DNA of 64,000 nucleotides, from the NCBI GenBank assembly GCA_020073665.1, contig JAIQEU010000004.1:1-64000 (forward strand), given 5' to 3'. Below, piece after piece: positions 1 through 64,000 of this stretch. The position numbers were made by a program, and so were the translations under genes. Position 1 is the first letter of the stretch. Every line of letters starts with the position of its first letter. The notes beneath the pieces were generated by a model. That model ran no database searches and was not told the DNA's origin. It worked only from the letters and a program-made list of their open reading frames with translations. The DNA comes from Terriglobia bacterium. Lineage in GTDB: Bacteria > Acidobacteriota > Terriglobia > Terriglobales > Acidobacteriaceae.

Positions 1-1
1 C

Positions 2-502
2 ACGCTGGCCAGGATTGCTGGCATCGTCGGTGAAGGCAAGCTGGGTTCGCTGGAGTTACTGGATACGCACCGTCCCGAGGGTTTTCGCATGCAGCACTTC
101 GCGCCGGATGCAACTCATGGGCTAAAGCCCTCTTTAAAAAATGCATTCAATGCAGGGCTGAAACCCTGCGCCACCCAGAAACAATCTGCCGAGGAGCACT
201 CCGCCACGGACGCCAGCAGTGCGGTAACCGCCATGCGCATTTTCCGTCCCCCGGTGCGGGCCACGGTGACGCTGCGGGACGGCCGGCCGGAGCACATGCT
301 TTGTCCCAAGCGCAAAGACATGCAAGGCGAGATCGTGTGGATGGCGGGGCCATGGCGGTCGTCGGGAGATTGGTGGGCACAGGAGGGATGGGCGCGCGAC
401 GAGTGGGACATTGCCGTGCAGCACGACGCGGGCATCACGCTGTATCGCCTGGTCCGCGATCTGATGAGCGGAGGATGGTTTGTGGAAGGAACCTATGACT
501 GA
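2..502 (+). CDS. imuB: Y-family DNA polymerase ImuB-like, C-terminal part (5' end outside window)
   Basis: The open frame enters from the left edge and ends at 502. ImuB is an inactive Y-family polymerase relative that brings the error-prone polymerase DnaE2 to the sliding clamp during SOS mutagenesis. The readable part has the features of the ImuB tail: a segment with LLDTHRPEGF, then RIFRPPVRA, AGPWRSSGDWW, RDEWD and a final WFVEGTYD. dnaE2 follows directly, which is the usual imuB-dnaE2 order. About 23 codons (about 112-181) encoding HGLKPSLKNAFNAGLKPCAT do not look like polymerase sequence; they come from a DNA repeat inserted in frame (separate entry). The N-terminal catalytic-fold part is not in the window, so its active-site residues cannot be judged. 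Confidence 0.85.
   Translation, partial: TLARIAGIVGEGKLGSLELLDTHRPEGFRMQHFAPDATHGLKPSLKNAFNAGLKPCATQKQSAEEHSATDASSAVTAMRIFRPPVRATVTLRDGRPEHMLCPKRKDMQGEIVWMAGPWRSSGDWWAQEGWARDEWDIAVQHDAGITLYRLVRDLMSGGWFVEGTYD
112..181. repeat. REP-like hairpin repeat inserted in frame in imuB
   Basis: Three small hairpins follow one another: GGGC-TAAA-GCCC at 119-130, TGCATT-C-AATGCA at 142-154, and GCAGGG-CTGAAA-CCCTGC at 152-169. This resembles the short palindromic elements scattered between acidobacterial genes, yet here it lies inside the coding frame and is translated. The insert keeps the frame. Its exact ends are inferred from where ImuB-like sequence stops and resumes. Confidence 0.6.
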
Positions 503-503
503 A

Positions 504-579
504 GGAATTGAATCATTAAGTCACTGAATCATTGAGTGATTCAGCCAATGATTCAATCACTCAATCATTCAATGACCCA
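504..579. repeat. AATCATT-type direct and inverted repeats ahead of dnaE2
   Basis: The gap between imuB and dnaE2 is made of near-copies of AATCATT, AATCACT and their complements (for example GAATCATTGAGTGATTCAG and CAATGATTCAATCACTC). It can be read in frame with dnaE2, which is why an upstream ATG at 532 looks like a start, but the peptide it gives has no polymerase character. Confidence 0.6.
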
Positions 580-3500
580 ATGTATATCGAGGTTCACTCC
601 CGTTCTGCTTTCAGTTTTCTGGAAGGCGCTTCCCTGCCCGAAGACCTGATCGCTACTGCCGCAAATATGGAAATGCCGGCGATGGCACTGCTGGATCGCG
701 ATGGCGTCTATGGCGCGCCGCGCTTCTACATGGCAGCGAAAAAAGCTGGGTTGAAGGCGCACACGGGGGCGGAGGTCGAATGTGAATTTTCAATTGCCAA
801 TTCCTTCCGTCTTCCCCTGCTGGTGTGCTCGCGTCTTGGCTATCAGAACCTGTGCCGCCTGATTACCCGGATGAAGCTGCGCTCCAAAAAGGGTGAAGGC
901 TCGGTCTGCCTGGAAGAACTGCAAGAACACGCCGCGGGCCTGATTTGCCTGACCGGTGACGAGAACGGGCCACTGGCCGCCACGCTTGCCCATGGAGGCA
1001 TGAGTGAAGCCCGCTGCCTGGTCGACTCGTTGGTGGGAATTTTCGGCCCATCCAATGTTTACGTCGAACTGCAGCGCCACTTTCATCGTGCCCAGGAAGC
1101 ACGCAACCGCGCTGCCGTGGAAATTGCGCGCGCGCTCCAGCTTCCCTTGCTGGCGACGAATGGGGTTGGCTATGCCACGCCGGGCGAGCGAGAACTCTGC
1201 GATGTATTTACTGCTATCCGCCACCATCGCACGCTGGCCACCGCCGGACGGCTGCTGGCGCGCAATTCGGAACGGTATGTGAAGTCCGCCGCGGAAATGC
1301 ACCAGCTCTTCGCTGACCTGCCCGAGGCCATTGCCAACACGGTTGAGCTGTCATCTCGCCTGGAGTTCACATTGGAAGATCTGGGCTACGAGTTCCCCCG
1401 GTATCCAGTGCCAGCGGGCGAGACCATGATGTCGTTCTTGCGGGAGCGCACTCGCGAGGGGTTTGAGCAGCGCTATGGCCGGGCCACGCCGGAGCTCAAA
1501 ACCCGCGCCCGCCGCCAGATTGAGCGGGAACTCACCTTGATCCAGAAACTCGATCTCGCCGGTTATTTTCTGATTGTCTGGGACCTGGTGCGTTTTTGCC
1601 GGGGGCAGAACATCCTGGTGCAGGGGCGTGGTTCGGCCGCCAACAGTGCGGTCTGCTACTCGCTGGGAATCACCGCCGTGGATGCGGTCGGCATGGAACT
1701 TCTATTCGAACGCTTTCTGTCGGAAGAACGCGGCGAGTGGCCCGACATCGATCTTGATCTTCCCAGCGGCGACCAGCGTGAGCGTGTCATCCAGTATTTA
1801 TACAAGCGCTACGGCGAACGCGGCGCCGCTATGACCGCTAACGTGATCACGTATCGCAGCCGCATGGCGTCGCGCGAAATGGGCAAGGCCCTGGGCTTTG
1901 ATCCGGAAACTCTGGATAAGGTCTCGGCCGCAGTTTCCAACTGGGAATATCGCGATGCCAACGACACGCTTGACCGCCGCTTCGGCGATGCCGGGCTGGA
2001 TCTGCGGCATCCGCGCCTGCGCAAATATTTTGAACTTTGCCAGGCGGTGCAGGATTTGCCACGCCATCTCGGCCAGCATTCTGGTGGGATGGTGATCTGC
2101 CAGGGACAGCTGGATTCGGTGGTGCCGCTCGAGCCGGCGTCCATGCCCGGCCGGGTAGTGGTGCAGTGGGACAAAGAAGACTGCGCCGATCTGGGCATCA
2201 TCAAAGTTGATCTGCTTGGTCTGGGCATGATGGCGGCGCTGGAAGAATCCATTCAACTGATTCGCGACAGTTATAAAGAAGAGGTTGATCTCGCGCATCT
2301 GCCGGCAGACGATCCCACGGTGTATGCCGCTTTGCAGAAGGCCGACACCATCGGCATGTTCCAGGTGGAAAGCCGGGCGCAGATGTCGTGCCTGCCGCGC
2401 CTGCGTCCGCAGCGGTTCTACGACATCGTGGTGCAGGTGGCAATCATTCGTCCCGGGCCGATCGTGGGGCAAATGGTGAATCCTTATTTACAGCGGCGCC
2501 AGGGCCGCGAATCGGTCGTCTACCCTCATGCTTCGCTGGAGCCGGTGCTGGCGCGCACTCTCGGTGTGCCGCTTTTCCAGGAGCAACTGCTACGGATGGC
2601 GATGGTGGTGGCCGGATTCAGCGGCGGCGAAGCAGAGGAATTGCGCCGGGCCATGGGCTTCAAACGCTCGCAAGCCCGCATGAAAGAGATCGAAGCTAAG
2701 CTGCGCGCGGGGATGACGCGCAATGGCATTACGCGCGAGGCGCAGGAGCAGATCGTGCTCTCCATCAGTTCGTTCGCGCTGTACGGGTTCCCAGAATCGC
2801 ACGCGGCCAGTTTTGCGTTGATTGCTTACGCCAGCGCATATCTGAAATGCCATTACCTGGCGGCTTTCACCGCGGCCCTGTTGAACAACCAGCCGATGGG
2901 ATTTTATCGTCCGGCCACGCTGGTAAAGGATGCGCAGCGGCACGGGCTGAAGATTTTGCCGATCGATGTGATGAAGTCGGATTGGCGGTGCACGCTGGAA
3001 ACAGTCGTCCGTCGTCCGTCGTCGGTCGTCAGGGAAGGCGTTGGGCGTTCGTCGTTGGTCGTTGGCCCAACCATGTCGTTCCTTGGCTCTGATTTCCCAG
3101 TTGTCCGTTCGGTCGACCAAGCCGCGGAGCAGCGAAAGAATGGAGACGCTGATATCTCCCGCGAACCCGTACTCCGCATGGGTCTGCGCTATGCGCGCGG
3201 GCTGCGCGAGGAAGCCGCCGGGGCAATCGTCCGCCAGCGCAACCTGGCTCCGTTTGCCTCGATTCGCGATCTGGTGCAGCGTGTGCCCGAGGTGCGAAAG
3301 GATGAATTGGTCACGCTGGCAGAAATTGGGGCTTTGAACTCGATTGGTGGGACCCCGGCTGATTTTCGCTCGGTACTCGGTACTGGGTCCTCGCAGCTTC
3401 ACCGCCGCGACGCCCTCTGGCAAGTGGAGCGGGCGGTGCGCCTTGCGGGGCCTTTGTTGGATGAACTGCCCGAACCGGATGCGAAATCGCCGCTGCGGCC

Positions 3501-3918
3501 GATGGATGCGGAGGAACGGCTGGTGGCCGATTTCCGTGGCACCGGCCTGACCGTGGGGCCGCATCCCATGGCCTATCATCGCGCGCGCATGGAAAAGATT
3601 GGCGTCCACAAGGCCAGCGATCTCCGTCATATTCCCAACGGAAAGTATTTGCGGATTGGAGGATGCGTGATTGCGCGGCAGCGTCCCGGGACCGCCAAAG
3701 GCTTTGTCTTTCTCAGCCTGGAAGATGAGACCGGGGTGGCCAACGCCATCATCCATCCCGAGCTGTTTCAGAAAAACCGCCTGCTGGTAGCTGCCGAGCA
3801 ATTCCTGATGGTGGAGGGAATTTTGCAGAACCAGGACAATGTCATTTCGGTGAAGGCCCAGAAAGTGCTGCCGCTGGCCATCACCCGCGCCGAAACCAGT
3901 TCACATGATTTCTACTAA
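580..3918 (+). CDS. dnaE2: Error-prone DNA polymerase DnaE2
   Basis: A C-family polymerase of 1112 residues that makes translesion, mutagenic DNA synthesis together with ImuB. The N-terminal PHP domain begins at once with EVHSRSAFSFLEGAS. The palm has the acidic motif PDIDLDLPSG (D389, D391, D393) and the C-terminus has an OB-fold region (RIGGCVIARQRPG). I chose ATG 580 because MYIEVHSRS is the usual DnaE2 start; the in-frame ATG at 532 lies inside a repeat. Two stretches look foreign: about 45 residues around 808-860, rich in V, R and S and encoded by a CGTCCGTCGTCC-type repeat, and SVLGTGSS near 930, encoded by a GGTACTCGGTACT repeat. Both keep the frame and lie outside the palm motifs. Confidence 0.95.
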   Translation: MYIEVHSRSAFSFLEGASLPEDLIATAANMEMPAMALLDRDGVYGAPRFYMAAKKAGLKAHTGAEVECEFSIANSFRLPLLVCSRLGYQNLCRLITRMKLRSKKGEGSVCLEELQEHAAGLICLTGDENGPLAATLAHGGMSEARCLVDSLVGIFGPSNVYVELQRHFHRAQEARNRAAVEIARALQLPLLATNGVGYATPGERELCDVFTAIRHHRTLATAGRLLARNSERYVKSAAEMHQLFADLPEAIANTVELSSRLEFTLEDLGYEFPRYPVPAGETMMSFLRERTREGFEQRYGRATPELKTRARRQIERELTLIQKLDLAGYFLIVWDLVRFCRGQNILVQGRGSAANSAVCYSLGITAVDAVGMELLFERFLSEERGEWPDIDLDLPSGDQRERVIQYLYKRYGERGAAMTANVITYRSRMASREMGKALGFDPETLDKVSAAVSNWEYRDANDTLDRRFGDAGLDLRHPRLRKYFELCQAVQDLPRHLGQHSGGMVICQGQLDSVVPLEPASMPGRVVVQWDKEDCADLGIIKVDLLGLGMMAALEESIQLIRDSYKEEVDLAHLPADDPTVYAALQKADTIGMFQVESRAQMSCLPRLRPQRFYDIVVQVAIIRPGPIVGQMVNPYLQRRQGRESVVYPHASLEPVLARTLGVPLFQEQLLRMAMVVAGFSGGEAEELRRAMGFKRSQARMKEIEAKLRAGMTRNGITREAQEQIVLSISSFALYGFPESHAASFALIAYASAYLKCHYLAAFTAALLNNQPMGFYRPATLVKDAQRHGLKILPIDVMKSDWRCTLETVVRRPSSVVREGVGRSSLVVGPTMSFLGSDFPVVRSVDQAAEQRKNGDADISREPVLRMGLRYARGLREEAAGAIVRQRNLAPFASIRDLVQRVPEVRKDELVTLAEIGALNSIGGTPADFRSVLGTGSSQLHRRDALWQVERAVRLAGPLLDELPEPDAKSPLRPMDAEERLVADFRGTGLTVGPHPMAYHRARMEKIGVHKASDLRHIPNGKYLRIGGCVIARQRPGTAKGFVFLSLEDETGVANAIIHPELFQKNRLLVAAEQFLMVEGILQNQDNVISVKAQKVLPLAITRAETSSHDFY
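3001..3066. repeat. CGTC-rich simple repeat inside dnaE2
   Basis: CGTCCGTCGTCCGTCGTCGG is followed by GGGCGTTCGTCGTTGGTCGT. A close relative of the first part stands between genes at 42717-42752, and TGGTCGTTGGC also occurs in the gap at 16907. The tract is translated as part of an extra linker in DnaE2. Confidence 0.6.
3368..3390. repeat. GGTACTCGGTACT repeat copy inside dnaE2
   Basis: CGGTACTCGGTACTGGGT at 3371-3388 matches the intergenic family found at 3920-3970, 12761-12856 and 13606-13752. Here it is translated as SVLGTG. Confidence 0.65.
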
Positions 3919-3919
3919 T

Positions 3920-3970
3920 CAGTACCGAGTACCAAGCAAAATCTGGCTCACTAGGTACTCGCTACTAAAC
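3920..3970. repeat. GTAC-type intergenic repeat after dnaE2
   Basis: CAGTACCGAGTACC at the left and AGGTACTCGCTACT at the right are inverted with respect to each other and could form a stem downstream of dnaE2. It belongs to the GGTACTCGGTACT family. The rest of the gap to 4134 shows no gene. Confidence 0.6.
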
Positions 3971-4134
3971 AATTTTTCTCTCTAACCCACACATCCACAG
4001 CCATTCAGTTTATGATTAGACATTATCCGCCACCAATTTGCGTGGGGCCTATCCGTCCGAGGTCAACGTGTATGTGGCTAATTCATTCATTTGATTCATT
4101 GCTGAATCTTGGTACCTGTAAGGAGTATCTGTAT

Positions 4135-4413
4135 ATGGCAAAGGCAAAAACACCCCGCAGCAACGCTAATTCCCGAAGCAAGAACCTCGCCACCATGCCC
4201 GAAAGCGGCGTGGCGAGCCGGCCTGAAACCATGGCGGCGACTGAAGGGAAAAAGCACACCACTCCGGTTCCCATCAACCTCGAAGCCGAAATCCGCCGCC
4301 GCGCCTATGAACTGTACCAGGAGCGCGGCTGCACGCCCGGCCACCAGGATGAGGACTGGCTGGTTGCCGAGCAGGAAGTCACGGCTCGCTACAACCAGAA
4401 GCAGAGCGCTTAG
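4135..4413 (+). CDS. DUF2934 domain protein
   Basis: A 92-residue soluble protein of unknown function. The C-terminal half, from IRRRAYELYQERG to EDWLVAEQEV, is the DUF2934 signature, a short helical domain common in Acidobacteriota and some Proteobacteria. The N-terminus is a basic, low-complexity stretch (MAKAKTPRSNANSRSKN). ATG 4135 is chosen because AAGGAG stands about 9 bases upstream; an in-frame ATG at 4012 would add an unconvincing peptide. It stands alone, with repeats on its left and a long gap on its right. Confidence 0.8.
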   Translation: MAKAKTPRSNANSRSKNLATMPESGVASRPETMAATEGKKHTTPVPINLEAEIRRRAYELYQERGCTPGHQDEDWLVAEQEVTARYNQKQSA

Positions 4414-4833
4414 GTTCAGAGCTACAGTTCCAGCCCTGCCTCCTGCGAAACGCGCGCCGCTAGCCGAAGTGGGTCCCTCCTGACTCAAGGTGTGCCCATT
4501 TGACCCACCCGTGCGGGTGTCCAGATTCTCATCCACACTGGACGGGTCGGGCCGCGTCTTGACGGTACGCCTGATGACTGTCCAACCGGCCATCTTGGCG
4601 GGTGGCAACCAACGTGCACTTCCGGCATTGGTGCGCTGGAGCGATTCTGTGAGATACACTAGCCTCTGCTGGAATCGGCCTGGAGCGACCGCGCTCCCTC
4701 GTCGAGCGGAAGCAACGTGGGCAACCTTCACAGCGGGATGAAGTTCCAACCCTCCATCGCTTGGATTGTGCGCTTGGATTGGGGCTCTCCGGTTGCCCGG
4801 GTGAGAGCTTTCTGAAAAAATACTGAGCATCAT
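4414..4833. other. 420-base gap without a recognised gene
   Basis: No convincing gene is seen; short open frames here have no family features. The stretch must hold the promoter of the cytochrome c maturation operon, but no clear -35/-10 pair with normal spacing was found. Confidence 0.4.
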
Positions 4834-6876
4834 ATGGCCCAAATAGGCAGTTTTGCGCTCATACTCGCGTTGGCTTTGAGTGGTTACTCCTTCCTGTTCG
4901 GGCTGTTAGCTCTGTTCCTTCCCGGAGCAATTTCCGCGCGCCTCGGGGAAACCGCACGCCGGGCCGGCATCGCGACCTTCGCGTTAGTTTTGCTGGCGGC
5001 GGTGGTACTGGTGACGGCCGCGTTTCAGGACGACTTCTCGATCGCTTACATTTTTCATCACAGCAACCGCGATCTGCCGATTCCTTACAAGTTCGCTGTA
5101 TTGTGGTCTGGACAAGAAGGTTCGCTCCTGTTCTGGTCGATGCTGCTGGCCACCTATGGGCTGGTGCTGAGGCTGCGGCACAAAACAGATGAGCGCTTGT
5201 TTGCGTATGCCTCAGTCATCATTGCCGCGGTACAAGTCTTCTTCCTGCTGCTGCTGAATTTCGCTGCCCGTCCCTTCGGATTGATGCAAGGATCTTTGCC
5301 GCCGGACGGCAGCGGCCTGAACCCGCTCCTGCAATATCCCGAGATGGTGATTCACCCGCCTATGCTGTACCTGGGGTACGTAGGCTTCACGGTGCCATTC
5401 GCGTTCGCGCTGGGGGCGCTGATCATGCGCTATCCCGGCGAGAAGTGGATCCACATCACCCGGCGCTGGACGATGGTGACGTGGGGATTCCTCACCTGCG
5501 GCGTCTTCCTGGGGGCGCACTGGGCCTACTCGGTATTGGGATGGGGCGGGTACTGGGGATGGGACCCGGTGGAGAACGCCTCGCTCATGCCCTGGCTGAC
5601 CGGTACAGCATTCCTGCACTCAGTAATGATGCAGGAAAAGCGCGGCATGCTGAAGGTGTGGAACATGTGGCTGATTTTCGCCACCTTCATGCTTTCCATC
5701 TTCGGGACCTTCTTAACCCGCAGCGGCGTGGTCAGTTCGGTGCATGCCTTCGCGCAATCTTCCATCGGCGACTGGTTCGTAGCTTTCCTGGCGCTGATTT
5801 TTGCTACCTGTGTCTTCTTCTATGTAAAGAACCGGTCGCACCTGCGCAGCGAGCACAAACTGGAAGCGCTGGTGTCGCGCGAATCCAGTTTCCTGTTTAA
5901 CAACCTGCTGTTGCTGGTGGCCTGCTTTACCGTGCTCTGGGGCACGCTGTTCCCGGTGCTTTCCGAGTGGGTGCAGGGAACAAAGGTGACGGTGGGTCCG
6001 CCGTTCTTTAATCGGGTGAACGTTCCAGTGGCACTGTTGCTACTGTTGCTGACTGCAGTGGGTCCATTGCTCGCGTGGCGCAAGACTTCGGTCGAAAGTT
6101 TGAAGCGCAATTTCCAGTGGCCTACAGCGGGCGCACTGGGTGTCGGGATCTTGCTGATGGTCACGCCGGCGAGTTGGGGTGGGCCCTTCGGCATGCGTCC
6201 CTGGCGCGATGTATCGGCTCTCTACGCGCTGATGACGATCATGTTGTCGGTGCTGGTGGCGCTGACGGTGGCATCAGAGTTCGTCCGCGGCGGGCGGGTC
6301 ATCAGCCGGCACACTGGGCAGGGCCTGCTGGCCTCGATGGTGCACCTATGCCATCGCAATACGCGCCGTTACGGTGGATACATAGTCCACTTCGGCGTGA
6401 TTGTCATAATGATCGGGTTCGCGGGCGCCGCCTTCAACCAGGACAAAGAGCAGGAAATGGGCTACGGCGACAAGATGAACATTGGCGCCTACACGCTGTT
6501 GTGCAAGTCCTACACCCAAGACGACAAGCCGAACTACGGCAGCGAGTGGGCGGTGATGGAGGTCTACAAAGACGGGAAGCAGATTGACACGCTGTATCCC
6601 GAGCGCCGTTTCTATAAAGCCAGCCAGCAGACGGCCACCATGGTGGCCAACCGCTCCACCGCTAAAGAAGACCTCTACGTGGTGTACGAAGGCCTGAACC
6701 AGGACACCGGCCGGCCGATCATCAAGGTGCACCTGAATCCGCTGGTGATGTGGATTTGGGTGGGCGTGTGGATGATGATTGCCGGAACCGTGATTGCGCT
6801 GATCCCGAACGCGGTCCCGGTGCGGGTCACGGCGCCGGCGCGGGTACAAACCGTTCCGGCAGGCGCGGGGGATTGA
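4834..6876 (+). CDS. ccmF: Cytochrome c maturation haem lyase subunit CcmF
   Basis: A 680-residue polytopic inner-membrane protein of the haem handling family. It takes haem from CcmE and, with CcmH, attaches it to apocytochrome c on the outer side of the membrane. The tryptophan-rich WWD motif (WGGYWGWDPVENASL, about residues 236-250) and an upstream HPPMLYLGYVGF (about 174) with its haem-ligand-type His are clear, and hydrophobic segments run through the whole protein. Length fits the family. The stop codon shares bases with the start of ccmH (TGATG at 6874-6878), so the two are translationally coupled. ccmA-E are not in the window. Confidence 0.95.
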   Translation: MAQIGSFALILALALSGYSFLFGLLALFLPGAISARLGETARRAGIATFALVLLAAVVLVTAAFQDDFSIAYIFHHSNRDLPIPYKFAVLWSGQEGSLLFWSMLLATYGLVLRLRHKTDERLFAYASVIIAAVQVFFLLLLNFAARPFGLMQGSLPPDGSGLNPLLQYPEMVIHPPMLYLGYVGFTVPFAFALGALIMRYPGEKWIHITRRWTMVTWGFLTCGVFLGAHWAYSVLGWGGYWGWDPVENASLMPWLTGTAFLHSVMMQEKRGMLKVWNMWLIFATFMLSIFGTFLTRSGVVSSVHAFAQSSIGDWFVAFLALIFATCVFFYVKNRSHLRSEHKLEALVSRESSFLFNNLLLLVACFTVLWGTLFPVLSEWVQGTKVTVGPPFFNRVNVPVALLLLLLTAVGPLLAWRKTSVESLKRNFQWPTAGALGVGILLMVTPASWGGPFGMRPWRDVSALYALMTIMLSVLVALTVASEFVRGGRVISRHTGQGLLASMVHLCHRNTRRYGGYIVHFGVIVIMIGFAGAAFNQDKEQEMGYGDKMNIGAYTLLCKSYTQDDKPNYGSEWAVMEVYKDGKQIDTLYPERRFYKASQQTATMVANRSTAKEDLYVVYEGLNQDTGRPIIKVHLNPLVMWIWVGVWMMIAGTVIALIPNAVPVRVTAPARVQTVPAGAGD

Positions 6877-7367
6877 TGGCTCACGTCCACAATTCGAGCG
6901 TGAAACGCAGCTTGCAAGTGGCGCTGCTTTGCGGGGCTATATTCGCATTTCTTGGAGCGGGAGACCAGGCTGCCCGCTTCAATGATCTGGGCCATCGCAT
7001 GATGTGCGTTTGCGGCTGCAGCCAGATCCTGCTGGAGTGTAATCACGTCGGCTGCAAGTATTCCGACACCATGCGGGGTGAGCTGATGGCCGCGCTCGAC
7101 CGCGGCGATAGCGACGACCTGCTGATGCAAGCCTTCGTGCAGAAGTATGGGACCACGGTAATCGCCGCGCCTACCGCCACCGGCTTCAACCGCGTTGCCT
7201 GGGTCATGCCGTACCTGGCGCTGGTACTGGGTATCACGACCGTGGTGCTGATCATGCGTGCCTGGAGAATGCGTCCGCTGGTGTTGCCGGCGGGAGCGGT
7301 TCGTCCGGTCAGCGGCGCCGAACTGGAGAAGTTCCGCGAACGGGCCCGGGAGGATACCGAGCTATGA
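6876..7367 (+). CDS. ccmH: Cytochrome c maturation protein CcmH-like
   Basis: A 163-residue protein with an N-terminal membrane segment, a periplasmic domain, a second membrane segment (about residues 110-130) and a short tail. CcmH-type proteins reduce the CXXCH cysteines of apocytochrome c before haem attachment. The cysteine motif after HRMM is CVCGC (C44, C46, C48), followed by C55 and C60; this is richer than the classical LRCxxCQ and may bind or relay differently. It starts inside the ccmF stop codon and its own stop overlaps the next start by four bases. Family assignment is good; the altered Cys pattern is a direct observation. Confidence 0.85.
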   Translation: MAHVHNSSVKRSLQVALLCGAIFAFLGAGDQAARFNDLGHRMMCVCGCSQILLECNHVGCKYSDTMRGELMAALDRGDSDDLLMQAFVQKYGTTVIAAPTATGFNRVAWVMPYLALVLGITTVVLIMRAWRMRPLVLPAGAVRPVSGAELEKFRERAREDTEL

Positions 7368-7687
7368 CCACCGCCAACCTCATCTGCGGCTTGGTCACGC
7401 TGGCCACGCTGTTTTACGTTTTCTACCTTCCCGGGCAGTTGCACCTGGGCCCGGAGAAGACCCGGCTCGCGTATTTGCGGGAACGCAAGGAAGTGGTGTA
7501 CGAGAACCTGCGCGATCTCAACTTCGAATACAAGGCGGGCAAATTTCCTGACGCCGACTACCAGTCGCTGAAGTCCTCGCTGGAAGAGGAAGCGGCGGCG
7601 GTGCTGGCCGAGATTTCGCACCTCGAGCAAGCCGCCACCGCGGCTGCCGCAGTGCGCAGCGGAACCAAAAAAGGAGCGAGAGTTTGA
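7364..7687 (+). CDS. Small membrane-anchored coiled-coil protein in the ccm operon
   Basis: A 107-residue protein: one N-terminal membrane segment (LICGLVTLATLFYVFYL) followed by a charged helical region with RERKEVVYENLRDLNFEYKAG and SLEEEAAAVLAEISHLEQ, which looks like a short coiled coil. The layout recalls the N-terminal half of CcmI, the apocytochrome chaperone, and the operon position supports that kind of role, but no TPR part is present, so the link is only inferred. It overlaps ccmH by ATGA and the next gene by four bases. Confidence 0.75.
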   Translation: MTTANLICGLVTLATLFYVFYLPGQLHLGPEKTRLAYLRERKEVVYENLRDLNFEYKAGKFPDADYQSLKSSLEEEAAAVLAEISHLEQAATAAAAVRSGTKKGARV

Positions 7688-8964
7688 AGGTTTCCCTGAG
7701 AGTTGTGGCCATCTCTGTTCTGCTGTCCCTGAGCGCCTGGGCTTCCGCCGAGACCTTGGCGGGCACAGTCAAGAACGGCACCACCGGCAAGCCCGCGGCG
7801 GGGGACGAAGTGGTGTTGCTGAAACTGGGACAGGGCATGGAAGAAGCCGGCCGCACCAAGACCGACGCCAAGGGCAACTTCCGCTTCACGCTCGACGACC
7901 AGGGGCCGCACCTCGTTCGCGCCATTCACCAGGGTGCCACCTATCACAGCATGGCGCCTCCCGGATCCACCTCGGTGGAAGTCGAAGTCTACGACGTGGC
8001 CAAGAAGGTGGATGGGCTGAGCGTGACTGCCGACGTCATGCGCTTCCAGGCACAAGGCAACGAACTGCAGGGAATCCGGCTGTTTGCCGTGGACAACCAG
8101 TCGAAACCACCGCTGACTCAACTGAACGACCAGAACTTCGAGTTCTACCTGCCCGACGGCGCGACCGTGGAGACAGGCCTGGCGATGACCGCCGGCGGCA
8201 AGCCCATCACTTCGGCGCCGGTGCCGCAGAAGGAGAAGAATCGCTACGCCTTCCTCTTTCCGTTGCGCCCCGGGACGACCCAGTTCCAGGTGGTCTTCCA
8301 CATGACTTACAGCGGCGAACTGAGTGTCGATCCCAAGCCGCTCTACCCGGCCCAACACTTCGTAGTGGTGCTGCCCAAGACCATGCAGTTCAGCGCGACT
8401 GGCGGCGCGGGTTTCCAATCCATGCAGGACCCAAACCAGTCGGATGCAGCGGTGCAGGTGGCTTCCAACACCCAGGTGGGCCAACCCCTGGGATTCAAGA
8501 TCTCCGGGACTGGCGTCCTGGCGGAGAGTAGCGGCGACCAAGGTGGGGGTCAGCAGTCGGCCGGTGGCGGCGGGGCCCAGACCTCACGGCCGGGCGGAGG
8601 GCTTGGTCCGCCGATTGACGCCCCGGATCCGCTGGAAAAATATCAGTTGTACATTCTCGGCGGCTTCGTAGTGGCGCTGGTAATTGGCGGAGTCTATATT
8701 GTGCGCCGCTCGAAGTCTCTGCCGGCCCCTGACTACGCAGCCTCTGACGTTGACTTGCCTGCTGCTCCGGCACCGCCACCACCCTCCAAAACCGCGCCAG
8801 CCAGCCGTTCCGGCTTACTGCTTGAAGCCCTGAAAGAAGAGATGTTCGAACTGGAACTGGAGCACAAGCAGGGACGTATCTCACAGCAGGAGTATGAGAA
8901 AGCCAAGGCGGCGCTCGACCAGACGCTGTCGCGGGCGGTCAAGCGCGAGACGGCCAAGACCTAG
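7684..8964 (+). CDS. Secreted/membrane protein with carboxypeptidase regulatory-like domain
   Basis: A 426-residue protein starting at a TTG that overlaps the preceding stop; AAGGAGCGAG lies just upstream. A signal peptide ends near ASAETL. Residues about 25-95 have the beta-sandwich carboxypeptidase-regulatory (transthyretin-like) pattern, AGTVKNGTTGKPAAGDEVVLL. A Gly/Gln-rich linker follows (about 280-305), then one membrane segment (LYILGGFVVALVIGGVYIV), a Pro-rich cytoplasmic stretch, and a C-terminal helix with HKQGRISQQEYEKAKAAL, like a SHOCT-type oligomerisation tail. As the last gene of the ccm operon it may assist cytochrome assembly in the envelope; no reaction can be named. Confidence 0.8.
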   Translation: MKVSLRVVAISVLLSLSAWASAETLAGTVKNGTTGKPAAGDEVVLLKLGQGMEEAGRTKTDAKGNFRFTLDDQGPHLVRAIHQGATYHSMAPPGSTSVEVEVYDVAKKVDGLSVTADVMRFQAQGNELQGIRLFAVDNQSKPPLTQLNDQNFEFYLPDGATVETGLAMTAGGKPITSAPVPQKEKNRYAFLFPLRPGTTQFQVVFHMTYSGELSVDPKPLYPAQHFVVVLPKTMQFSATGGAGFQSMQDPNQSDAAVQVASNTQVGQPLGFKISGTGVLAESSGDQGGGQQSAGGGGAQTSRPGGGLGPPIDAPDPLEKYQLYILGGFVVALVIGGVYIVRRSKSLPAPDYAASDVDLPAAPAPPPPSKTAPASRSGLLLEALKEEMFELELEHKQGRISQQEYEKAKAALDQTLSRAVKRETAKT

Positions 8965-9054
8965 CCGCAACTGCCCTCGGGTTGCGAGCGGGATGCCGGC
9001 GCTGCCTCGAATCCGGCATTCGGCAGCGGCATCTATATCTATTGAGAATTCCTT

Positions 9055-9915
9055 ATGGCAAATACGTTCAAGACGGCGTTCCTACTGACGGCTTTGACTT
9101 TGCTGTTGATGGCGATTGGACGCGCGTTCGGCGGCCAGAACGGCATGGTCATCGCTCTGGGAATCGCCGTCGTCACCAACTTCATCGCCTATTTCTTTTC
9201 TGACAAGATTGCACTTGCGACCTATCGCGCCCAGCCCGTAACCCGCGAGCAGTTGCCGCGAGCCTACGGAGCGGTGGAACGGATTACCCAGAAGATCGGC
9301 CTGCCCATGCCGAAGATGTACGTCATTCCAAGCGATTCGCCCAACGCCTTCGCAACCGGACGCAATCCGAAACATGCTTCGGTGGCGGTAACCCAGGGCA
9401 TCCTGAATTTGTTGACCGACGAGGAATTGGAAGGCGTACTGGCGCACGAACTAGGCCACGTTGGCAATCGTGACATCCTGATCAGTTCGATCGCGGCAAC
9501 CATCGCAGGAGCCATCACCATGCTGGCCAGCATGGCGCGCTGGGGCATGATTTTCGGCGGCTTCGGGGGTAGTCGTGACGACCGCCGCGGCGGCGGCATC
9601 GGCGCCCTGCTCATGCTATTCCTGGCACCCTTGGCGGCCAGCTTGATACAGCTTGCGGTCTCGCGATCGCGCGAATACCAGGCGGACGCTACCGGCGCGC
9701 ACTACACCGGCAATCCTTATGCCCTGGCCAGCGCCTTGGCCAAACTGGACGCGTACTCGCGGCGCGTCCCCATGATGGCCACGCCTTCAACCGCGCACTT
9801 GTTCATCATTCAGCCGTTCCTGGGAATGAACTTCGGCAGCCTGTTCTCGACCCATCCGCCCATCGCCAAGCGCATTGAGCGGTTGACGGGACGGCCGGCA
9901 GAGTTTACGCAATAA
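9055..9915 (+). CDS. htpX: M48 family zinc metalloprotease HtpX
   Basis: A 286-residue inner-membrane protease that degrades damaged membrane proteins. Two N-terminal membrane segments come first, then the zinc motif HELGH (H131, E132, H135), two more hydrophobic stretches and the downstream Glu in [10 protein letters not shown] that completes the metal site. A glycine-rich stretch ([16 protein letters not shown]) lies between. Length fits bacterial HtpX. The gene follows the ccm operon after 90 bases and is probably a separate unit. Confidence 0.93.
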
Positions 9916-9985
9916 GCTGTCAGCAAAACCAATTGCAAGGCCGCTGAAATCTCGCGTTCCAACTGATAGCTGGCAGCTTCAGATA
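9916..9985. repeat. CAGC-type low-complexity intergenic repeat
   Basis: AAGCTGTCAGC and, inverted, GATAGCTGGCAGCTTCAG flank a short spacer. Similar words occur at 16907, 21695, 26670, 41010-41155 and 52650 in this window, always between genes. Confidence 0.45.
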
Positions 9986-10053
9986 TGACTTTGGTACCCG
10001 GCACGAGCCTTGGCTCTCCGGACTGCACTCCCGGGCATAGTAGAATCGAAAAG

Positions 10054-11013
10054 ATGTCTCCCGAAACTGCCACTGCCGCCTCCCATCGCGCAGCAGAACT
10101 AGAAAACGCTTTGCGGACGGTGATTCGCGGCAAGGACGATATTATCCGCCTGGCGCTGGTTTCGATGCTGGCGCGCGGGCATTTGCTGATTGAAGGCGTC
10201 CCGGGGGTGGGCAAGACTACGCTCGGCCAGGCGCTGGCTCGCGCCCTGGACTGCAGTTTCCAGCGGGTACAGTTCACCAGCGACATGCTGCCCTCGGATG
10301 TGCTGGGGATTTCCATCTATTCAGTTGCCGAGCAGGAATTTGAGTTTAAGCGCGGGCCGGTGTTCTGCAACGTCCTGCTGGCCGACGAGATTAATCGCAC
10401 CACTCCCAAGACCCAATCCGCCTTGCTCGAGGCCATGAATGAAGGCCAAGTCACGGTGGATGCGCACTCCTACCCGTTACCGCAACCGTTTCTGGTGATT
10501 GCCACGCAGAATCCGGTCGAGCATCACGGGACCTACCCGCTGCCGGAATCGCAACTCGATCGCTTCCTGATGCGGGTGAGAATGGGTTACCCCGACGGCG
10601 ATGCGGAGCGGGAGATTTTGCGCTCCCAGGCGGGTACGGCACAGCTCGAGCAACTGCAGCCTGTACTCACCGCGGCCGAGGTACTGGAGATGCAGCAGGC
10701 GGTCACGCACGTGCGAGTGGACGATTCGCTGGTAAGTTACACGCTGGCCATCGTTCGCAAGACGCGCGAATCGGAGCATTTCACGCTCGGGGTATCGCCG
10801 CGTGGCTCGCAGATGCTCTATCGTGCAGCCCAGGCGATGGCCTTCCTCGATCACCGCAATTTCTGCGTCCCGGAAGACTTCAAGCCGCTGGTCACGCCGG
10901 TGTTCGCGCATCGCGTGGTGGTCAATGCGCTGTACTCTTCTACGCTGAAGAAATCCGAGCAGGCCGAGCAGGTGATGCAAGAGATCCTGGACACGGTGCC
11001 GGTGCCGGTATAA
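10054..11013 (+). CDS. MoxR family AAA+ ATPase
   Basis: A 319-residue ATPase with Walker A GVPGVGKTT, Walker B LLADEINR, and the MoxR stretch TQNPVEHHGTYPLPE followed by QLDRF. MoxR proteins act as chaperones that help assemble or insert metal cofactors into partner proteins, often with VWA-domain proteins. No VWA or DUF58 gene follows here, so the partner is not evident. I place the start at ATG 10054 (MSPETATAA); an earlier in-frame ATG at 9985 lies in the repeat-bearing gap. Confidence 0.9.
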   Translation: MSPETATAASHRAAELENALRTVIRGKDDIIRLALVSMLARGHLLIEGVPGVGKTTLGQALARALDCSFQRVQFTSDMLPSDVLGISIYSVAEQEFEFKRGPVFCNVLLADEINRTTPKTQSALLEAMNEGQVTVDAHSYPLPQPFLVIATQNPVEHHGTYPLPESQLDRFLMRVRMGYPDGDAEREILRSQAGTAQLEQLQPVLTAAEVLEMQQAVTHVRVDDSLVSYTLAIVRKTRESEHFTLGVSPRGSQMLYRAAQAMAFLDHRNFCVPEDFKPLVTPVFAHRVVVNALYSSTLKKSEQAEQVMQEILDTVPVPV

Positions 11014-11111
11014 AAGCGGTTGCCCGGGATCAGTTGCCGGTTCTCAATTCTTTTCTTTGATTCCCAGTTAGAGTTTCTTCTACGCCGCTCTCGGCGCATA
11101 ATGTACGCGTC

Positions 11112-11588
11112 ATGTCCTTCCTTCGATTTCTCATGCTGCTGTCTTTGGTAGTTTGGGTGGGCGGGCTGATCTTTTTTCCCGTAGTGGCTCAGACTGCCTT
11201 CACGGTCCTGCCTACGCGGCACCTGGCGGGGTCGGTGGTTGGCCGGTCACTGGGAACATTGCATTGGATGGGCATGATCTCGGGCGTGGTCTTCCTGGCC
11301 AGTTCCCTGCTCCACAGCCGGCTGAGCGGCGGCAGCGCGCATGTGTTTGCTGCCCGCCATGTGTTGGTGTGCCTGATGCTGGGGCTTACGCTGATTTCAC
11401 AGTTCGGCATCATTCCCCGCATGGACGCCCTGCGCACATCGATCGGTGAGATTGACTCGGTACCTCCCGACAATCCCGCGCGGATGGAGTTCGATGGGCT
11501 GCATATCTGGTCAACCCGGGTGGAGATGGGAGTCCTGCTGCTGGGGCTGGTGGTGGTGTATCTGACCGCACAGCCGTTGACTACGTAG
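11112..11588 (+). CDS. DUF4149 family membrane protein
   Basis: A 158-residue protein with four hydrophobic segments: FLMLLSLVVWVGGLIFF, the region around MGMISGVVFLASSLL, HVLVCLMLGLTLISQ and MGVLLLGLVVVYLTA. The WVGGLIFFPVVAQ opening and the MDALRTSIGEID loop fit DUF4149 (TMEM205-like), whose function is not known. It stands between the MoxR gene and ychF on the same strand, with about 100 bases on either side. Confidence 0.75.
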   Translation: MSFLRFLMLLSLVVWVGGLIFFPVVAQTAFTVLPTRHLAGSVVGRSLGTLHWMGMISGVVFLASSLLHSRLSGGSAHVFAARHVLVCLMLGLTLISQFGIIPRMDALRTSIGEIDSVPPDNPARMEFDGLHIWSTRVEMGVLLLGLVVVYLTAQPLTT

Positions 11589-11662
11589 GTTTCGCTTCAT
11601 CTTCCATTGCCGGCGGGACACCGGCGCTACGAGCAACCCCTGATATCATCAATACTGCCCTC

Positions 11663-12748
11663 ATGAAAACCGGCATCATCGGCCTGCCGCAGGTAGGCAA
11701 GACATCGCTTTTTCGCATACTCACCAAGGCGCCCCTGTCCGAGGCCGCGTACTCCAACCCACGCGAGGCCCACGTGGGCGTGGCTAAGGTGCCCGACGAA
11801 CGTCTCGACCGCCTGGCTGCGCTGTACAACCCCAAAAAGCTGACCCACGCTTCGGTGGAGTATGTGGACGTGGGCGCCATCGGCCAGGAAGCGCTCAAGG
11901 AGACGGCTTACATCGGCCACTTACGCAACGTGGATGCGCTCGCGCACGTGGTCCGCGCCTTCGACGATCCCTCCATCCCGCACGTCGGCGCTCTGGATCC
12001 GCTGCGCGATATCAAGAATGTGGAATTCGACTTGATGGTCAGCGACCTGGGCCAGATCGAGAAGCGACTGGAGCGGCTGGAAAAAGACCTGAAGAAGATG
12101 AAGACCGCGGAACTCGAGAAAGAGTTCGACTTGCTCAAGCGCGCCAACGCGCATCTGGGATCGGAGCATCCGCTGCGTGAAATGGAAATGACTCCCGAAG
12201 ACAAGAAGCGCCTGCGCGGATTCATGTTCCTCAGCGAGAAGCCGATCTTCTACGTTCTGAACGTCAGCGAGAGCACGGAACTGGGCAAGGAACTTGAAGC
12301 CGCAGTGACCAAATACAAGCTCACGGAGGTGGCGTCGCGCCCCAATGCCTCCGCGGCTGCGATCTGCGGCAAAGTGGAGGCGGAACTTGCGGAAATGAGC
12401 GACGAGGATGCCGCTGAGTTCCTTTCCAGCTACGGGCTCAAAGAGAGCGGCTTGGTTCGACTGATTCGGACGACCTACGCGCTGCTGGGGCTGATCTCGT
12501 TTTTCACTGCGGGAGAAGACGAGTGCCGCGCCTGGACCATACCGGTGAACACGCGCGCGGTGCAGGCTGCCGGCGCCATCCATTCTGATCTTGAGCACCA
12601 CTTCATCCGCGCAGAAACCATCCGCTGGGACCAACTGCTCGAAGCCGGCTCAGAAGCCAACGCCCGCGCTAAGGGCACGCTGCGCCTCGAGGGCAAGGAC
12701 TACATCGTGCAAGACGGGGACGTCATGCACATTCGACACAGCGGGTGA
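11663..12748 (+). CDS. ychF: Ribosome-associated ATPase YchF (Obg family)
   Basis: A 361-residue P-loop protein that binds ribosomes and hydrolyses ATP in preference to GTP, with roles in translation and stress. The P-loop GLPQVGKTS is at residues 7-15 and VEYVDVG is the switch region. The G4 position reads NVSE instead of NKxD, which is the known mark of YchF and explains its ATP preference. A coiled-coil insert (about 125-165) is followed by a C-terminal TGS domain with GAIHSDLEHHFIRAE. Length fits the family. Confidence 0.94.
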   Translation: MKTGIIGLPQVGKTSLFRILTKAPLSEAAYSNPREAHVGVAKVPDERLDRLAALYNPKKLTHASVEYVDVGAIGQEALKETAYIGHLRNVDALAHVVRAFDDPSIPHVGALDPLRDIKNVEFDLMVSDLGQIEKRLERLEKDLKKMKTAELEKEFDLLKRANAHLGSEHPLREMEMTPEDKKRLRGFMFLSEKPIFYVLNVSESTELGKELEAAVTKYKLTEVASRPNASAAAICGKVEAELAEMSDEDAAEFLSSYGLKESGLVRLIRTTYALLGLISFFTAGEDECRAWTIPVNTRAVQAAGAIHSDLEHHFIRAETIRWDQLLEAGSEANARAKGTLRLEGKDYIVQDGDVMHIRHSG

Positions 12749-12760
12749 CTACCGAGCGCA

Positions 12761-12856
12761 TCAGTACCGTGTACCCGGTACCGGGTAAGGGTCAATGAGC
12801 ATCTCAGCGCGCCCTGGTCTATATCGTGGACTTCGGTACTAGGTACTCGGTACTTG
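12761..12856. repeat. GTAC-type intergenic repeats between ychF and the ZIP gene
   Basis: CAGTACCGTGTACCCGGTAC at the left and CTTCGGTACTAGGTACTCGG at the right face each other between two convergent genes. Part of the GGTACTCGGTACT family; the inverted order could let the RNA fold into a long stem. Confidence 0.6.
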
Positions 12857-13588
12857 CTAATGAACGTGGAAGAAACTATCGAGGACAAACAGAAACGCCA
12901 CACCCACGAAGACGATCAACGCCATTCTGACACCCGGCTCTTTGTTTACTTCGGGGATGAGGTCTGAAGCCGCCACATAGATCGTCACTCCGGCGGACAG
13001 CGGCAGCCCGAACGCAACCTGGTGGCGGAACAGCGCCATCACCATCACGCCCGCCAGCGTCGCAGCTCCCAGGATGACGGACGCGCCCCAGGCAATGCCC
13101 CGGCTCCGCCCACTCGCCAGCATCACCGACGCTACCGTAAATCCCTCGGGAATTTTGTGCAGGAATACGGCAGTGAAGATCACCCACCCTAACCACTCAG
13201 AAACGATAAAGCCGGAAGCAATGGCAATGCCGTCAAAGAAGGTGTGGATGATGAGCCCGATCAGGACCGAGTAGCCCTTGTGGGCATGCACGAACTCGTC
13301 TTTGTGGGTTTCTTCCCCGAAATGGAAGTGTGGGGTTACGGTGTGCTCGAAGAAGTGAATGATGAGATATCCCAGCAGGACCAGGAAGCCGGCGCCGCGG
13401 CCGCGCAGTTCCAGGCTTGCGGGCACCATTTCCACCAGGGCCGTAGCCAGCATGAATCCCGCACCCAGCGCCATGAAGTACTTCAAGTAGGCGCGCTCCC
13501 AGTGCCGTTGGACAATGATGGCTCCGCCGAAGACATTGGCGGCAGCAGCGGTTAACCCAAGCAATAGGCTAACGAGGATTGGATGCAT
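12857..13588 (-). CDS. ZIP family metal transporter
   Basis: A 243-residue inner-membrane protein with about eight hydrophobic segments. The ZIP metal-path motifs are visible: HTFFDGIAIASGF in segment IV and HKIPEGF in segment V, both with the metal-binding His and Glu/Asp. A His-rich loop (HFHFGEETHKDEFVHAH) sits between segments III and IV, typical of Zn2+/Fe2+ importers. ATG 13588 (MHPILVSLLLG) is preferred over one eight codons upstream because it opens directly with the first membrane segment. Substrate choice cannot be read from the sequence. Confidence 0.9.
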   Translation of the reverse strand: MHPILVSLLLGLTAAAANVFGGAIIVQRHWERAYLKYFMALGAGFMLATALVEMVPASLELRGRGAGFLVLLGYLIIHFFEHTVTPHFHFGEETHKDEFVHAHKGYSVLIGLIIHTFFDGIAIASGFIVSEWLGWVIFTAVFLHKIPEGFTVASVMLASGRSRGIAWGASVILGAATLAGVMVMALFRHQVAFGLPLSAGVTIYVAASDLIPEVNKEPGVRMALIVFVGVAFLFVLDSFFHVH

Positions 13589-13605
13589 GAATCCTAGGCA
13601 GAATA

Positions 13606-13752
13606 TCAGCACCGAGTACCGAGTACCTAGTACCGAGTAAAAGCACTCGACCGTTGAAGCAGGAACACACGGGCTGGTCCGCGCTCTGAGTGTCTATCGG
13701 AAACTACACTGCTGAGCGTGTTTGCTCAGTATCCGGTACTGGGTACTCGGCA
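13606..13752. repeat. GTAC-type intergenic repeats downstream of the VWFA gene
   Basis: CACCGAGTACCGAGTACCTA at the left end and ATCCGGTACTGGGTACTCGG at the right end form another inverted pair of the GGTACTCGGTACT family, running up to the stop codon of the VWFA gene. Confidence 0.6.
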
Positions 13753-14964
13753 CTACTCGACCGTATGCTTGGCGGTATAGCCTTCGCGGGCGATGATCTG
13801 GATTTTCACATCCTTGCCCTTCTGGTCTTTTACCTTCAGCGGGCCGCCATCCGGCGCGACGAGTTCGATTTTCAGCTTGCGGTAGGTGCCGTCCAGCTTA
13901 GGATTCGTAGGGTGGTAAGACAGGTTGTACTGGTTGCGGATGTCGCCCATGATGCTGCGGAAAATCTCCGGGTACTCTCCCTGGAAGCGCGGGAAATAAG
14001 CGCGACCGCCGGTCATACCGGCGAAGGTTTTCATCTCATTGTCGGCTTGCAGGTAATCCATCTCGCCCACGGGGATACCTATGCCGTGAGTGTAGCCACA
14101 GTTATGCATTTCACAATATGTCCGGACCTGGAAGCCGACGCTGATGGGGAAGATGGTCACGTCTCTGGTCACCTTGATCTTCTTCATCATCTGGTCGAGG
14201 TTGATCTTGCTAAAGGTGTCTACCCCAGTTGTGACCAGGATAATGTACTTGCGCCCTTCGACCCGATCCAACCGGTCGAGCGTGTCATAGAGAGCGTCGA
14301 ACAAGTTGCTCTCGGAGAAACCCGGAACTCGCAATTGTCCCAGCGCTTCTTGCACAGCCCGCTTGTCTTGCGTGAAATCGGTCAGGATGTGCGGCTTAAT
14401 GTCGTAGTAGGACACCGCAACCCAGTCCTCCTTCTTGAGGCTGTAGGCGAAGGAGTAAGCAGCGGTGAGCAGGTCATTGAAGAAGTAGTAGTCGCCGGCA
14501 GTGAACTCCACCAGCAGCACGGCCGTGATAGGCGCTTCCGACACATCAAAATTCGTGACCGTCTGGGGTACGCCGTCTTCGTAGACTTTGAAGTTTTCCT
14601 TCTTCAGCACGGAGACGAACTGCCCATCCTTGGTCGTAACCAGCACCGGAACGTTGACCAGGGGCACGTCTACCCGGATGGAAAAATCCGGCATGCCCTC
14701 AATCTTCTTGGGCTTCTCCGGGGGCGGGGCCGGGGGCTCGTCCTTCTTCTTGGGGATCGCGTAGGGTCCAACGTCCGTCTGAGGGCCTCCAGCTTCCGGC
14801 GGCGCCTCTTGCTTCTGCTGGCCGGCGGCAGGTGCAGGCTGGTCCTGCGCCGCGGCCGGAAATGCTTGCCATAGAAGCACTTCCAAGACCAGCGTGATTA
14901 CGACAACGGCCACCGCAAACCGGTGGGACCAACGAAAATGAGGTGCGAGACCAATGGAAAACAT
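13753..14964 (-). CDS. VWFA-like domain protein of the acidobacterial type
   Basis: A 403-residue exported protein. An N-terminal hydrophobic segment ending near FPAAAQ is followed by a Pro/Gln-rich stretch (about 45-90). Then comes VNVPVLVTTKDGQFV with LKKENFKVYEDGVPQ, the lead-in typical of the acidobacterial VWFA-related family, and a von Willebrand A-like domain (about 140-370). The usual MIDAS DxSxS is not intact: the equivalent strand reads AVLLVEFTAGDY. Members are abundant in Acidobacteriota and of unknown role, probably in protein-protein contacts outside the membrane. Divergent from the S55 peptidase gene. Confidence 0.85.
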   Translation of the reverse strand: MFSIGLAPHFRWSHRFAVAVVVITLVLEVLLWQAFPAAAQDQPAPAAGQQKQEAPPEAGGPQTDVGPYAIPKKKDEPPAPPPEKPKKIEGMPDFSIRVDVPLVNVPVLVTTKDGQFVSVLKKENFKVYEDGVPQTVTNFDVSEAPITAVLLVEFTAGDYYFFNDLLTAAYSFAYSLKKEDWVAVSYYDIKPHILTDFTQDKRAVQEALGQLRVPGFSESNLFDALYDTLDRLDRVEGRKYIILVTTGVDTFSKINLDQMMKKIKVTRDVTIFPISVGFQVRTYCEMHNCGYTHGIGIPVGEMDYLQADNEMKTFAGMTGGRAYFPRFQGEYPEIFRSIMGDIRNQYNLSYHPTNPKLDGTYRKLKIELVAPDGGPLKVKDQKGKDVKIQIIAREGYTAKHTVE

Positions 14965-15118
14965 GGAACCCCTTCCAGAAACCCTGTGCTAGTATAGACG
15001 CACTGCTTCGCGATTGGGATGTTTTGCTGGTCCCTCCTCCAACCCGGCAAACCGGGAAACGCCTCGCGGAGTCTAATTCTGAGGTGGGCCGGTTGGCGGT
15101 CCTCCGGGGCAAAATTCC

Positions 15119-16906
15119 ATGGGACGTGTGGTTGTTGCGGGTGCTTTACTCTGCGGTTTGTTACTCTGCCCAGCCTTCAGTGCTGAGACTCCGAAGCCAG
15201 TCGAAACCATCCCGGTAAGCCAGATTCATGCGGGAATGCGCGGCGTCGCCTACACCGTGTTTGAGGGCGTCAAACCGGAAGCCATGGACGTCGAGGTGCT
15301 GGGCATCCTGAAAAATGCCAATGGCCCCAAGGGCGATGTCATCCTGGTGCGCCTGCACGGCGCCAAGGCGGAGTACACGGGCGTAGTTGCCGGCATGAGT
15401 GGCAGCCCGGTGTATCTGGATGGCAAGCTTGCGGGTGCGCTGGCCTTCCGCATTGGCGAATTCTCCAAGGAACCGATTGCCGGCGTTACGCCGATTGAGG
15501 AGATGCTGGAGATCAATGCCCTGGACCGCAGCCCGATGGCGGATCCCGGACCGGTGAAAGCCGCAGTGATCGGACCGACGAGGACTTCGGGGCCCGGGAT
15601 TGCCAGTTCGCCAACCTCTGACTTTGCCAACTACCTGCGGCCTATTGAAGCACCCCTGGTTTTCAACGGCTTCTCACAAGACGCCATCCAACGATTTGCT
15701 CCGCAGTTTGCGGCTGCGGGCATCGTGCCGGTGATGGGCGCGGGCTCGGTCAGCGACGCCAAGCAGCCGGAGCCACTGGAGCCGGGCTCGGCGGTCAGTG
15801 CCGTCCTGGTGCGGGGTGACATGGACATCGCCGCCACCTGCACGGTCACGTATATGGACGCGACCCACCTGCTGGCCTGCGGGCATCCGCTGCTGCAGTT
15901 CGGAGCCGTGGATATTCCTATGACCAAGGCCAACGTGATTGCTACGCTGGCTTCGCCTCTGAACGCTTTCAAGATCGTCAATGCCACCGAACTGGTGGGA
16001 GCTTTCGTGCAGGACCGCCACACCGGAATCATGGGTGAGTTCGGCAAGACGCCGGACATGATCCCGGTCACACTGAACATCCGCGGAGGGAGCAGCAGCA
16101 AACAGTTCCACTATGAAGTGTTGAACAATGCCCGCCTCAGCCCGGTGGCCATGATGACTACGGTTTTCAACGCCCTGCATGGCATGAACGAGTACGGCGA
16201 AGAGATCACCTATCGCATGGACGGGCACATCAGCGTGGACGGCTATCCTGACGTCAGCCTGCAGAACCTGTTTTCTGCGACCGATGGCGGCCAGCCTGCA
16301 GCGGTGATGGCGGCGCTTTCGGTGGGAGATCGCTTCAGCCGCATTTTCGACAATCCGTACAGCACGCCCAAGATCGGTGGCGTGCAACTGGATTTCGATG
16401 TGGTGAATGACCGCCGCTGGGCGCGCCTGGAAAGCGCCCGCACCGACATTACCGAAGCCCGGCCGGGCGACGAAATCAAGATCGAAGCCCTGTTGCGTCC
16501 GTATCGCGGCGACGGCATGATGGTCCAAATTCCGATTCACATCCCCACTTCGACTTCGAAGGGCCCGCTGCGCATCCTGGTAAGCGATGGCGACGCACTC
16601 GACCGTGTCCGCCACGGCGCACCGCTGTTCGGCCGCAAACTGGACCTGGCTTCGACCATCGCCTTGCTGAACAAACAGCACGCGAGCAACCGCGTATACG
16701 TATCCCTGCTGGAAGCCGACCCCGAGGCCATGGTCGCCGACAAGGTCATGCCGACGCTTCCACTTTCCATCATGAACGTGATGGATGGCATGCGCGGCAC
16801 CCAGGACATGGTGGTGCTGGGCGAGTCCTCGGTGAACGAGGCGGCCACCGCCCCGCTGGATTACGTGGTGTCTGGCGCACAGGTGCTGACGATCAATATC
16901 AAGTAG
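15119..16906 (+). CDS. SpoIVB-type S55 family peptidase, secreted
   Basis: A 595-residue protein with a signal peptide (VVVAGALLCGLLLCPAFSAE). Residues about 35-260 match the SpoIVB S55 serine peptidase domain: GMRGVAYTVFEG, then VAGMSGSPVYLDGKLAGAL with the nucleophile-type Ser, and HLLACGHPLLQFG with a conserved His. In Bacillus, SpoIVB cuts a sporulation regulator; in non-sporulating Acidobacteriota the domain occurs in secreted proteins of unknown target. The C-terminal 300 residues are beta-rich and not recognised. It has the same orientation as the propeller gene that follows after a 117-base gap. Confidence 0.85.
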   Translation: MGRVVVAGALLCGLLLCPAFSAETPKPVETIPVSQIHAGMRGVAYTVFEGVKPEAMDVEVLGILKNANGPKGDVILVRLHGAKAEYTGVVAGMSGSPVYLDGKLAGALAFRIGEFSKEPIAGVTPIEEMLEINALDRSPMADPGPVKAAVIGPTRTSGPGIASSPTSDFANYLRPIEAPLVFNGFSQDAIQRFAPQFAAAGIVPVMGAGSVSDAKQPEPLEPGSAVSAVLVRGDMDIAATCTVTYMDATHLLACGHPLLQFGAVDIPMTKANVIATLASPLNAFKIVNATELVGAFVQDRHTGIMGEFGKTPDMIPVTLNIRGGSSSKQFHYEVLNNARLSPVAMMTTVFNALHGMNEYGEEITYRMDGHISVDGYPDVSLQNLFSATDGGQPAAVMAALSVGDRFSRIFDNPYSTPKIGGVQLDFDVVNDRRWARLESARTDITEARPGDEIKIEALLRPYRGDGMMVQIPIHIPTSTSKGPLRILVSDGDALDRVRHGAPLFGRKLDLASTIALLNKQHASNRVYVSLLEADPEAMVADKVMPTLPLSIMNVMDGMRGTQDMVVLGESSVNEAATAPLDYVVSGAQVLTINIK

Positions 16907-16982
16907 CTGGTCGTTGGCAGTTGGGGGACTCTAGCTAAGGAAGCCCTGACCGCCAGCTCTCAGCCCCCAGCTACCAGCCACT
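16907..16982. repeat. CAGCTCTCAGC-type intergenic repeat
   Basis: GCTGGTCGTTGGCAGTTGGG on the left and CCGCCAGCTCTCAGCCCCCA with GCTACCAGCCACTAC on the right are largely complementary and could form a hairpin between the peptidase and propeller genes. Confidence 0.45.
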
Positions 16983-17023
16983 ACCTTCCGTGATAACCTA
17001 ATTTTTCCGCTCACAGATGAGGT

Positions 17024-19291
17024 ATGAACTTGCCAATCCGTCCGCGTAAGCTGTTGGTTGCAGCGTCTCTCCTGATTTTCATTGCTCATTTCGCCGTCGC
17101 CGAAGGCACGCGCACCTGGGAACAGTCCAAGTTCGAGGACCTGATCAAAGGCACGGGCCAGGGTGTCGCCATCCGCAGCAATGGCGGGCTGGAACTGGCT
17201 CCGGCATTCAAGGCTCTCTCGACGACTCCTTCGACCTATATCTGGGCGATTGCGGCGGACCAAGGGGGCAATTTGTACGCCGCCACTGGCGCTCCGGCAC
17301 GGATCTACCGCATCACTCCGGGCGGAGAATCGAGCGTCATCTTTGAGCCCCAGGAGTTGCAGGTGCAATCGCTGGTGGTCGACAAGAGCGGGGTGATTTA
17401 CGCGGCCACCAACCCTGACGGCAAGATCTACCGCATCGAACATCGCAAAACCGCTGATGCCAGCAAAGCCACGCCGGGCAAGCCACCCGCCACGGATGCT
17501 TCCTGGAGCGCGACCCCTTACTTCGATCCAGCCACGAAGTACATCTGGGACCTGCTTCTTGACGATGCGGGAAATCTGTACGCCGCCACCGGCGACCACG
17601 GCGAAATCTTCCGAGTCACGCCGAAGGGCGAGCATTCTGTCCTGTTCAAGAGCGACGAAGCTCACATTCGCGTGCTGGCGCTTGATCCCAAGGGCAACTT
17701 GATCGCCGGTTCCGATGGCAGCGGACTGGTGTACAGAATTTCCCCTGCCGGGGAAGGATTTGTTCTCTACAGCGCTCCCAAGAAAGAGATCACCGCGCTT
17801 GCGATCGACGCGGCGGGAAACATCTACGCTGCGGGTGCGGGAGAGAAGCGGCCCGGCGCTGCCCCGACACCGGGGTTCGCTCCGATGGTGATGCCCGCTC
17901 CGACGCAAGCGCCCGCCGCCGGACAAGCCACCATCACCATCACCAATGTCACTCCTATTCCTCAGCCCGCAGCCGGCATTCCCACCCCGGCCATGGGCGC
18001 CACCGGCGGCTCCGAGATTTACCGGATTGCCCCCGACGGCTCGCCCAGTCGGCTCTGGACGTCACGCGAAGACCTGGTGTACGCCCTGGCTTTCGACCAG
18101 CGCGGCCACCTGCTGGCGGGGACCGGAAATCGCGGGCATATTTTCTCGATCACCGGTGACGACAATTTCACCGACCTGGTGAAAGCCAGCGCCACCCAGG
18201 TCACGGCTTTTGCCAATGCGCCGAGTGGCGGCCTGTACGTTTCCACCAGCAACCTGGGAAAAGTATTTCTGCTGGGCCCGGCGGTCGAATCCGAAGGCAG
18301 CTATGAGAGTGATGTGTTCGACGCCCACATCTTCTCGCGTTGGGGACGCGTCGAAATGCGCAGCGCGGGCAAAATCGAAATGTTCACACGCAGCGGCAAT
18401 GTAGACAATCCTGACCGCAACTGGAGCCCGTGGAAGAGAGTTGACTTGCTGAAAGATGCAGCCGTCAGCGTGCCGCCGGCCCGCTTCATCCAGTGGAAGA
18501 CGCTGCTGCACGCCGCAGAAGTGGCGCCGCGGCTGGACAGTGTGCTGCTCAATTATCTGCCCCAGAACGTGGCACCCGATTTCGACGAGGTCACGGTGCA
18601 GGCGGGGGTGCGCTACCTCTCGCTGCCCAAGCCGGCGGACAGCGGCGGGTCGGCTGGCGCGAACCAGCCTCATTTCGACCAGCCGCCACCGACGACGCAT
18701 GACAGTGACTCCATTGGGGTACGCTGGACTGTGCACGACGATAATGACGACCAGATGGTTTACTCGGTCTACTACCGCGGGGACGGCGAAACGCGATGGC
18801 TGCTGCTGAAAGACCAACTGACTGACAAGTTCTACTCGTTTGACGCATCGCTGCTGCCGGATGGCGGCTACACCGTGAAGGTGGTGGCCTCCGATGGACC
18901 TTCCCATTCGCCCGACCAGGCCCTCACCGCTGAACGGGAGAGCGCGCGCTTTGAAGTGGACACCACGGCGCCGCAAATTGAGAACCTGACTGCCTCGGTA
19001 CAGGGCAGCGAAATCCACGTGGGCTTCCGCGCATTGGATAGCTTCTCGGCCATCAAGCGCGCGGAATACTCGGTGGATGCCGGCGATTGGCAGTTTGTCG
19101 AACCGGTGGGCCAGCTTTCCGACTCGAAAACGGAGAGCTATGACTTCCGGGTTGCGATCCCGTCCGACCCGGCGATGCCCACCCCAGCAAAGGCCATAGC
19201 AGCGGGGCAACTGGAACATGTGATCGTCGTTCGGGTGTATGACCGCTACGACAACATGAGCTCGGCGAAGACGGTGGTCCGGGGCAAATAG
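17024..19291 (+). CDS. Secreted beta-propeller protein, unknown function
   Basis: A 755-residue protein with a signal peptide (LLVAASLLIFIAHFAVAEG). The first ~400 residues repeat blades of the NHL/SMP-30-like kind: GGNLYAATGAPARIYRITP, GVIYAATNPDGKIYRIE, GNLYAATGDHGEIFRVTP, GNLIAGSDGSGLVYRIS and GHLLAGTGNRGHIFSIT. A Pro/Ala-rich insert (about 285-325) splits the propeller. The C-terminal part is beta-sandwich-like, with SIGVRWTVHDDNDDQMVYSV and DTTAPQIENLTASV. Probably an extracytoplasmic binding protein; no catalytic residues are evident. Confidence 0.8.
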   Translation: MNLPIRPRKLLVAASLLIFIAHFAVAEGTRTWEQSKFEDLIKGTGQGVAIRSNGGLELAPAFKALSTTPSTYIWAIAADQGGNLYAATGAPARIYRITPGGESSVIFEPQELQVQSLVVDKSGVIYAATNPDGKIYRIEHRKTADASKATPGKPPATDASWSATPYFDPATKYIWDLLLDDAGNLYAATGDHGEIFRVTPKGEHSVLFKSDEAHIRVLALDPKGNLIAGSDGSGLVYRISPAGEGFVLYSAPKKEITALAIDAAGNIYAAGAGEKRPGAAPTPGFAPMVMPAPTQAPAAGQATITITNVTPIPQPAAGIPTPAMGATGGSEIYRIAPDGSPSRLWTSREDLVYALAFDQRGHLLAGTGNRGHIFSITGDDNFTDLVKASATQVTAFANAPSGGLYVSTSNLGKVFLLGPAVESEGSYESDVFDAHIFSRWGRVEMRSAGKIEMFTRSGNVDNPDRNWSPWKRVDLLKDAAVSVPPARFIQWKTLLHAAEVAPRLDSVLLNYLPQNVAPDFDEVTVQAGVRYLSLPKPADSGGSAGANQPHFDQPPPTTHDSDSIGVRWTVHDDNDDQMVYSVYYRGDGETRWLLLKDQLTDKFYSFDASLLPDGGYTVKVVASDGPSHSPDQALTAERESARFEVDTTAPQIENLTASVQGSEIHVGFRALDSFSAIKRAEYSVDAGDWQFVEPVGQLSDSKTESYDFRVAIPSDPAMPTPAKAIAAGQLEHVIVVRVYDRYDNMSSAKTVVRGK

Positions 19292-19301
19292 CAGTTCTTT
19301 C

Positions 19302-20558
19302 TCACTCCGGCACCAGTTCCGCGACCGTAAGCTGGTCGGCGTTTCGCAATTCCGGGAACAGCCATGCCCACGCGCCGATCACCACCAGAGTTCCAATCCC
19401 TCCCAGTACCACGGCCGGCACAGTTCCGAACCAATGGGCGGTAAGTCCAGACTCGAACTCTCCCAGTTCGTTTGACACTCCGATAAACAGCATATCCACG
19501 GCATTCACCCGCCCTCGCATTTCATCGGGCGTGGCCACCTGCACCAGGGTGGCGCGGATGATCACGCTGACCATGTCGGTAGCTCCGACCAGCAGCATGG
19601 CGGCCAGCGACACGATCAAGCTGCGCGAGATTCCGAACAGGATGGTGCATACCCCGAACCCGGCTACCGACCACAGCATGATCATGCCCGCGCGGCGGCG
19701 AATGGGCCAATGCGCCACCAGGATGGCCATGGCGGCAGCGCCCGCGCCAGGCGCGCTGCGCAGCAGGCCCAGTCCCCAGGGCCCGGTCTTCAGGATTTCG
19801 CTGGCGTACACCGGAAGCAGGGCCACGGCTCCGCCCAGCAGGACGGCAAACATGTCGAGTGAAATCGATCCCAGGATCAGCTTCTGGCGCCAGATGAAGC
19901 GAAACCCGGCGAGCACCGTCTTCACGCTGACGGGTTCTTTGGGACGCGGCGCCGGCTGCGGCTTGATGCGCATCGTCAGGAACATGGCGATGACCGCGCC
20001 GGAGATGGCCATGGCATACACGGCAGCGGGGCCACGGAACAGCGCGTAGACCACTCCACCCACCGCCGGGCCGGCAATGATTGCCCCTTGGAAGGTACTG
20101 GCATTCCACGCCACGGCGTTGGCGAAATGTTCCTCCGGAACCAGTTGTGGCAAAAGCGCCCGGCTAGCCGGCCAGTTGAAGCAACGCACCGTCCCCAGCA
20201 GCAGCAGGACGGCATAGATCAGATGCACCCGCGGTGTGGCCCGCCAGGTAACTCCCAGGAGCAAGGCGGAGCAAGCTGCGAAGCCCCCGTAGCACCACAG
20301 CAGGAGCCGGCGGCGGTCGAAGCGGTCCGCCGCGTGCCCGGCAAACAGAAACAGCACCACCCCGGGCAGAAACTGCGCCAAGCCGACTAGTCCGAGATCC
20401 AGCGGCCGGTGAGTGATCTCATACACCTGCCAGCCGACCGCCACCGATTGCATCTCCAGAGCCAGCACAATGAAGAATCGCGCGAACTGGTAGAGCACGA
20501 AATTCGGGTGAGTAAACGCCACTCGGCCCGCAAGCCGTGGGTCCTGGGAGGTGAGCAT
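19302..20558 (-). CDS. MFS transporter, EntS-like exporter
   Basis: A 418-residue membrane protein with about twelve hydrophobic segments. The early GHAADRFDRRRLLLW loop between segments 2 and 3 is the major facilitator signature, and the stretch AWNASTFQGAIIAGPAVGGV is typical of the EntS/DUF894 branch of exporters. Its substrate cannot be predicted. It converges with the propeller gene, leaving only ten bases between the two stops. Confidence 0.88.
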   Translation of the reverse strand: MLTSQDPRLAGRVAFTHPNFVLYQFARFFIVLALEMQSVAVGWQVYEITHRPLDLGLVGLAQFLPGVVLFLFAGHAADRFDRRRLLLWCYGGFAACSALLLGVTWRATPRVHLIYAVLLLLGTVRCFNWPASRALLPQLVPEEHFANAVAWNASTFQGAIIAGPAVGGVVYALFRGPAAVYAMAISGAVIAMFLTMRIKPQPAPRPKEPVSVKTVLAGFRFIWRQKLILGSISLDMFAVLLGGAVALLPVYASEILKTGPWGLGLLRSAPGAGAAAMAILVAHWPIRRRAGMIMLWSVAGFGVCTILFGISRSLIVSLAAMLLVGATDMVSVIIRATLVQVATPDEMRGRVNAVDMLFIGVSNELGEFESGLTAHWFGTVPAVVLGGIGTLVVIGAWAWLFPELRNADQLTVAELVPE

Positions 20559-20624
20559 TCCCCTCTACTGTGCCATACACTGCTCAGTTAGTGCATGCCG
20601 GTTTGAGTGGGTTAGAATCGTCGC

Positions 20625-21203
20625 GTGTTTTGGCTGCTACTGACGGTGGCGTGGCTGGCGTGCGTGGTGTACTCGACCATTCCGCTGTTCTGGATCCTGA
20701 TTCATCCTCGCGCCGCGTATTGGCGGTCACGCAAGCGGTCTCCCTACCTCGTGCTGGTACCGCTGTGGGTCACGATGTGGCTGGTGGTGGCACTTGCGAC
20801 TTTCCGCTGGCGGTTGGTGGTCCTCTACTTGTCGCTTTGGACCTGGATTCCCGCTGCCATCCTGTTCGCGGTGGGCTTGTGGCTCTACCGCCAATCCGGC
20901 AAGCACTTTAGCTCGAAACAGCTCGGCGGCTACCCCGAAGTCCTCGCCAATCATCGCGAACAAAGGCTGGTCACATCAGGCGTGCGGGCGCGAGTGCGGC
21001 ATCCGGTGTACCTGGCACACCTATGCGAGATGGTGGCGTGGAGTCTTGGGACGGGACTGGCGGCCTGCTACGGGCTGACGGCGCTGGCGGTGGTGACCGG
21101 CGCATTCATGATTCGGATGGAGGATGCGGAACTGGAGCAGCGGTTCGGCGCAGAATACCGGCAGTACCGGCAGAGCGTGCCAGCCGTATTGCCCTGGTTC
21201 TAA
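20625..21203 (+). CDS. Isoprenylcysteine methyltransferase-like membrane methyltransferase
   Basis: A 192-residue membrane protein with four to five hydrophobic segments. The C-terminal half has the ICMT/PEMT pattern: LVTSGVRARVRHPVYLAHL, where RHPxY contributes to the SAM site, and the terminal EDAELEQRFGAEYRQYRQSVPA. Bacterial relatives methylate lipids or small isoprenoids; the substrate is not known. The start is a GTG at 20625, 66 bases past the divergent MFS gene, so the two share a promoter region. Confidence 0.8.
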   Translation: MFWLLLTVAWLACVVYSTIPLFWILIHPRAAYWRSRKRSPYLVLVPLWVTMWLVVALATFRWRLVVLYLSLWTWIPAAILFAVGLWLYRQSGKHFSSKQLGGYPEVLANHREQRLVTSGVRARVRHPVYLAHLCEMVAWSLGTGLAACYGLTALAVVTGAFMIRMEDAELEQRFGAEYRQYRQSVPAVLPWF

Positions 21204-21294
21204 CCCGGCGCGTCGAAAATATTGTTTTGGACCCTGTCGATCATGGATAGTCCCGTTCGATTAACCAGCAGTAGGGCGAGGAGGCCTGAAGAAA

Positions 21295-21654
21295 ATGCAA
21301 TATCTGCTGCTGATCTACGGAAACGAAACCCACTGGAGCAAGCTGAGCAAGGCGGAACAAGAAAAGATCTCCCAGGAATACGGCGCTTACACCAAGAACA
21401 TCGCCGAAAGCGGGCATTTGCGGGGTGGCAATGAGTTGGACGTTACCTCGAAAGCCACCACGGTGCGGGTGCGCGATGGCAAGCAAGTCGTCACCGACGG
21501 CCCCTTCGCCGAAACCAAGGAACAACTGGGCGGGTACTACCTGGTCGAAGCCAAGGATCAGAAAGAGGCGCTGGCGCTGGCCGCCCGTATCCCTTCGGTG
21601 CGCTGGGGTGCGATCGAAGTGCGGCCGATTATTCCGCATGAGATGCCCAGCTAA
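21295..21654 (+). CDS. YCII-related (DGPF) domain protein
   Basis: A 119-residue soluble protein. MQYLLLIYGNE at the start, TDGPFAETKEQLGGYYLVEA in the middle and AIEVRPI near the end are the DGPF/YCII family marks, an alpha-beta barrel of the dimeric type. In many genomes these proteins accompany ECF sigma factors, but none is adjacent here. Function is not established. Confidence 0.88.
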   Translation: MQYLLLIYGNETHWSKLSKAEQEKISQEYGAYTKNIAESGHLRGGNELDVTSKATTVRVRDGKQVVTDGPFAETKEQLGGYYLVEAKDQKEALALAARIPSVRWGAIEVRPIIPHEMPS

Positions 21655-21738
21655 TTCCACATGCCCGCACGGATGATCGCTATAATCCGATTTGGCTGAA
21701 AGCTGAAAAATGACAGCGGACGGCCGATAGCTTCTTCC

Positions 21739-23061
21739 ATGCGCTTCGAACTCTTCATCGCGACCCGCTACCTCCGTGCCAAGCGGAGGCAGGCGGTGAT
21801 CGGAGTCATCACCGGCATTTCGATTCTGGGAGTGGCTGCCGGAGTGGCTTCGCTCATCGTCGCGCTTGCCATCAACAATGGCTTCCGCCAGGACCTGCAA
21901 GACCGGCTGCTCGGCTCCACGTCCCATGTGAACCTGCTGCGTATTCAGAGCGACGGTATTAAGGACTGGCGGCCGCTGATGGACCGGCTTTCCAAGGAGC
22001 CGCACGTGGTCGCCGCAGCCCCGGCTATCTACGAACAGGTGCTTATCTCGCGCGGGCCGCGCGCCCGCGGAGCGGTTCTCAAAGGACTGATCCCCGCTTC
22101 CGAGCGCAAGGTCAGCGATCTGCTGAACACCGTGAACCTGGGCTCGGCCGATGCTCTGAATGAGCCGCCCGCGGATTCAGAAGCAGCGGGCGAGGGCGCC
22201 CGCTTCACACCATCGCCATCTGAGCAATCCCCCACAGCGCTCGAAGGCGTCGAGGAGCGCGTGGCCGCCATGCCGCCCATCATCCTCGGCAAAGACATGG
22301 CCGACCAGCTCGGCGCCACGGTGGGCTCGGTGGTACTGGTCACCAGTCCGCAGGGCGAACTGACCCCCTTCGGCATGGTGCCTAAGTACAACCGCTTTCG
22401 GGTGGCTGGGATTTTCAATTCCGGCTTCTACGACTACGACAGTTCCTGGGCATTCACCCGGTTGACCGATGCGCAGCAGTTGTTTGGACTAGGCGACCTG
22501 GTCTCGGTCATCGAGTTCAAGGTGGATGACATCTACAAGGCCGATCAATTTGCCCGCCAGCTGGAGCAGGCCGCCGGCCCGGGCTTCATGGCGACCAACT
22601 GGATGGAGCAGAACAAGGCCCTGTTCCGCGCCCTGCGCCTGGAACGCGTGGTGACCTTCATCACCATTGGCCTGATCGTTTTCGTGGCCGCATTGAACAT
22701 CCTGATTTCGCTCGTCATGATGGTGATGGAAAAGACACGGGACATCGCGGTGCTGATGTCGATGGGCACACGCAAGTCACAAGTGCGGCGAATGTTCATC
22801 GCTCAGGGGCTGTTGATCGGCGTGATTGGCACCGCGATTGGCTTGGTGCTGGGCTACGCACTTTCGTGGGCCGGGGGACACTATCATCTGCTGTCGCTCT
22901 CGGCCGAGGTCTATTCCATCGATTACGTACCCTTCGCTCCCCGCGTGATGGATGGAGTTCTGGTGGCCCTAGTGGCCATCGGGATTTCGCTAGTGGCCAC
23001 CATTTACCCGTCGTGGTCGGCAGCGCGAATCCTTCCGGCGGAAGCCTTGCGCTACGAGTAG
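21739..23061 (+). CDS. lolC: Lipoprotein-releasing ABC transporter permease LolC/LolE
   Basis: A 440-residue inner-membrane permease. The opening FIATRYLRAKRRQAVIGVIT with a first membrane segment, a large periplasmic domain (about 45-290) and three C-terminal membrane segments (FIAQGLLIGVIGTAIGLVLG and neighbours) give the FtsX/MacB-like fold of LolC/E. The complex extracts outer-membrane lipoproteins from the inner membrane for LolA. Its ATPase, LolD, follows. Residues 150-180 form a Glu/Ser-rich insert in the periplasmic domain. Only one permease gene is present, so a homodimer (LolF-like) is likely. Confidence 0.9.
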   Translation: MRFELFIATRYLRAKRRQAVIGVITGISILGVAAGVASLIVALAINNGFRQDLQDRLLGSTSHVNLLRIQSDGIKDWRPLMDRLSKEPHVVAAAPAIYEQVLISRGPRARGAVLKGLIPASERKVSDLLNTVNLGSADALNEPPADSEAAGEGARFTPSPSEQSPTALEGVEERVAAMPPIILGKDMADQLGATVGSVVLVTSPQGELTPFGMVPKYNRFRVAGIFNSGFYDYDSSWAFTRLTDAQQLFGLGDLVSVIEFKVDDIYKADQFARQLEQAAGPGFMATNWMEQNKALFRALRLERVVTFITIGLIVFVAALNILISLVMMVMEKTRDIAVLMSMGTRKSQVRRMFIAQGLLIGVIGTAIGLVLGYALSWAGGHYHLLSLSAEVYSIDYVPFAPRVMDGVLVALVAIGISLVATIYPSWSAARILPAEALRYE

Positions 23062-23104
23062 GGCCGCAGCGTCGCTCGTACAACATCCCTAAGATACTGC
23101 CTTT

Positions 23105-23120
23105 AGTGACCTAGGTCACA
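23105..23120. promoter_or_regulatory. Crp/Fnr-type palindrome between lolC and lolD
   Basis: AGTGA-CCTAGG-TCACA matches the Crp consensus TGTGA-N6-TCACA at nine of ten arm positions, and GTGACCTAGGTCAC is a perfect palindrome. It lies 148 bases before the lolD start, in a 200-base gap that is long for two genes of one complex, so lolD may have its own regulated promoter. Confidence 0.5.
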
Positions 23121-23267
23121 TTGCCTCGGTACATTCCGGGTATACAGTTTTCCGGAAAGCCAGTTCCAAAATGGTAGTAGGCAGCCGCGCAGGCAGCTCC
23201 GTGGTTTAATGGGAAGGCGAAGGCGGGCAGCAGTGCTTGCCGTATCTTGAACCGAGGAGCAAGCTGG

Positions 23268-23981
23268 TTGCATCAAATAGCTCAGCATTGGATCCTCCGG
23301 ACGGAGGGTCTGAACAAGGTTTTTCGCTCCGGCGAAACCGACCTAGTGCTCTTTGAAAACCTGTCGTTCCAGGTCGCAAAAGGGGAAATGCTGGCGATCG
23401 TAGGTGAATCGGGCGCGGGCAAGAGTACCTTGTTGCATATCCTGGGCGCTCTTGATAGGGCTTCCGCGGGTGACGTATACTGCGCCAACCTGCGCTTGAG
23501 TTCGCTCTCCGAGAACGCCGCCGCCGACTTCCGCAACCGTGAAATCGGCTTCGTCTGGCAGTTCCATTATTTGCTGCCGGAGTTTACGGCGCTGGAGAAC
23601 GTGGCCATGCCGCTCTTGTTGCGGGGCCAGCCTTGGCAGGTAGCCCAGGCAGAGGCGGCGCGATGGCTTCGCGAAGTGGGATTGGAGCCGCGTGCGCATC
23701 ACCGCTCGGGTGAACTTTCGGGCGGGGAGCAGCAACGCGTGGCCCTGGCGCGAGCGCTCATCACTCAACCTAAACTGTTGCTCGCCGATGAGCCGACCGG
23801 AGACCTCGACGGTCGCACCGCTGATGCGGTGTTCGAATTGATCGCCCGGTTACATCGCGACTACCAGTTGACCTCTCTGATTGCTACTCATAACTTTGCT
23901 TTCGCGCGTCGCTGTCACCGGGTATTAAGGTTGCAAAAAGGTCGTCTGGAAGAAGTGGCACCGGCTTCGCTACCCGCATAG
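23268..23981 (+). CDS. lolD: Lipoprotein-releasing ABC transporter ATPase LolD
   Basis: A 237-residue ATPase. Walker A GESGAGKST, signature LSGGEQQRVALARAL, Walker B LLLADEPTGDLD and the H-loop ATHNF are intact. FVWQFHYLLPEFTALENVAMP is the LolD/MacB-type Q-loop region (Gln present). It pairs with the LolC permease upstream. The start is set at TTG 23268 because GAGGAG stands ten bases before it; a further in-frame TTG at 23247 has no good ribosome binding site. Confidence 0.88.
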   Translation: MHQIAQHWILRTEGLNKVFRSGETDLVLFENLSFQVAKGEMLAIVGESGAGKSTLLHILGALDRASAGDVYCANLRLSSLSENAAADFRNREIGFVWQFHYLLPEFTALENVAMPLLLRGQPWQVAQAEAARWLREVGLEPRAHHRSGELSGGEQQRVALARALITQPKLLLADEPTGDLDGRTADAVFELIARLHRDYQLTSLIATHNFAFARRCHRVLRLQKGRLEEVAPASLPA

Positions 23982-24219
23982 GCCGTTGGTGGGATTGACA
24001 ATTCTCGGCGGGCGTGACGGAATGGTGCACTGGTTTGCGGAGGAATGACAACGGGGGTGCTTTCTATAACGGGACTCAGGCTCTGGAATGCACGATTTGG
24101 GGCTTGGGTCGGATGGCACCTTGATTGCATAATGTACTGAGGGCCAAGCGGTTCCCGACAGGGGTGGGCCGAGCGTTAGCGCGGACGTTCCCTGGAGGGT
24201 TCAAGGGGAGAAGGGCTAT

Positions 24220-26664
<2,445 letters not shown>

Positions 26665-26684
26665 GCCGTCAGCTCTCAGCTATC

Positions 26685-26717
26685 AGCCGCCAGCGAAAGC
26701 TGGCGGCTTTTGTTTTT
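26685..26717 (+). terminator. Intrinsic terminator of clpC
   Basis: A perfect ten-base stem, AGCCGCCAGC / GCTGGCGGCT, with a GAAA loop is followed by TTTTGTTTTT. It begins about 20 bases after the clpC stop. Confidence 0.9.
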
Positions 26718-26780
26718 GCGGCAATCCGATGAAGGGTGCACGACGGGCGGAGCAATGAGGTGGGCCTTTGGCCTTTGTAG

Positions 26781-27689
26781 TTATACCTCCGTGCATTCCT
26801 CTTCCCTAGTGTCAAGACGAAGTGTGTAGCAGAATAGCCCTGTCTTCGCGATTTGAGGGCGTAAGAACTCGACCCGGTTCTTGAGATATCCGAAGAAGTG
26901 AACCCCAACTATGAGGCCGTCCGTCGTGTTCTTGACAGCGAGGCGGTGAAACGGCTGAAACCCTGAACCCCGCTCCCGGTATGGCTTTACTGAACAACAA
27001 CTGGGAAGGCTTCCGCCCTTAACAAAGGCTGCTCGGACTGAGTCGAAGTAACCATCAAAGATTTTTCGCCCGAGGTGCAGAGCCACATATTCGTACGCAA
27101 TCTTAAGCAATGCGAGATCATTGTCGTGTGATTTGAGAGCGGGGTACGCGGTAACAGGAGCTGATTTCACAATTTCGATTCCCTCGGCAATTTTGACTCG
27201 GGAGCCCTCAGGCACCTCCTTGAGGTTCGTCATTGCGTTCCGAATCTCATCAGATGTCGCGCCTCTTCTCTCCAGCGTTTTGCGCACAACCTCTGGGGCG
27301 TCCTTTAGGGGTACGACAAGAGAATCGTCCGACCGTCGTGACGGAGTCACGCGAATGTCTCCGTCCTCGAGCTTCGCTCCTACCGTTCCCCCCGGGCCCT
27401 GCACGACATAGGCCTGACCTTGTGACATGGTTGCCCATAGATTGGGAAGTGTGTCTTTGAGATTCTCGATGGCCCAGCGGATTCCCGGGTCCTCCTTCAA
27501 TCCGGCCTCAAGCTGTCCCATATGGTCGTTACAGTGTTTGCAAAGAAAATTACACGTCAGTCTGCCACCAATTGCATCGGGGATGAGATGCTCTTCCGTG
27601 AGCAAAGCTGTTTCAACGCATCGGCTACGACGCTCGGTTAGTGTCAGGGCGCATATTATGCAACGCTCGTCGGTCCATTCTTTATTCAT
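26781..27689 (-). CDS. HNH endonuclease-like protein
   Basis: A 302-residue protein. The N-terminus has the HNH_5-type metal and catalytic pattern: CIIC at about 9-12, TEEHLIPDAIGG with the catalytic-type His, and CKHCND, whose cysteines with CIIC would hold a zinc. The remaining 240 residues are not recognised and show no membrane segment. Base composition is visibly more AT-rich than the flanking clpC and purB regions, which suggests transfer. It lies next to a VapBC pair on the same strand. Such HNH proteins occur in defence and mobile contexts, but nothing here proves either role. Confidence 0.75.
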   Translation of the reverse strand: MNKEWTDERCIICALTLTERRSRCVETALLTEEHLIPDAIGGRLTCNFLCKHCNDHMGQLEAGLKEDPGIRWAIENLKDTLPNLWATMSQGQAYVVQGPGGTVGAKLEDGDIRVTPSRRSDDSLVVPLKDAPEVVRKTLERRGATSDEIRNAMTNLKEVPEGSRVKIAEGIEIVKSAPVTAYPALKSHDNDLALLKIAYEYVALHLGRKIFDGYFDSVRAAFVKGGSLPSCCSVKPYRERGSGFQPFHRLAVKNTTDGLIVGVHFFGYLKNRVEFLRPQIAKTGLFCYTLRLDTREEECTEV

Positions 27690-27715
27690 TTCCTTCCTAA
27701 CCGGACGATTTCAGA

Positions 27716-28120
27716 CTATTTACTCCAATCCTCCACCCTTAACCTCTTCAGCCGCCGAAACACCCGATCGCCAGTTACCAGCACCCCCTCTACCGCCAGC
27801 GCCTGTGCGGCGATCATCATATCTAGGTTACCCATCGGCTCACCCTCGCGTTCCAGTTCAGCCCGGATTCGCGCATAGTGCTTCGCCGCCTCTGAATCCC
27901 AGGCCAAGACTTCGACACGCAGCAGGAACTCCTCCACGGCAACCTTCAGCCTGGTCGCCTCCGGCCTCTTTGCCACGCCGAAACGCAACTCCGCCTCGGT
28001 GACGGCTGAAATTCCGACCTCCGCCATCGGAACCTTCAGCAGGCGCTCCCGGACTCGGGGCACGTTTCCCTTGATGATGTAGCTTGCGGTGTTGGTATCG
28101 AGCAGGTAGCGGACCGCCAT
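27716..28120 (-). CDS. vapC: PIN-domain toxin VapC
   Basis: A 134-residue PIN ribonuclease, the toxin half of a type II pair; VapC toxins cut tRNA or rRNA. The acidic residues expected of the active site are visible: D in YLLDTNTASY, E in TEAELRFG, and D in NLDMMIAAQAL, with a further D in VTGDRVF. Its start codon follows the antitoxin stop directly with no gap, so the two are co-translated. Confidence 0.93.
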   Translation of the reverse strand: MAVRYLLDTNTASYIIKGNVPRVRERLLKVPMAEVGISAVTEAELRFGVAKRPEATRLKVAVEEFLLRVEVLAWDSEAAKHYARIRAELEREGEPMGNLDMMIAAQALAVEGVLVTGDRVFRRLKRLRVEDWSK

Positions 28121-28363
28121 CTAGAACAAGTCCCGCTTCTGCGGTGGGGCGTCCTTGCGGTCGGTTCCGAAGTCCTCGGGCACCTCGATGGTGTTCATCA
28201 GTTCGAAGAAGTCCTTCCACGATTCCGGCCTTCGCGACAGGATTATGTCGCCAGTCTCCGGGTCGCGGCGGACATAGACCTCGGAGCCTTCGAAGCGGTA
28301 CTCCGCCGGCAGACGGACGGCTTGGCTGCGGCCGTTGCTGAACAGTTTAGCGGTGCGTGGCAT
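28121..28363 (-). CDS. vapB: VapB antitoxin (SpoVT/AbrB type)
   Basis: An 80-residue antitoxin. [21 protein letters not shown] is the swapped-hairpin AbrB/MazE DNA-binding domain of VapB; the C-terminal [17 protein letters not shown] region would wrap the toxin. ATG 28363 is chosen. A further in-frame ATG at 28387 lies inside the predicted promoter and can be excluded on that ground. VapB normally represses its own operon, and a palindromic AT-rich site stands directly upstream. Confidence 0.93.
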
Positions 28364-28403
28364 GGTATATACTATGATATATATCAACTCAAATTGGTGT
28401 CAA
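28364..28403 (-). promoter_or_regulatory. vapBC promoter and operator
   Basis: On the minus strand a perfect -35 TTGACA (28398-28403) is followed after 16 bases by -10 TATATC (28376-28381), which lies in the palindrome GATATATATC (28376-28385). A second arm, TATATACC, runs up to the vapB ATG. Transcription would begin only about six bases before the start codon, so the mRNA is nearly leaderless. Confidence 0.6.
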
Positions 28404-28579
28404 GTGCGGAATCTCGGCCGGCTGCCACCGCGCGATGCAGCGTCGGCTTGGCCAGATGATGCTCCTCACGGGAATCCCCGCTGCCCGGCAGGCTCTTTCT
28501 TTGCGACCTCTATCCCTTAAAGGGAATCTGTAACAGTAACGCTCCAGCAGCTAAGAACCTTATTTTCAGGAAGGTATTC

Positions 28580-28939
28580 ATGGACAAAGTAAACATTGCC
28601 CAGAAATTCACCAAGATTACCGAATACTGGAAGCCCTACATCGCCGCTGAGCTCAATGGCCAGCACGTTAAGCTTGACAAGCTCAAGGGCGAATTTGTCT
28701 TCCACCATCACGAGAATGAAGACGAGATGTTCCTGGTGGTGAAAGGCCGGTTCCGCATGGAGTTTCGCGACCGTCAGGTGTGGATCGAGGAGGGTGAATT
28801 CATCGTGGTGCCGCGCGGCGTCGAGCATAAGCCGGTGGCCGATGAAGAGTGCTGGCTGCTGCTATTCGAGCCGGCTTCCACGTTGAACACCGGCAACGTC
28901 AGGAATGAGCGCACGCTGCAAGAACTGGAGCGGGTGTAG
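28580..28939 (+). CDS. Cupin domain protein
   Basis: A 119-residue single-domain cupin. The metal-site motif is clear: FHHHENEDEMFLVVKGRFRM (motif 1, with His, His and Glu) and FIVVPRGVEHKPVADEE (motif 2, with the last His). Such small cupins may be isomerases, dioxygenases or sugar-binding proteins; the sequence does not tell which. AGGAAGG stands before the start. Two small genes follow on the same strand. Confidence 0.9.
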   Translation: MDKVNIAQKFTKITEYWKPYIAAELNGQHVKLDKLKGEFVFHHHENEDEMFLVVKGRFRMEFRDRQVWIEEGEFIVVPRGVEHKPVADEECWLLLFEPASTLNTGNVRNERTLQELERV

Positions 28940-28992
28940 AGTGTGATGCCGGTTTGCCGCGGCGCTGAAAAGCTGCCGGCTAGAGACTGCCA

Positions 28993-29262
28993 ATGATGAA
29001 ACCTATCGCCGATCTGTTGGGGTGGGCCGGAGCCTTGATTCTGCTCTCGGCCTATGGCGCGGTGTCGTTTCGGAGGATCCGCCCGGAATCGGGGCTGTAC
29101 CAGTTCTGTAACGGCCTGGGCGGCATCTTCCTGGTGGTAAATACGGTGTACTATCACGCGTATCCTTCAGCGTTCGTGAATGTGGTGTGGATCGCCATTG
29201 CGCTGGCCGCGCGTGCCCGGGTGAAAGCTCGCAGCGCCTATCCGCAAGCGGCTGACAACTGA
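28993..29262 (+). CDS. Small membrane protein, CBU_0592-like
   Basis: An 89-residue protein with three hydrophobic segments: LLGWAGALILLSAYGAV, NGLGGIFLVVNTVYY and FVNVVWIAIALAARA. The pattern WAGALILLSAYGAVSF...YQFCNGLGG is shared by small membrane proteins annotated as CBU_0592-like, of unknown function. It lies 53 bases after the cupin gene and 56 before glutaredoxin, so the three may be one operon. Confidence 0.7.
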   Translation: MMKPIADLLGWAGALILLSAYGAVSFRRIRPESGLYQFCNGLGGIFLVVNTVYYHAYPSAFVNVVWIAIALAARARVKARSAYPQAADN

Positions 29263-29318
29263 ACTCCGTGGAAGCGGAATGCTGGACGTTGAAGTTTTGA
29301 GAATCTGAAACCTGAACT

Positions 29319-29570
29319 ATGGAACTGACTGTCTATTGCGCTTTCTGGTGCCCTGACTGCCACGAAGCCAAGCGCTTCCTGGAACGCCACAAGATTCCCT
29401 ACAAGGAAATCGACATCGAGAACACTCCCGGCGCTGCTGACGAAGTTGTCAAACGCACCGGCAAGCGCGCCATCCCCCAGTTCGTCATCGACGGCGAATG
29501 GGTGCAGCCCTACCGTCCCGGCGAAGGCTTCTTGTACGAAGAAATGGCGCAGCGTCTGGGCATCGAATAA
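29319..29570 (+). CDS. Glutaredoxin family protein
   Basis: An 83-residue thioredoxin-fold protein with active site CPDC (after CAFWCPDC), the cis-Pro in AIPQFVIDG and the beta-alpha-beta order of a glutaredoxin. It would reduce disulphides or mixed disulphides in the cytoplasm using a thiol cofactor. The sequence is the NrdH/Mrx-like short type. Confidence 0.92.
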   Translation: MELTVYCAFWCPDCHEAKRFLERHKIPYKEIDIENTPGAADEVVKRTGKRAIPQFVIDGEWVQPYRPGEGFLYEEMAQRLGIE

Positions 29571-29930
29571 AGCCCAGGGTCCAGTTTCTGCTTCCAGTTC
29601 GAGAAGCTTTTCTCCGCGAGCCCTGCACGATCTTCTCTGCTTTGGGGTAAAGACGTTTCCGCACGAGTGGCCAACCGACAGGCGACTTTCCCGGGGTGCC
29701 TCGGCGGTCACACCCCCACACTGAGGCTGGAAGGGTCACAAACCAGCCACGCGGACAGCCGCTACTCGTGCGGGTTCGGGGGCAGTAACCGCCCGCTACC
29801 CGGCAGGACATCGCCTTCCGTACCGTAGGAAGCGGTGCCGCCCGGCAGGACAATAGGGGTTCACAGGCCTGCCTGTCCGGCGCAGTATTCCCCTCCCCAA
29901 TTCGCCGCCAGCGCAGCCCGTGTCGTCCTC
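29571..29930. other. 360-base gap with small repeats, no gene recognised
   Basis: CCCGGCAGGACA occurs twice (29799-29810 and 29841-29852). Between the copies, CTTCCGTACCGTAGGAAG could form a hairpin. An open frame with an ATG at 29835 runs into the protease gene but its extra residues have no features, so this stretch is taken as non-coding. Confidence 0.4.
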
Positions 29931-30914
29931 ATGGACCAGCACGATATCCAATCTGAAGAAGAACCGGTTTGCACCCTGTGGGCGAAGCTCGTCCAAGGCT
30001 TCCTGGGGATAGTGCTGATCGTCGGCACCGGCTTCATGGCGCACTACTACGCGCCCCCGCCGGCGAATGACATGCAGGCTGAGGTGCAACAGCTCACCCG
30101 CCAGGTGGGCGAGCTGCGGCAGGAACAAGCTATGCCGGCCATGGTACTGAACCGGTACCGCAATTCCATTTGCTACATCTTTGGTTTGTACCAGGTGGGC
30201 TATCCCGGCCAAAAACCAGCTCTCCGCGCACGCATTTCGGGCACCGGCTTCGTGGTGGCGGATGGCTTGCTCGCCACCAATCGTCACGTCGCCGAGCCCT
30301 GGTACGGAGATCCCGAAGCTGACGCCCTCATCGCCAAAGGGGCCACCCCGCAGCTGGAAAAATTGCTGGCTTTCTTTCCCGGATTCTCCACCCCGGTCAA
30401 CATTACACCGGCAGTGTTTTCGGCCAAGGGTGATCTGGCGGTGTTGCGGATCGACGATTCGGCGGCCATGCACGCGCTTCGGCCGCTGCCCCTTGCCGAG
30501 GGGCCCTCGAATCCCGGTGAGCTGGTGGCGGTGATTGGTTACCCGATGGGAGTGCTGGGGATGGTTGCGAAATCGCCTCCCGCAGTTTACGAAAGGCTGG
30601 CATTGCGCCGCGATGATATTGGCGCCGCCAACGAACTGGCCGCACTATCGCTGATCCGGCCGTCTGCCACCTGCGGACATCTGGGCGATGTGGTGGGCGA
30701 CAAACTGATCTACGACGCGCCCACAGCCCACGGCGGCAGCGGCGGTCCGGTTTTCAACTCCCGCGGCGAAGTAATCGGGATCAACGCGGCCTACATTGAC
30801 GGGTTTTCCGGCGGAACCCTGGGTGTGTCCATCGACTCGCTTAAGCCGCTTATCGCTGCGGCCCAGAGACCACCCCAGCCGCCCAGTTCAGCCCAGAGCC
30901 AAGGCAACAACTAA
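29931..30914 (+). CDS. Membrane-anchored trypsin-like serine protease
   Basis: A 327-residue protein. A cytoplasmic N-terminus is followed by one membrane segment (FLGIVLIVGTGFMAHYY), a short coiled coil (ADMQAEVQQLTRQVGELRQE-like region, about 45-65), then a trypsin-2 domain: LLATNRHVAEP (catalytic His), GDLAVLRIDD (Asp) and AHGGSGGPVFNSRG (Ser). This is the DegS/HtrA-like arrangement without a PDZ domain, acting at the outer face of the inner membrane. ATG 29931 (MDQHDIQSEEE) is preferred because the upstream extension looks non-coding. Confidence 0.85.
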   Translation: MDQHDIQSEEEPVCTLWAKLVQGFLGIVLIVGTGFMAHYYAPPPANDMQAEVQQLTRQVGELRQEQAMPAMVLNRYRNSICYIFGLYQVGYPGQKPALRARISGTGFVVADGLLATNRHVAEPWYGDPEADALIAKGATPQLEKLLAFFPGFSTPVNITPAVFSAKGDLAVLRIDDSAAMHALRPLPLAEGPSNPGELVAVIGYPMGVLGMVAKSPPAVYERLALRRDDIGAANELAALSLIRPSATCGHLGDVVGDKLIYDAPTAHGGSGGPVFNSRGEVIGINAAYIDGFSGGTLGVSIDSLKPLIAAAQRPPQPPSSAQSQGNN

Positions 30915-30945
30915 GGTCTTTTCATCGGCTGATCAGGTCTGCCTT

Positions 30946-32832
30946 CTACCTGAAGATGTCGCCAATCCAGCCGGGCTCGCGCACATGCTCCTCCTCCAGA
31001 CGCCGCAGGCGCGCCGCCAGAACGCCCGGTCTGCCAAGGTATCCGACCACATGGCGAGGATCGTTCCGCTCAACCACGGGCAAGCGTCCAATGTTGTTCC
31101 GTAGCATCTTGGCAGCAGCTTCGTGCAGGATCTCGTCCGGGTAAGTAACGATCAACTCCCGCGTGCCGGCGTCCAGCACCGTCCCGGTACCCTGTGGGTC
31201 CTGGTCAAGCGCGCGCAGCAAATCGCCCCGGGTAATCAGACCTGCCAGTTTGCCGGCTTGATCGAGCAAGACAATCCCCTGGTGACGGCACAGCTCAGGG
31301 TCGCGCCGGGCGATGCGATCGGCCATCTCGCTTACCTGCATTTCCGCCGGCGCGGTGGGCACCTCGCGATCCATGGTCTCGGAAACCGTCACCTGCTGCA
31401 GGACGTCGGTTTCATAGTCCTGGTGGATGCGGAGGCCCCGCCGAGCCAGCTTCTCGGTCATGATGGAAGCATGAGGCATCACCAGGACAGCAATGCCGTC
31501 TGCAATCACGCTGACCAGCATCAAGGGGAGTACGGCGTTGTAGTCGCGGGTAATCTCAAACGCAAAGATGATGAACGAGAACGTGGCCCGCGAAGCCGCC
31601 CCGAACACCGCGCCCATCGCGACCAGCGCGAAAGCCCCGGGAGCCAGGTTGGCGCTGGGGAAGAACTTGTCGATCCCGATGGCGAATGCCCCGCCCAGCG
31701 CTGCGCTGGACATGAACATGGGCGCGAGCAGGCCTCCCGAAGTTCCGGACCCCAGCGAGATGACTAACGCAATGGCTTTGGCCACCATCACCACCAACAA
31801 CAACTTGAGCGCCAGGTTCGCGTTCAGAATGTCGCTGATGGTGTCGTAGCCCACGCCCAGCACGCACGGCACGAAGTAGCCAATCACGCCCAGACCCAGG
31901 GCGCCGATGGCCGGCCACCATAATTCGTCGATCGGAAGCTTTTCGAACTGGTCCTCGGTCCAATAGAGCAAGCGGGTGAAACCGACGGCTGCCAGTCCAC
32001 AGATCACGCCCAGCACCAGGTAGAACGGCAGCGCGTGCGGCAGTCCAAAATCGGTGTGGGTCACCGTGAACATGGGCCCCGCACCCAGAAGCTGCATGTG
32101 CACGGCCGCAGCCAGCGTGCTGGCGACGACCAGGGGGATGAACGATCGGGACTTGAATTCGAACAGGAGCAGCTCAATGGCCAGAATCACGCCGGCGATG
32201 GGCGTGCTGAAAGTCGCCGACATTCCCGCGGCCGCGCCGCACGCCAGCAGAACCTTGCGTTCCGCTGCCGTGGTGTGCACAAACTGGCCAACCAGCGAGC
32301 CCACCGCGCCGCCAGTCTGGATGATTGGCCCTTCGGCGCCGAAAGGGCCGCCCGTGCCAATCGCAATCGCAGCCGAGATAGGTTTCAGAATCGCGACCCG
32401 GGGCTGGATGCGGCTGCGGTTTACCAGTACGGCTTCCATAGCCTCTGGAATGCCATGCCCCTTGATCTTGGGGCTCCCGTACTTGGCCATGAACCCGACA
32501 ATGAGGCCGCCCACCGCCGGAACCACGATGACCCAGAGTCCGAGGGAGTTCAGACGCGGACTGGTAAAATCCGCGGCCCAACGATGGAAGTAGAACAGGT
32601 TGGTAAACAGGCCGATGAGCTTATAGAGGGCAAAGGCCACCAGCCCCGCAATCAGGCCAATGCCGCCAGCCAGCACCGAAACCAAGGCCATACGGAACTG
32701 CGCCGGTTCGGTACCCTCTGGATCGGTGGTGTATTGAAAGCTGGTAGTTGCGCTGAGGGGGGTGGTGCCGCCGTCTCTGCCGTTGCTTCCTGTTTCGTTT
32801 CGAGAGGCAGAGCCTCCACCCGTTGTAGCCAT
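30946..32832 (-). CDS. ClC family chloride channel/transporter with CBS domains
   Basis: A 628-residue membrane protein. The ClC selectivity-filter segments are present: GTGGPFGAEGP, whose Glu is the gating position of H+/Cl- exchangers, and SGTSGGLLAPMF. The C-terminus (about 470-620) has two CBS domains (ETMDREVPTAPAEMQVSEMA; DEILHEAAAKMLRNNIGRLP), which may sense nucleotides. The N-terminal ~40 residues are low-complexity Gly/Ser/Thr. The adjacent MarR regulator gene is upstream in the same direction, only three bases away. Confidence 0.93.
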   Translation of the reverse strand: MATTGGGSASRNETGSNGRDGGTTPLSATTSFQYTTDPEGTEPAQFRMALVSVLAGGIGLIAGLVAFALYKLIGLFTNLFYFHRWAADFTSPRLNSLGLWVIVVPAVGGLIVGFMAKYGSPKIKGHGIPEAMEAVLVNRSRIQPRVAILKPISAAIAIGTGGPFGAEGPIIQTGGAVGSLVGQFVHTTAAERKVLLACGAAAGMSATFSTPIAGVILAIELLLFEFKSRSFIPLVVASTLAAAVHMQLLGAGPMFTVTHTDFGLPHALPFYLVLGVICGLAAVGFTRLLYWTEDQFEKLPIDELWWPAIGALGLGVIGYFVPCVLGVGYDTISDILNANLALKLLLVVMVAKAIALVISLGSGTSGGLLAPMFMSSAALGGAFAIGIDKFFPSANLAPGAFALVAMGAVFGAASRATFSFIIFAFEITRDYNAVLPLMLVSVIADGIAVLVMPHASIMTEKLARRGLRIHQDYETDVLQQVTVSETMDREVPTAPAEMQVSEMADRIARRDPELCRHQGIVLLDQAGKLAGLITRGDLLRALDQDPQGTGTVLDAGTRELIVTYPDEILHEAAAKMLRNNIGRLPVVERNDPRHVVGYLGRPGVLAARLRRLEEEHVREPGWIGDIFR

Positions 32833-32835
32833 CGT

Positions 32836-33306
32836 CTAGGTTGATCTCCTTATTCTTCCCGGGCCCGCTGGGCTGCGCCGTGCCGATCCTTTGCGGGATT
32901 GCATGACCCGCTTAAGCGCGGCAACCAGTACCGGACCTTGCATACGCATCTCGTCCTTGTGGCTTACCGACAGGTCGCGCAGGACCTTCTCGCCCTTCGC
33001 CGTCAGCACCAGCAACACCTCACGTCGGTCGTCGCCGGCGCGGCTGCGCCGCACGTACCCCCCCATCGCCAGCCGGTTTGCCAATTCGACCGTGCTGTGA
33101 TGCTGGAGTTGCATGCGCTCCGCCAGTTCCCCGATCCGGGGACGCACCCCAGTGGGCAAGCCCTTCAGCGCCAGCAACAACTGGTGCTGTTGCGGCTCCA
33201 GGCCGGCAGCGCGGGCCGCCTGTTCACTGAAGCCAAGGAAGCGGCGGATCTGGTAGCGAAACTCCGCCAACGCCTGATAATCGGGCAGGGTGAGTAGTTT
33301 CTCCAT
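32836..33306 (-). CDS. MarR family transcriptional regulator (upstream of ClC)
   Basis: A 156-residue winged-helix regulator. RIGELAERMQLQHHSTVELA is the recognition helix region and VRRSRAGDDRREVLLVLT the wing. ATG 33306 (MEKLLTLPDY) is chosen; the longer frame back to 33399 passes through palindromic operator-like sequence. It shares an operon with the ClC gene, so it likely controls that transporter and itself. The inducing signal is unknown. Confidence 0.88.
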   Translation of the reverse strand: MEKLLTLPDYQALAEFRYQIRRFLGFSEQAARAAGLEPQQHQLLLALKGLPTGVRPRIGELAERMQLQHHSTVELANRLAMGGYVRRSRAGDDRREVLLVLTAKGEKVLRDLSVSHKDEMRMQGPVLVAALKRVMQSRKGSARRSPAGPGRIRRST

Positions 33307-33316
33307 GCCGCGGATT

Positions 33317-33364
33317 ATATCGTAACGTGTTTTGGCTACCTTTCTTCGTATCGTATCACGATAT
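33317..33364 (-). promoter_or_regulatory. Operator-like palindromes upstream of the MarR-ClC operon
   Basis: ATATCGT (33317-33323) is repeated inverted as ACGATAT (33358-33364), and TATCGT-ATC-ACGATA (33349-33363) is itself an inverted repeat. Spacing and position just before the MarR start suggest autoregulation. Confidence 0.5.
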
Positions 33365-33601
33365 GTTGTTGAATGAAAAGAACGGAAAGACTCAGCCACT
33401 TATCCCCCAGCCGGCCTGTGCGTGAGCCCTGGCTCATCGGTGTAAGGTGGTGCGGGACGGCGCGGCTGATCTGATAACGCCGCGTTTGGACCTGGTACAG
33501 GCGTAGCCGCACCCACGACCCGCGCGACTAGCCTCCAGCCACTTCTCCATTTAGAATCCTTAGTCCCCTATTTTGGCTGACATTTAGAGAGGCAGCGCGC
33601 C

Positions 33602-34951
33602 GTGATTCCACGCTATACCCGCCCTGACATGGGCCGCATCTGGAGCGATGAAAACCGGTTTCGCACCTGGCTGGCGGTAGAGGTCGCTGCCACCGAGACT
33701 TTGGCCGAGGCCGGCATGGTGCCGAAAGATGCCGCCAAGGCCATCCGCGAGCGGGCTGACTTCAACCTGCAGCGCATCCACGAAATCGAAGCCGAAGTAC
33801 GCCACGACGTAATTGCTTTTACCACCGCGGTAGCGGAAATTGTCGGGCCCGACGCCCGCTGGTTCCACTACGGCCTAACCTCCAACGACGTGGTGGATAC
33901 CGCCCAGGCGCTGCTGATCGCGCAGGCGTCCGAGATTATTGCGGAAGATCTGCAACGCCTGGCCGAAGTCCTGAAACGGCGCGCTTGGGAGTTCAAAGAC
34001 ACTCCCATGATCGGCCGCACCCACGGTGTCCATGCCGAACCTATTACCTTCGGCTTCAAGCTGGCGAACTGGTATTCCGAAGTACGGCGCGACATCGAAC
34101 GCTTTGCCCGTGCCGCCGAAGATATGCGCGTGGGCAAGTTTTCCGGCGCGGTCGGGACGTTTGCGCACCTCAGTCCGGAGCTGGAAGAGAAGATCTGCGC
34201 CCGCCTGGGATTGAAGGCTGCCGCGGTCTCGTCGCAGGTCATCCAACGGGACCGCCACGCCGCCTATCTGGCGACCCTGGCCGTCATCGCCTGCACCCTG
34301 GACAAGATTGCCACCGAAATCCGCCACCTGCAGCGCACCGAAGTACGCGAAGCCGAGGAGTATTTCAGCGAGAAGCAGAAGGGCTCATCCGCCATGCCGC
34401 ACAAGCGGAACCCGGTTACCTGTGAGCAGATCAGCGGCCTGGCCCGGGTAGTGCGCTCCAACGCGCAGGCCGGATTCGAGAACGTCGCCCTGTGGCATGA
34501 GCGCGACATCTCGCATTCCTCGGCGGAGCGCGTCATTCTCCCCGACTCCACCACCCTGGTGGATTACCTGCTGCAGAAGACGACCAACCTGATCGACACC
34601 ATGTTCGTCTACCCGCAGCGCATGAAGGCCAACCTGGAGAGCACCGGAGGCCTGGTCTTTAGCGGCCAGCTTTTACTCGACCTGGTGGAAAGCGGGGTCT
34701 CACGTGAGGACGCCTACCGTACGGTCCAGGACCACGCCATGCGAGCGTGGAAAGAAGGTCTGAACTTTCACGACCTGGTGCTGAAGGACAAAAAGATCAC
34801 CGCGCGCGTTCCGCGCCAGCAAATTGAGAGAGCTTTCGATCTGGATCGCCAGCTGCGGAATATCGACAAGATTTTCGCGCGGGTATTCGGGTTGGGAGGG
34901 TCCAAGCCCGCCGGGGCCCGCAAGGTCACAGGCAAGAGACGAAGGCCATAG
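33602..34951 (+). CDS. purB: Adenylosuccinate lyase PurB
   Basis: A 449-residue enzyme of the fumarase/aspartase superfamily that acts twice in purine synthesis, releasing fumarate from SAICAR and from adenylosuccinate. Signature loop [11 protein letters not shown] is intact with its catalytic Ser, and [11 protein letters not shown] carries the catalytic His. The start is a GTG at 33602 ([10 protein letters not shown], the usual PurB opening). The C-terminal tail is basic ([12 protein letters not shown]). A gene for an adenosine-specific kinase follows after 17 bases. Confidence 0.96.
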
Positions 34952-34968
34952 CGTGGCAGGAGGTTCTC

Positions 34969-35454
34969 ATGCTCGACTTTGAAACTGTTCCCCTGGAAGT
35001 CCCCGCTGACACCAACATCATCGTAGGCCAGACCCATTTCATCAAGACGGTCGAAGACATGTACGAGGCGGTGGTAAACACCGTGCCCCAGGGCAAATTC
35101 GGGATGGCCTTCAACGAAGCATCGGGGCCCTGTCTCACCCGTTCCGAGGGCAATGACGACGAACTACGCAACGCCGCCATCCGCAATGCCCAGGCGCTGG
35201 GTGCGGGACACGTATTTGTGCTCATCCTGCGCAACGCCTACCCCATCAACCTGCTGAACGTGGTGCAGAATATTCCGGAAGTCTGCTCGATTTTCTGTGC
35301 TACCGCCAACCCGGTCGAAGTGGTGGTGGCCAAGACCGGCCAGGGACGCGGAGTGATGGGGGTGATCGACGGGAGCTCGCCCAAGGGCGTAGAAGGCCCC
35401 ACAGACATCACCGCGCGCAAGGAGTTCCTGCGGAAGATCGGCTACAAACGCTAG
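34969..35454 (+). CDS. Adenosine-specific kinase family protein
   Basis: A 161-residue protein matching the adenosine-specific kinase family (formerly DUF355): ADTNIIVGQTHFIKTVEDMY, FGMAFNEASGPCLTRSEGND, FCATANPVEVVVA and RGVMGVIDG. The family was defined from an archaeal enzyme that phosphorylates adenosine. Co-orientation with purB, only 17 bases upstream with GGAGG in between, fits a purine role. The activity in bacteria is inferred from the family. Confidence 0.88.
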   Translation: MLDFETVPLEVPADTNIIVGQTHFIKTVEDMYEAVVNTVPQGKFGMAFNEASGPCLTRSEGNDDELRNAAIRNAQALGAGHVFVLILRNAYPINLLNVVQNIPEVCSIFCATANPVEVVVAKTGQGRGVMGVIDGSSPKGVEGPTDITARKEFLRKIGYKR

Positions 35455-35571
35455 CCCGGCTGTCGAGACGCAGCTTGCTGCGTCTCCGCCGGTTCCGGCT
35501 TCAAGCCCGCTTCCTGATCCTGCCATCCAGCGAGGCAGCGCCCCCGCCGGTCAACAGCAACGAAAGATTGG

Positions 35572-35910
35572 CTACAGCAGGGTCAATTCGTATTCAAATC
35601 CCGCGGGCGCAAAGAATCCGCCGCTGAGCTTGGCTACGAGGATCACCCCCATCATGTCGACGGCGAGCAATATCGCCGCCCACCGCGTCGCCAATCCCAG
35701 TATCAGCGCGGCTCCTCCCAGAAGCTCGACCACCGCGACCACCGGGGCGAAGAGTGCTGGAGATGGAACGCCTATGCTGCCAAAATATCCCGCGACCCGA
35801 TGAATTCCGAAGACAAAAACTTTCTGCCCGCCGTGCAGCAGGAACACCATCCCGACGATCAGACGCAGCAAGGTTATTCCCCAGGACTGCAAGTTCGAGC
35901 CGTTGTCCAT
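35572..35910 (-). CDS. DoxX family membrane protein, C-terminus lost by frameshift
   Basis: A 112-residue protein with the DoxX pattern: LLRLIVGMVFLLHGGQKVF, VAVVELLGGAALILGLATRW and a third segment AAILLAVDMMGVILVA. It ends at YELTLL with a TAG. In the next frame the expected DoxX ending follows at once: VANLSLLLTGG then SLDGRIRKR, stop at 35501-35503. One missing base near 35574 therefore removes about 24 residues including the last membrane helix. Either the gene is damaged or the sequence has an error at this spot. Similar proteins are quinone-reactive or of unknown function. Confidence 0.85.
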   Translation of the reverse strand: MDNGSNLQSWGITLLRLIVGMVFLLHGGQKVFVFGIHRVAGYFGSIGVPSPALFAPVVAVVELLGGAALILGLATRWAAILLAVDMMGVILVAKLSGGFFAPAGFEYELTLL

Positions 35911-35987
35911 GTTCTATTCCCTCTCTGCCACAAGTCGCGGCTTCCTAAGAACCGAGTTCTGTCTCGGAATGCTTTGGAGATGACAGA

Positions 35988-36458
35988 TTACACCGCATGC
36001 TCCCGGGCCGCCTCCAGCAACCGGAGTAAGGACCGCAGTTGTCGCTCGCCCAACCGGCCCAGCAACTGGAGATGAAACTCGTGCATCGGGCGGTCCAGTT
36101 TCTCCAGCAATTCCAGACCGGCCGGGGTGATGCGGGTGGTAATCACGCGCCGGTCTTTTTCTTCGCGGCTGCGCTGCACCAGCCCGCGGCGCTCCATGCG
36201 ATCGATAAGCCTTGTAATGTCGGGATCGCGATTAATCATGCGCTCCCCGATTTCGCTGCAAGCCAGCCCCGCCTCGCCTGCTCCGCGCAGGATGCGCAAC
36301 GCGTTGTACTGCGTGGGCGACAGACCGTAGGGCTTGAGCACGTCGGCGCCGCGCCCGGCCAACTGGTCAGCGGTGCGCTGCAGGGCGACGAACGCCTCTT
36401 CCGCCAGGCTGGGAAAAGGCTTGGATTGCTTGAGTTCGGCTTGAATTCCCTTCCCCAT
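35988..36458 (-). CDS. MarR family transcriptional regulator
   Basis: A 156-residue winged-helix protein: LSPTQYNALRILRGAGEAGL, CSEIGERMINRDPDITRLID (recognition helix) and RSREEKDRRVITTRITPAG (wing). Start ATG 36458 (MGKGIQAELKQ) is chosen because the ATG at 36494 would place a perfect palindromic operator within the gene. Possibly regulates itself; its target is unknown, and the doxX gene downstream is a candidate. Confidence 0.88.
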   Translation of the reverse strand: MGKGIQAELKQSKPFPSLAEEAFVALQRTADQLAGRGADVLKPYGLSPTQYNALRILRGAGEAGLACSEIGERMINRDPDITRLIDRMERRGLVQRSREEKDRRVITTRITPAGLELLEKLDRPMHEFHLQLLGRLGERQLRSLLRLLEAAREHAV

Positions 36459-36471
36459 TCCCTGCAGAATA

Positions 36472-36485
36472 GTCGTTATAACGAC
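36472..36485. promoter_or_regulatory. Perfect palindrome at a MarR gene start
   Basis: GTCGTTATAACGAC is a perfect 14-base palindrome 14 bases before the chosen start of the MarR gene. It has the size and form of a MarR dimer site and decides the start choice. Confidence 0.6.
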
Positions 36486-36586
36486 CTCTGTCAAACCTGG
36501 TAAACCGCTCCCGCCCAGTCCCGGCGCTATCGCCAGGATCCTTACCCGTGCGAAAGCATCCTTTCGACGCTTCCCGCATCTATTTA

Positions 36587-36600
36587 ACTAACCAGTTAGT
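36587..36600. promoter_or_regulatory. ACTAAC-CA-GTTAGT inverted repeat upstream of the BON gene
   Basis: Six-base arms with a two-base centre, 29 bases before the BON-domain gene. The word resembles TetR-family operators; no TetR gene is in the window. Confidence 0.4.
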
Positions 36601-36629
36601 AAAAACTGGAGTGAGGAAGGCAGACTCCC

Positions 36630-37385
36630 ATGAAAAGTATTTTCCGAGCTTTGACCCTATTTCTGGCAGTAGCGACCCTGAGCGCCGGCCTGGTAGCCGA
36701 GAATACCGGGGCGGACCGCTATGACCAGGCCATCGTCGCGCGGGTGGAACAACAACTGGCCAGCAAGCAGGAATTCCGCAACTTGCAGGCGGCAGTGGAC
36801 GACGGGATCGTGACCCTGACCGGCAACGTCGATCTCTACCAGCAGAAACTGGATGCGGCCAAGAAGGTCCGCAAGCTGTCGCAGGTGCAGGGCGTGCGCA
36901 ACCTGATCGAGGTGAGCAGCACCGTCCCTGACACGCAACTGGCGGCGCAACTCGACCGCAAGCTGTACTACGACCGTCTCGGCTACGACAACCAGTTCAA
37001 CTACGTCACCGCTTCGGTGAAGGATGGCGTGGCCACACTGAGCGGCCTGACCCGCACCGATGTGGGGCGAGACTCAGCGGTGGACTTGGCGAACCGCGTG
37101 CCCGGGGTGAAGGAAGTGGTGAATGACATCCAGGTCGCTCCGGCATCGAATTTCGACGACGACATCCGCATACGGGCCCTGCGAGCGATTTACCGCGACC
37201 CGGTGTTGAGCCGCTATGCCATTGATCCGGCGGCGCCCATCCGCATCGTGGTAAGCAACGGCAAGCTGAGCCTCTACGGCACAGTGGAAAACGCGATGGA
37301 CAAGAATATCGCCGGCATTCGCGCCGGCCAGGTGTTCGGCGCGTTCCGCGTGGAGAACAACCTGGAAGTGGTCAAGAAGTCTTAA
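36630..37385 (+). CDS. Exported BON-domain protein
   Basis: A 251-residue protein with a signal peptide (FRALTLFLAVATLSAGLVAE). It carries three BON domains (about 28-100, 105-175 and 180-250), each with the central Gly-containing pattern: VDDGIVTLTGNVDLYQQK, VKDGVATLSGLTRTD and VSNGKLSLYGTVENAMD. BON proteins (OsmY-like) bind phospholipid and help keep the envelope intact under osmotic stress. A strong terminator follows. Confidence 0.92.
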   Translation: MKSIFRALTLFLAVATLSAGLVAENTGADRYDQAIVARVEQQLASKQEFRNLQAAVDDGIVTLTGNVDLYQQKLDAAKKVRKLSQVQGVRNLIEVSSTVPDTQLAAQLDRKLYYDRLGYDNQFNYVTASVKDGVATLSGLTRTDVGRDSAVDLANRVPGVKEVVNDIQVAPASNFDDDIRIRALRAIYRDPVLSRYAIDPAAPIRIVVSNGKLSLYGTVENAMDKNIAGIRAGQVFGAFRVENNLEVVKKS

Positions 37386-37407
37386 CACTGCAGTTGGATC
37401 GGAGGCA

Positions 37408-37433
37408 GGCACGGCGTGAGCCGTGCCTTTTTT
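37408..37433 (+). terminator. Intrinsic terminator of the BON-domain gene
   Basis: Stem GGCACGGC / GCCGTGCC with a GTGA loop, followed by six T. It starts 23 bases after the stop codon. Confidence 0.9.
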
Positions 37434-37571
37434 GTTGTTGCTTGCGTGGGTATCGATGTTGCTCGCTGAGCGCTGACTTATGAATTGTAGAAATCGGTCG
37501 CGAAGGTTCTCGCGATCTGTCCCATCTCGAATCCAGCAGGCTTCGACTCGTGCGTAGCGTATAGGAAGGCG

Positions 37572-38102
37572 CTAACCGACGCCGTGCCCATCTAGGAATC
37601 GGAGCACGAATTCGACCAGGGTTTCTCCTTCGAGTTGCGGAGGCATCCTCTGCGGTGGCGCTTTTCTAACCACCGGCGACGCGGGTTCGCTATGTTGCCG
37701 TAAGGCCGCCCATTCGGGGGATCGAAAACGCACAACTTTGTCTCCTTCCCGTGCGCGTACTGCGGCTTCCGCATAAGTGGCAAAAAGCATCCACGTTGTC
37801 CAAGTCCAATGATCGCCGACCCTAATTCGTGTCATCACGGCATGGCCGGATCCAATGATCGCCGACGCCACGGGTGTGGTATCTAGGGCTGGGTGATTGG
37901 TGCATCGACCCGGAATAGCGCACTGAAACTCAGACTCCTCCTCTACCGTCAAGGAACGCATGGCACAGCCTTCGACGCCGACAACATAGCCACCAGCGCA
38001 TGGAATGCAGGACGCAGCCTCAGTTACGGTTTTGTGCTCATGCCTGCAACTGATGAGACACCCACATTCGGTCCAAGCTGCGGAGTAGTAAATTGAACTC
38101 AT
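37572..38102 (-). CDS. Hypothetical cysteine-rich protein
   Basis: A 176-residue protein of unknown function. The N-terminal 50 residues hold eight Cys and several His (CGCLISCRHEHKTVTEAAS, then CIPCAGGYVVG), which could bind a metal. The rest is soluble, with WTTWMLFATYAEAAVRAREG and a C-terminal Pro-rich stretch. Composition is more AT-rich than the flanks, and it stands beside the sigma-like/receiver gene in the same AT-richer region. No family was recognised. Confidence 0.55.
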   Translation of the reverse strand: MSSIYYSAAWTECGCLISCRHEHKTVTEAASCIPCAGGYVVGVEGCAMRSLTVEEESEFQCAIPGRCTNHPALDTTPVASAIIGSGHAVMTRIRVGDHWTWTTWMLFATYAEAAVRAREGDKVVRFRSPEWAALRQHSEPASPVVRKAPPQRMPPQLEGETLVEFVLRFLDGHGVG

Positions 38103-38454
38103 CGCTTCTCTCTTGGTAGCGGTCTCTACCGTCGGCGCTGTTCCCCCACATAGGCAGTGAGTCTCTGGCCCGAAATGCTCACTGAAACCTCGGGGTCGCC
38201 GTCAGTAACCTAATGCCGGTTTTGCACGGGACTTTTCACGAGATCCTCCGCAGACTTGCGACGAGGTTCAGGGCATTTTGGCCCTCACTGCTCCGCTTCT
38301 CCGCCCCCAAGCAGGAAGGGTTGGGCTATGCCTCGGAGCACAGGGCAAAACTGCGGGAGGCTTGGCCCAGGTCACGATTGCGCCGGATGTGGCGCGTCAG
38401 GCAATCCTGCGCTGTCTTGCTCACTTTGTTGGGCAGATTAGGTGGTACCGGCGT
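38103..38454. other. Gap upstream of the sigma-like gene, nothing recognised
   Basis: Divergent region between the cysteine-rich gene and the sigma-like/receiver gene. Short open frames are present but have no family features or ribosome binding sites; promoters for both genes should lie here but were not resolved. Confidence 0.3.
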
Positions 38455-38539
38455 CCGGAAGTTACCACCGTAACATCAGGTCACCATGTTTCAGTTCTGC
38501 ACATGCCCAAAAGTGGCATGTTCAGAAAGTAACTTCCGG
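38455..38539. repeat. Nested inverted repeats ahead of the sigma-like gene
   Basis: An outer pair CCGGAAGTTA (38455-38464) / TAACTTCCGG (38530-38539) encloses an inner pair TCTGCACATGCC / GGCATGTTCAGA (38497-38508 and 38515-38526, one mismatch) with a seven-base loop. The structure ends 37 bases before the start codon and could fold in RNA or bind a protein in DNA. Confidence 0.55.
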
Positions 38540-38576
38540 GTTGGGTTCGTTTCCTGGTGTACACGGAGAAACTAAG

Positions 38577-40184
38577 ATGAATGATTTTTACTCCCTCCTA
38601 GATGCGAAACAAGCGCTAGAGAACGAAATGACCGCTCGCCAGAAGCGGCTGATAGACATTGTGACCGAGCAATGCAGGGACGAGAGTCTTTCAGCGAAGA
38701 AAGCGACGAAAGACAAGCTAGAAAATGAAATAGAGGATCTCAGGAATGCGTTAGAGAAGCTGGAAGCGCCAGGCAATTGTGCCTCTTGCGGGGCGCAGGT
38801 AGACGTTCATCAGAGGTTCCGTATCCGCGTGTCCAAGAGCGAGCACTCGCCGAACACGAATTGGATGATAGCGAGGGATCTCGTCAGGATGGAATGTGCC
38901 GACTGCGTCCGGCGCGCATGCGATTCGCAACCGCGGCCAGAGAGAATTGCGACAAGAGACGAGATCGAGGAAGCATTCGAGATGCTGACGGCGGCGGAAC
39001 GGCGAAAACTCCAGAACTTTGCTGACTGGCGAGTGCGAGGTCTCGGCCGGGCCAGTCGTGGCAGCACCGGGGAAGATCTGGTCCAGGAAGCGCTGCTTTC
39101 GACGCTTGTTGGTGCAGAGGATGCTGGCAAGGGCAAGCACTGGAGCAAAAGCAGAGTTGATTTCTCAGGCCATCTCAAGAAAGCCATCCAACGTATTTCC
39201 TGGGGCTGGAAAGAGAAGTTTAACGAGCGGGAACCATGGTTGGAATCCGAAGTCATTACCTCGAATGCGGAGGGAGACGAACTTTCTCCGCTCGACAGTG
39301 TTGCGTCAGATAGCCCGGCGGCAGACCAAAATCTAAGCGTGCATGAGGAAATCGAACGCAGATTTAGAATATTCGCTAACGACAACGAGGCCAGTGCCGT
39401 GCTTCAGGGACGGCTGGGAGGCATGACGACAGCCCGTGAAATTATGCAGGAGTTTAGATTGACCAAGCGACAGTACCAGGCTGCAGGGAATCGAATTCGC
39501 AGCCCGAGATCCGTACTGGTCATAGAGGATTACGATCAGGTGCTGACCCTTTTCGTGAAATGGCTGAAGCAAATGGGCTACGCGGTGCACACTGCTTGCA
39601 ACGGTGTCGAAGGACTCCGCTTGTATCGGGAGTGTGGCCCGTTTGATGTCGTCATGATCAGCCATTCCCTAAACCAAAACGGGGTTCAGCTTGGGATGAA
39701 CATCTTCAAGAGCAACCGATCGCAGAGGATGGTGATCACAACGACCTATAGCGACGAGGAAGACGTGCTGCGCTCGAGCGAGTTAATGCACGTTCCAATT
39801 CTGCTCAAGCCGTTCCGTCGGCTTGAGTTGCGCACAGTTCTAGAGAAAATTCACAACCAACCAGCGAAGCTCGGCCCCGCCACACAACAGTGTTCTATGC
39901 AAGACCGCAGTACTTCTGCGCTTGCGGCCGCGCTGCCAGTTTCCGCAGTTGCCGAATCTGCAGTCTCGGGTCTCGCTGCGGAAGCTACGAAACAGGCTGT
40001 CGCTGACGGCGAAGCGGTCAGGAGAAGCGAGAGAGTGCGTCGCCATCGACCAAGGCATCGGCGGACGAGTACCGGTTCGAAGCGACGAAGCAGAAATGGC
40101 ATTCCAAACAGCCCGCAGAGGGGAGACCGGAAAAAAGCAGCAGCTGACATTCTTGCTGCCCAAGCATCCGATGCTGCTGTGTAA
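38577..40184 (+). CDS. Zinc-ribbon / sigma-factor-like / pseudo-receiver fusion protein
   Basis: A 535-residue protein. Residues 1-60 are a coiled coil (KATKDKLENEIEDLRNALEK). C68-x2-C71 and C107-x2-C110 (with C114) look like a zinc ribbon. Residues about 135-310 resemble an ECF-type sigma factor: ERRKLQNFADWRVRGLGR, GEDLVQEALLSTL (region 2-like), SGHLKKAIQRISWGWKEKF, and GMTTAREIMQEFRLTKRQYQ (region 4-like helix-turn-helix). Residues 313-425 are CheY-like: SVLVIEDYDQ (E317, D318), PILLKPF (K411), but the phospho-acceptor position is Ser362, 44 residues after D318 as in CheY. The tail is basic and low-complexity. ATG 38577 follows GGAG. Probably a regulator that does not use aspartate phosphorylation; DNA or polymerase binding is inferred. 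Confidence 0.75.
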   Translation: MNDFYSLLDAKQALENEMTARQKRLIDIVTEQCRDESLSAKKATKDKLENEIEDLRNALEKLEAPGNCASCGAQVDVHQRFRIRVSKSEHSPNTNWMIARDLVRMECADCVRRACDSQPRPERIATRDEIEEAFEMLTAAERRKLQNFADWRVRGLGRASRGSTGEDLVQEALLSTLVGAEDAGKGKHWSKSRVDFSGHLKKAIQRISWGWKEKFNEREPWLESEVITSNAEGDELSPLDSVASDSPAADQNLSVHEEIERRFRIFANDNEASAVLQGRLGGMTTAREIMQEFRLTKRQYQAAGNRIRSPRSVLVIEDYDQVLTLFVKWLKQMGYAVHTACNGVEGLRLYRECGPFDVVMISHSLNQNGVQLGMNIFKSNRSQRMVITTTYSDEEDVLRSSELMHVPILLKPFRRLELRTVLEKIHNQPAKLGPATQQCSMQDRSTSALAAALPVSAVAESAVSGLAAEATKQAVADGEAVRRSERVRRHRPRHRRTSTGSKRRSRNGIPNSPQRGDRKKAAADILAAQASDAAV

Positions 40185-40259
40185 TCCGCATACCCTTTTC
40201 GGCACCTATTTGGAGTGTACAAAATAGCGGAAGCAGGAGCACACCAAAGCTCAGCACTG

Positions 40260-41021
40260 TTACAGCCTATTAATCAACGACGCCACATACCCCGCCCCGA
40301 ACCCGTTATCAATATTCACCACGCTCACGTTCGACGAGCACGAGTTCATCATGCCCAGCAGGGCGGCCACGCCCTTGAAGGAGGCGCCGTAGCCGACGCT
40401 GGTGGGCACGGCAATGACCGGGACGCCCACCAGGCCTCCGACCACGCTAGGAAGCGCGCCTTCCATTCCAGCGCAGACGATCACCACGCGTGCCCGGGTC
40501 AGGCGCACGCGATTGGCCAGCAGGCGATGAATGCCGGCGACCCCGACGTCGTACACGTGCTCGACGTCATTGCCCATAATCTCGGCCGTCACCACGGCTT
40601 CTTCGGCGACTGGGATGTCGCTGGTCCCGGCCGAGACTACTGCGATCGTTCCCTTGCCGTACTTCTTGCTGTCGCGTTGCAGCACGATGGCGCGCGCCAA
40701 CTCGCGGTACTCGGCTTGGCGGAATTTCTTGCGGACTGCGACGAACTGCTTCTCGTTGGCACGAGTGGCCAGCACGTTGCCTCCGTGCCTGGCCAGCCGG
40801 GCGAAAATCTGCGCCATCTGAGCCGGCGTCTTGCCTTCCCCGAGAATTACTTCCGGCATGCCCACACGCAGCGCGCGATGATGATCCACCTTGGCGAATC
40901 CCAAATCCTCAAACGGCAAATGCCGCAGGCGGTCGACCGCCTCATCGGGCGATAGCTTGCCCCGGCGAACCTGCTCGAAAAGTTTGCGGATGGAGTCAGG
41001 GGTCAAAGCAGCACTCAGCAT
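40260..41021 (-). CDS. larB: Nickel-pincer cofactor biosynthesis protein LarB
   Basis: A 253-residue PurE-related enzyme. LarB carboxylates and cleaves nicotinic acid adenine dinucleotide in making the nickel-pincer nucleotide of lactate racemase. Visible marks are [38 protein letters not shown] and [20 protein letters not shown]. larC, larE and larA are not in the window. The ATG at 41021 lies inside an intergenic repeat (MLSAAL is repeat-encoded); TTG 41006 (LTPDSIRKL) is a real alternative start. Confidence 0.9.
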
Positions 41022-41024
41022 TCA

Positions 41025-41139
41025 GCACTCAGCATTCAGCCAAGCACGGTCTAGGTTAACACTTGCCGAGGATTGCCTTTCCGAATGGCGGAAACCTTCG
41101 GAGCCATGTTGAAGGGCCCAGGGGCTGAATGCTGAGTGC
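41025..41139. repeat. Inverted CACTCAGCATTCAGC repeat upstream of larB
   Basis: GCACTCAGCATTCAGCC (41025-41041) and its exact complement GGCTGAATGCTGAGTGC (41123-41139) are 81 bases apart; additional partial copies lie on both outer sides (to 41010 and 41155). It fills the gap between larB and the ChaN-like gene and reaches into the larB start. Confidence 0.75.
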
Positions 41140-41163
41140 TGAGGGCTGAGTGCCGATTCCCTG

Positions 41164-42714
41164 CTACGCCCCCGCGGCCCGGGCTTTCCTGCGTCCCGCG
41201 TTCAGCTTGGCGGCCAGTTCGAAATACGTCTGCTTGGCTTTGCCGGGCTCTTCGAGGCGGGTGAGGAACAGCCGGCGAAGGGTAGCGGTACTAACGCTGC
41301 CCGAGAGATAGGCCTCATAGAGCGCGCTGCCCAGCATGTAGCCGAGCAGTTGGGCGCTGGCGTCAAACTTCTTTCTGCGGCAATCGGGAGCGGTCCGCGG
41401 AAGCGTATGGCCAGTCTCACCCGGAGTCGCCGGGCGGGCAGGATACAGCACACGAGAGCCAAAATAGGCCAGCGCATGCTCCACGGTGCGGGTATAGAAG
41501 CGATCGGCCACCGCGCGCGTGTGCTCCGCTCCGGAGCGCAGGGGCAAGCCGCGGCAGGCATGGTGCAGGAATCGCGCCGCCTCTTCGGCCGCGTACATCA
41601 TGTGGAATTCCCGCACGTAAAAGGCATTGACCTGTGGCAGATAGACGCTTCCCCGTTCTTCGGCGTTGCGCAACATGCCAGCCAGGGCATTCTCGCGGGT
41701 TTTCGTGCGAGTCAGCAGCCGTCCCAGGCGCGCGCCTGAGGACGGGCCGTAGACCTCGGGAAGCAAGTCCACCAGGAACTTGGGCTGGTTGCCGTTGTGC
41801 GACGAATAGCGATTGATGTCGAGAAAGCGCAGCAGGCTGTCGATCAGGTTGTAGATGGTGGGCCCCAGGTCGGGACCCTCGGCCTCGGTGCGGCCCCAAC
41901 GGCTGAGGTGGAGGCGATAGCTTTCGTATTTCTCCAGAGGGGTGGAGTTTAGAACGCAGACCACGTCGTCGCGCACCTGGACTGCTTCCACTCGCTCGCA
42001 AGCCTCGCCAGCCGCGCGCCAGTAGAGCGCATCCACATTCTGCAGGACGGTGAGCACCCGGTCGCCTGCCAGTTGCTCGGAGAGTTGGCGCGGCAGGTGC
42101 CCCGGAGCGAGATGCGACTCGCCAAACAGCACCAGGATGACGGCGTTGGGATGACGCTGGCGGATCTCGGCGATCTTGTGGGCTGCGTGCCGGTCGCGGG
42201 CGCCGATCTTGCGCAGGTCTTCCCGGGGCATGCAGTCGAGCCCGTAGATGGCTTCTGCATTCTCCCGCGCCGTGGCCAGTAACTGATAGAACGGCGCCCA
42301 GTCGTAGCCCCAGTCGAGGTCGAAACGAATGCGCTGGCGAAATTCTTCTTCGTCAATCTCCCGCCGCCACCACTCGTCCACGATGTGCTGGTCGCGGGAA
42401 AAAATCGTCTCCACTCCCAGCACCACCGGACGATCTCCGGGCTGAGCCCGGTCTTCAAGCAGGCTGGCGGCAAAGTGCTGCGAAGCCGGCAGGGCATGAT
42501 AGTCGCCGACCAGAATGGTGTCCGCCGTTCCCAGCTGGGTCGTGATCTGTTGCGGTGAGAGAACCGATTGGTAGGAACGATAGGCTTGGGTGAAATCCCT
42601 CAGGTATTTGCGACGGCTGCTCGAATCCTGGGAGCGGATTTCGCGTTCCACTCCCGCCAGCGCGTGCAACTGCGCGGCACTACGGCGGATTCGCAAGTTG
42701 GTCGTAGATGCCAT
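41164..42714 (-). CDS. ChaN/Tiki-superfamily (haem-binding uptake-like) protein
   Basis: A 516-residue cytoplasmic protein. The ChaN-like domain spans about residues 40-270: LGTADTILVGDYHALPASQH with the Asp/His pair, VVLGVETIFSRDQHIVDEWW, and AVILVLFGESHLAPGHLP with GESH. ChaN of Campylobacter is a haem-binding lipoprotein, while other members of the superfamily are metal-dependent hydrolases; no signal peptide or lipobox is seen here, so a haem role is uncertain. The C-terminal 240 residues are helical and not recognised. It precedes larB on the same strand, with the repeat between them. Confidence 0.75.
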   Translation of the reverse strand: MASTTNLRIRRSAAQLHALAGVEREIRSQDSSSRRKYLRDFTQAYRSYQSVLSPQQITTQLGTADTILVGDYHALPASQHFAASLLEDRAQPGDRPVVLGVETIFSRDQHIVDEWWRREIDEEEFRQRIRFDLDWGYDWAPFYQLLATARENAEAIYGLDCMPREDLRKIGARDRHAAHKIAEIRQRHPNAVILVLFGESHLAPGHLPRQLSEQLAGDRVLTVLQNVDALYWRAAGEACERVEAVQVRDDVVCVLNSTPLEKYESYRLHLSRWGRTEAEGPDLGPTIYNLIDSLLRFLDINRYSSHNGNQPKFLVDLLPEVYGPSSGARLGRLLTRTKTRENALAGMLRNAEERGSVYLPQVNAFYVREFHMMYAAEEAARFLHHACRGLPLRSGAEHTRAVADRFYTRTVEHALAYFGSRVLYPARPATPGETGHTLPRTAPDCRRKKFDASAQLLGYMLGSALYEAYLSGSVSTATLRRLFLTRLEEPGKAKQTYFELAAKLNAGRRKARAAGA

Positions 42715-42716
42715 CT

Positions 42717-42752
42717 TCAGTCGTCCGTCATCCGTCGTCAGTCGTCAGCCAG
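42717..42752. repeat. CGTC-rich intergenic repeat
   Basis: CAGTCGTCCGTCATCCGTCG followed by TCAGTCGTCAGCC. It is closely similar to the tract translated inside dnaE2 at 3001-3033. Confidence 0.6.
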
Positions 42753-42831
42753 GGAAAACGTCTGCTCCTTGACTTCTTCTCGGCTGCGTCCCTATGCTCA
42801 ACAGTCCAGACGCGCAATCCGAGGAACTCCA

Positions 42832-43434
42832 TTGCCCAGCCACCCGCCCCAGAACCTGATCGTCGCCACTACCGGCGCCAGCGGCTGCCTGTTTCTCAAG
42901 CACTTCCTGCTCGCGGTCGAACGCGACCAGCGGGTCGAGACTGTTAACTTCGTAGCCTCCGACAGCGCCTTGCGCGTCATGGCCGAGGAACTCAACCTGC
43001 GCGGCCGCAGCAACCTCGTCGGCCGGATACTGGGCAAGTCCGCACGCAAAATTCATCACCAGGCCAACGCTGACATCGGGGCCAACATCGCCAGCGGTTC
43101 GTATCCCGCTGACGCCATGGTGGTCATCCCGTGCAGCGTGGGCACGCTGGCCCGTATTGCCAACGGAATCGCCGCCCACTTGATCGAGCGCGCCGCCGAC
43201 GTATGCCTCAAAGAGAAGCGTCCGCTGGTGCTCTGCGTTCGCGAGACGCCGCTCAACAAGATTCACATCCGCAACATGTACCGGGCCGCCGATGCCGGGG
43301 CGACCGTGTTTCCTTTAATTCCCGCGTTCTATAACCGCTCGGCGAGCCTCGATGTGATGGCGCGCGAGTTCGCCAACCGGGTGCTGGCCCACATCGGCCT
43401 GCCGCAACCTGACGCCTACCGCTGGAAGGGCTGA
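42832..43434 (+). CDS. ubiX: Flavin prenyltransferase UbiX
   Basis: A 200-residue flavoprotein that joins dimethylallyl phosphate to FMN, giving prenylated FMN for UbiD-type decarboxylases. LIVATTGASGCLFLKHFLL is the nucleotide-binding start, SDSALRVMAEE and VVIPCSVGTLARIANGIA (with the conserved CS) follow, and LCVRETPLNKIHIRNMY is the phosphate-binding stretch. The start is TTG 42832, nine bases after GAGGAACT; the frame is open far upstream but that part crosses a repeat. No ubiD gene is nearby. Confidence 0.9.
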   Translation: MPSHPPQNLIVATTGASGCLFLKHFLLAVERDQRVETVNFVASDSALRVMAEELNLRGRSNLVGRILGKSARKIHHQANADIGANIASGSYPADAMVVIPCSVGTLARIANGIAAHLIERAADVCLKEKRPLVLCVRETPLNKIHIRNMYRAADAGATVFPLIPAFYNRSASLDVMAREFANRVLAHIGLPQPDAYRWKG

Positions 43435-43612
43435 AAGATCTGACACTTAGGGGAGTCCAGTCACCTACAGGGAGAACTTAAGTGTAGAAACCGGGAGTAC
43501 TACCGGCCAGATGCCGGGGGGACGTGTCCTTGAGGGGTGGGTTTCCCTCGGCGGTTGAAAATCGGCACTCGGAGATGACTGTTGCCTTCTCCGACACCCA
43601 CTTTCGTGCCGG
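43435..43612. other. Gap after ubiX with weak inverted repeats
   Basis: ACACTTA (43443-43449) and TAAGTGT (43479-43485) form an inverted pair, and CCGG-rich words follow. No gene, promoter or terminator was recognised with confidence. Confidence 0.3.
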
Positions 43613-43669
43613 TTGACGCCGCACTCATTCCGTACTAATGTGCGAGTACACCGGAAAGGAGGTGGTCGA

Positions 43670-43726
43670 ATGACAAGTTCAGACTGTAGCGGTACAAAAA
43701 GACCAGGTGAGGTGGCTGAGACTTAG
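43670..43726 (+). CDS. Possible 18-residue leader peptide
   Basis: ATG 43670 is preceded by AAAGGAGGTGG, the strongest ribosome binding site in the window, at a proper distance. The peptide MTSSDCSGTKRPGEVAET ends at TAG 43724-43726, which falls inside stem 1 of the candidate RNA. The peptide is too short for family recognition; the strength of the site and its place in a structured region are the only evidence. Confidence 0.4.
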   Translation: MTSSDCSGTKRPGEVAET

Positions 43727-43904
43727 AGCAGGTCGCTCTAAGCGGGGCTTTCTGGCGTCGAATCGGTGTCAGGAGGCTACAGCCCGCACACTACCGGTGA
43801 GTTTGGATTTTCCCGCCCGGCGGCAGGTCGCGCCGGGACCCGGAGTTGCCGTAGAGGCCACGTAGAGTGACCACCTCTTGGTCAATCCCAAACAGTCCAC
43901 CGGG

Positions 43905-43940
43905 CGGCCCGTGCTGCAATTGGCACGGGCCGTTCTGTTT
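43905..43940 (+). terminator. Terminator-like hairpin at the end of the candidate small RNA
   Basis: Perfect ten-base stem CGGCCCGTGC / GCACGGGCCG with an eight-base loop, followed by the moderately T-rich TTCTGTTT. Confidence 0.6.
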
Positions 43941-44029
43941 CCAGGGCCATTCAGGTTCCGGGGATTGCTGACTAGGTCTCTGCGGCAATCCAGAGCCGAT
44001 CCCAGCGTCAGATGCGGTCTCTCTGAAGT

Positions 44030-44668
44030 ATGATTTCAGTAATGACGGCCCGGATCGATCCCGAAGAAGAGCGCCAGCGGCTGGCCAGAGTCTATGCCGC
44101 CATGTCGGATGGGGAACTGGAGAAGCTTGACGAGCACGCCCACTCCCTGACCGCATTGGCTCGCCAAGTGCTTGAGGGCGAGCTGGACCGCCGCGAGTTG
44201 GAAGTCATCACCGAGACTCCTCAACCACCCAGCTCCGAGCTGGCAGTTCGAGAACTGGTTTCCATCCGCAAGTTTCGAGACTTGCCCGAGGCACTCCTGG
44301 CCAAGGGGATGCTGGAGTCGGCCGGCATCGAATGCTTCCTGGCAGACGACAACATGGTGCGCATGGATTGGTTCATCTCCAATTTCATCGGAGGCATCAA
44401 ACTGCAGGTAGGCCCGGACGATGCGGACGCTGCAGTCGAACTGCTCGACCAGCCCATCCCGGAAGGCTTTGACGTAGAAGGGCTAGGGGACTATCAGCAA
44501 CCGCGCTGCCCGAGATGCAAGTCGCTGGATATCAGCTTTGAAGCGCTGGACAAGGCTGTTGCCTACACCAGCGCATGGCTGGGCGTACCGGTCCCTCTGC
44601 CCCGCAGGACGTGGAGGTGCTTTACCTGCGATGCCCGGTGGCAAGACGACGAAACAGCGAACGTTTAG
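44030..44668 (+). CDS. DUF2007 and zinc-ribbon protein
   Basis: A 212-residue soluble protein. A helical N-terminus (EEERQRLARVYAAMSDGELE) is followed by a DUF2007 domain at about 80-150 (LVSIRKFRDLPEALLAKGML, then VGPDDADAAVELLDQP), a family proposed to act in signal transduction. The C-terminus holds CPRCKSLD and, further on, CFTCDARW, together a zinc ribbon (C-x2-C...C-x2-C). ATG 44042 (MTARIDPEEE) is an alternative start. Function unknown. Confidence 0.75.
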   Translation: MISVMTARIDPEEERQRLARVYAAMSDGELEKLDEHAHSLTALARQVLEGELDRRELEVITETPQPPSSELAVRELVSIRKFRDLPEALLAKGMLESAGIECFLADDNMVRMDWFISNFIGGIKLQVGPDDADAAVELLDQPIPEGFDVEGLGDYQQPRCPRCKSLDISFEALDKAVAYTSAWLGVPVPLPRRTWRCFTCDARWQDDETANV

Positions 44669-44713
44669 CGGCGGCCGCTGAACCGGGATTCTCGCCACCG
44701 GCCGGCAACTTCC

Positions 44714-46942
44714 CTACCACAGCAGATACCAGCGCTCCGGCTTCAGCCAGCGGCGGCGGATCGCATAATACTCGTTGACCGGCCGGTCGTCTACCAAGGC
44801 TGGCGCGTGGGGTTCCTCCGCGATCATCTCATCGAGCGTCAATTCGCGACTCATCACATTGCTATACTGGCGTTCCGGCGTGGATTCCGGCCCCCATTCC
44901 ATCATGTCCGCGACGGCGCTGGCCGGCATGTGCAGCACTAATTCCGCGGTGGTCCAGTTGGGCAGCGGTTGGCTGCTAGCGATGAAGTGAAAACCCCAGC
45001 CTCCCAGGGAGTGGAACACCCGCACATAGGGAAACGATTCCTTCAGGGCTCGGGCCACCGAGGCCTGGACCACGGAGTCCCCGAAGGGCAGCCACTGCTG
45101 CAAGATTCCGTCTGGCCGCAAGCGCGGCTTGATCACTGCGTAAAACTCTTTCGAGTAGAGCATGCTGGAACCGGCGGCTTCGACCGGCGGCGGGGGATCA
45201 ATGGTGATCACATCATATTGCTGCGAAGTTCGTTCCAAGTACCGCCGGCCATCGTCAATCACCACGTGCGACAGCGGCGACTTCAAAAGCTCTGGAGCAT
45301 CGGCATGGTAATACCAGAACATCTTGGGGACGCTGGGCACCAGTTCCACCGCGGTAGTCGGAATCTTCCAGGAAAGTAGGGAGCGGTAGGTCGTCCCCAT
45401 GCCGAAGCACACCACCAGCGCGTTCTGCGGGGGATGGCGGAGGAAGGCCAGCGGCATGTGCGCCATCATCTTGGTGATGGGCGTCAGAAACGTGATACCC
45501 ACGCCGTTGACCAGCAGCCGTTTCTGCATGTTCTGGCCGGTCGCGATGATAGTTGCGGTGTTGTCACGCATGACTACGTGGGGATTAAACAGGTCCTCAT
45601 AACCTTGGCTGGTGAACACCAGCACCACGGCGGCCACGACGACAGCGTAAGGAATCAAGCGCTGCCAGACGGCCCGCGCTTGGGCTCTGCTGCGTCGCGG
45701 CGCTTTCGCACGCGGCTGCGTTTCCTCCAGGCCCGAGGACCATCCCGGGTAAAGCCCCAGCAAGAGCCAGGGCAGCGCCAGCAGCACCAGCACCCAGCGT
45801 TCGCTGAGCAACGGCAACAGCAGGAAACCGGAGAGCAACGGCCCAACAATGCAACCCAATACGTTCACCGCATAGGCGCGTCCGGCGTGATCGGGATCGC
45901 CTCCGGACCAGCGGTCCACCAGCATGGGCGTCACAAACCCCAGGATGCCGGAGAACGGTGCGATGCCAATCACCAGCCGCCATGACCTGGCCATATGCAG
46001 GTGCGGGTCGGCAGTCATCAGGGGAAACAGGGCACACAAGCCCAGGACCATCCAAACCAGTTTTTCTTCCTGCTGGTGCGTGCGGCTCCACACCCGGTAC
46101 ACGCGCGATCCGGCGAAGGTAGCTAACAAGTAGAGAGCCAGGATGCTGGCAAACGCGTATACCACCGTGCCTACGTAGGGCGTGAACTGCCGGATCCAGA
46201 CCACCTCCATGCCCATGCTGGTCAGGCCGGTAGTGAACAGCAACGCCAGCAAGGTCCGGCTTCCCACGGGTCCGGCGGTTGGCGTGGCAACGCTGGCAGC
46301 AGCCGAAGACGCAGTTCCTGCCTCCGCCGGCTGGCTGAAAGTCAGGGCCATGGCCGAAGCCGCCAATACCCCGTTCAAGATGGCGCCAACCCTCAGGGTG
46401 CCGTGGAAACCGTTCAGTTCAATCAGCAACAGCGGCAGGGTCGCGCCCGCCACGGCGCCCAGTACGTTCGCCAGATACAGAAAACTGAAAGACCGTTGTG
46501 ATTCCTGCCGGAAACTGTTTCGAATGGCCAGCATGGCCACCGGGATGGTCGCACCCATGCAGGCGCACCAGGGAACCAGAGTCAGCGCCACCCACACTCC
46601 GGAGGCGAGGTAGTAGGTCCCTGAAGACGACAAGGTGACCCGCTCCAGGAGGTTCCGCCCCCACAGCAGTTCGTAGGGCACGAGGATGGCGGAAACCCCA
46701 ATCAACAGCTCAATCAGAGCGTACAGGCGCAACGCGGGGAACTTGATCTGGGCTCCATGTCTCCGGATCAGATAGCCGCTCAACCACGAACCCAGGCCCA
46801 GGCCGGCCATAAACATGGAAAGCACAATCGAAACCAAAGCGCTGGTAACTCCGAATTGCGCCATCGCCAGCCGCAGCCAGACCAGTTCGTACAAGACGCT
46901 GCAGAATCCTGAGACGAAAAAGAACACAAAGAACCAACGCAT
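44714..46942 (-). CDS. Membrane protein with spermidine synthase-like domain
   Basis: A 742-residue protein. The N-terminal ~450 residues hold about a dozen membrane segments, beginning FFVSGFCSVLYELVWLRLAM, the mark of fused membrane spermidine-synthase-like proteins. The C-terminal part (about 480-700) is a methyltransferase-fold domain: ALVVCFGMGTTYRSLL, HVVIDDGRRYLERTSQQYDV and ITIDPPPPVEAAG. True spermidine synthases are soluble; what such fusions make is not established. It converges with the DUF2007 gene, 45 bases apart. Confidence 0.85.
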   Translation of the reverse strand: MRWFFVFFFVSGFCSVLYELVWLRLAMAQFGVTSALVSIVLSMFMAGLGLGSWLSGYLIRRHGAQIKFPALRLYALIELLIGVSAILVPYELLWGRNLLERVTLSSSGTYYLASGVWVALTLVPWCACMGATIPVAMLAIRNSFRQESQRSFSFLYLANVLGAVAGATLPLLLIELNGFHGTLRVGAILNGVLAASAMALTFSQPAEAGTASSAAASVATPTAGPVGSRTLLALLFTTGLTSMGMEVVWIRQFTPYVGTVVYAFASILALYLLATFAGSRVYRVWSRTHQQEEKLVWMVLGLCALFPLMTADPHLHMARSWRLVIGIAPFSGILGFVTPMLVDRWSGGDPDHAGRAYAVNVLGCIVGPLLSGFLLLPLLSERWVLVLLALPWLLLGLYPGWSSGLEETQPRAKAPRRSRAQARAVWQRLIPYAVVVAAVVLVFTSQGYEDLFNPHVVMRDNTATIIATGQNMQKRLLVNGVGITFLTPITKMMAHMPLAFLRHPPQNALVVCFGMGTTYRSLLSWKIPTTAVELVPSVPKMFWYYHADAPELLKSPLSHVVIDDGRRYLERTSQQYDVITIDPPPPVEAAGSSMLYSKEFYAVIKPRLRPDGILQQWLPFGDSVVQASVARALKESFPYVRVFHSLGGWGFHFIASSQPLPNWTTAELVLHMPASAVADMMEWGPESTPERQYSNVMSRELTLDEMIAEEPHAPALVDDRPVNEYYAIRRRWLKPERWYLLW

Positions 46943-47080
46943 GAAGGCTCCCTCGCGTCGCGAACTGCAAAAAGAAATTTTCAGCTGATGAACTGGGATG
47001 AGACCACAGAATCCGGTGCAGGCGCAATAGCTCGGGGAGAACCCGTCAGCCGCAGATGGAGGCCTGAACCGGAGTTTGGC

Positions 47081-47512
47081 TCAGCGCGGTGCACGCTCGA
47101 ATCCCAAGCGGATGACGTCGGCGGTATCTTCGGCCAGCCGAAGCTGGCCCGCCTCTCGCTGCGTGAACCACCCCACCTCGGCGGCATCGCCCCCGGCTTG
47201 CAGTTCGCCCGAAATACGCCGGCACAGGAAATCAATCAGAACATAGTGATACAGGATGCGGCCACCTTGGTCGCGCACTACCCGGTCGTACACGCCCAGC
47301 AGGTCGGCAGGCTCGACCGTAAGGCCGGTCTCTTCCCAGGCTTCCCGCCCGGCCGCCTCGCGCAACATCTCACCCACTTCCAGCACGCCCCCGGGGATGG
47401 ACCACTCCCCGGCCCGCGGCGGGTTTCCGCGCTTCACCAACACTACGCGGTCCTGCTCGATGATGATCGCGCCCACTCCGACAAAGGGCGTCTGCGGATA
47501 TTCACGCTTCAT
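47081..47512 (-). CDS. NUDIX hydrolase
   Basis: A 143-residue hydrolase of nucleoside-diphosphate-linked compounds. The Nudix box reads GGVLEVGEMLREAAGREAWE followed by ETG, with all metal-binding Glu present. VLVKRGNPPRAGEWSIPGG is the typical lead-in. ATG 47512 (MKREYPQTPFVGVG) is preferred over one twelve codons upstream, as MKREYP is a common start in this group. Substrate not predictable. It is divergent from ligD, which begins 114 bases away. Confidence 0.92.
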   Translation of the reverse strand: MKREYPQTPFVGVGAIIIEQDRVVLVKRGNPPRAGEWSIPGGVLEVGEMLREAAGREAWEETGLTVEPADLLGVYDRVVRDQGGRILYHYVLIDFLCRRISGELQAGGDAAEVGWFTQREAGQLRLAEDTADVIRLGFERAPR

Positions 47513-47625
47513 GCCGGGCTGAATCAGCTGACCAGCGATTCTAATCAAAACCCGGCCGACGGTATAGCATCGCGCCGGGGCTCTCTCTCGTGCTGCTTGG
47601 CGCCATTCGTGGTTAGAATGCTTTT

Positions 47626-49491
47626 GTGTCCTTAGAAGAGTACAAGCGAAAACGCCGCTTCGAAGAGACTCCCGAGCCTCCGCCGCAGGTGGAGAAGAAA
47701 AGCAAGCACCGCTACGTGGTGCAGAAACATCGTGCCACGCGCCTGCACTATGACTTCCGCCTGGAGATGGAGGGCGTGCTCAAGTCGTGGGCCGTGCCCA
47801 AGGGACCGTCCCTCGACCCCGCTGACAAGCGCCTGGCGATGGCAGTCGAGGACCATCCGGTCTCGTATTTTGATTTTGAAGGCACCATCCCCGAAGGCAA
47901 CTATGGTGCGGGCACGGTCATGGTGTGGGATGTGGGCACCTGGGAGCCGCTTTCCCCCACGCCGGTAAATGGCAAGTTCGTTCCCGGAACCGACGCCGAA
48001 GCCTCGGCCATGCTGCGCAAAGGCGATTTCAAAATCCGCCTGCATGGCCAGCGGATCAAGGGAGACTTCGCGCTGATTCACATCAAAGCCCGCCGCCCGG
48101 GAGGCAAGGGGAATGAGTGGCTGTTGATCAAGAAACAGGATGATGAGGCAGTCGCAGGCTACGACATCGAGCAGTACGACAGTTCGGTGCTGAGCCAGCG
48201 CACCATGGCACAGATCGGAGGCGACAAGGATTCAGCCGAATGGAAAAGCAGCCGCCCTGCATCTCGCCGCACTTCCAAGGCCGCCTGGTTAGAGGAAACC
48301 CTGGCCAAGCTGGATAAGAAAAAAAAACAAGTAGCCACGGAGGGCCGAGAGCAACACAGAGGAAACAAAGAGGCAAAAGCTAAGCCGTCCGGGTCCGCAT
48401 CCCCGACACCCTCCGGTAGTGGGAAGACAAAGAAAGCTTCCTCTGCGTCCTCCGTGTCCTCCATCGTTAAGTCCCTTAAGGGTGCGGTGCAGAGTTCCAT
48501 GCCCGCGTCCATCCACCCCATGCTGGCCACCTCGACCGAAAAACCGTTCGACGATCCGGAGTGGCTGTTCGAAATCAAGTGGGATGGATACCGCGCCGTG
48601 GCCTTCGTTGACCATGGCAAAGTGCGCCTGGTCTCGCGTAACCAGAACGACCTGACCGGGCAATTCCCTGAGTTGCAGGAACTGCCGGCGTTTCTCAAGG
48701 CGCGTACCGCCATCCTGGATGGTGAGATAGTTGCGCTCGATGAAGCTGGCCGCTCCTCGTTCAGCTTGATGCAACAGCGCGCTGGCTTGCGGGGTAGCGA
48801 CCGCCGTACTGCGGCGCGGGCCGACGTGCCCGTCCTCTATTACCTTTTCGACCTGCTGTACCTTGACGGCTTCGACCTGCGCCGGGTACCGCTGGAAGAG
48901 CGCAAGCGGGCCCTGCAGGCAATCCTCGTCCCCAGCGACGTGGCGCGCTTTTCCGATCATTTCCCGGGCCAAGGCGTCGTCCTGTTCGAGGCCGCGAAGC
49001 AAAAAGGGCTGGAGGGAATTCTGGCCAAACGCCGGTCGAGCCATTACCAGGAACGCCGCGGCCAGGACTGGCTCAAGATCAAAATCACCCAAACCCTCGA
49101 TTGCGTGGTTGGCGGCTATGTTGAACCGGAAGGGAGCCGGCAATACTTCGGCTCGCTGGTGCTGGGTCTGTACGACCAGAAGCGGCAACTCGTCCACGTG
49201 GGCCAGGCGGGCAGCGGGTTCGATCAGAAGACGCTGAGGGAAATCTGGGAACGCCTGGATCCGCTGCAGAGCAAGCGCAACCCGTTCTATGGCGAAGTGG
49301 ATGCAGGCAAGGCGCATTGGGTGAAGCCGGAACTGGTCGCCGAAATCAAGTTCGCAGAATGGACCCACGAGACATCCGAAAGCAGCCCCAAACTGCGTGC
49401 TCCGGTTTTCCTGCGGCTTCGCGATGACAAGAATCCAAGAGATTGCACCTTGGAGCAGCCTGTCGGCCCCTTGACCGCCACTGGCCACTGA
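47626..49491 (+). CDS. ligD: ATP-dependent DNA ligase LigD (phosphoesterase and ligase domains)
   Basis: A 621-residue two-domain LigD for non-homologous end joining. Residues about 20-175 are the 3'-phosphoesterase domain (FVVQKHRATRLHYDFRLEM-type start; GPSLDPADKRLAMAVEDHP; EGNYGAGTVMVWD). The ligase domain has K318 in EIKWDGYRAV as the AMP-binding lysine, and an OB-fold follows. The primase-polymerase domain of longer LigD forms is absent, and no ku gene is in the window. The start is a GTG. The linker (about 225-285) is Lys/Ser/Ala-rich and is encoded by an inserted repeat and an A9 run. Confidence 0.93.
   Translation: MSLEEYKRKRRFEETPEPPPQVEKKSKHRYVVQKHRATRLHYDFRLEMEGVLKSWAVPKGPSLDPADKRLAMAVEDHPVSYFDFEGTIPEGNYGAGTVMVWDVGTWEPLSPTPVNGKFVPGTDAEASAMLRKGDFKIRLHGQRIKGDFALIHIKARRPGGKGNEWLLIKKQDDEAVAGYDIEQYDSSVLSQRTMAQIGGDKDSAEWKSSRPASRRTSKAAWLEETLAKLDKKKKQVATEGREQHRGNKEAKAKPSGSASPTPSGSGKTKKASSASSVSSIVKSLKGAVQSSMPASIHPMLATSTEKPFDDPEWLFEIKWDGYRAVAFVDHGKVRLVSRNQNDLTGQFPELQELPAFLKARTAILDGEIVALDEAGRSSFSLMQQRAGLRGSDRRTAARADVPVLYYLFDLLYLDGFDLRRVPLEERKRALQAILVPSDVARFSDHFPGQGVVLFEAAKQKGLEGILAKRRSSHYQERRGQDWLKIKITQTLDCVVGGYVEPEGSRQYFGSLVLGLYDQKRQLVHVGQAGSGFDQKTLREIWERLDPLQSKRNPFYGEVDAGKAHWVKPELVAEIKFAEWTHETSESSPKLRAPVFLRLRDDKNPRDCTLEQPVGPLTATGH
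48333..48465. repeat. CCACGGAGG...CCTCCGTG inverted repeat inside the ligD linker
   Basis: GCCACGGAGGGCCGAGAGCA followed by ACACAGAGGAAACAAAGAGG at the left, and CCTCTGCGTCCTCCGTGTCC at the right, are opposed copies of a CCACGGAGGACACAGAGG-type element. It is translated as the LigD linker. Nine A in a row stand just before it (48319-48327). Confidence 0.65.
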
Positions 49492-49519
49492 CCGAATTCG
49501 GACGTATATTAAAAATCTT

Positions 49520-51526
49520 ATGTCTCGACCCTCTCCCGGTGGTGGGGCACGGAGATCGTCACCGCGTGCAGGCAAACCTTCCGCTGGGACCGTTCTGCCA
49601 CAGGAACTCCTGGAGACCGTTCCCGATGCCCTGGTAGCGGTGGACCAGGACGGAATCATCGTCCAGGTCAACTCGCAAACCGAAACGCTGTTCGGGTATT
49701 CCCGGAACCAATTGATTGGCCAGAAAATCGAGATGCTGGTTCCGGAGCGTTATCGCCCGCGCCACCATCAGCATCGCGCCGATTTTGCGGAGCAGCCCAA
49801 GATTCGCCGCATGGGAGCAGGGCTGGATCTCCAGGGCACGCGCCGGGACGGCTCAGAGTTCCCCGTGGAGATCAGTTTGAGTCCCGTGTCCACACCACAG
49901 GGAATGCTGGTGTTGAGTGTCATCCGCGACATCAGCGATCGCAAGAAGATCGAAGACGAGCTGCGCCGAGCCCATGAAGAACTGTCTCGCCGGACGAACC
50001 AGCAGCTTTGGGAGTATCGCACCACGCTGGCGGCCATTATCGATTCGTCCCAGGACGCCATCATCGGCAAAGATCTGGACGGCACCATTACCGCCTGGAA
50101 TAAGGGCGCCGAACGCATCTACGGGTACACGGCGGAAGAGATGGTGGGAAAATCGATCTCCGTGATCGTTCCCAAGGATCATCCGGATGATATTCCTGGG
50201 ATTCTACAGAAGATTCAGCGCGGCGAGATCGTCGAGCACTATGAAGCGCTGCGGGTGACCAAGGACGGGCGGCACGTGAACATTTCGTTGTCGGTGTCGC
50301 CCATGCGCGACAGCGACGGCAAGATTCTGGGAGCGTCTGCGATTGGACGCGACGTTACCGCCCACAAGCGAGCCGAGGCCCAGCTGCGGCAAGCCCAAAA
50401 GATGGAAGCCGTGGGACGGCTGGCGGGTGGAGTCGCGCACGACTTCAACAACATCCTGGGTATCATTACGGCTTGTACTGAACTCCTTCGCGACCGGGTC
50501 GACCCCAAGGCGAAGTCAACGCAGTACATCGAGAACATCATGAAGGCTGCCGAACGGGGAGCGAACTTGACCCGGCAGTTGCTGGCCTTCAGCCGCCAGC
50601 AGGTCGTCCAGCCCAGAGTGCTTGACTTGAATGAGCGGTTAAAGGAGATCGTCAAGCTGCTGCGTCCATTGATGGGAGATGATGTCGAGATTCTGATTGC
50701 GCCGCGATCAACCACGGCCCTGGTCGAAGTCGATCCCGGCCAGTTCGATCAAATCGTGTTGAACCTGGCCGTCAACGCGCGCGACGCGATGCCTCGCGGT
50801 GGCAAGTTGATCGTGGAAACCTCGACCATGGAATTCGACCAAGCCTTCGCCGAACAGCACCCACCCATGACTGCCGGCAAGTATGTCCTGCTGGCAGTGA
50901 GTGATACCGGATTCGGCATGGACGAGGCAACGGTGGCACGCATCTTCGAACCCTTCTTCACCACCAAGGAAATGGGAAAAGGGACAGGGTTAGGACTGGC
51001 GACGGTGTATGGCATTGTCCGGCAGAGCGGCGGATACATCTGGGTCTACAGTGAACCGGGCCGCGGAACGACGTTCAAGACCTATCTACCCTGCGCGGAT
51101 CATAAGGTCGGGCTGCTGTCGAAGCCGGAGGCAGAAACGGTCCCTCCCAAGCGTCACGGGACCACCATCCTGCTGGTCGAGGACGACGAAATCATGCGGG
51201 ACTTGACCGGGCAGATGCTGGAGGAACACGGTTACACCGTCATCCAGGCGAAGGACGGGAACTCCGCCCTCGAATCCATCGCGGCCAATGGGCGAGTCGA
51301 TCTGATGTTGACCGACGTAGTCATGCGGGGCATGGGCGGACCCGAACTGGTGCGCCGTTTGAGCCCTACGCACCCCGGCATGAAAGTGGTCTATATGTCG
51401 GGGTACACGGGAGAGCTGATCGCGGAACATGACGCCATGCAACCTGGGATCACGCTGCTGGAAAAGCCGTTTACCCGGGCCGCTCTGCTGAAAGCGATTC
51501 ACGCGGTTCTGGAATCGGGGACCTAG
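49520..51526 (+). CDS. PAS-domain hybrid histidine kinase
   Basis: A 668-residue cytoplasmic sensor without membrane segments. Two PAS domains (about 30-150 and 170-290: VDQDGIIVQVNSQTETLFGY; DLDGTITAWNKGAERIYGY) each end in a PAC stretch. HisKA has GGVAHDFNNIL with H307. The ATPase domain has NLAVNARDAM (N box) and GTGLGLATVYGIV. A receiver follows with LTDVVMRG, phospho-acceptor D599. It would pass phosphate from H307 to its own receiver and on to a partner, not evident here. The Crp/Fnr gene is next on the same strand. Confidence 0.92.
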   Translation: MSRPSPGGGARRSSPRAGKPSAGTVLPQELLETVPDALVAVDQDGIIVQVNSQTETLFGYSRNQLIGQKIEMLVPERYRPRHHQHRADFAEQPKIRRMGAGLDLQGTRRDGSEFPVEISLSPVSTPQGMLVLSVIRDISDRKKIEDELRRAHEELSRRTNQQLWEYRTTLAAIIDSSQDAIIGKDLDGTITAWNKGAERIYGYTAEEMVGKSISVIVPKDHPDDIPGILQKIQRGEIVEHYEALRVTKDGRHVNISLSVSPMRDSDGKILGASAIGRDVTAHKRAEAQLRQAQKMEAVGRLAGGVAHDFNNILGIITACTELLRDRVDPKAKSTQYIENIMKAAERGANLTRQLLAFSRQQVVQPRVLDLNERLKEIVKLLRPLMGDDVEILIAPRSTTALVEVDPGQFDQIVLNLAVNARDAMPRGGKLIVETSTMEFDQAFAEQHPPMTAGKYVLLAVSDTGFGMDEATVARIFEPFFTTKEMGKGTGLGLATVYGIVRQSGGYIWVYSEPGRGTTFKTYLPCADHKVGLLSKPEAETVPPKRHGTTILLVEDDEIMRDLTGQMLEEHGYTVIQAKDGNSALESIAANGRVDLMLTDVVMRGMGGPELVRRLSPTHPGMKVVYMSGYTGELIAEHDAMQPGITLLEKPFTRAALLKAIHAVLESGT

Positions 51527-51602
51527 TCCCCAGCCCCACTCTGTCCGTCCCCCTGCCATCCTCCACCCGCTGCGGGTAACCCGCGGTAACGTCACGCATC
51601 GG

Positions 51603-51618
51603 AGTGATTGAGATCACT
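51603..51618. promoter_or_regulatory. Crp/Fnr-type palindrome upstream of the Crp/Fnr gene
   Basis: AGTGAT-TGAG-ATCACT has perfect six-base arms and fits the Crp form TGTGA-N6-TCACA at eight of ten arm positions. It lies 190 bases before the regulator's start codon, a position that suits autoregulation. Confidence 0.5.
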
Positions 51619-51808
51619 CAGTACTGTGGCAAATAACCCATGGCCACCCCTGCCAGCCCCCACTTCGTCGGCTGGGCCACCGCGACGAGACTTCGCAACA
51701 CTCGTGTTTTGTTGCGCTTATAACCATCTTGCTCTCGTGCCCTGGGCCTGGCAACAACGGACCCCGAGTTGCCTTTACCTAGTTCCGGAAGCACTGAAAG
51801 GTGGCTAT

Positions 51809-52603
51809 ATGGCGAGTCCACAAGCTGCAATCGCAACCCGCACCGCATTTTCGCAGATTCAGTTCACGACCGATGTCGAACCGAGGACCAACCTGCCCTA
51901 CGGTCTGCCCATCGTTGACAACTGCTCGAGTTGCAAGCTGCGCGGCAGCGGCTTCTTTTGTAGCCTCTCGCAGCCTACTGTGGAGGCGCTAAACCAGATC
52001 AAGCACACGGCATCGTACCCCGAGGGCGCGCTGGTCTTCATGGAAGGCCAGGCTGCTCGTGGCGTTTACATGGTCTGCCAGGGGCGGGTAAAAATGCTTA
52101 CTACCAACAGCGATGGTAAGACGCTCATCCTGAAGATCGCCCAGGCTGGGGAAATTCTGGGCGTGCACTCCGTGGTCACCGGCAAACCTCACGAACTCAC
52201 GGTTGAGACTTTGCAGCCCTGCCAGTTGGCCTTCATCGGGCGCGACGACTTCCTCCGCTTCATCCAGGAACATGGAGACGCTTGCCTGCATGCCACCCAA
52301 CATCTGGGGCGGGACTGCCAATCGGCATACGACGTCATCCGCTCCATCGGTTTGTCCCATTCTGTGTCGGAAAAGCTGGCGCGGCTCTTACTGCAGTGGT
52401 CCGCGGATGCGCGCGTGAGCAATGGCGTGGTTCAACTAAGACTGACGCTCACCCATGAAGAGATAGCCCAGCTGATTGGCTCCTCGCGCGAAACCGTGAC
52501 CCGCACCCTGGGAGATTTCAAGAAGCATAGCGTAATCGAACTGCACGGCTCGGCGTTGCTCATTCGGAACCTGTCCGCGCTGCAGAAACTGGCTGCCGGG
52601 TAA
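51809..52603 (+). CDS. Crp/Fnr family transcriptional regulator with N-terminal cysteines
   Basis: A 264-residue regulator. An N-terminal extension has C39-x2-C42-x8-C51 (DNCSSCKLRGSGFFC), reminiscent of the iron-sulphur cysteines of FNR. A cyclic-nucleotide-binding-type beta-roll spans about 60-170, and the C-terminal helix-turn-helix reads LTHEEIAQLIGSSRETVTRT. The recognition helix has R-E-x3-R as in E. coli CRP, which predicts binding to GTGA half-sites. ATG 51809 (MASPQAAIA) follows GAAAGGTGG; the frame is open further upstream but without a good start. Confidence 0.9.
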   Translation: MASPQAAIATRTAFSQIQFTTDVEPRTNLPYGLPIVDNCSSCKLRGSGFFCSLSQPTVEALNQIKHTASYPEGALVFMEGQAARGVYMVCQGRVKMLTTNSDGKTLILKIAQAGEILGVHSVVTGKPHELTVETLQPCQLAFIGRDDFLRFIQEHGDACLHATQHLGRDCQSAYDVIRSIGLSHSVSEKLARLLLQWSADARVSNGVVQLRLTLTHEEIAQLIGSSRETVTRTLGDFKKHSVIELHGSALLIRNLSALQKLAAG

Positions 52604-52700
52604 AAGGTGTCACTGCGGTACCTGGTGCTGGTCGCAGGCAGATGGGGGCTTACCATCATCGTCAGCCCGGCTACCAGCTACCTCTACTCCCTGCTCACTC

Positions 52701-53726
52701 CTACTTGATCTCCTTCATCGGCAGCAGGGAGCCGTAGTCTCTTCCGGAAGGTTCCACGGCGCGGGCAACCACTCCGGCGAAGGCGTCGCGGTATTCGGGA
52801 TACTTCCCTACCAACGCCTTGATCACCACCATGTTTTCCTGGAAGGTCAGGGTGGTGTTGGAGACATCGGCGGCCTGGTACTTCACGACCAGGTCGAGGT
52901 CGTTGCCCACCGGTTCGGGAAAAATCGCGATCAGCTTGTAGATTTTGGCGCCCACGGCAAGATCGATGGGACTGCTGCTGGAGGGCAGGTCCGCCGGCTT
53001 CACCGCCTCCATCTCATCATAGAGTTTGTCGGTCACCAAGGTGCTCATAAAGGGCACTGGCGACAGCAGTTCGCGCGCTTGGAGGAAATAGAACCAGGCA
53101 TTGCGGACTTGCCCCTTGGCCTTGTATGCGCGAGCTTGATCGGCCAACCACTTGCCGTCGTGGCCAGCGACCTGCGACGCTTTCATGTACAGTCCGCCCA
53201 GCTTCCACTCGCTTCCCTGCTGTTGCAGGACGAACGAGACCGTATAGGCTCCCTTGGGAGTGGCCACATCCAATACGTCGACGGCATAAGATCCCGGCGG
53301 TAGGTTTGGGATCACGAACACCGCGCTATTGGCGGTTTGGCCATCTGCGCGAAATACCCCGCATAAGAACTCGGCCCGCTCCAGGGGCGCCGTACCCTCC
53401 GCTTTCAAAAGGAAGGGCGCACGCGGGGCGGGCTGCGCTCCGGCAAAGTTCGCCTGATTGTCCTTGACCGCTGCCTCAACCCCAGAAAAATCGGAGGCCA
53501 GGCTGGCAATTGAGTTCTGCCGCAACCCGGCTGCGTCGCCCCGGGACACCATGTCAAAGTAACGCTTGGCAGTGTTCACCATCGCGGAGCGGGTGGCCTC
53601 GTCCAGATCGCTGTCCGACGCGCACGATTGGGCCTGGACCGATCCCGTCCAGCCCAGCGCCACGCCCAGCAGAGCAGTGCCGAACCCACGCCGTATCCGC
53701 CGCGATTTGTGCAACCAGGTTTTCAT
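52701..53726 (-). CDS. Hypothetical secreted protein
   Basis: A 341-residue protein with a signal peptide (FGTALLGVALGWTGSVQAQS). After it, EATRSAMVNTAKRYFDMVSR resembles the start of an NTF2-like or lumazine-binding fold domain, followed by beta-rich sequence (GSYAVDVLDVATPKGAYTVS) and a helical stretch with WLADQARAYKAKGQVRNAWF, like a single TPR unit. No family was recognised with confidence. It is divergent from lemA, so the two share a promoter region. Confidence 0.65.
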   Translation of the reverse strand: MKTWLHKSRRIRRGFGTALLGVALGWTGSVQAQSCASDSDLDEATRSAMVNTAKRYFDMVSRGDAAGLRQNSIASLASDFSGVEAAVKDNQANFAGAQPAPRAPFLLKAEGTAPLERAEFLCGVFRADGQTANSAVFVIPNLPPGSYAVDVLDVATPKGAYTVSFVLQQQGSEWKLGGLYMKASQVAGHDGKWLADQARAYKAKGQVRNAWFYFLQARELLSPVPFMSTLVTDKLYDEMEAVKPADLPSSSSPIDLAVGAKIYKLIAIFPEPVGNDLDLVVKYQAADVSNTTLTFQENMVVIKALVGKYPEYRDAFAGVVARAVEPSGRDYGSLLPMKEIK

Positions 53727-53929
53727 GCTGCAGGGTACCTACTCGCCTTCCCACCCGCCTATACCCCACACATCTTACGATGCCCGCTGCGCTCCTTGGG
53801 GTGCAATGTGCAAGCGGTTGCCTTCGGCGTACACCGTGGTCCGGGGTCGCGATCCGGCGGCGATTGCGCCCGCTTCCCCCCTGTGTTACCGTCCCTTTGA
53901 TCCCCACGTTGTGAATGAGGGAGGGAATA

Positions 53930-54478
53930 ATGGCTGGCTGGATATTCCTGGGTGTACTCGTTGTCATCGCCTTCCTGCTGGTCGGGATGTACAACAGCCT
54001 GGTGCAGTTGCGGGTGCGCTGCGACTCCGCCTGGTCCGATATTGATGTGCAGCTCAAGCGCCGCCACGACCTCATCCCCAACCTGGTCGAGACCGTGAAA
54101 GGTTACGCCGCCCACGAAAAGGGAACTTTCGAGAACATCGCCAAGTTTCGCTCCATGGCGATGCAGGCGACCGGGCCGGCCGACAAAGCTGCCGCTGAAA
54201 ACCAGCTCACGGGCGCGCTCAAGAGTTTGTTCGCAGTTGCCGAGAATTACCCCGAGCTCAAGGCGTCGGAGGAATTCACCCAGCTGCAGGGTTCACTGAG
54301 CCAGACCGAAGACGTCATCCAGAATGCCCGCCGTTACTACAATGCCGTAGTGCGCGATCTGAATACCAAGATTCAGTCGTTCCCAACCAACATCCTGGCC
54401 GGCATGTTCGGTTTCCAGGTGCGGCAATTCTTCGAGACTGCCGCGGCTGACCGCGAGCCGGTAGCCGTGAAGTTCTAG
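53930..54478 (+). CDS. lemA: LemA family protein
   Basis: A 182-residue protein with one N-terminal membrane segment (WIFLGVLVVIAFLLVGMYN) and a helical-bundle domain: SLVQLRVRCDSAWSDIDVQL, KRRHDLIPNLVETVKGY and VRDLNTKIQSFPTNILAGMF. Function is unknown, but lemA is often followed, as here, by a DUF2207 membrane protein gene. ATG 53930 is chosen because GAGGGAGGG stands just before it; an ATG five codons upstream overlaps that site. Confidence 0.92.
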   Translation: MAGWIFLGVLVVIAFLLVGMYNSLVQLRVRCDSAWSDIDVQLKRRHDLIPNLVETVKGYAAHEKGTFENIAKFRSMAMQATGPADKAAAENQLTGALKSLFAVAENYPELKASEEFTQLQGSLSQTEDVIQNARRYYNAVVRDLNTKIQSFPTNILAGMFGFQVRQFFETAAADREPVAVKF

Positions 54479-54482
54479 CCAG

Positions 54483-56234
54483 ATGTTGCGCCTCGCCAGC
54501 TTGCGCTCCTCCACGGCACGTGTGCTGCTGGCAGCCGCTTGCCTTGTCAGCTTGGTCGTGCCGGCCGCCGCCAAGAGCTGGCGCATCGCCGACTACAACG
54601 ACACCATTTCCGTCGCCGCCGACGGCTCAACCATGGTCAGCGAACGCCTCACGCTGGTGTTCATCGGCGAGTGGCACGGCATTCACCGCCTGATCCCGGT
54701 TGACTATCCCGGCCCCAACCACACCAACTACACGCTCTTTCTTAGCGTTGGCCGCGTTACCGACGGTTCCGGCAATACGCTGAAATATGAGTCCAGCACT
54801 TCGAATGGCTTCCGCGATCTGAAGATCTATATTCAAGATGCCGTCGACACCACGCGCGTGGTCGAGATCGAATACGACCTGCGCAACGCCGTCCGCTACT
54901 TCCCCGACCACGACGAGTTTTACTGGAACGTCACCGGCAACGACTGGCCGGTGCCCATCGATCACGTTTCCGCGGTGGTGAATTTCCCCAGCGCCGCCGG
55001 CGGATCGCTTCGCGCGCAGGCGTTTACCGGGGTTTACGGATCAAGCGAACGGGAAGCCACTACCGACGTCAAGGGCTCAGACGTCTCCTTCGAGACCACG
55101 AATCCGCTGCCCATGCGTGGCGGGCTGACCATCGATATCTACGTCCCCAAGGGCATCCTGACCGAGCCCAGCGTGCTGACGCGGTTGTTGTGGTTCCTAG
55201 GCGGCAATCCCATCGTCTTTCTGCCGCTGGTCACGCTCGCCGTAATGTTCACCCTGTGGTGGTACAAGGGACGCGATCCTGATCCCGGGCTGTCCGTCGC
55301 CCCCTTGTACGAGCCACCCGAGGGCATGACTCCAGCGGAGGCGGGCACGCTGGTGGACGACACTATCCATCCTCGCGACATTACCTCGACCCTGATCGAT
55401 CTGGCTGTGCGCGGTTACATCAAGATCGAAGAGACCGTGGACAAGGGCCTGGTATTCAGTCACAAAGACTATATTTTTCAACTGGTGAAGCCGCGCGACC
55501 AGTGGGACCAGCTCGTACCCCATGAGCGCCTGATGCTGGTGAATGTTTTCATGAGCGGCGACGCCACACGGCTTTCCAGCCTGAAGAACCGCTTCTACAC
55601 CGCCCTTCCGGCCATCCAGCAGAACATAAAGTCCGCACTCAAGAACAAGGGCATGTACCTGCTTGATCCCGATTCCGCCAACGCTTACAGCTTCCTGGGA
55701 ATTGTGCTTGCCATCGCTCCGTTCGCCATCATGCAGTTCACGGGTTACAAGGATGTGTTCAGCTCGGTTGGCCTGTTGATCATGTGCGGTATTGTCTCCG
55801 CGATCATCTGGTGGCTGTTTGCCCGCCAGATGACGTCGAAGACGGTCAAGGGTGGACGCACCCGAGTCGCGGTGCTTGGCTTCCAGGAGTTCATGAACCG
55901 CGTAGACGCCGACCGGCTGAAGCGCATGCCTCCGGATACCTTCGAAAAATATCTGCCCTACGCGATGGCGTTGGGCGTGGAGCACCAGTGGGCACAAGCC
56001 TTCGCCGGCATCGTAAAAGACCCGCCCAGTTGGTACGTCTCACCCAACGGTATGACCGGCTTCAATCCGATCTTCTTCTCCAACTCCATGCACAGCATGG
56101 CGACGGATATGCACCAGGTGTTCGTCTCCGCGCCGCGCGCCAGTTCTAGCGGTTCCGGCTTCGGTGGCGGCGGTTTCAGCGGAGGCGGCTTCTCCGGTGG
56201 CGGCTTCGGCGGCGGCGGAGGCAGCGCGTTCTAA
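54483..56234 (+). CDS. DUF2207 membrane protein
   Basis: A 583-residue protein: signal peptide (LLAAACLVSLVVPAAAKSW), an extracytoplasmic beta-rich domain of about 200 residues (DNTISVAADGSTMVSERLTL-like start; FIGEWHGIHRLIPVDYPG), a membrane segment near 240, a cytoplasmic winged-helix-like part (DITSTLIDLAVRGYIKIEE), two further membrane segments near 400-440, and a Gly/Ser/Phe-rich tail (GGGFSGGGFSGGGFGGGG). This order is that of DUF2207 (YciQ-like). It starts four bases after the lemA stop; the two are co-transcribed. Confidence 0.92.
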   Translation: MLRLASLRSSTARVLLAAACLVSLVVPAAAKSWRIADYNDTISVAADGSTMVSERLTLVFIGEWHGIHRLIPVDYPGPNHTNYTLFLSVGRVTDGSGNTLKYESSTSNGFRDLKIYIQDAVDTTRVVEIEYDLRNAVRYFPDHDEFYWNVTGNDWPVPIDHVSAVVNFPSAAGGSLRAQAFTGVYGSSEREATTDVKGSDVSFETTNPLPMRGGLTIDIYVPKGILTEPSVLTRLLWFLGGNPIVFLPLVTLAVMFTLWWYKGRDPDPGLSVAPLYEPPEGMTPAEAGTLVDDTIHPRDITSTLIDLAVRGYIKIEETVDKGLVFSHKDYIFQLVKPRDQWDQLVPHERLMLVNVFMSGDATRLSSLKNRFYTALPAIQQNIKSALKNKGMYLLDPDSANAYSFLGIVLAIAPFAIMQFTGYKDVFSSVGLLIMCGIVSAIIWWLFARQMTSKTVKGGRTRVAVLGFQEFMNRVDADRLKRMPPDTFEKYLPYAMALGVEHQWAQAFAGIVKDPPSWYVSPNGMTGFNPIFFSNSMHSMATDMHQVFVSAPRASSSGSGFGGGGFSGGGFSGGGFGGGGGSAF

Positions 56235-56322
56235 GGATCAACCCGGCTTGAAATTTTCAAACCCACCCGCGCGGTGTACGTTCTCTGCCGGCCAATACTG
56301 CGGCTAATAGGCCAGCGCCGGG

Positions 56323-57141
56323 TCAAGCAACTGCGGCGAACGTCTTGAGAGCATCTGCATTCTTCGCAATCTTCAGCCAGTACTGTCCATTGAAAGATTT
56401 GTCCGGTAGTTGCCTTACCCATAGCCCACGGGCGCGACACTCGCCTTCGATCCATCTGCGGTCGTGGCGGACCTGGCCGGGCACGCTCGATTCATGGCTG
56501 CGGCCGATCCAACGCTTTCCCCGGTAGTCTTGCTTGCGCAAGCTGGCAATCCAAGATGCCGGCAAGTATGAAGTCAGAAAGAAAGCGTCCGGGTTACAGG
56601 TTTCGACGAAACTGTCCAGCATCCTCTGGATCATCGCCCTGGAAGCATGGGTCCAGACCGAGCGCGCGAGGTAGACGTCGAACCCGACTCCGAACACGGA
56701 AAAATCAAAGCCATCATTGGTGGAGAAAACGGGCCTCTTGATGGCCACAAGTTGAGAACCCAAGAGATTCTCGATTCCGCTCTCCAACATTTCCCGGGCG
56801 GGCTCAATGCCGAAATAACAATCTGAGTCCAGAAAGCGGACCAGCCAATAACCAGCCCTTAAGCATCCACACCCGATGTCGAGGGTCTTCGAAAATGGAT
56901 AAATCCCCTCTCTCAGCAACGTAGCCAGTTGCAGACGCCCCGCGCTTTCGAACAACTCCGGCGGACCACCCGTGAAGATGCCAGAATTGTGCAGCTTCTT
57001 CGCTACGTCGCCGGGCGTTACCGTGCCTGCACCGCGAACCGGGAGCTCGATCGGACCAGTTGCCGACCTGCGAACAATCGTCGGCGTGGGAAAAGGCGGC
57101 GGACCCTCTCTACGGCTGCCAGGATCTTTCATACCAAACAC
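56323..57141 (-). CDS. Class I SAM-dependent methyltransferase-like protein
   Basis: A 272-residue protein. KTLDIGCGCLRAGYWLVRFL is methyltransferase motif I and DCYFGIEPAREMLE follows with the acidic residue that would bind the SAM ribose. FDVYLARSVWTHASRAMIQR suits the later motif region. The substrate is unknown. Composition is somewhat more AT-rich than the neighbours and it stands alone between the DUF2207 and PilZ genes on the opposite strand, so transfer is possible. Confidence 0.75.
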   Translation of the reverse strand: MFGMKDPGSRREGPPPFPTPTIVRRSATGPIELPVRGAGTVTPGDVAKKLHNSGIFTGGPPELFESAGRLQLATLLREGIYPFSKTLDIGCGCLRAGYWLVRFLDSDCYFGIEPAREMLESGIENLLGSQLVAIKRPVFSTNDGFDFSVFGVGFDVYLARSVWTHASRAMIQRMLDSFVETCNPDAFFLTSYLPASWIASLRKQDYRGKRWIGRSHESSVPGQVRHDRRWIEGECRARGLWVRQLPDKSFNGQYWLKIAKNADALKTFAAVA

Positions 57142-57510
57142 CTCATATCAACTGGCCACCACCAAAGTGAGCGTTCAGTGTGGCAGTCCTACGAACGCGG
57201 TGCAAGTGGCCCGGTAAATTAGCAGAGAGAAAGCCAGCCTGTCGTCCGACAATATGAAGACGAGCCAAGAGCGGCCTTAGGAAAACTAGCAAAAAGGCCG
57301 TCGAAAGAGCACTGTCCGAAAACGCACTAGTATCATACATAGGAGTCAGTTGCGAATGAATTTTCGCCCCTCCGATGGCCTCCTTGGCCTGATCTGACCC
57401 AGTCGTGCTGCCCGGGTTACCCTGCACCCCACGGTCGACGAAGGCGTGAGTCCTAGGCTCGCCCCTGGGGGGAACCTAGTTCCTACCCTTATCCAACGAG
57501 TAATCAGGCT
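57142..57510. other. Gap between the methyltransferase and PilZ genes
   Basis: No gene recognised. GTCCTAGGCTCG and GGGGGGAACCTAGTTCC form imperfect inverted words around 57450-57483. The upstream half should carry the methyltransferase promoter, which was not resolved. Confidence 0.3.
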
Positions 57511-57539
57511 TTTACCGGGGGTGTCATCCGTGATATAAG
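57511..57539 (+). promoter_or_regulatory. Promoter of the pilZ-narL pair
   Basis: TTTACC at 57511-57516 and TATAAG at 57534-57539 are separated by 17 bases and lie 31 bases before the PilZ start codon. The -35 matches at four and the -10 at five of six positions. Confidence 0.5.
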
Positions 57540-57569
57540 GAGCGGCTAAGCAGATTCAGGGGATGCCGC

Positions 57570-57947
57570 ATGGAACTGGCGTTTGCACGCACCAACGGCC
57601 AGGAGCGAGGAGGACTTGTGTCCGACGCACGGACGGGAAAAAGATTTCCGCTGGAATTGCCGATCAAGATCCATAAGGCCGATACCGGAGCGGACTCAAG
57701 CGGAGTGACGGGCAACCTGAGCGCCGCCGGAGTCTACATCCGGGCCGATGCCACGCTGGAGGTAGGTTCGAGCGTGGAATTCGAGATCGCCCTGCCTCCG
57801 GAAGTGACCGGAGCCCGGGAAAACGTGATTATCCAATGCCGGGGACGCGTGGTCCGCACCGATGAGCCCGCTGCCGGCAGCAGCCCCACGGAGGCCCGTG
57901 GTGTGGCCTGCGTGATCGACTCTTATGATTTCGTTCGCCACTCGTAA
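57570..57947 (+). CDS. PilZ domain protein
   Basis: A 125-residue protein that is a PilZ domain alone. RTGKRFPLELPIKIH gives an R-x4-type entry that is incomplete against the RxxxR c-di-GMP motif, and the second motif position reads GNLSAAGVYIRAD, close to D/NxSxxG. It may bind cyclic-di-GMP weakly or not at all. The NarL-type regulator gene follows after 14 bases and they probably form one operon. Confidence 0.85.
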   Translation: MELAFARTNGQERGGLVSDARTGKRFPLELPIKIHKADTGADSSGVTGNLSAAGVYIRADATLEVGSSVEFEIALPPEVTGARENVIIQCRGRVVRTDEPAAGSSPTEARGVACVIDSYDFVRHS

Positions 57948-57961
57948 CGAGGTGTGACGCG

Positions 57962-58648
57962 ATGCTGAAACTGATTCTGGCCGACAATCAGGCAATTTTC
58001 CGCGCAGGGATCGCCAAAGTTCTGGCGGTCGAAGACGAAATGCGCATTGTGGCGCAGGCCCAGACTCCAGAGCAGATGTTCATGGCTCTGGACAAGTTCC
58101 GTGCCGCCGTGCTGGTCATCGCGGGAGGCTTTCATTCCGATTTCAACTCGGTGTTACAAGCGGCCAACAAAGCCAAGACGCGGGTCGTGGTGCTGGCCGA
58201 TACCGGCGAGAGCGCCCAGAAATACATGGGCGCGGGCGCGCACGGCGTGGTGTATCGCAACGTGACCAGCGCCTCGCTGGTGGATTGCGTCCGCAAAGTG
58301 GCCCGCAACGAGACCTGGGTGCAGGACATCGCCGTGCCCAGCGAGCTGACCGAGAACGATATGGTCGGTTTGCGTGTGCGCGACCGCCTCACAGCCAAGG
58401 AACTGCGCATCGTGGCGCTGATCGTGCAGGGCTACAAGAACAAAGAAATTGCCACCCAACTGGGAACCACGGAGCAGGTCATCAAGAACTACCTGCGAAA
58501 CGTGTACGACAAGATCGGCGTTTCCGACCGGCTGGAACTGGCGCTGTTCACCATTCACCACCGCATCTTGAACGAGGCCGCAGCCGCAACCGCGGCGGCC
58601 GCCACGCCGGTGGCCGGACCAGGGCCGGGAGCGGGAGCACCGTCGTAG
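57962..58648 (+). CDS. NarL/LuxR-type regulator with degenerate receiver domain
   Basis: A 228-residue protein. Residues 1-120 have the receiver fold (LILADNQAIFRAGIAKVL) but lack the working residues: the acidic pair reads D8-N9, the phospho-acceptor position is Ala54 (AVLVIAGGF), and the conserved Lys is Arg (GVVYRNV). The C-terminal LuxR helix-turn-helix is normal: LTAKELRIVALIVQGYKNKE, IATQLGTTEQVIKNYLRNVY. It should bind DNA without phosphorylation control. The tail is Ala/Gly/Pro-rich and its last codons lie in a 26-base tandem duplication. Confidence 0.88.
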   Translation: MLKLILADNQAIFRAGIAKVLAVEDEMRIVAQAQTPEQMFMALDKFRAAVLVIAGGFHSDFNSVLQAANKAKTRVVVLADTGESAQKYMGAGAHGVVYRNVTSASLVDCVRKVARNETWVQDIAVPSELTENDMVGLRVRDRLTAKELRIVALIVQGYKNKEIATQLGTTEQVIKNYLRNVYDKIGVSDRLELALFTIHHRILNEAAAATAAAATPVAGPGPGAGAPS

Positions 58649-58678
58649 GGTCGGGAGCGGGAGCACCGTCGTAGGGTC
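58627..58678. repeat. 26-base tandem duplication at the narL-type gene stop
   Basis: Two exact 26-base units follow each other (58627-58652 and 58653-58678), starting GGGAGCGGGAGCACCGTCG. The first copy holds the stop codon. Confidence 0.9.
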
Positions 58679-58711
58679 GGGCTCTGGGATTATGTGTGGA
58701 GAAGACTTGGA

Positions 58712-58736
58712 AGCCGCCTCTCACGGGCGGCTTTTT
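58712..58736 (+). terminator. Intrinsic terminator of the pilZ-narL pair
   Basis: Stem AGCCGCC / GGCGGCT with a short loop, followed by a run of T. Confidence 0.8.
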
Positions 58737-58802
58737 CCTTTGCCGGGAGCTTCCCTGCGCTCTGCCTCGTGACCATGAAATGGCTCGGTTAAGGGCTCCT
58801 CT

Positions 58803-58982
58803 TCACCGCCAAATTTTCGCGACCAGCGCAACACCGACGAACACGAGCGACACCAGGACTACTTTCTTCGCGATTGCCAAGCGGGGGAGTTTTTCAGGTG
58901 GGACAGCGTCGGAGCGGGCCAACAGGTCGAGCGCCACCAGGCCGATATAAAGATCTACTGCGGCGAATACGAGCCACCACAT
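58803..58982 (-). CDS. 59-residue membrane protein
   Basis: A short gene with a start at ATG 58982 and stop at 58805-58803. It encodes MWWLVFAAVDLYIGLVALDL as a first membrane segment, a polar middle (ARSDAVPPEKLPRLAIAK) and a second segment VVLVSLVFVGVALVAKIW. Two clean hydrophobic helices joined by a charged loop are unlikely by chance. It lies between two terminators and downstream of the P5C dehydrogenase gene. No family was recognised; function unknown. Confidence 0.6.
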   Translation of the reverse strand: MWWLVFAAVDLYIGLVALDLLARSDAVPPEKLPRLAIAKKVVLVSLVFVGVALVAKIWR

Positions 58983-59014
58983 ACCAGCCTCAGCACTCAG
59001 ATTTCACAAAAAAG

Positions 59015-59036
59015 GCCGGGGGCTTGAGCCCCCGGC
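59015..59036 (-). terminator. Intrinsic terminator of the P5C dehydrogenase gene
   Basis: Stem GCCGGGGGC / GCCCCCGGC with a four-base loop; on the minus strand it is followed by CTTTTTTT. It starts about 20 bases past the dehydrogenase stop. Confidence 0.88.
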
Positions 59037-59056
59037 TTCAATTTCAAAGCAAAGCC

Positions 59057-60652
59057 CTAGCCGATCTTCTCTCCCACCGACTTACCCTGGGTGAACAGGT
59101 AGAGGTAGTCGGGCCCGCCGGACTTGGAATCCGTGCCCGACATGTTGAAGCCGCCGAAGGGATGCGCGCCCACCGTGGCGCCCGTGCATTTGCGATTGAT
59201 GTACAGGTTGCCCACGTGGAAGTCGCGCTTGGCGCGTTCGATCTTCTCCCGCGACTTGGTGTACACCGCGCCAGTCAGGCCAAACTCGGTGTCGTTGGCG
59301 ATTTCAAGCCCGTGATCAAAGTTCTTCGACTTGATCACCACCAACACCGGGCCAAAGATCTCTTCCTGCTCGAGCTTTGACTTGGGCGCGATGTCGGCAA
59401 TGACGGTAGGTTGAACATAAAAGCCGTCGCCAGCCTTGGTATCGCGCGCGCCGCCGGTGATGAGGCGTCCATCTTTCTTCCCGACTTCAATGTAGTTGAG
59501 GATGTCCTTCATAGAGCCTTCGTTAATGACGGCGCCCATGTTGGTGTTCTCGGCGGGATCGCCCACGGTGATCTTTTCCACCCGCACCTTGAGCTTCTCC
59601 AGGAACTTGTCGTAGATGCGCTCGTCGATGATGGCGCGCGAACAGGCCGAGCACTTCTGGCCCTGGAATCCGAAGGCAGACGAAGCCACGCCTTCGACGG
59701 CAGCGTCGAGATCGGCATCGGCGTCCACCACGATGGCGTCCTTGCCGCCCATCTCCAGCACAGTGCGCTTGATCCAAATCTGGCCGGGAGCATTGTCGGC
59801 GGCAACCTTATTGATGCGCAATCCGACCTCGCGCGAACCGGTGAAGGCGATATAGCGGGTCTTGGGATGCGAAACCACGGCATCGCCGAAGCTCGCGCCG
59901 GCGCCGGGACAGAAATTGACCACACCGTCCGGGATGCCGGCCTCCTCCAGCAGTTCGACAAACTTGGCCGCGATGGTGGGGGAATCGCTCGAGGGCTTCA
60001 GGATGACCGTGTTGCCCGACACAATCGAGGCCAGGGTCATGCCAGCCATGATGGCGCAGGGGAAGTTCCACGGCGGAATGACCGCGCCCACACCCAGTGG
60101 AATGTAGAACAGGGTGTCGCGCTCGCCCGGCATTTGCACGGGAAGCTCCGTCTTCGCCAGGCGCAGCGCTTCGCGGCTGTAGTATTCGCAGAAATCGATG
60201 GTCTCGGCAACGTCGCCGTCGGCCTCGGCCCAGTTCTTGCTCACTTCGAAACTGAGCCAGGCGCAGAATTCGAACTTGCGCTGTCGGAGCAAGTCGCCGA
60301 CGCGGAACAGCAACGAGGCCCGTTCTTCGACGGACGTACGGCTCCAGCTTTCGAAGGCGTGGAGCGCAGCCGTTATGGCCGGCTCTACCTGCTCTTTGCC
60401 GGCCTTCTGGTGCAGGCCGACGATCTGCGACGGTTTCGCCGGGTTGATGGACTTGATCTTGTCCTGGGTCCGGACGCGCTTGCCGCCGAGGATCAGGTCG
60501 TACTCGCGGCCCAGCTGGCCACGGACTTTCTCGATAGCGGCTCGCATCTGGCGTGCATTTTCTTCCTTGCTGAAATCGGTCAGCGGTTCATTAACGAATG
60601 GCCCTTCATGCAGGCGAATCTGTGGACGGGTGGGGGCTTCAACGGTTGCCAT
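59057..60652 (-). CDS. pruA: L-glutamate gamma-semialdehyde (P5C) dehydrogenase
   Basis: A 531-residue aldehyde dehydrogenase that oxidises glutamate semialdehyde, from proline breakdown, to glutamate with NAD. The start FVNEPLTDFSKEENARQMRA is typical of the monofunctional enzyme. VLEMGGKDAIVVD carries the general-base Glu, and GQKCSACSRAIID the catalytic Cys. NFPCAIMAGM and FTGSREVG form the NAD site. No proline dehydrogenase gene is adjacent. A terminator follows. Confidence 0.94.
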   Translation of the reverse strand: MATVEAPTRPQIRLHEGPFVNEPLTDFSKEENARQMRAAIEKVRGQLGREYDLILGGKRVRTQDKIKSINPAKPSQIVGLHQKAGKEQVEPAITAALHAFESWSRTSVEERASLLFRVGDLLRQRKFEFCAWLSFEVSKNWAEADGDVAETIDFCEYYSREALRLAKTELPVQMPGERDTLFYIPLGVGAVIPPWNFPCAIMAGMTLASIVSGNTVILKPSSDSPTIAAKFVELLEEAGIPDGVVNFCPGAGASFGDAVVSHPKTRYIAFTGSREVGLRINKVAADNAPGQIWIKRTVLEMGGKDAIVVDADADLDAAVEGVASSAFGFQGQKCSACSRAIIDERIYDKFLEKLKVRVEKITVGDPAENTNMGAVINEGSMKDILNYIEVGKKDGRLITGGARDTKAGDGFYVQPTVIADIAPKSKLEQEEIFGPVLVVIKSKNFDHGLEIANDTEFGLTGAVYTKSREKIERAKRDFHVGNLYINRKCTGATVGAHPFGGFNMSGTDSKSGGPDYLYLFTQGKSVGEKIG

Positions 60653-60830
60653 TAGTGCACCTCAGAGAGATATAGATTCCTATGTGGGACGGTACGAAAC
60701 AGATAATTGTAGCACCGCAAAAGACGCATGGAGGAGGTAAGCAGGGTCTCGCGGCGGTACCTGCGGGAGGGACAATCCGGGCCATTTTCGCGTAGTATTC
60801 GCAAGTTAAATCCCTGGAGGAGATGCCACT

Positions 60831-62096
60831 TTGAAGAAGCTGCAGCTAGTGTTCGCGATCGCGCTGGTGTTAAGCGGGATGAGACCCGCCCTCGCCCAGG
60901 ACAAACAGTTCACCGACAGGTTGCTGAAGAACCGCTACGAGTTGACCGTGAAGGACGGCGTGCTCGCCGGGTTGGGCGCTCCCGTGCTGCAAAAGGCGGT
61001 TTCTGACGCCCAGTTCGTGCTCATCGGTGAAGATCACGGTATCGCCCAGATCCCGCGGTTCGTGAGCGCGGTCTGTCGCATGGCCGAACCGCTGAGTTTT
61101 CAAGACATGGCAGTCGAAACGGGGCCGCTGGCTGCCAACGAACTCCAGAAGTGGATGACCCGCGAAGACGGGCGGGACCAGCTGATCGCATTTGGAAAGC
61201 AGTTCCCTGAGACCATCGCGTTCTACAACTTCCAGGAAGAGTTCGACATGCTCTCAGGCTGCGCGCACTCCGCGCAAGGTGGCGCACTTCGCCTGTGGGG
61301 GCTGGACCAGGAACTGATGGGCGCATCCAGCTACATCCTGACCCAGATCATGACTACCGCTCCCGGGAAAGACGCCGCCGACCTGGCCCAACTTTTGCTG
61401 CAGAAAAGCGACCAGGCCCACGCTGCCTCGGCCAAGAGTGGCAGTCCAGCCGATACCTACATGATGACCGCCTCGGACGCTGATCTGAACAAATTGCGAG
61501 ATCTTTTGCAGAAACAAGGCAGCCCGAAGGCCCAGTTACTGATCGCGTCGTTGATCGAAAGCCGTGAGATCTACCAGAAAAACATGAATGGCTCCGGCTA
61601 CGACTCCAACCGGCAGCGGGCCCTGCTGATGAAGAAAAACTTCATTGAAGGGTATCGAGCCGCGACCGAGTTCGAGGGCCATGCACCCAGGGTGTTGATG
61701 AAATTCGGTGGCGAGCACACCTACAAAGGCTTCAATCCGCTGCGTAACAACGACTTGGGCAACCTGGTGGCGGAACTGGCGGATTCGGCGGGGAGCCAGT
61801 CGGTGCACATCCTCATCCTGGGTGTAAAGGGCTCGCAGTTGCGCTTCGCCGGCATCGGACGCCCCTTCCAGCCCGCCACCTTCAACCTGGCCGAAGACAA
61901 AGACTCGGACTTCCTGTTTCTGCGGCCCATGTTCGACCACCTGGAAAGCGACGGCTGGACCATGTTTGATCTCCGCGGCCTGCGCAAGGGTTTCCCATCG
62001 TTCGGCGCGGTGGACAAGGAACTGGAGCGCCTGATTTTCGGTAATGACCTGCTGGTGCTGATCCCGAACGCGACGGCCTCAAAGCAGATCCAATAG
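60831..62096 (+). CDS. Secreted EDHG-motif protein, ChaN/Ere-superfamily-like
   Basis: A 421-residue protein with a signal peptide (LQLVFAIALVLSGMRPALAQ). Start is TTG 60831, with GGAGGAG ten bases before. The motif AQFVLIGEDHGIAQIPRFVS, followed by MAVETGPLAANELQKWM, resembles the metal/active-site motifs of the ChaN-TraB-Ere (Tiki/erythromycin esterase-like) superfamily, with a later MKFGGEHTYKGFNP. It may be an extracytoplasmic hydrolase or haem-binding protein; neither is proven. It is the second protein of this fold type in the window besides 41164-42714. Confidence 0.6.
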   Translation: MKKLQLVFAIALVLSGMRPALAQDKQFTDRLLKNRYELTVKDGVLAGLGAPVLQKAVSDAQFVLIGEDHGIAQIPRFVSAVCRMAEPLSFQDMAVETGPLAANELQKWMTREDGRDQLIAFGKQFPETIAFYNFQEEFDMLSGCAHSAQGGALRLWGLDQELMGASSYILTQIMTTAPGKDAADLAQLLLQKSDQAHAASAKSGSPADTYMMTASDADLNKLRDLLQKQGSPKAQLLIASLIESREIYQKNMNGSGYDSNRQRALLMKKNFIEGYRAATEFEGHAPRVLMKFGGEHTYKGFNPLRNNDLGNLVAELADSAGSQSVHILILGVKGSQLRFAGIGRPFQPATFNLAEDKDSDFLFLRPMFDHLESDGWTMFDLRGLRKGFPSFGAVDKELERLIFGNDLLVLIPNATASKQIQ

Positions 62097-62108
62097 ATAC
62101 TTGAGTTG

Positions 62109-62139
62109 TGCTATACTGTTCCTAGGTAATACCTAGGAA
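62109..62139. promoter_or_regulatory. Promoter and operator of the fitAB-type operon
   Basis: An extended -10, TG-C-TATACT (62109-62117), is directly followed by a near-perfect palindrome: TTCCTAGGTA, a single A, TACCTAGGAA (62119-62139). The antitoxin start codon is six bases further on. A repressor on the palindrome would cover the transcription start. Confidence 0.7.
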
Positions 62140-62145
62140 TCAGAT

Positions 62146-62397
62146 ATGGCTACCCTATACGTAGAAAACGTCCCTGAGGAGCTGTACGAAGCCCTGCGGG
62201 CTCGAGCCCGCAAGAACCGTAAGTCGATGGCTGCCGAACTCGTCAGTGTGTTGGAGCAGGCGGTTCCCACGGCCAAGGAACTGAAGCGCCGTGAGCAGCT
62301 GTTGCAGCAGGTCTTGCGATTGCACAGCCAGAGCTCGCCCGGCGCCGGCCCGTTTCCCTCCACCGAACAAATGGTGCGTGAGGACCGCGAGCGGTGA
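62146..62397 (+). CDS. FitA-like ribbon-helix-helix antitoxin
   Basis: An 83-residue antitoxin. ATLYVENVPEELYEALRARA, then RKNRKSMAAELVSVLEQAV, is the FitA/Arc-type ribbon-helix-helix domain, and the C-terminal tail (RLHSQSSPGAGPFPSTEQMV) would hold the toxin. The toxin GTG start overlaps its stop codon (GTGA). The palindrome just upstream is the likely autorepression site. Confidence 0.9.
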   Translation: MATLYVENVPEELYEALRARARKNRKSMAAELVSVLEQAVPTAKELKRREQLLQQVLRLHSQSSPGAGPFPSTEQMVREDRER

Positions 62398-62825
62398 CCA
62401 CGTTCGTGGTCGATGCGGGCGTGGCCGCAAAGTGGTTGTTGCCAGCGTCTGGCGAGCGCCTGGCACCCGAAGCGGTGTCTCTACTCCGCCGCTACACTCG
62501 GGATGAGGTCCGCTTTCTAGTGCCTGACCTGTTCTGGACCGAGTTAGCGAACGTGCTGTGGAAGGCCGTGCGGCAACGGAGGTGTTCTGCCTCAGATGCC
62601 CAATCCTCCCTGCACCGTGTATTGCGATTTGGCTTCACTACGGTTCCTTGCACCGGTCTGCTGGAAAATGCGCTGAGCATCGCTCTGAGATTCGACCGCA
62701 CGGCTTACGACAGCCTTTACGTGGCATTGGCAGTCGCAACCGACTCGGCGCTGGTCACCGCCGACGAACGCCTCGCCCGCGCTTTGGCGGCCCATTTTCC
62801 CGTGCGGCTGTTAGGAAGCGTCTGA
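62394..62825 (+). CDS. PIN-domain toxin of the FitB/VapC type
   Basis: A 143-residue PIN ribonuclease. Acidic site residues: D in FVVDAGVAAKWLL, E in WTELANVLWK, D in TAYDSLYVALA and D in LVTADERLARAL. The start is a GTG overlapping the antitoxin stop by four bases, a coupling typical of type II pairs. It forms the second toxin-antitoxin pair of the window and is not closely similar to the VapC at 27716-28120. Confidence 0.9.
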   Translation: MTTFVVDAGVAAKWLLPASGERLAPEAVSLLRRYTRDEVRFLVPDLFWTELANVLWKAVRQRRCSASDAQSSLHRVLRFGFTTVPCTGLLENALSIALRFDRTAYDSLYVALAVATDSALVTADERLARALAAHFPVRLLGSV

Positions 62826-62863
62826 AACTGCGCGTTATTCCGTAGTAAGCTATCCATAATCGC

Positions 62864-64000
62864 ATGCCTGCCGAGAAAATCCTGATCGTGGACGACGAGC
62901 GCCTGGTGCGCTGGTCGCTGCGCCAGAAGTGTGAGGAATGGGGCTATCACGTGGTGGAGGCCGAGGCCGGGGAGCCCGGGCTGAAGCTGGCGCAGCACGA
63001 GTCCCCAGACTTGGTCCTGCTCGATGTCCGCATGCCCGACATGAGCGGTCTCGAAGTACTCGATCAGCTACGGAAGAACGGCGACGCCCGTGCCGTGATC
63101 ATGATCACCGCCGACCCCCAGCTCGATGATGTGAAGGCAGCCCTGAAACTTGGTGCCTACGACTTTGTGGGCAAGCCGCTCGATTTCGACGAGCTCAACG
63201 TCGCCATCAAGAACGCCCTCGAAGCCACCCGCCTGCGCAGTGAGGTACAGACCTTGCGCAGCGAAGTACGGCGACGCGCGGGCTACCATGAAGTGATCGG
63301 CACCTCGGCCAAGATGACCGAGTTGATGAACTTCGTCCGCAAGGTCGCCGCCAGCGAAGCCACCACCATCCTGATACAGGGCGAGAGCGGCACCGGCAAA
63401 GACCTGATCGCCAAAGCCATTCACTACGAGAGCACGCGCCAGGAGAAACCGTTTGTCGCCATCAACTGTTCCGCCATCCCCGAGACCCTGATGGAAGCGG
63501 AACTGTTCGGCCACGAAAAGGGCGCTTTCACCGACGCCAAGGCGATGAAAAAGGGCTTGTTCGAAATGGCCGACGGCGGAAGCCTGTTCCTTGACGAAAT
63601 CGGCGAACTCTCGCCCCTGCTGCAGGCCAAGCTGTTGCGCGTGCTGGAAGACCAGGTGATTCGACGGGTCGGCGGGGTGCGCGACATGCAGGTGGATGTG
63701 CGGGTGATTGCAGCTTCCAACCGCGATCTGGAGAAGGCGGTCCGCGAATCCCAGTTCCGCCAGGACCTTTACTACCGGTTGGCCATCATTGCGATTTTCA
63801 TTCCGCCGCTGCGCGACCGTAAAGAAGATATCTTGCCGCTGGTAGATTTTTTCATTGGACGCTACAACCGCAAGTTCAAGAAATCAGTGCAGGGAATCGC
63901 CGACGAAACCCGCCGCCTGTTGTTGGGACACACTTGGCCCGGCAATGTGCGTGAGTTAAAGAACTCGATCGAGCGCGCCATGATCCTGGAAGATGAGCCG
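62864..64000 (+). CDS. NtrC-family sigma-54 dependent response regulator (3' end outside window)
   Basis: The first 379 residues are present. The receiver domain has D10, D11, phospho-acceptor D54 (LVLLDVRMPDMSG) and Lys in FVGKPLD. The AAA+ domain has Walker A GESGTGKDLIA, the sigma-54 contact loop GAFTDA, Walker B GGSLFLDEIGEL and an Arg-rich sensor region (RQDLYYRLAIIAI). It activates sigma-54 promoters when phosphorylated. The frame is still open at the right edge, so the C-terminal Fis-type DNA-binding domain is not visible. Its kinase is not adjacent. Confidence 0.93.
   Translation, partial: MPAEKILIVDDERLVRWSLRQKCEEWGYHVVEAEAGEPGLKLAQHESPDLVLLDVRMPDMSGLEVLDQLRKNGDARAVIMITADPQLDDVKAALKLGAYDFVGKPLDFDELNVAIKNALEATRLRSEVQTLRSEVRRRAGYHEVIGTSAKMTELMNFVRKVAASEATTILIQGESGTGKDLIAKAIHYESTRQEKPFVAINCSAIPETLMEAELFGHEKGAFTDAKAMKKGLFEMADGGSLFLDEIGELSPLLQAKLLRVLEDQVIRRVGGVRDMQVDVRVIAASNRDLEKAVRESQFRQDLYYRLAIIAIFIPPLRDRKEDILPLVDFFIGRYNRKFKKSVQGIADETRRLLLGHTWPGNVRELKNSIERAMILEDEP

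Follow-up and report, generated by a model that had tools for sequence, protein, structure and literature searches.

A sigma-like protein joined to a receiver without its phospho-acceptor aspartate in an Acidobacteriaceae genome, and stand-alone relatives beside CapP-type peptidase genes

We analyzed a 64,000-nucleotide stretch of a Terriglobia bacterium contig (JAIQEU010000004.1, positions 1 to 64,000; here referred to as the window), in which a single gene joins a cysteine site, a sigma-factor-like region, and a receiver domain without its phospho-acceptor Asp. This combination had been proposed in a first-pass annotation made from the letters alone, and we confirm it in the window and in two orthologues. 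The features of the locus are as follows.

38577-40184, forward strand: fused gene of 535 aa, made up of a coil, a zinc-type Cys site, a sigma-like part, an aspartate-less receiver, and a basic tail
38577-38768, forward strand: two-helix coiled-coil hairpin predicted by AlphaFold, residues 1-64 (helices 4-32 and 38-63)
38769-38930, forward strand: putative zinc-type Cys site C68/C71...C107/C110, residues 65-118, from Cys conservation
38952-39281, forward strand: sigma region 2-like segment, residues 126-235, from profile comparisons and an AlphaFold model
39351-39506, forward strand: sigma region 4-like helix-turn-helix, residues 259-310, from the same two sources
39507-39848, forward strand: receiver without acceptor Asp (PF00072), residues 311-424
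39660-39662, forward strand: codon of Ser362, at the phospho-acceptor position
39849-40181, forward strand: unconserved basic tail of ~110 aa, residues 425-535, with ~20% identity to the orthologues' shorter basic tails
37572-38102, reverse strand: Cys/His-rich protein of the SIYYSAAW family, 176 aa
38455-38539, no strand assigned: nested inverted repeat upstream of the gene, holding GTTAC-N4-GTAAC (38461-38474)

The frame at 38577-40184 is open throughout, with an ATG start and no internal stops, and a chance or misread frame is excluded by this together with the orthologue comparison (dN/dS) given below. An alternative GTG start 135 nt 5' of ATG 38577 would yield a product of 580 aa; we favor the ATG because both orthologues begin at the equivalent site with a similar GGAGAA-type sequence upstream. 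The receiver is the sole Pfam family above cut-off in the 535-aa protein. All of the residues singled out at first pass (C68, C71, C107, C110, E317, D318, S362, and K411) lie at those numbers, and the proposed order of coil, Cys site, sigma-like region, and receiver stands, to be amended by the ~110-aa tail that follows the receiver.

Of 398 genomes from the same family, 22 gave matches in a profile search (weakest E value, 8e-4). Beyond the window, the full architecture occurs only in genomes G524 and G569, both from one genus that differs from the window's, and a receiver search at an E value of 1e-12 in 250 family genomes returned nothing other than the window and these two:

L092 (G524), 8769-10187: full-length orthologue
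L093 (G569), 8385-9797: full-length orthologue

Identity to the window is 59 to 67% in the coil, 38 to 55% in the Cys region, 44 to 78% in region 2, 58 to 73% in region 4, and 66 to 67% in the receiver. When the window is compared with G524, region 2 stands out as the best-conserved domain, at 78% compared to 55 to 73% in the other domains before the tail. Nei-Gojobori dN/dS for pairs that include the window is 0.13 to 0.33 across the coil-plus-Cys, sigma, and receiver parts (0.13 to 0.25 in the receiver), at dS values of 0.73 to 1.7 that are partly saturated. Judged by these ratios, the 535-aa open reading frame (ORF) looks to be under purifying selection. Across the phylum, a protein query matched 7 of 396 genomes, counting the window's own genome and one chance match, and among plasmids it matched 2 of 72,556. 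Residues 1-312 had no match at an E value of 0.1 in 50,697 phage records; a phage origin was dismissed on this search and on a pattern scan of viral contigs, both without relatives.

The receiver matches PF00072 over residues 313-422 (E value of 1.5e-10, above cut-off). As the first-pass annotation had read it, the distance from D318 to the acceptor position is 44 residues, Ser362 stands there instead of Asp, and E317/D318 and K411 are retained. T389, located 22 residues before K411, is presumably the conserved Thr, an assignment made by CheY spacing, and completes a pocket in which every other residue is present. Around the pocket, Ile408 occupies position K-3, the acceptor+4 position holds Asn instead of the usual Pro, and Gly lies at +7, not +8. 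All three full-length orthologues, counting the window, have Ser at the acceptor position and none has Asp; their acidic pairs are ED, EE, and EE, and the Lys is retained. Aspartate-less or pseudo-receivers (ALR, PsR; for example, RitR and ChxR) likewise match PF00072 with the acceptor Asp replaced, and the window protein differs from them in its sigma-like output, in keeping K411, T389, and the acidic pair, and in the nonaromatic Ile408 at K-3. According to parts of two surveys, Ser accounts for 15% of Asp replacements, third behind Glu and Asn (PMC4395418), and position K-3 is aromatic in 86% of receivers (PMC12632262). With the Asp missing, we predict that the protein responds to something other than phosphorylation of an Asp; the receiver lacks what a histidine kinase would need to drive it in the usual manner. 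For such receivers, sections of the latter survey name ligand binding, redox-controlled dimerization, other covalent marks, and protein partners as alternatives (PMC12632262). A single-domain receiver that does carry the Asp is encoded near both full orthologues (L092, 11439-11894; L093, 10156-10614), and its best match in the window genome, at 52% identity, is on another contig.

At the N terminus, AlphaFold gave the coil block means of pLDDT of 64 to 79 over residues 11-60, within an overall poor full-length model. C68, C71, and C107 are kept in all three orthologues and C110 in two; in G569, Trp replaces C110 and another Cys follows. The Cys positions of the proposed C68/C71-C107/C110 zinc site were read correctly, C110 is not strictly conserved, and residues 65-118 likely form a zinc site. 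An N-terminal profile compared with PDB sequences retrieved Rad50 (two chains, E values of 0.17 and 0.5), M protein (5.1), and nothing else. DksA/TraR is absent from the Pfam matches of the 535-aa protein up to an E value of 10; DksA appears at rank 4 (E value of 1.1) in a Foldseek search with the full-length model, and VIA matches for the N terminus are many generic coiled coils. An identity of the N terminus as DksA/TraR was set aside for want of support from sequence, the structural matches being generic coiled coils.

The sigma-like part of the window protein stays below the Pfam cut-off. Residues 126-310 alone match PF04542 (Sigma70_r2) at an E value of 0.13 and 12.5 bits, compared to a cut-off of 24, and have no Pfam match to Sigma70_r4 or Sigma70_r4_2, so the gathering score is reached for none of these models. 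Sigma70_r2 is matched by 12 of 27 family members at E values up to 1; the next family is matched by 3. When the 27-member profile was compared with 177,635 PDB sequences, the top matches were sigma-H (E value of 0.0029) and then the extracytoplasmic function (ECF) factor SigH (0.0076), and sigma chains made up 4 of the 11 matches up to an E value of 10. Alignment of the family with eight ECF proteins by hhalign gave a probability of 97.4 and an E value of 1.3e-11 over 136 columns spanning both regions, with a biased sample in that the eight came from the family's own profile matches and had been selected for an ECF-like motif. In 399 genomes of the class, an earlier profile built from 10 members gave weak matches that also include ECF factors. 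An ORF with the ECF-like motif was found in 10 of 14 loci, 8 of these 10 were scanned by Pfam (all except L081 and L084), and all 8 had both sigma regions above cut-off, a proportion that is biased as a measure of ECF identity because the ORFs were preselected by that motif.

Structure prediction, carried out by part, pointed the same way for the sigma-like segment, whereas the full-length model (pLDDT of 47) was too poor to resolve the receiver fold and had no Foldseek match at an E value of 0.001 or below. The AlphaFold model of residues 119-312, built from three sequences (pLDDT of 66, pTM of 0.43), consists of four helices, a low-confidence linker, and four more helices. In Foldseek, 16 of the 22 rows up to an E value of 10 are sigma chains by title (9n9q_C unsure), all at E values of at least 1. 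In VIA, the top 11 matches are sigma factors, judged by title, with Z scores of 7.5 to 6.0, values that by the tool's own warning are often reached by helical models; among the 50 matches listed, 45 are bacterial sigma factors or chains of bacterial RNA polymerase complexes, 4 are of the TFIIB type, and 1 belongs to an RNA-guided transcription complex. Common ancestry with ECF/sigma-70 factors over region 2, the linker, and region 4 is detectable at the level of profiles, and residues ~126-310 are supported as a divergent sigma-like module with regions 2 and 4, in a model of moderate confidence. The first-pass reading of this segment as sigma-like is thereby borne out by both profiles and predicted structure; in the profile searches that it had suggested, the receiver is clear by Pfam, and the ECF link, below cut-off for the segment alone, is found with the family profile and hhalign. 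Of the two outcomes that would have overturned the first-pass reading, a structure prediction unlike sigma factors and Asp at position 362 in homologues, neither was obtained, the second being judged on the three full-length orthologues.

A sigma-like part with a receiver behind it in one protein is also the layout of PhyR, a protein of the alphaproteobacterial general stress response that does not itself serve as a sigma factor (parts of PMC8103513). By analogy, the sigma-like part would bind an anti-sigma factor and free a true sigma factor, with the receiver as gate; we consider this the foremost alternative to our preferred reading, and less likely than it. Several points are in its favor. 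The order of the two parts is that of PhyR, whose promoter- and core-binding parts are degenerate (parts of PMC8103513 and PMC8999054), and here the window's sigma part falls below the Pfam cut-off. The region 2 motif of the G569 copy is degraded, and its dN/dS is 0.33 to 0.41 in the sigma part and lower, 0.13 to 0.23, in the receiver, which would fit better with a mimic than with a working sigma factor. However, PhyR acts through phosphorylation of its receiver on Asp, its sigma part mimicking EcfG (parts of PMC8103513), and this is impossible at Ser362. The PhyR models PF22233 and PF22029 are absent from the matches up to an E value of 10 (HMMER filters drop most above 0.1), and the window protein has an extra N-terminal coil/Cys domain and belongs to another sigma-like family. 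In its own genome, the protein query found no second member of the sigma family at an E value of 0.001, and the A1 profile found a single further site (E value of 2.1e-4, 83 positions).

Control domains behind region 4 are also known from ECF factors with C-terminal extensions, such as the TPR of ECF42 and the WD40-like domain of ECF57, and ECF56 (SnoaL_2) likewise carries its extension behind a core of region 2, linker, and region 4; for several ECF groups, domains of this kind are proposed to gate the core (parts of PMC8999054). The window protein differs in that its extension is a receiver and its sigma part is below the Pfam cut-off; that review of noncanonical ECFs nowhere uses the word "receiver" (PMC8999054). 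Besides PhyR, we met no sigma-receiver protein in the literature covered, which consisted mostly of titles and the openings of abstracts.

Two further genomes encode the fusion in the reverse order.

L033 (G009), 21-1016, reverse strand: receiver before sigma-like part
L094 (G653), 2652-3680, reverse strand: receiver before sigma-like part

Both receivers match PF00072 below cut-off and lack the Lys; that of G009 has the Asp, its acidic pair being incomplete in the alignment, and that of G653 has Asn at the acceptor position with the acidic pair kept. Each carries an insert behind the acceptor, which in G009 resembles a short internal duplication. At the N terminus of the G583 protein (L095), no receiver was found in three frames or by Pfam.

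Immediately upstream of the window gene lies the SIYYSAAW-family gene. Among 250 family genomes, four (G000, G524, G009, and G569) carry its long form, in each case adjoining the sigma-receiver gene, so that the Cys-rich neighbor accompanies four of the five fusions; it was not found in G653 and G583 at an E value of 0.001. Fifteen further family genomes have shorter or weaker matches alone, and the first ~65 residues of the protein are matched without the remainder in other family genomes. The relative orientation of the two genes varies among the four genomes, so they do not form a single operon. The AT-richer setting beside a Cys-rich protein, described at first pass, is reflected in the GC3 values of the gene (0.596) and its neighbor (0.551), compared to a mean of 0.742 (standard deviation, 0.063) for 44 ORFs of the window; the neighbor ranks lowest and the gene fourth lowest, with two others as low (0.566 and 0.592). 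Low GC3 in both fits with joint horizontal transfer. Together with the sparse distribution and the differing surroundings of the orthologues, it could also be taken as the mark of a decaying or nonfunctional remnant of a mobile gene. We regard this as highly improbable, given frames that are open in three of three genomes, the low dN/dS of window pairs (with its partly saturated dS), and the conserved Ser.

The palindrome GTTAC-N4-GTAAC is found upstream of the gene in all three orthologues, within an alignable stretch, and the outer stem of the repeat is not conserved. In the window, the nested repeat folds with a z score of -5.2 as DNA and -3.6 as RNA. The palindrome would suit a DNA-binding or scaffold regulator, in which the sigma-derived part no longer binds RNA polymerase, the receiver offers a surface for interactions, and the protein serves as a scaffold or as an ordinary repressor or activator; aspartate-less receivers are also overrepresented alongside rarer outputs, and some need no phosphorylation to be active (parts of PMC4395418 and PMC12632262). 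Against this, one such palindrome is expected by chance in the 64 kb of the window, 45 of 100 shuffles holding one with at most 1 mismatch, and region 2, needless for a pure region 4 DNA binder, is the best-conserved domain between the window and G524. We judge such a regulator improbable. A palindrome regulon was rejected for lack of enrichment, the genome holding 14 sites at up to 2 mismatches and the reversed control giving 21. A perfect copy of the 16-base form is present once in the genome and the 15-base form twice, and no second genomic copy of the 182-base upstream stretch was found.

The relatives of the sigma-like part are mostly stand-alone proteins of ~200 aa, encoded by the first gene of an operon that continues with a ~140-aa partner and a CapP-type (ImmA/IrrE-type) peptidase. 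We examined 29 loci, a subset of the matches found: the window, the four other receiver fusions, L095, and 23 stand-alone loci. Dropped before counting were L026/L032 (G342), judged from its sequence to match by chance within a sigma-54-type activator, and L110 (G665), whose frame is interrupted; the counts also leave out matches including those in G030, G470, G680, G801, G832, G940, G959, G961, and G968. In 21 of the 23 loci (all but L096 and L018), a CapP-type peptidase gene begins 346 to 475 nt past the stand-alone gene, as it does in 15 of 17 independent ones, six loci having supplied queries; PADLOC names the L027 peptidase capP (E value of 2e-59). The ~140-aa partner is matched in 18 of 23, a count that includes five query loci (L027, L028, L030, L031, and L034) and excludes a self-match of L029. 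On the opposite strand upstream, genes of ThiF, JAB, or DUF6791 type or, in L028, a CD-NTase with an E2 are found in 17 of the 20 loci that have at least 1.6 kb of upstream sequence (L096, L097, and L103 being too short). The exceptions are L100, L027, and L019; nine of the loci supplied queries, leaving 8 of 11 independent, and L107 is included by a weak JAB match only. Pfam confirms ThiF in nine loci, and PADLOC confirms the CD-NTase. Judging by gene content, these loci are candidate sigma-type controllers of ubiquitin-like immune operons, and the ThiF/JAB genes may be Bub-like.

Neither a CapP gene nor a ThiF/JAB-type gene was found beside the fusions in the sequence available. A CapP gene is absent from all four testable fusions (the window, within 6 kb; L092; L093; and L094) and from L095, while L033 ends 20 nt on. 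No ThiF/JAB-type match was found within 6 kb on each side in the window, L092, and L093, within 2 to 3 kb in L094, or within 3 kb upstream in L033. The ~140-aa partner gene is likewise missing beside the window fusion, which also counts against a PhyR-like mimic. A fused copy of this partner as the origin of the N-terminal domain was rejected, as a search of five sequences with every filter disabled gave no convincing match (E values of 0.011, 0.013, and 0.1).

In a phylogenetic tree rooted at the midpoint only, all five fusions fall in a starred group of eight (96/96) with L096, L027, and L097. The fusions do not form one side of a branch and require two changes in the best tree; a single change suffices in 8% of bootstrap trees. 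CapP is present at L027 and L097 and absent from the 3.6 kb behind the sigma-like gene of L096, where a different gene overlaps the end of the sigma-like gene.

L096 (G668), 2711-3574, reverse strand: partner-like N terminus fused to a complete receiver-GerE response regulator

Its first part is partner-like by tblastn (E value of 5e-4), and the remainder matches PF00072 (1.4e-26) and GerE (4e-17). Within the starred group, the link between receiver and sigma-like module therefore takes three forms while CapP is missing: sigma-receiver, receiver-sigma, and the partner-regulator fusion of G668. A short gene behind the receiver-sigma fusion of G653 is weakly partner-like in the five-sequence search (E value of 0.0011) and has no tblastn match.

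Our preferred reading, held tentatively and with a little less than even confidence, is that the window protein is a self-contained sigma transcription switch in a single protein, in which the receiver and the coil/zinc domain have replaced the protease arm. The middle part would be a divergent sigma-70-type (ECF-like) module from a small family that usually works with the partner and CapP; in the window lineage, partner and protease are missing, a receiver is fused behind region 4, and the coil/zinc domain stands before region 2, and the CapP arrangement would be the older one. As there is no Asp to take a phosphoryl group, the receiver most likely presents a fixed surface or one controlled by a ligand, partner, redox state, or Ser kinase, and this surface would set whether regions 2 and 4 can bind core RNA polymerase and promoter DNA. 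Strand 1 of the receiver begins almost directly after region 4, and with a linker of nearly nil a contact between the two is likely, through which the receiver may control region 4. Binding of RNA polymerase by the fused protein is predicted from its sequence, and zinc binding at the Cys site and the nature of the signal are what we infer. Counted against a sigma switch are the subthreshold Pfam score of the sigma part, the Foldseek E values, all of at least 1, the VIA Z scores, the degraded region 2 motif of G569 with the higher dN/dS of its sigma part, and the placing of the five fusions in the midpoint-rooted tree. A broader version, which we think rather unlikely, holds that a CapP-released sigma switch of ubiquitin-like immune operons was rewired to receivers in three separate ways within a single acidobacterial group, the window protein being a one-piece, phosphorylation-free sigma factor gated by an aspartate-less receiver and a zinc domain.

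Pseudo-receivers are common, and the switching of the bacterial ones is largely unknown (parts of PMC12632262); one joined to a sigma-like output would allow a direct readout in vitro. The stand-alone relatives suggest that ThiF/JAB-type operons have a sigma-like/CapP controller. They share a CapP-type protease beside ThiF/JAB-type genes with the immune-operon controllers CapH+CapP and CapK+CapS (parts of PMC13373217), and differ from these in that the first gene is sigma-like; the fusion differs further in having no CapP or ThiF/JAB gene within 6 kb. We met no description of a sigma-like/CapP controller of such operons in the literature covered, including parts of PMC13373217, where it may stand under another name. 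Example operons are L034 (2419-6646), L101 (5493-9933), and L027 (8300-10100), the last not divergent from ThiF-type genes; elsewhere, the genes divergent from the sigma-like/~140-aa/CapP operons encode ThiF, JAB, DUF6791/DUF6527, or CD-NTase.
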